Of a stretch of DNA of 6,452 nt, positions 1-6,452 are shown in pieces. The translations under genes were made by a program, and so were the position numbers. The notes below the pieces were generated by a model. The model did no database searches, was not told the DNA's origin, and worked only from the letters and a program-made list of their open reading frames with translations. The number at the start of each line of letters is the position of its first letter. Position 1 is the first letter of the stretch. The stretch comes from Methylocapsa sp. (GTDB taxonomy: Bacteria > Pseudomonadota > Alphaproteobacteria > Rhizobiales > Beijerinckiaceae): NCBI GenBank assembly GCA_003162995.1, contig PLUZ01000287.1, positions 6,178-12,629 on the forward strand, written 5' to 3'.

Positions 1-1017
1 CAGCGCAGTACGCCTGATGGCGCGGGGCTCGACCAAGCGGTCATGCACCTTAAGCTTGCCAAGCGCCAGGAGGTGATCTTGAAAAACCGCCTTCACAGTT
101 TCGAGATAGAACTCGGCCGGCAAATCCATTACCGCGAAATATTCTTCATAGAATGTCTGGATGACCTGAAGCTTGGTAAGATCATTGGCCGCGCGAGCTT
201 CCGCCATATCGTCGAAGGAACGCAGATGGCGCTCCAAGTTCATGCTCAAAAACGCCGCAAGCTGCATGAACCCGGGATAGACCGAGCGTAGCGCGCCTTT
301 GTAGCCGAGAGGAACGTCGTAGACGAGTTTCTGTTCAAACCATTCTATCGGCCGTTCGTTGGCAAGTTCATTGACCTTTGTCGGATTGATGCGCGTATCG
401 ACCGGGCCCGCCATCAAGGTCATGCTGCGCGGCTGCGCCTCGTCGCCGTCTTGCGCCATCAGCGCGGCGGCAGCAAGGACGGGAACACAGGGCTGGCAAA
501 CCGCAATGACATGAGATCCCGCGCCCATCACTTGCAAAAATTTGATTACGTGATCGACAAAACCACCGAAATCAAAGCGGCCCTGGGAGAGCGGCACATC
601 CCGAATGTTATGCCAGTCGGTGATGTAAACGTCATGATCGACCAACATCGTTTTGACCGTTGCACGCAACAATGTCGCGAAATGGCCCGACATGGGAGCA
701 ACCAATAACACCCGCGGTTGGTATGCCTCGGTTTCCTTTCTGAAATGCAGCAGCGTTGCGAAGGGAGTGGAATAGGTCGACTCCTCCGTCACCGGGACGA
801 GACGATTGCCCATCGCGACGGAGGCTATCCCAAAAGGGAGCCGTTCATGTGTCACGGCGAGATCGCCGAATGTTTCCAAGACGCCGCCGAATTTGCGGAT
901 TGACCAGTCCAGCCTGAGCAATGGCCACGGCAAGCACAACGCCTTGCCCGTGGCGGCGGCAAGCGGCCTGATCAGATCGAGAAAGCTCTCGTTCCTACTA
1001 TAAGCTTGATAAATCAA
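1..1017 (-). CDS. phaZ: Intracellular polyhydroxyalkanoate (PHB) depolymerase, 3' end beyond window
   Basis: This enzyme hydrolyses stored poly-3-hydroxybutyrate granules in the cytoplasm, releasing hydroxybutyrate units for carbon and energy supply. The minus strand is open for 339 codons without a stop. It shows the family signature ITDWHN (residues 132-137) and the block AVCQPCVP (172-179), where Cys174 matches the catalytic cysteine known from the Ralstonia PhaZ1 type of intracellular depolymerase. Other family-like stretches are LLVAPMSGHFATLLR (105-119) and MAGPVDTRINP (203-213). The expected catalytic Asp and His lie about 170 and 205 residues after the Cys, so both fall beyond the left edge; the family is usually about 400-430 residues. 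An in-frame TGA at 1090-1092 and the absence of any ATG or GTG after it make TTG at 1015-1017 the start, with GGTGGA six bases upstream. The gene diverges from the GST-like gene. I am very sure of the family. Confidence 0.95.
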   Translation of the reverse strand, partial: MIYQAYSRNESFLDLIRPLAAATGKALCLPWPLLRLDWSIRKFGGVLETFGDLAVTHERLPFGIASVAMGNRLVPVTEESTYSTPFATLLHFRKETEAYQPRVLLVAPMSGHFATLLRATVKTMLVDHDVYITDWHNIRDVPLSQGRFDFGGFVDHVIKFLQVMGAGSHVIAVCQPCVPVLAAAALMAQDGDEAQPRSMTLMAGPVDTRINPTKVNELANERPIEWFEQKLVYDVPLGYKGALRSVYPGFMQLAAFLSMNLERHLRSFDDMAEARAANDLTKLQVIQTFYEEYFAVMDLPAEFYLETVKAVFQDHLLALGKLKVHDRLVEPRAIRRTAL

Positions 1018-1172
1018 ATAGATTCCACCATAATCGAGGGGGATAACAGAGGCGGAGAGGTTTTGATTGCCGAAGGGCTTGCCGTATCGTCATCAGTGAA
1101 GCTAGGCTACATTAGTTTGTTTTGGTTCTCAAGCGGGCCGAAATGACATCTTGATGGTGGAAAGGACGGTCA
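1018..1172. promoter_or_regulatory. Divergent intergenic region between phaZ and the GST-like gene
   Basis: This 155-bp gap must hold the promoters of both divergent genes. It is AT-richer than the flanking genes, especially around 1108-1130. On the minus strand TTGAGA and TAGCCT lie 17 bases apart in about the 1105-1130 stretch and could be a weak -35/-10 pair for phaZ; no convincing pair was found for the plus strand. GGTGGA (1024-1029 on the minus strand) serves phaZ, and AAGGA (1162-1166) serves the GST-like gene. The location is certain from the gene layout; the promoter elements are guesses. Confidence 0.45.
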
Positions 1173-1826
1173 TTGGGCGACGCCATACTTACGATCAGCA
1201 GCAAGAACTATTCCTCATGGTCGCTGCGCGGCTGGTTGCTGACCAAATTTTCAGGACTGCCTTTCACCGAGAATGTCATCTCGTCAGATGACCCCTCGAT
1301 GCGCGACGAACTCCTGATGCTGTCCTCCTCTTTCCTGGTGCCTAGCCTAATCCACGATGGGATCAACGTTTGGGACACCCTGGCCATCGGAGAGTATCTC
1401 AACGAGATCAAACCCGAGGCGCATTTGCTGCCAGCGGATCCCATCAAGCGGACGCGCTGCCGCTCGATCTGCGGCGAGATGCATTCCGGCTTTGGCGCCC
1501 TGCGCTCGGCTCTGCCTGTGAATTTGCACGGTGATTTCCCGAACTTTAAAATATGGAAGCGAGCTCAGGCCGATATCGACCGCATCACCACGATCTGGCG
1601 GGAGTGTCTCGAGCTTTCCGGGGGCCCTTTTCTGTTGGGCGAACGCTCGATGGCCGACGCAATGTATGCCCCCGTGGTGACACGATTTCTCACCTATCAT
1701 GTCAAATTGGATCCCGTATGCGAGGCATACTGCAAGGAAATCATGGCTCTGCCCGAAATGATCGAATGGATCGAGGCAGCCAAGCAAGAACCCAGTCAGA
1801 TGGAAGAACTCGAGGTTGAGTTCTGA
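1173..1826 (+). CDS. Glutathione S-transferase family protein
   Basis: This is a 217-residue cytosolic GST-type protein, normal length for the superfamily. The N-terminal thioredoxin fold (about residues 4-80) starts with ISSKNYSSWSLRGWLL (8-23); the SSWS serines occupy the position of the catalytic serine in serine-type GSTs. A Val-Pro pair (56-57) fits the cis-proline loop that contacts glutathione, and DTLAIGEYL (68-76) fits the gamma-glutamyl-binding segment, with Asp-Thr where Glu-Ser is usual. The helical C-terminal domain follows, with an N-capping-box-like SMAD near residue 168. The substrate cannot be told; conjugation, reduction or isomerisation are all possible. A TGA at 1152-1154 leaves TTG at 1173 as the only start ahead of the thioredoxin fold, with AAGGA six bases upstream. 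It stands alone, divergent from phaZ and 369 bp before the next gene. Confidence 0.88.
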   Translation: MGDAILTISSKNYSSWSLRGWLLTKFSGLPFTENVISSDDPSMRDELLMLSSSFLVPSLIHDGINVWDTLAIGEYLNEIKPEAHLLPADPIKRTRCRSICGEMHSGFGALRSALPVNLHGDFPNFKIWKRAQADIDRITTIWRECLELSGGPFLLGERSMADAMYAPVVTRFLTYHVKLDPVCEAYCKEIMALPEMIEWIEAAKQEPSQMEELEVEF

Positions 1827-1984
1827 TCTTCATGTTGCCGAAGCGAGTATAAGTTTCATATTTGGATCCGGACAATAGTTCAGAGCCAATAGACGGCGAG
1901 GGCAACAGGGCGGCGCGCGGAGAGAAATGTCCGGCGTGTCAAGGGTGGCGTGAAACGCGGTATTTGGCGCGGCCGGAGGGAGAG

Positions 1985-2004
1985 CCGGGCGAAAGTCTCG
2001 CCGG
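1985..2004. repeat. GC-rich inverted repeat (possible RNA hairpin)
   Basis: CCGG-G-CGA at 1985-1992 can pair with TCG-CCGG at 1998-2004, giving a 7-bp stem with one bulged G and a five-base AAGTC loop. The flanking CCGGAGGG (about 1973-1980) and CCTCCCGG (about 2012-2019) can also pair, with one mismatch and one G-U, closing an outer stem around it. Such nested pairing is what a structured RNA would show, but it also arises by chance in GC-rich DNA. No known riboswitch or RNA family was recognised. Confidence 0.3.
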
Positions 2005-2056
2005 TGCCGCACCTCCCGGTCAGCAGGATCAGCCAGCCATAGCGGCGATACTGAAT

Positions 2057-2082
2057 AGTGCAACGCCCGGCGCCGTTGCACT
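2057..2082. repeat. Perfect 9-bp inverted repeat with 8-base loop
   Basis: AGTGCAACG (2057-2065) and CGTTGCACT (2074-2082) are exact reverse complements around an 8-base GC-rich loop. No run of T follows on the plus strand, so it is not a classic intrinsic terminator for the GST-like gene. It may be an RNA hairpin in the leader of the downstream operon, a protein-binding site, or part of a dispersed repeat. Confidence 0.45.
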
Positions 2083-2124
2083 CATGGATGATATTGTGAC
2101 AATTCGATGAATGATCTGGCGCAA

Positions 2125-2157
2125 TATTAGCGTAGCACGATCGTGCTTTACCTAATA
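2125..2157. promoter_or_regulatory. Long dyad upstream of the PhoU/PPDK-like operon, possible operator
   Basis: The centre is a perfect 14-base palindrome, AGCACGATCGTGCT (2134-2147). Arms TATTAG (2125-2130) and CTAATA (2152-2157) extend the symmetry, and GTA (2132-2134) can alternatively match TAC (2149-2151). The dyad ends 38 bases before the ATG at 2196. TAATAC at 2153-2158 could be a -10 element, in which case the palindrome sits in the -35/-10 spacer, where a repressor would block RNA polymerase. No -35 was recognised. The symmetry is plain in the sequence; the operator role is inference, and it could instead be an RNA hairpin. Confidence 0.4.
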
Positions 2158-2195
2158 CTCTACTCTCCGGCCTGTACTCAACTCACCGGTTCCCC

Positions 2196-4124
2196 ATGAA
2201 ATCCGAGATTATCGAGCAGCTTGGACAGACCGATATTTTGCTGCCATCCCTCATCGCCGAGGGTTTGGCGGCCAACGACCGGGTAAAAGTCCGCCTCAGT
2301 GTCGTGCAGACCGCGAGTCGGCATGCGCGCGATCCCAAAGGCGTGCGCTTCGACCTCATGGACGAGTGCCGCGCTGCCGGCATCGATCCCATGCCTATGG
2401 AAGCGCTTGTCAATCGCGCGAGCCTGTTGGCTGACGAGCAGATCACGGCGCCAGGCCTCGGCAATCTTGGTGATGCGATTTGGGATGATGTGGCGACCAT
2501 GGTCCGGGCCGCTAAAGCCGGCGATGCGGCCCAGGGCGAAGCGTTGCTGGCACGCCTTTCTGCGATCAAAGCAGCCGGCTGGCCGGGACCGTCGGATACG
2601 ATCGGGCTCGCTCAAATCGCAAGACTCACTGGGCTTTCCGACAAAGACGGCGACAGCTTGCATCGCCTCGTCATGGATTTGCACAAGGCCTTGAATCAGC
2701 TTGCCGCCAGCCACGCGGAAGAGGTGCTCGCGGGCGCGCATGTCTACGGCTTGCTGCCGGAGGACCGGCCAGCAGTCGAGGCGTTCATGCGGGGGATCGA
2801 GTCGACCCGTAAGCTGAAATTCGGTCATCCTGGGCTGGCGACGACGGCGTCGCGGTCGGGCACACGGCTCACGATCCAGAACGATATCGGAGAAACCGAC
2901 GCGCATGTGGTCGTGATCGCGGTTGAACAGGACGCGGTGACTGTCACCTACACGGACGTTCATCTCGCGCGTGCGAAGTTCTTCACCGGCCTCTGCCGGA
3001 ATTTTCCTGTTTCATGGAGCGGCCTTGAACGTAGGGGAGCGGAGGGCCTTGGCGATAACGGGGAGTTCTATCTCGTCACGGGCCGGTATCCGACCGGAGA
3101 CGGCCAGCGCCGTGACAGCTTTCTCGAAACAATCGGCGCATCCCTTGTCTTCTTGATTGACTGGAACAAGGCCCGCAAAGTCTTGCGGACGTGGTTACCC
3201 AAGGCCGACGCGGTCCACATCCTCGATTGGGCGGCACGCAATCGATTCGGTCACAGGGGTTTCCTTGAACTGGGCGGAAGCGAACTCGTCGCGTCGGCCG
3301 TGAATCACGCGACACCGGCCCGAATAGGATTCGGCGAGCGATTGGACCAAGCGCTCGGGCGCGATGCGGCTGTGGATTTTCTTAAGACCGTTCTGCGCAT
3401 TTCGGCCGAAGCCTTGCTGGAAGGAGGCTCGGTCCGGCTGGCGAGAGATCGCATCGAGGCAGACCTCGACCGGCATTTGCAACGTGTTGATGCCACGCTG
3501 TTGGCAATTGTCGTTCGTCAGGCCGGCCTGGCGCGCGAGATCGCCGCCGGGATCGCGCATTTCATCACGGAACAGCAGGCGCAGAGGCCATTCGACCGTG
3601 CGGCAATGGCGATGCAGGCGCGACGCATTGAGGAGAAGGCTGATAAGATCGCGCTCGATGCGCGTAGCGAGATCGCGCGGTTTGACGCCGACCCTGCCAT
3701 CGAGCGCCTCGTAAACCGCATCGAGGAGGTGATCGACGAACTCGAGCAAGCGGCGTTCGTTGCTTCGCTTGTCCCAAGCGAAATTGCTCCGGACCTACTC
3801 AAGCTGCTCGCCGAACTTTGCACCATTGCGATCTCAGGTACGGAGGCGGCCGCGATCAGTGTTGCCGCCGCCGCCGACGTGCCGGAAGGACACCGCGTCG
3901 ATTCCGAGGATGCACTCGCGGCAGTTGGCCGGCTCTTTGAGGCGGAACACAATGCCGACGCGGCGGAGCGCATGGTCACGGCGATTGTCCTGCGCGGCGA
4001 ATTCGATCTGAAAACAGCGCTGTCTGTTCTCGAGCTTGCACGCGCTCTTGAACGGGCAACCGACAGGCTGGCAGGGTTCGGACATCTTCTGCGCGAGCAC
4101 GTGCTTGCGGATCTGTCAACGTAA
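2196..4124 (+). CDS. PhoU/DUF47-like C-terminal domain protein with a large unknown N-terminal region
   Basis: The 642-residue product is soluble, with no signal peptide or membrane segment. Residues 1-200 look mainly helical. Residues 205-340 look alpha/beta and include LTIQNDIGETDAH (225-237). A third stretch carries NRFGHRGFLELGG (349-361). I recognise no family for these parts. From about 440 on it is long amphipathic helices like PhoU/DUF47 proteins: RIEEKADKI (477-485) and EAEHNAD (582-588) give two ExxxD motifs (E479/D483, E584/D588) of the kind that hold metal in PhoU proteins, followed by a closing helix ALERATDRLAGFGHLL. The ATG at 2196 has no good Shine-Dalgarno, but a TAG at 2133-2135 and the absence of another ATG, GTG or TTG favour it. 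The PPDK-like gene follows after 18 bases, so the two are surely co-transcribed. A role as acceptor, adaptor or regulator of that enzyme is inferred; a link to phosphate sensing is only suggested by the fold. Confidence 0.75.
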   Translation: MKSEIIEQLGQTDILLPSLIAEGLAANDRVKVRLSVVQTASRHARDPKGVRFDLMDECRAAGIDPMPMEALVNRASLLADEQITAPGLGNLGDAIWDDVATMVRAAKAGDAAQGEALLARLSAIKAAGWPGPSDTIGLAQIARLTGLSDKDGDSLHRLVMDLHKALNQLAASHAEEVLAGAHVYGLLPEDRPAVEAFMRGIESTRKLKFGHPGLATTASRSGTRLTIQNDIGETDAHVVVIAVEQDAVTVTYTDVHLARAKFFTGLCRNFPVSWSGLERRGAEGLGDNGEFYLVTGRYPTGDGQRRDSFLETIGASLVFLIDWNKARKVLRTWLPKADAVHILDWAARNRFGHRGFLELGGSELVASAVNHATPARIGFGERLDQALGRDAAVDFLKTVLRISAEALLEGGSVRLARDRIEADLDRHLQRVDATLLAIVVRQAGLAREIAAGIAHFITEQQAQRPFDRAAMAMQARRIEEKADKIALDARSEIARFDADPAIERLVNRIEEVIDELEQAAFVASLVPSEIAPDLLKLLAELCTIAISGTEAAAISVAAAADVPEGHRVDSEDALAAVGRLFEAEHNADAAERMVTAIVLRGEFDLKTALSVLELARALERATDRLAGFGHLLREHVLADLST

Positions 4125-4127
4125 CAT

Positions 4128-4133
4128 AGAGGG
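4128..4133 (+). promoter_or_regulatory. Ribosome binding site of the PPDK-like gene
   Basis: AGAGGG lies nine bases before the ATG at 4143 and directly after the upstream stop codon (4122-4124). It supports this ATG and independent translation of the second gene, in contrast with the weak initiation region of the first gene. Confidence 0.55.
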
Positions 4134-4142
4134 CGGGCCGCG

Positions 4143-5732
4143 ATGCAGATTGTGCGTATTGGAGACGGATCGACCAAGCAGCATTCCGCTGAAACAATAG
4201 GCGCGAAGGCAGCCAATCTGGCGCGCATGGCCGCTCTCGGGTTTCCAGTGCCGCCTGCATTCGTACTCCCGGTCAAGCTATGTGCCGCGATCGTTGAGAA
4301 TGATCCTCACGCAACGCAAATGCTGATCGATGGCTTGACCGAGGGCATCGAATTCCTTGAGAACGCCACCGGTAGATTGTTCGGTGACCGGCGCCGCCCG
4401 CTGTTGGTCTCGGTGCGTTCAGGCGCCGCACGATCCATGCCCGGAATGTTGGAGACGGTGCTCAACGTTGGCTGCACACCGGCTGCCGTTCACGGTCTTG
4501 TGCGCATGACGGGGCATCCGCGTTTTGCCTGGGACTGCCGGCGCCGGTTTCTCGAAAGCTATGCTAGCGTAGTTCTCGGCGTCGACCCGGCGACATTTGT
4601 AGCGCGGGTCGCCGAATTGGTCGCCGCTGAAGGCGTCGGCAACGAGCGGTCGCTCGACGGCGAAGCACTTGAGCGTCTCGCAGGATGTTACCAGCAGAGG
4701 ATCGAGGATACGGACTGCGTCCTGCCCGAAGATCCAATTGAACAGCTTAAGGCCTCAGCGCAAGCAGTGTATCGCTCGTGGACAAGCGATCGCGCCCGCA
4801 CCTATCGCCAGCATGAGCATCTCGATAATCTGCATGGCACCGCCGTCACGATCCAGGCAATGGTTTATGGAAATCGTGGTCTTTCCTCGGGTGCGGGCGT
4901 GGCGTTTTCGCGCGACCCTTCGACCGGTGCAGCGCAGCCGATTGTGGATGTCTTGTTTGAGTCTCAGGGCGAAGACGTCGTGTCTGGAAGCCATAATCCT
5001 GAAACCGAAGAGGCAATCGCCCGTTCGTTTCCGGCGGTCGCAACGCAATTGCGCGAAACGCTTGCGCGGCTCGAACAAGAGTTCGGTGACGTTCAAGACG
5101 TTGAGTACACAATCGAAGAAGGCAAATTGTGGATCTTGCAGACTCGCTCGGCGAAGCGGACGCCGCTGGCGGCGTTGCGGTTTGCGATCGCCTTCGTCAA
5201 GGAGGGACTGATCACCCCGTCCCAAGCCTTGCGGCGGCTGAACGGCTTGGACTTAAATGCGCTCGCACGCAAACGCCTAGTCGATGTTCATGAGCCCGTT
5301 GCGCGCGGTACGGGTGCATCCGCAGGGATCGCGGTCGGCCGCGCGGCCTTTGATTCTGGGAGTGCCGAACGTCTAGCAGCCAGCGGCGACCCGGTGATTC
5401 TGGTTCGGCCCGATACCAGCACGTCTGATGTCGCGGGATTCGCTGTCTCCGCGGGAATTGTGACGGCTGTCGGGGGCCGAACCGCGCATGCGGCGCTTGT
5501 GGCACGCCAGATGGGAAAGCCATGCATCGTCGGTTCTGCGGCGCTCACGGTTGATGTGGCGAGCCATTGCGCAAACCTTGCCGGAACTCCGATCAAAGAG
5601 GGGGATTGGCTTTCAATCGATGGGGAGGCAGGGACGATCTATCTCGGCCAATGCAACGTCGTCGTCGACCGGCCGGAAACGGAGTTGGCAGAAATCGAGC
5701 GATGGCGCATTAAGTCGCTTGAACACTTATGA
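4143..5732 (+). CDS. PPDK-like phosphotransferase: ATP-binding and phosphohistidine domains only
   Basis: The 529-residue product matches the first two domains of pyruvate phosphate dikinase. The ATP-binding part (about 1-340) has GAKAANLARM (20-29, Lys22), SVRSGAARSMPGM (90-102, Arg92), GVAFSRDPSTG (252-262), QGEDVVSG (275-282) and VEYTIEEGKLWILQTR (320-335) with Glu321 and Gln333. These fit the Clostridium symbiosum ATP-site residues Lys22, Arg92, Glu323 and Gln335. The swivel domain (about 385-515) has GGRTAHAALVAR, with His449 in the place of catalytic His455. The protein ends there, whereas full PPDK is about 870-900 residues and continues with a PEP/pyruvate barrel. It cannot make PEP alone, but should be able to phosphorylate its own histidine from ATP and pass the group to an unknown acceptor. 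The clean ending right after a complete domain argues against a decayed ppdK. It is the second gene of the operon. Rifampin phosphotransferase and glucan water dikinase are known relatives with other acceptors, but their substrate domains are absent here. Confidence 0.9.
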   Translation: MQIVRIGDGSTKQHSAETIGAKAANLARMAALGFPVPPAFVLPVKLCAAIVENDPHATQMLIDGLTEGIEFLENATGRLFGDRRRPLLVSVRSGAARSMPGMLETVLNVGCTPAAVHGLVRMTGHPRFAWDCRRRFLESYASVVLGVDPATFVARVAELVAAEGVGNERSLDGEALERLAGCYQQRIEDTDCVLPEDPIEQLKASAQAVYRSWTSDRARTYRQHEHLDNLHGTAVTIQAMVYGNRGLSSGAGVAFSRDPSTGAAQPIVDVLFESQGEDVVSGSHNPETEEAIARSFPAVATQLRETLARLEQEFGDVQDVEYTIEEGKLWILQTRSAKRTPLAALRFAIAFVKEGLITPSQALRRLNGLDLNALARKRLVDVHEPVARGTGASAGIAVGRAAFDSGSAERLAASGDPVILVRPDTSTSDVAGFAVSAGIVTAVGGRTAHAALVARQMGKPCIVGSAALTVDVASHCANLAGTPIKEGDWLSIDGEAGTIYLGQCNVVVDRPETELAEIERWRIKSLEHL

Positions 5733-5930
5733 CGAAACCATGACGCCCGGCAGTCCGGCAAATGTGGCTTTGTGCCCTGGGCCTATGCACTCGACATCGT
5801 CGTCATCGCCGGTCTCGAGCTCCTCGATTGCGCGCCGCATAATCTCCTCGCTGACCGCGGTCAGATCGCGACACCGGAGCTCGGGTGCCCTACAAAACCG
5901 GCCGATTGGCCGTTTTGGAAGATTGTGGCG
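5727..5930 (-). CDS. Possible small hypothetical gene or gene remnant, convergent with the operon
   Basis: On the minus strand a frame is open for 67 codons, from just after a TAG (5931-5933) to TAA at 5727-5729. Its codons resemble those of real genes here, and the product is plausible: an acidic helix-like EEIMRRAIEELETGDDDD, then a short tail ending LPGVMVSS. The opposite strand read as protein is Ser-rich nonsense, a usual sign of coding on this side. The only ATG is at 5838-5840, giving 37 residues; no ATG, GTG or TTG lies further up and no clear ribosome site was found. Its last codon and stop (5727-5732) overlap the PPDK-like gene's final codons on the other strand. No family was recognised. 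It may be a small protein, the tail of a decayed gene, or chance. Confidence 0.3.
   Translation of the reverse strand, partial: RHNLPKRPIGRFCRAPELRCRDLTAVSEEIMRRAIEELETGDDDDVECIGPGHKATFAGLPGVMVSS
5894..5916. terminator. Possible bidirectional intrinsic terminator
   Basis: A five-base stem CGGCC (5899-5903) / GGCCG (5908-5912) with a GATT loop is flanked by AAAA (5894-5897) and TTTT (5913-5916), which also pair if C5898 is bulged. The stem followed by T's suits termination of the operon transcript about 160 bases after its stop, and the near-symmetry would also work on the minus strand. The T tract is short. It lies inside the open minus-strand frame, which would argue that any gene there starts further downstream. 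Confidence 0.42.
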
Positions 5931-5950
5931 CTAATGCCACATATGTGGCG
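5924..5950. repeat. Perfect 14-base palindrome with a directly repeated TGTGGCG
   Basis: GCCACATATGTGGC (5936-5949) is an exact palindrome. TGTGGCG occurs at 5924-5930 and again at 5944-5950, 20 bases apart, about two helical turns. GTGGC at 5925-5929 can also pair with GCCAC at 5936-5940, so two hairpins compete for the same GCCAC. The layout fits a dimeric DNA-binding protein site or a small RNA switch. It lies downstream of the predicted minus-strand promoter. Confidence 0.4.
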
Positions 5951-5990
5951 AATTTTTGGCGCGCCGGTTTTAACCGCTCTAATATGGTAA

Positions 5991-6020
5991 ATTATAGATG
6001 CGGCGGGTTTGGCCCATCAA
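5991..6020 (-). promoter_or_regulatory. Predicted sigma70-type promoter on the minus strand
   Basis: Read leftward, TTGATG (6015-6020) is followed after 18 bases by TATAAT (5991-5996), a perfect -10 and a four-of-six -35. Transcription would start near 5984 and run left through the palindrome at 5936-5949 and the hairpin at 5894-5916 toward the small minus-strand frame. The -35 also lies in an inverted repeat, CATCAA (6015-6020) / TTGATG (6026-6031), which could bind a regulator. Alphaproteobacterial promoters often differ from this consensus, so the match is suggestive only. Confidence 0.42.
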
Positions 6021-6031
6021 TTTATTTGATG

Positions 6032-6452
6032 CCCTAACAGTTTAGCCATCCCCGTCGCGCCTTAGGATGCAGCCGAGCGCAAGGCAATTGTCGAAGCCAA
6101 GGAGCGGGAAGGTTCGAATTCCCGTTCTTGCATGACCCCGCTGCTGGCGAAAGAACTTCCCCGGCAACCTTTCCCCGGCGGGAGGCTTATTCATTCAACA
6201 ATCATCGCGGCTTGCATCGAAAAGAGGTGCAAATTCGCATCTTGAAATCTCTTGCGGCGGCGCGATTTGATCCTTTGGTTCTCCGGAATTTTATGAACTA
6301 TTTCCAGGCTGTCCCATGATCGAACATGCACAAGAAAGTGCAATCCAGCCGCAACCGCGCTTATGAAAAATCCATGCCTATTGATCATCTTTATTACGGC
6401 AGCATTAGAGCGCTTGCCATCCACGTAGAATCACGTGATCGAAAAGGAATCG
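6032..6452. other. About 420 bp with no supported gene
   Basis: All frames here are short or lack family features. The longest is a 77-codon minus-strand frame (6191-6424) beginning at ATG; it has no clear ribosome site, an unusually mixed composition and no recognisable family. Visible structure is limited to a six-base inverted repeat around a GGTTCGAA loop (6105-6124), a nine-base direct repeat TTCCCCGGC at 6157-6165 and 6171-6179, and the hairpin near the right edge. The stretch is AT-richer than the genes to the left and is probably intergenic or decayed sequence. Confidence 0.5.
6419..6439. repeat. Hairpin at right edge, possible dispersed intergenic repeat
   Basis: CACGT (6422-6426) and ACGTG (6433-6437) pair around a six-base AGAATC loop, extended by AT/AT at both ends with C6421 bulged, for seven base pairs. 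An alternative 10-base palindrome, ATCACGTGAT, covers 6430-6439. The surrounding segment, from GAGCGCTTGCC near 6408 to AAGGAATCG at the end, has the look of short hairpin repeats scattered between alphaproteobacterial genes, but only one copy is in the window. Confidence 0.3.

Follow-up and report, generated by a model that had tools for sequence, protein, structure and literature searches.

A conserved gene pair encoding a barrel-less dikinase and a multidomain PhoU/DUF47-type protein: a possible two-component dikinase

Gene 1, encoding a multidomain protein with a predicted PhoU/DUF47 domain, is adjoined by gene 2, encoding a truncated relative of PPDK, in 22/22 sampled genomes that have a full gene 1. 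The first-pass annotation of the window (the whole 6,452-nucleotide stretch analysed here) had proposed a dedicated partnership between the two proteins, which is strongly supported by this constant pairing and by the matching distance matrices of the proteins. The reading that we prefer, at a probability of roughly 45%, is that the pair constitutes a two-component dikinase, in which gene 2 would load a phosphoryl group of ATP on His449 and pass it to the central domain of gene 1, with the PhoU/DUF47 domain as the gate. The features on which the argument turns are as follows.

2097..2124, + strand: conserved element ahead of the pair, TGACA-N5-ATGAATGATCTGGCGCAA, with a FixK/FNR-like box at 2111-2124
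2196..4124, + strand: gene 1 open reading frame, 642 aa, in three parts (N-terminal helical part, conserved central domain, C-terminal PhoU/DUF47 domain)
2196..2636, + strand: N-terminal helical part of gene 1, residues 1-147, from the secondary structure of the model
2637..3323, + strand: central domain of gene 1, residues 148-376, its most conserved part and putative acceptor site
3486..4121, + strand: predicted C-terminal PhoU/DUF47 domain of gene 1, residues 431-642, with Glu479/Asp483, Asp514/Glu517, Glu584/Asp588 and Glu619/Asp623
4125..4142, + strand: spacer between the genes, 18 bases
4143..5732, + strand: gene 2 open reading frame, 529 aa, a PPDK-derived dikinase with ATP-grasp and swivel domain and without the PEP/pyruvate barrel
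5388..5633, + strand: phosphohistidine swivel domain of gene 2 (PF00391, residues 416-497)
5487..5489, + strand: predicted catalytic His449 codon of gene 2, from the alignment with PPDK; kept in 22/22

Conservation of the pairing

Both reading frames lie on the + strand, 18 bases apart, just as first described. Elsewhere the genes were not found mostly apart, and a full gene 1 was never seen without gene 2. All 19 Hyphomicrobiales loci have them side by side, as do the 3/3 plasmid records with a gene 1 match; in one of the latter (NZ_LR536451, outside the 22) the adjacent genes are each broken into several pieces, and G495 carries an interrupted gene 2. Three partial matches were not counted as gene 1: that in G376 (E 7e-4, residues 33-116) and those in G714 and G820, which cover gene 1 residues 477-633 only and at whose loci (L076, L077 and L097) gene 2 was not found. 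The reverse count from the gene 2 side comprises best matches only, and short unpaired dikinases may occur further down; G495 is not among its top matches and G469 stands just above the full PPDKs.

Over 38 loci the spacing of the two genes ranges from -11 to +180 bases, with start/stop overlap in six and a distance within about 20 bases in 20 more. Sequences sharing as little as about 34% identity are still paired, and so are the plasmid copies. Comparison of the gene 1 and gene 2 distance matrices over 36 pairs gave r 0.98 (0/2000 permutations as high), a value that, with no third gene used as control, mainly signifies shared descent as a unit; L083, L084, L087 and L096, together with the incomplete L013, L019 and L090, were left out of this comparison.

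Gene 2 is a dikinase without the barrel

The Pfam search of gene 2 gave just two domains, PPDK_N (PF01326, E 1.1e-37) and the PEP-utilizers mobile domain (PF00391, E 1.9e-21). Its alignment covers residues 17-511 of the 874-residue PPDK 9pzl, which corresponds to nearly the whole length of gene 2. Gene 2 stops at residue 529, whereas the PPDK model (TIGR01828) extends to 865 and PPDK chains to about 874; the PEP/pyruvate barrel is therefore absent, and the initial description of a dikinase without an acceptor holds. As in PPDK, the ATP-site residues and the catalytic histidine are retained: Lys22, Arg92, Asp319, Glu321, Gln333, Arg335 and His449 are present in 22/22 paired sequences. The roles of the ATP-site residues are presumably those of their PPDK counterparts, and by homology with PPDK and VadK, His449 would be the phosphorylated residue. 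Thr447, two residues ahead of His449, is likewise kept in 22/22, at the position that the available account of PPDK gives for its regulatory threonine. These residue counts, like those for the upstream element, left out L096 (the window's own contig), L087 (taken as a duplicate of L017, whose contig has the same length) and L013 (gene 1 cut).

Unlike PPDK, the paired dikinases have a constant gene 1 partner and form one branch of their own in the tree (24/24, SH-aLRT 100). Four unpaired truncated dikinases (two from Rhodococcus, one each from Diaphorobacter and Novosphingobium) fall outside this group in the tree, from which VadK itself is absent. We rejected the possibility that gene 2 is the genome's own PPDK, since it has no barrel and a complete PPDK is encoded elsewhere in the same genome (G000:C444, a 922-aa frame).

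Gene 1 combines a conserved central domain with a PhoU-type domain

The window's gene 1 protein has no Pfam match at E<=1, PF01865 included. Nevertheless, 13 of 23 gene 1 family members match PhoU_div/DUF47 at that threshold (best 3.7e-7), and PF01865 is carried by many relatives of a distant member, among the matches listed. The model contains a PhoU helical-bundle fold, and the predicted C-terminal domain resembles DUF47/PhoU crystal structures. Family matches and modelled fold together bear out the earlier assignment of a PhoU-like domain within a multidomain protein, the fold itself being a prediction. Its eight acidic residues listed above are invariant (1.0 in 98 sequences), and these E/D repeats are putative metal-binding motifs of the PhoU/DUF47 type. 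Solved PhoU/DUF47 (PF01865) matches such as BT4638 (3l39) consist of one domain, about 205-225 residues long; gene 1, in contrast, is larger by some 430 residues, the conserved central domain among them, and has a dikinase as its partner. An ordinary PhoU was considered as an identity for gene 1 and rejected, the protein being too long and its best-conserved part lying elsewhere.

This best-conserved part is the central domain, in which 58/229 columns are conserved in >=97% of 98 sequences, against 18/212 in the PhoU domain and 16/147 in the N-terminal part, as one would expect of an active or binding site. The conserved positions comprise His156, 163, 211, 237, 256 and 353 (conservation 0.98-1.0), Asp190, 230, 254 and 322, Asn167, 229 and 324, and Arg or Lys at 164, 208, 220, 224, 259, 327 and 328. 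Structure comparison of the central-domain model gave no confident fold match, so that a catalytic or binding role is proposed from conservation only. Modelled by itself, the domain reaches pLDDT 88.4 and pTM 0.86; the full-length model has a mean pLDDT of 87.7 and, at pTM 0.62, the arrangement of its domains is uncertain.

The family is large. From a candidate set capped at 7,997, at least 2,391 database sequences match gene 1 at E<=0.001, and a distant member used as query has 3,499 matches; Azotobacter vinelandii is among the organisms with a relative of gene 1. Among the matches listed, the names are mostly "hypothetical protein", "UPF0111/DUF47 family" and "phosphate transport regulator"; for the listed partners from the distant branch they are "pyruvate, phosphate dikinase" and "PEP/pyruvate-binding domain-containing protein".

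Genomic surroundings

The pair had been described as isolated on both sides. Upstream, 369 bases separate it from a glutathione-S-transferase-like gene on the same strand (1173-1826); downstream only 720 bases are visible, as the right edge of the window (positions 6178-12629 of a 12,629-base contig) is the contig end. The window's neighbours of the pair are a PHB depolymerase gene and the glutathione-S-transferase-like gene, and no methylcitrate genes were found beside the pair up to the contig end.

Clustering of open reading frames revealed no neighbour cluster besides the pair in more than 8/38 loci; absences weigh little here, as some GC-rich stretches were read on the wrong strand and copies of either gene sometimes went unlabelled. 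A larger conserved operon was rejected on this result, which also leaves the pair without a substrate candidate. Among 60 genomes of the family of G004, two bear gene 1, in both cases directly after a second pstB; this pst association was seen in one genus only. In G714, a DUF47-only relative of the gene 1 C-terminus adjoins a permease gene, presumably of the Pit type.

Proposed mechanism and alternatives

According to the two-component model, gene 2 would take the phosphoryl group of ATP onto His449, from which it would move to an acceptor site predicted within gene 1's central domain. The acceptor would most likely be a small molecule bound in that domain, which would stand in for the missing barrel, and whether transfer proceeds would depend on phosphate or metal status, read by the predicted PhoU/DUF47 domain. 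We infer that the two proteins make contact; the central domain may hold the acceptor, and the PhoU domain may sense phosphate or a metal. Three roles had been suggested at the outset for gene 1, namely phosphoryl acceptor, provider of the substrate site or controller of the enzyme; any of these could apply, and the anatomy of gene 1 favours the supply of an acceptor site under PhoU control. The second pstB directly ahead of gene 1 in two genomes speaks for a link to phosphate. Known enzymes offer precedents: the available descriptions divide PPDK into ATP, His and pyruvate/PEP domains, and assign the acceptor part of RPH to a rifampin-binding domain. A broader proposal, which we regard as tentative and rather doubtful, is a PhoU-gated dikinase: a PPDK split in two, with a new acceptor domain fused to a PhoU sensor in place of the barrel. 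Such an enzyme, reading both ATP and phosphate, would record phosphate status in a metabolite or signal when oxygen is low. It would be the first example, to our knowledge, of an enzyme of phosphoryl transfer with a PhoU/DUF47 domain as one of its parts.

The most serious competitor, though an unlikely one, is that gene 2 acts, in the manner of VadK, as a histidine kinase on other cellular proteins, with gene 1 only as a phosphate- or metal-sensing regulator or scaffold. PhoU/DUF47 proteins are generally regulators, which agrees with this role for gene 1, as does the DUF47-only gene beside the permease in G714; the invariant Thr447 at the regulatory position also counts in its favour. VadK itself, a truncated PPDK, autophosphorylates and binds methylcitrate-cycle enzymes, as stated in the available text of PMC13400623. 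However, the strongest constraint on gene 1 falls on the central domain rather than the PhoU part, a pattern that suits an active site better than a sensor; the window pair has no methylcitrate gene found beside it and the pair no constant neighbour; and in the tree, which did not include VadK, the four unpaired truncated forms branch separately from the paired dikinases.

Somewhat less probable, in our opinion, is a phosphorelay in which His449 would hand its phosphoryl group to gene 1 itself, at one of its six conserved histidines, and phosphorylated gene 1 would signal to phosphate uptake (PstB or Pit). The near-invariance of these histidines, the PhoU-type output domain and the pstB directly ahead of gene 1 in two genomes are consistent with such a relay. 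Against it, the many conserved His, Asp, Asn and Arg residues would seem to resemble a substrate or metal site more than a single phospho-acceptor, and pst was seen with gene 1 in one genus only. Finally, a decaying PPDK copy held beside an unrelated DUF47 gene by operon inertia, as the complete PPDK elsewhere and the interrupted copies in G495 and one plasmid record might suggest, is largely refuted by the full conservation of the checked ATP-site and His residues in 22 paired sequences, by the persistence of the pairing at low identity and on plasmids, and by the matching distances.

If the two-component model is correct and the proteins are two halves of one machine, both current annotations mislead: gene 2 lacks the PEP-making part, and gene 1 is something other than a simple PhoU regulator. 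The pair offers a link, open to direct test, between the sensing of phosphate and the chemistry of phosphohistidine, the central domain would be new and have a putative active site, and the PPDK fold may have been re-purposed here in a further way, beside VadK and HpeHI.

Relation to known systems

VadK (Rv1127c) of Mycobacterium tuberculosis is, like gene 2, a PPDK cut after the swivel domain, with the barrel gone and the histidine kept, and is reported to autophosphorylate on His with ATP and Mg; it differs in being encoded beside methylcitrate genes and in having metabolic enzymes as reported partners, with no DUF47-type partner mentioned in the available text (PMC13400623). HpeHI, CreHI and PpsAB are small-molecule dikinases on two polypeptides, one of which has the acceptor site, with a swivel-His carrier (available text of PMC12167813); the organization proposed for our pair would be similar in both respects. 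In those systems, however, the ATP-grasp chain has no swivel, which is joined instead to the substrate-binding part, whereas here gene 2 has both and the putative acceptor part resides on the other protein, together with a PhoU domain. No title among the papers listed in a literature search names a pair of a PhoU/DUF47 protein and a dikinase.

A FixK/FNR-like upstream element

A box matching at least 7/8 half-site positions lies at -60 to -90 in 26/40 loci, compared with a mean of 1.35 and a maximum of 8 in 2000 random draws, a control that ignores relatedness among the loci; it is absent from this interval in the other 14/40. The window box matches 7/8 positions of TTGA/C-N6-T/GCAA, which the available text of PMC9104804 gives as the Bradyrhizobium FixK2 box, and lies at a similar distance; the Methylocella plasmid locus L098 has 8/8 at -67. 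The window box differs from the Bradyrhizobium box in its first base, A rather than T, and in conservation that extends beyond the box (ATGAATGA...). Allowing one mismatch at most, we found the extended element at a single site in each of three genomes and not at all in a fourth that has the pair, and in this it is unlike a simple regulon box. By sequence resemblance, a FixK/FNR-type regulator may switch the pair on under low oxygen; the main text of PMC6515984, on the Bradyrhizobium low-oxygen proteome, contains neither "dikinase" nor "PhoU". The FixK2-associated entries in a table of PMC9104804 include a box ATGATCTGGGTCAA and the xfp-ackA operon. At L007 and L088, the pair lies after xfp or ackA.

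Conservation of the pair

Two genes running in the same direction and separated by 18 bases were proposed in the first-pass annotation to form a dedicated partnership. Both lie on the + strand with this spacer, and the neighborhood analysis strongly supports the partnership: with repeats removed, gene 2 stands next after gene 1 in 22/22 genomes carrying gene 1, including G581, in which gene 1 is split over two contigs, and G495, in which gene 2 is interrupted. The genes of the window are:

1–1017, − strand, partial PHB depolymerase (TIGR01849, 391 bits; cut-off 301), upstream of the pair
1173–1826, + strand, GST-like gene, upstream of the pair
2196–4124, + strand, gene 1 (642 aa)
4143–5732, + strand, gene 2 (529 aa)

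The source genome (4.36 Mb) is 88.6% complete; the window (6178–12629) ends where its 12,629-base contig ends, and from gene 2 to that point nothing certain was seen.

Searches with gene 1 retrieved 9/289 genomes of the class sample, 12/297 of the order sample (one partial match dropped), 4/398 of the phylum sample (two DUF47-only matches dropped), 2/60 of the family of genome G004 and, with a distant gene 1 member as query, one of 274 genomes of another class, that of G714. When gene 2 was the query, gene 1 lay directly upstream in all 19 Hyphomicrobiales loci, truncated at the start of the contig in L013 and in two pieces in L019; the twentieth match, a planctomycete frame of 897 aa, the size expected for a full-length PPDK, had no gene 1 match. 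When the order sample was searched in reverse, the matches listed above the full-length PPDK range all came from gene-1 genomes except the full-length G310; among those listed, G469 is barely above that range and G495 is missing.

Gene 1 is also present in three plasmid records. The pair is intact on a Methylocella plasmid and on a plasmid of the betaproteobacterium Aquabacterium, while in a second Methylocella record the two genes adjoin, each in pieces. The interrupted copies (gene 2 of G495, L090 8958–9905; both genes of the Methylocella record, L127 4558–7841) may reflect either errors in sequencing or true decay. For relatives of either gene taken singly, the names given include Pseudomonas, Azotobacter, Thauera, Halomonas, Mesorhizobium and Tistrella.

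The distance matrices of gene 1 and gene 2 correlate at 0.98 (36 pairs). All 24 paired dikinases fall into one group (SH-aLRT 100) in a tree that also includes 21 full PPDKs and 4 unpaired truncated dikinases. Given the pairing counts, the distance correlation and this single group, the pair is a unit of patchy distribution, and it would be of single origin within the sampled material if the root falls outside the paired group.

No third gene is constant beside the pair across loci. A phosphoketolase precedes it in the Bradyrhizobium locus L007, a phosphoketolase (by eye) and an acetate kinase in L088 of genome G538, and an acid phosphatase in the Methylocapsa locus L011. In G004 and G1212, both of one genus, a pstB gene (TIGR00972, 355 and 366 bits, respectively; cut-off 343) stops 4 and 13 bases short of gene 1, taking the first ATG of the ORF as the gene 1 start in G1212:

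L080, 7523–8347, second PstB gene directly before gene 1
L108, 9944–10828, second PstB gene directly before gene 1

Each of these genomes carries another, higher-scoring pstB elsewhere, adjoined in G004 by frames resembling pstC and pstA (by eye). A stand-alone 208-aa DUF47-like protein of G714, beside a Pit-type permease (by eye; L076 463–2103), matches gene 1 in its PhoU part only.

A dikinase without an acceptor and its partner

At the sequence level, the reading of gene 2 as an acceptor-less dikinase is borne out. It contains the PPDK_N and PEP-utilizers mobile domains, aligns with PPDK residues 17–511 (E 2e-107), covers TIGR01828 at positions 10–522 of 865 only, and lacks the PEP/pyruvate barrel. 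A complete PPDK (922-aa frame, 43% identical) lies elsewhere in the source genome. Lys22, Arg92, Asp319, Glu321, Gln333, Arg335, Thr447 and His449 are invariant in 22 paired sequences; from the PPDK alignment, the PPDK numbering and a published passage on the conserved Thr, it follows that these would serve in ATP binding, regulation and catalysis.

Dikinases of this kind move phosphate from the ATP-grasp domain to a second substrate on a swivelling histidine domain; the acceptor part is a binding site for PEP/pyruvate in PPDK and for rifampin in RPH. HpeHI and PpsAB split this machine over two chains, and for HpeHI no stable complex was seen (PMC12167813). The simplest reading, in our opinion, is that gene 2 would be donor and carrier, that gene 1 would supply the acceptor site, and that its predicted PhoU domain would couple this site to phosphate or metal, because gene 2 lacks an acceptor, gene 1 always adjoins it, and gene 1 contains, besides the PhoU domain, a separate domain with polar residues of extreme conservation. 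VadK, a PPDK without the barrel, retains autophosphorylation (PMC13400623); that gene 2 is a VadK-like kinase with gene 1 as its regulator seems to us the less probable reading. A relay ending on gene 1 itself is somewhat less probable again.

Among open-licence full texts, no paper was found that joins DUF47 with dikinase, DUF47 and PhoU with PPDK, or UPF0111 or "phosphate transport regulator" with PPDK; we file the pair as a new form among dikinases, outside PPDK, VadK and HpeHI. Truncated "PPDK" genes of Diaphorobacter and Rhodococcus plasmids (L110 2556–6440; L111 3899–7945) have "PEP-utilizing enzyme" genes in their vicinity, where the annotation shows no DUF47 gene; the settings are reminiscent of two-component aromatic kinases. 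On Rhodococcus opacus plasmid pROB02, a truncated PPDK of 570 aa (L109 4791–6694) overlaps a ferredoxin gene by 4 bases and adjoins cytochrome P450 and oxidoreductase genes.

A conserved element upstream of gene 1

2097–2124, conserved upstream element with putative FixK/FNR-like box

The element, TGACA-N5/6-ATGAATGAYCTNGCNCAA, stands out amid DNA of otherwise low conservation (17 loci aligned; absent in L011). The box inside it, with at least 7 of 8 positions matching, is present between −60 and −90 in 26 of the 40 loci (the window, L001–L007, L009, L010, L012, L014–L019, L078, L079, L086, L088–L092 and L098), compared with 1.35 ± 1.17, maximum 8, in 2000 control draws from the same loci, relatedness uncorrected. 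The FixK2 consensus and a listed box, ATGATCTGGGTCAA, are given in PMC9104804, in which xfp-ackA of B. diazoefficiens is FixK2-associated. With at most one mismatch, the extended element occurs once per genome, at the gene 1 promoter, in three of four genomes searched, and was not found in the fourth, G337. Between the element and gene 1 lies a perfect 14-base palindrome (2134–2147, AGCACGATCGTGCT), with no counterpart seen before gene 1 in 11 relatives. In many loci, a short ORF beginning MNDLAQ is another way of reading the element.
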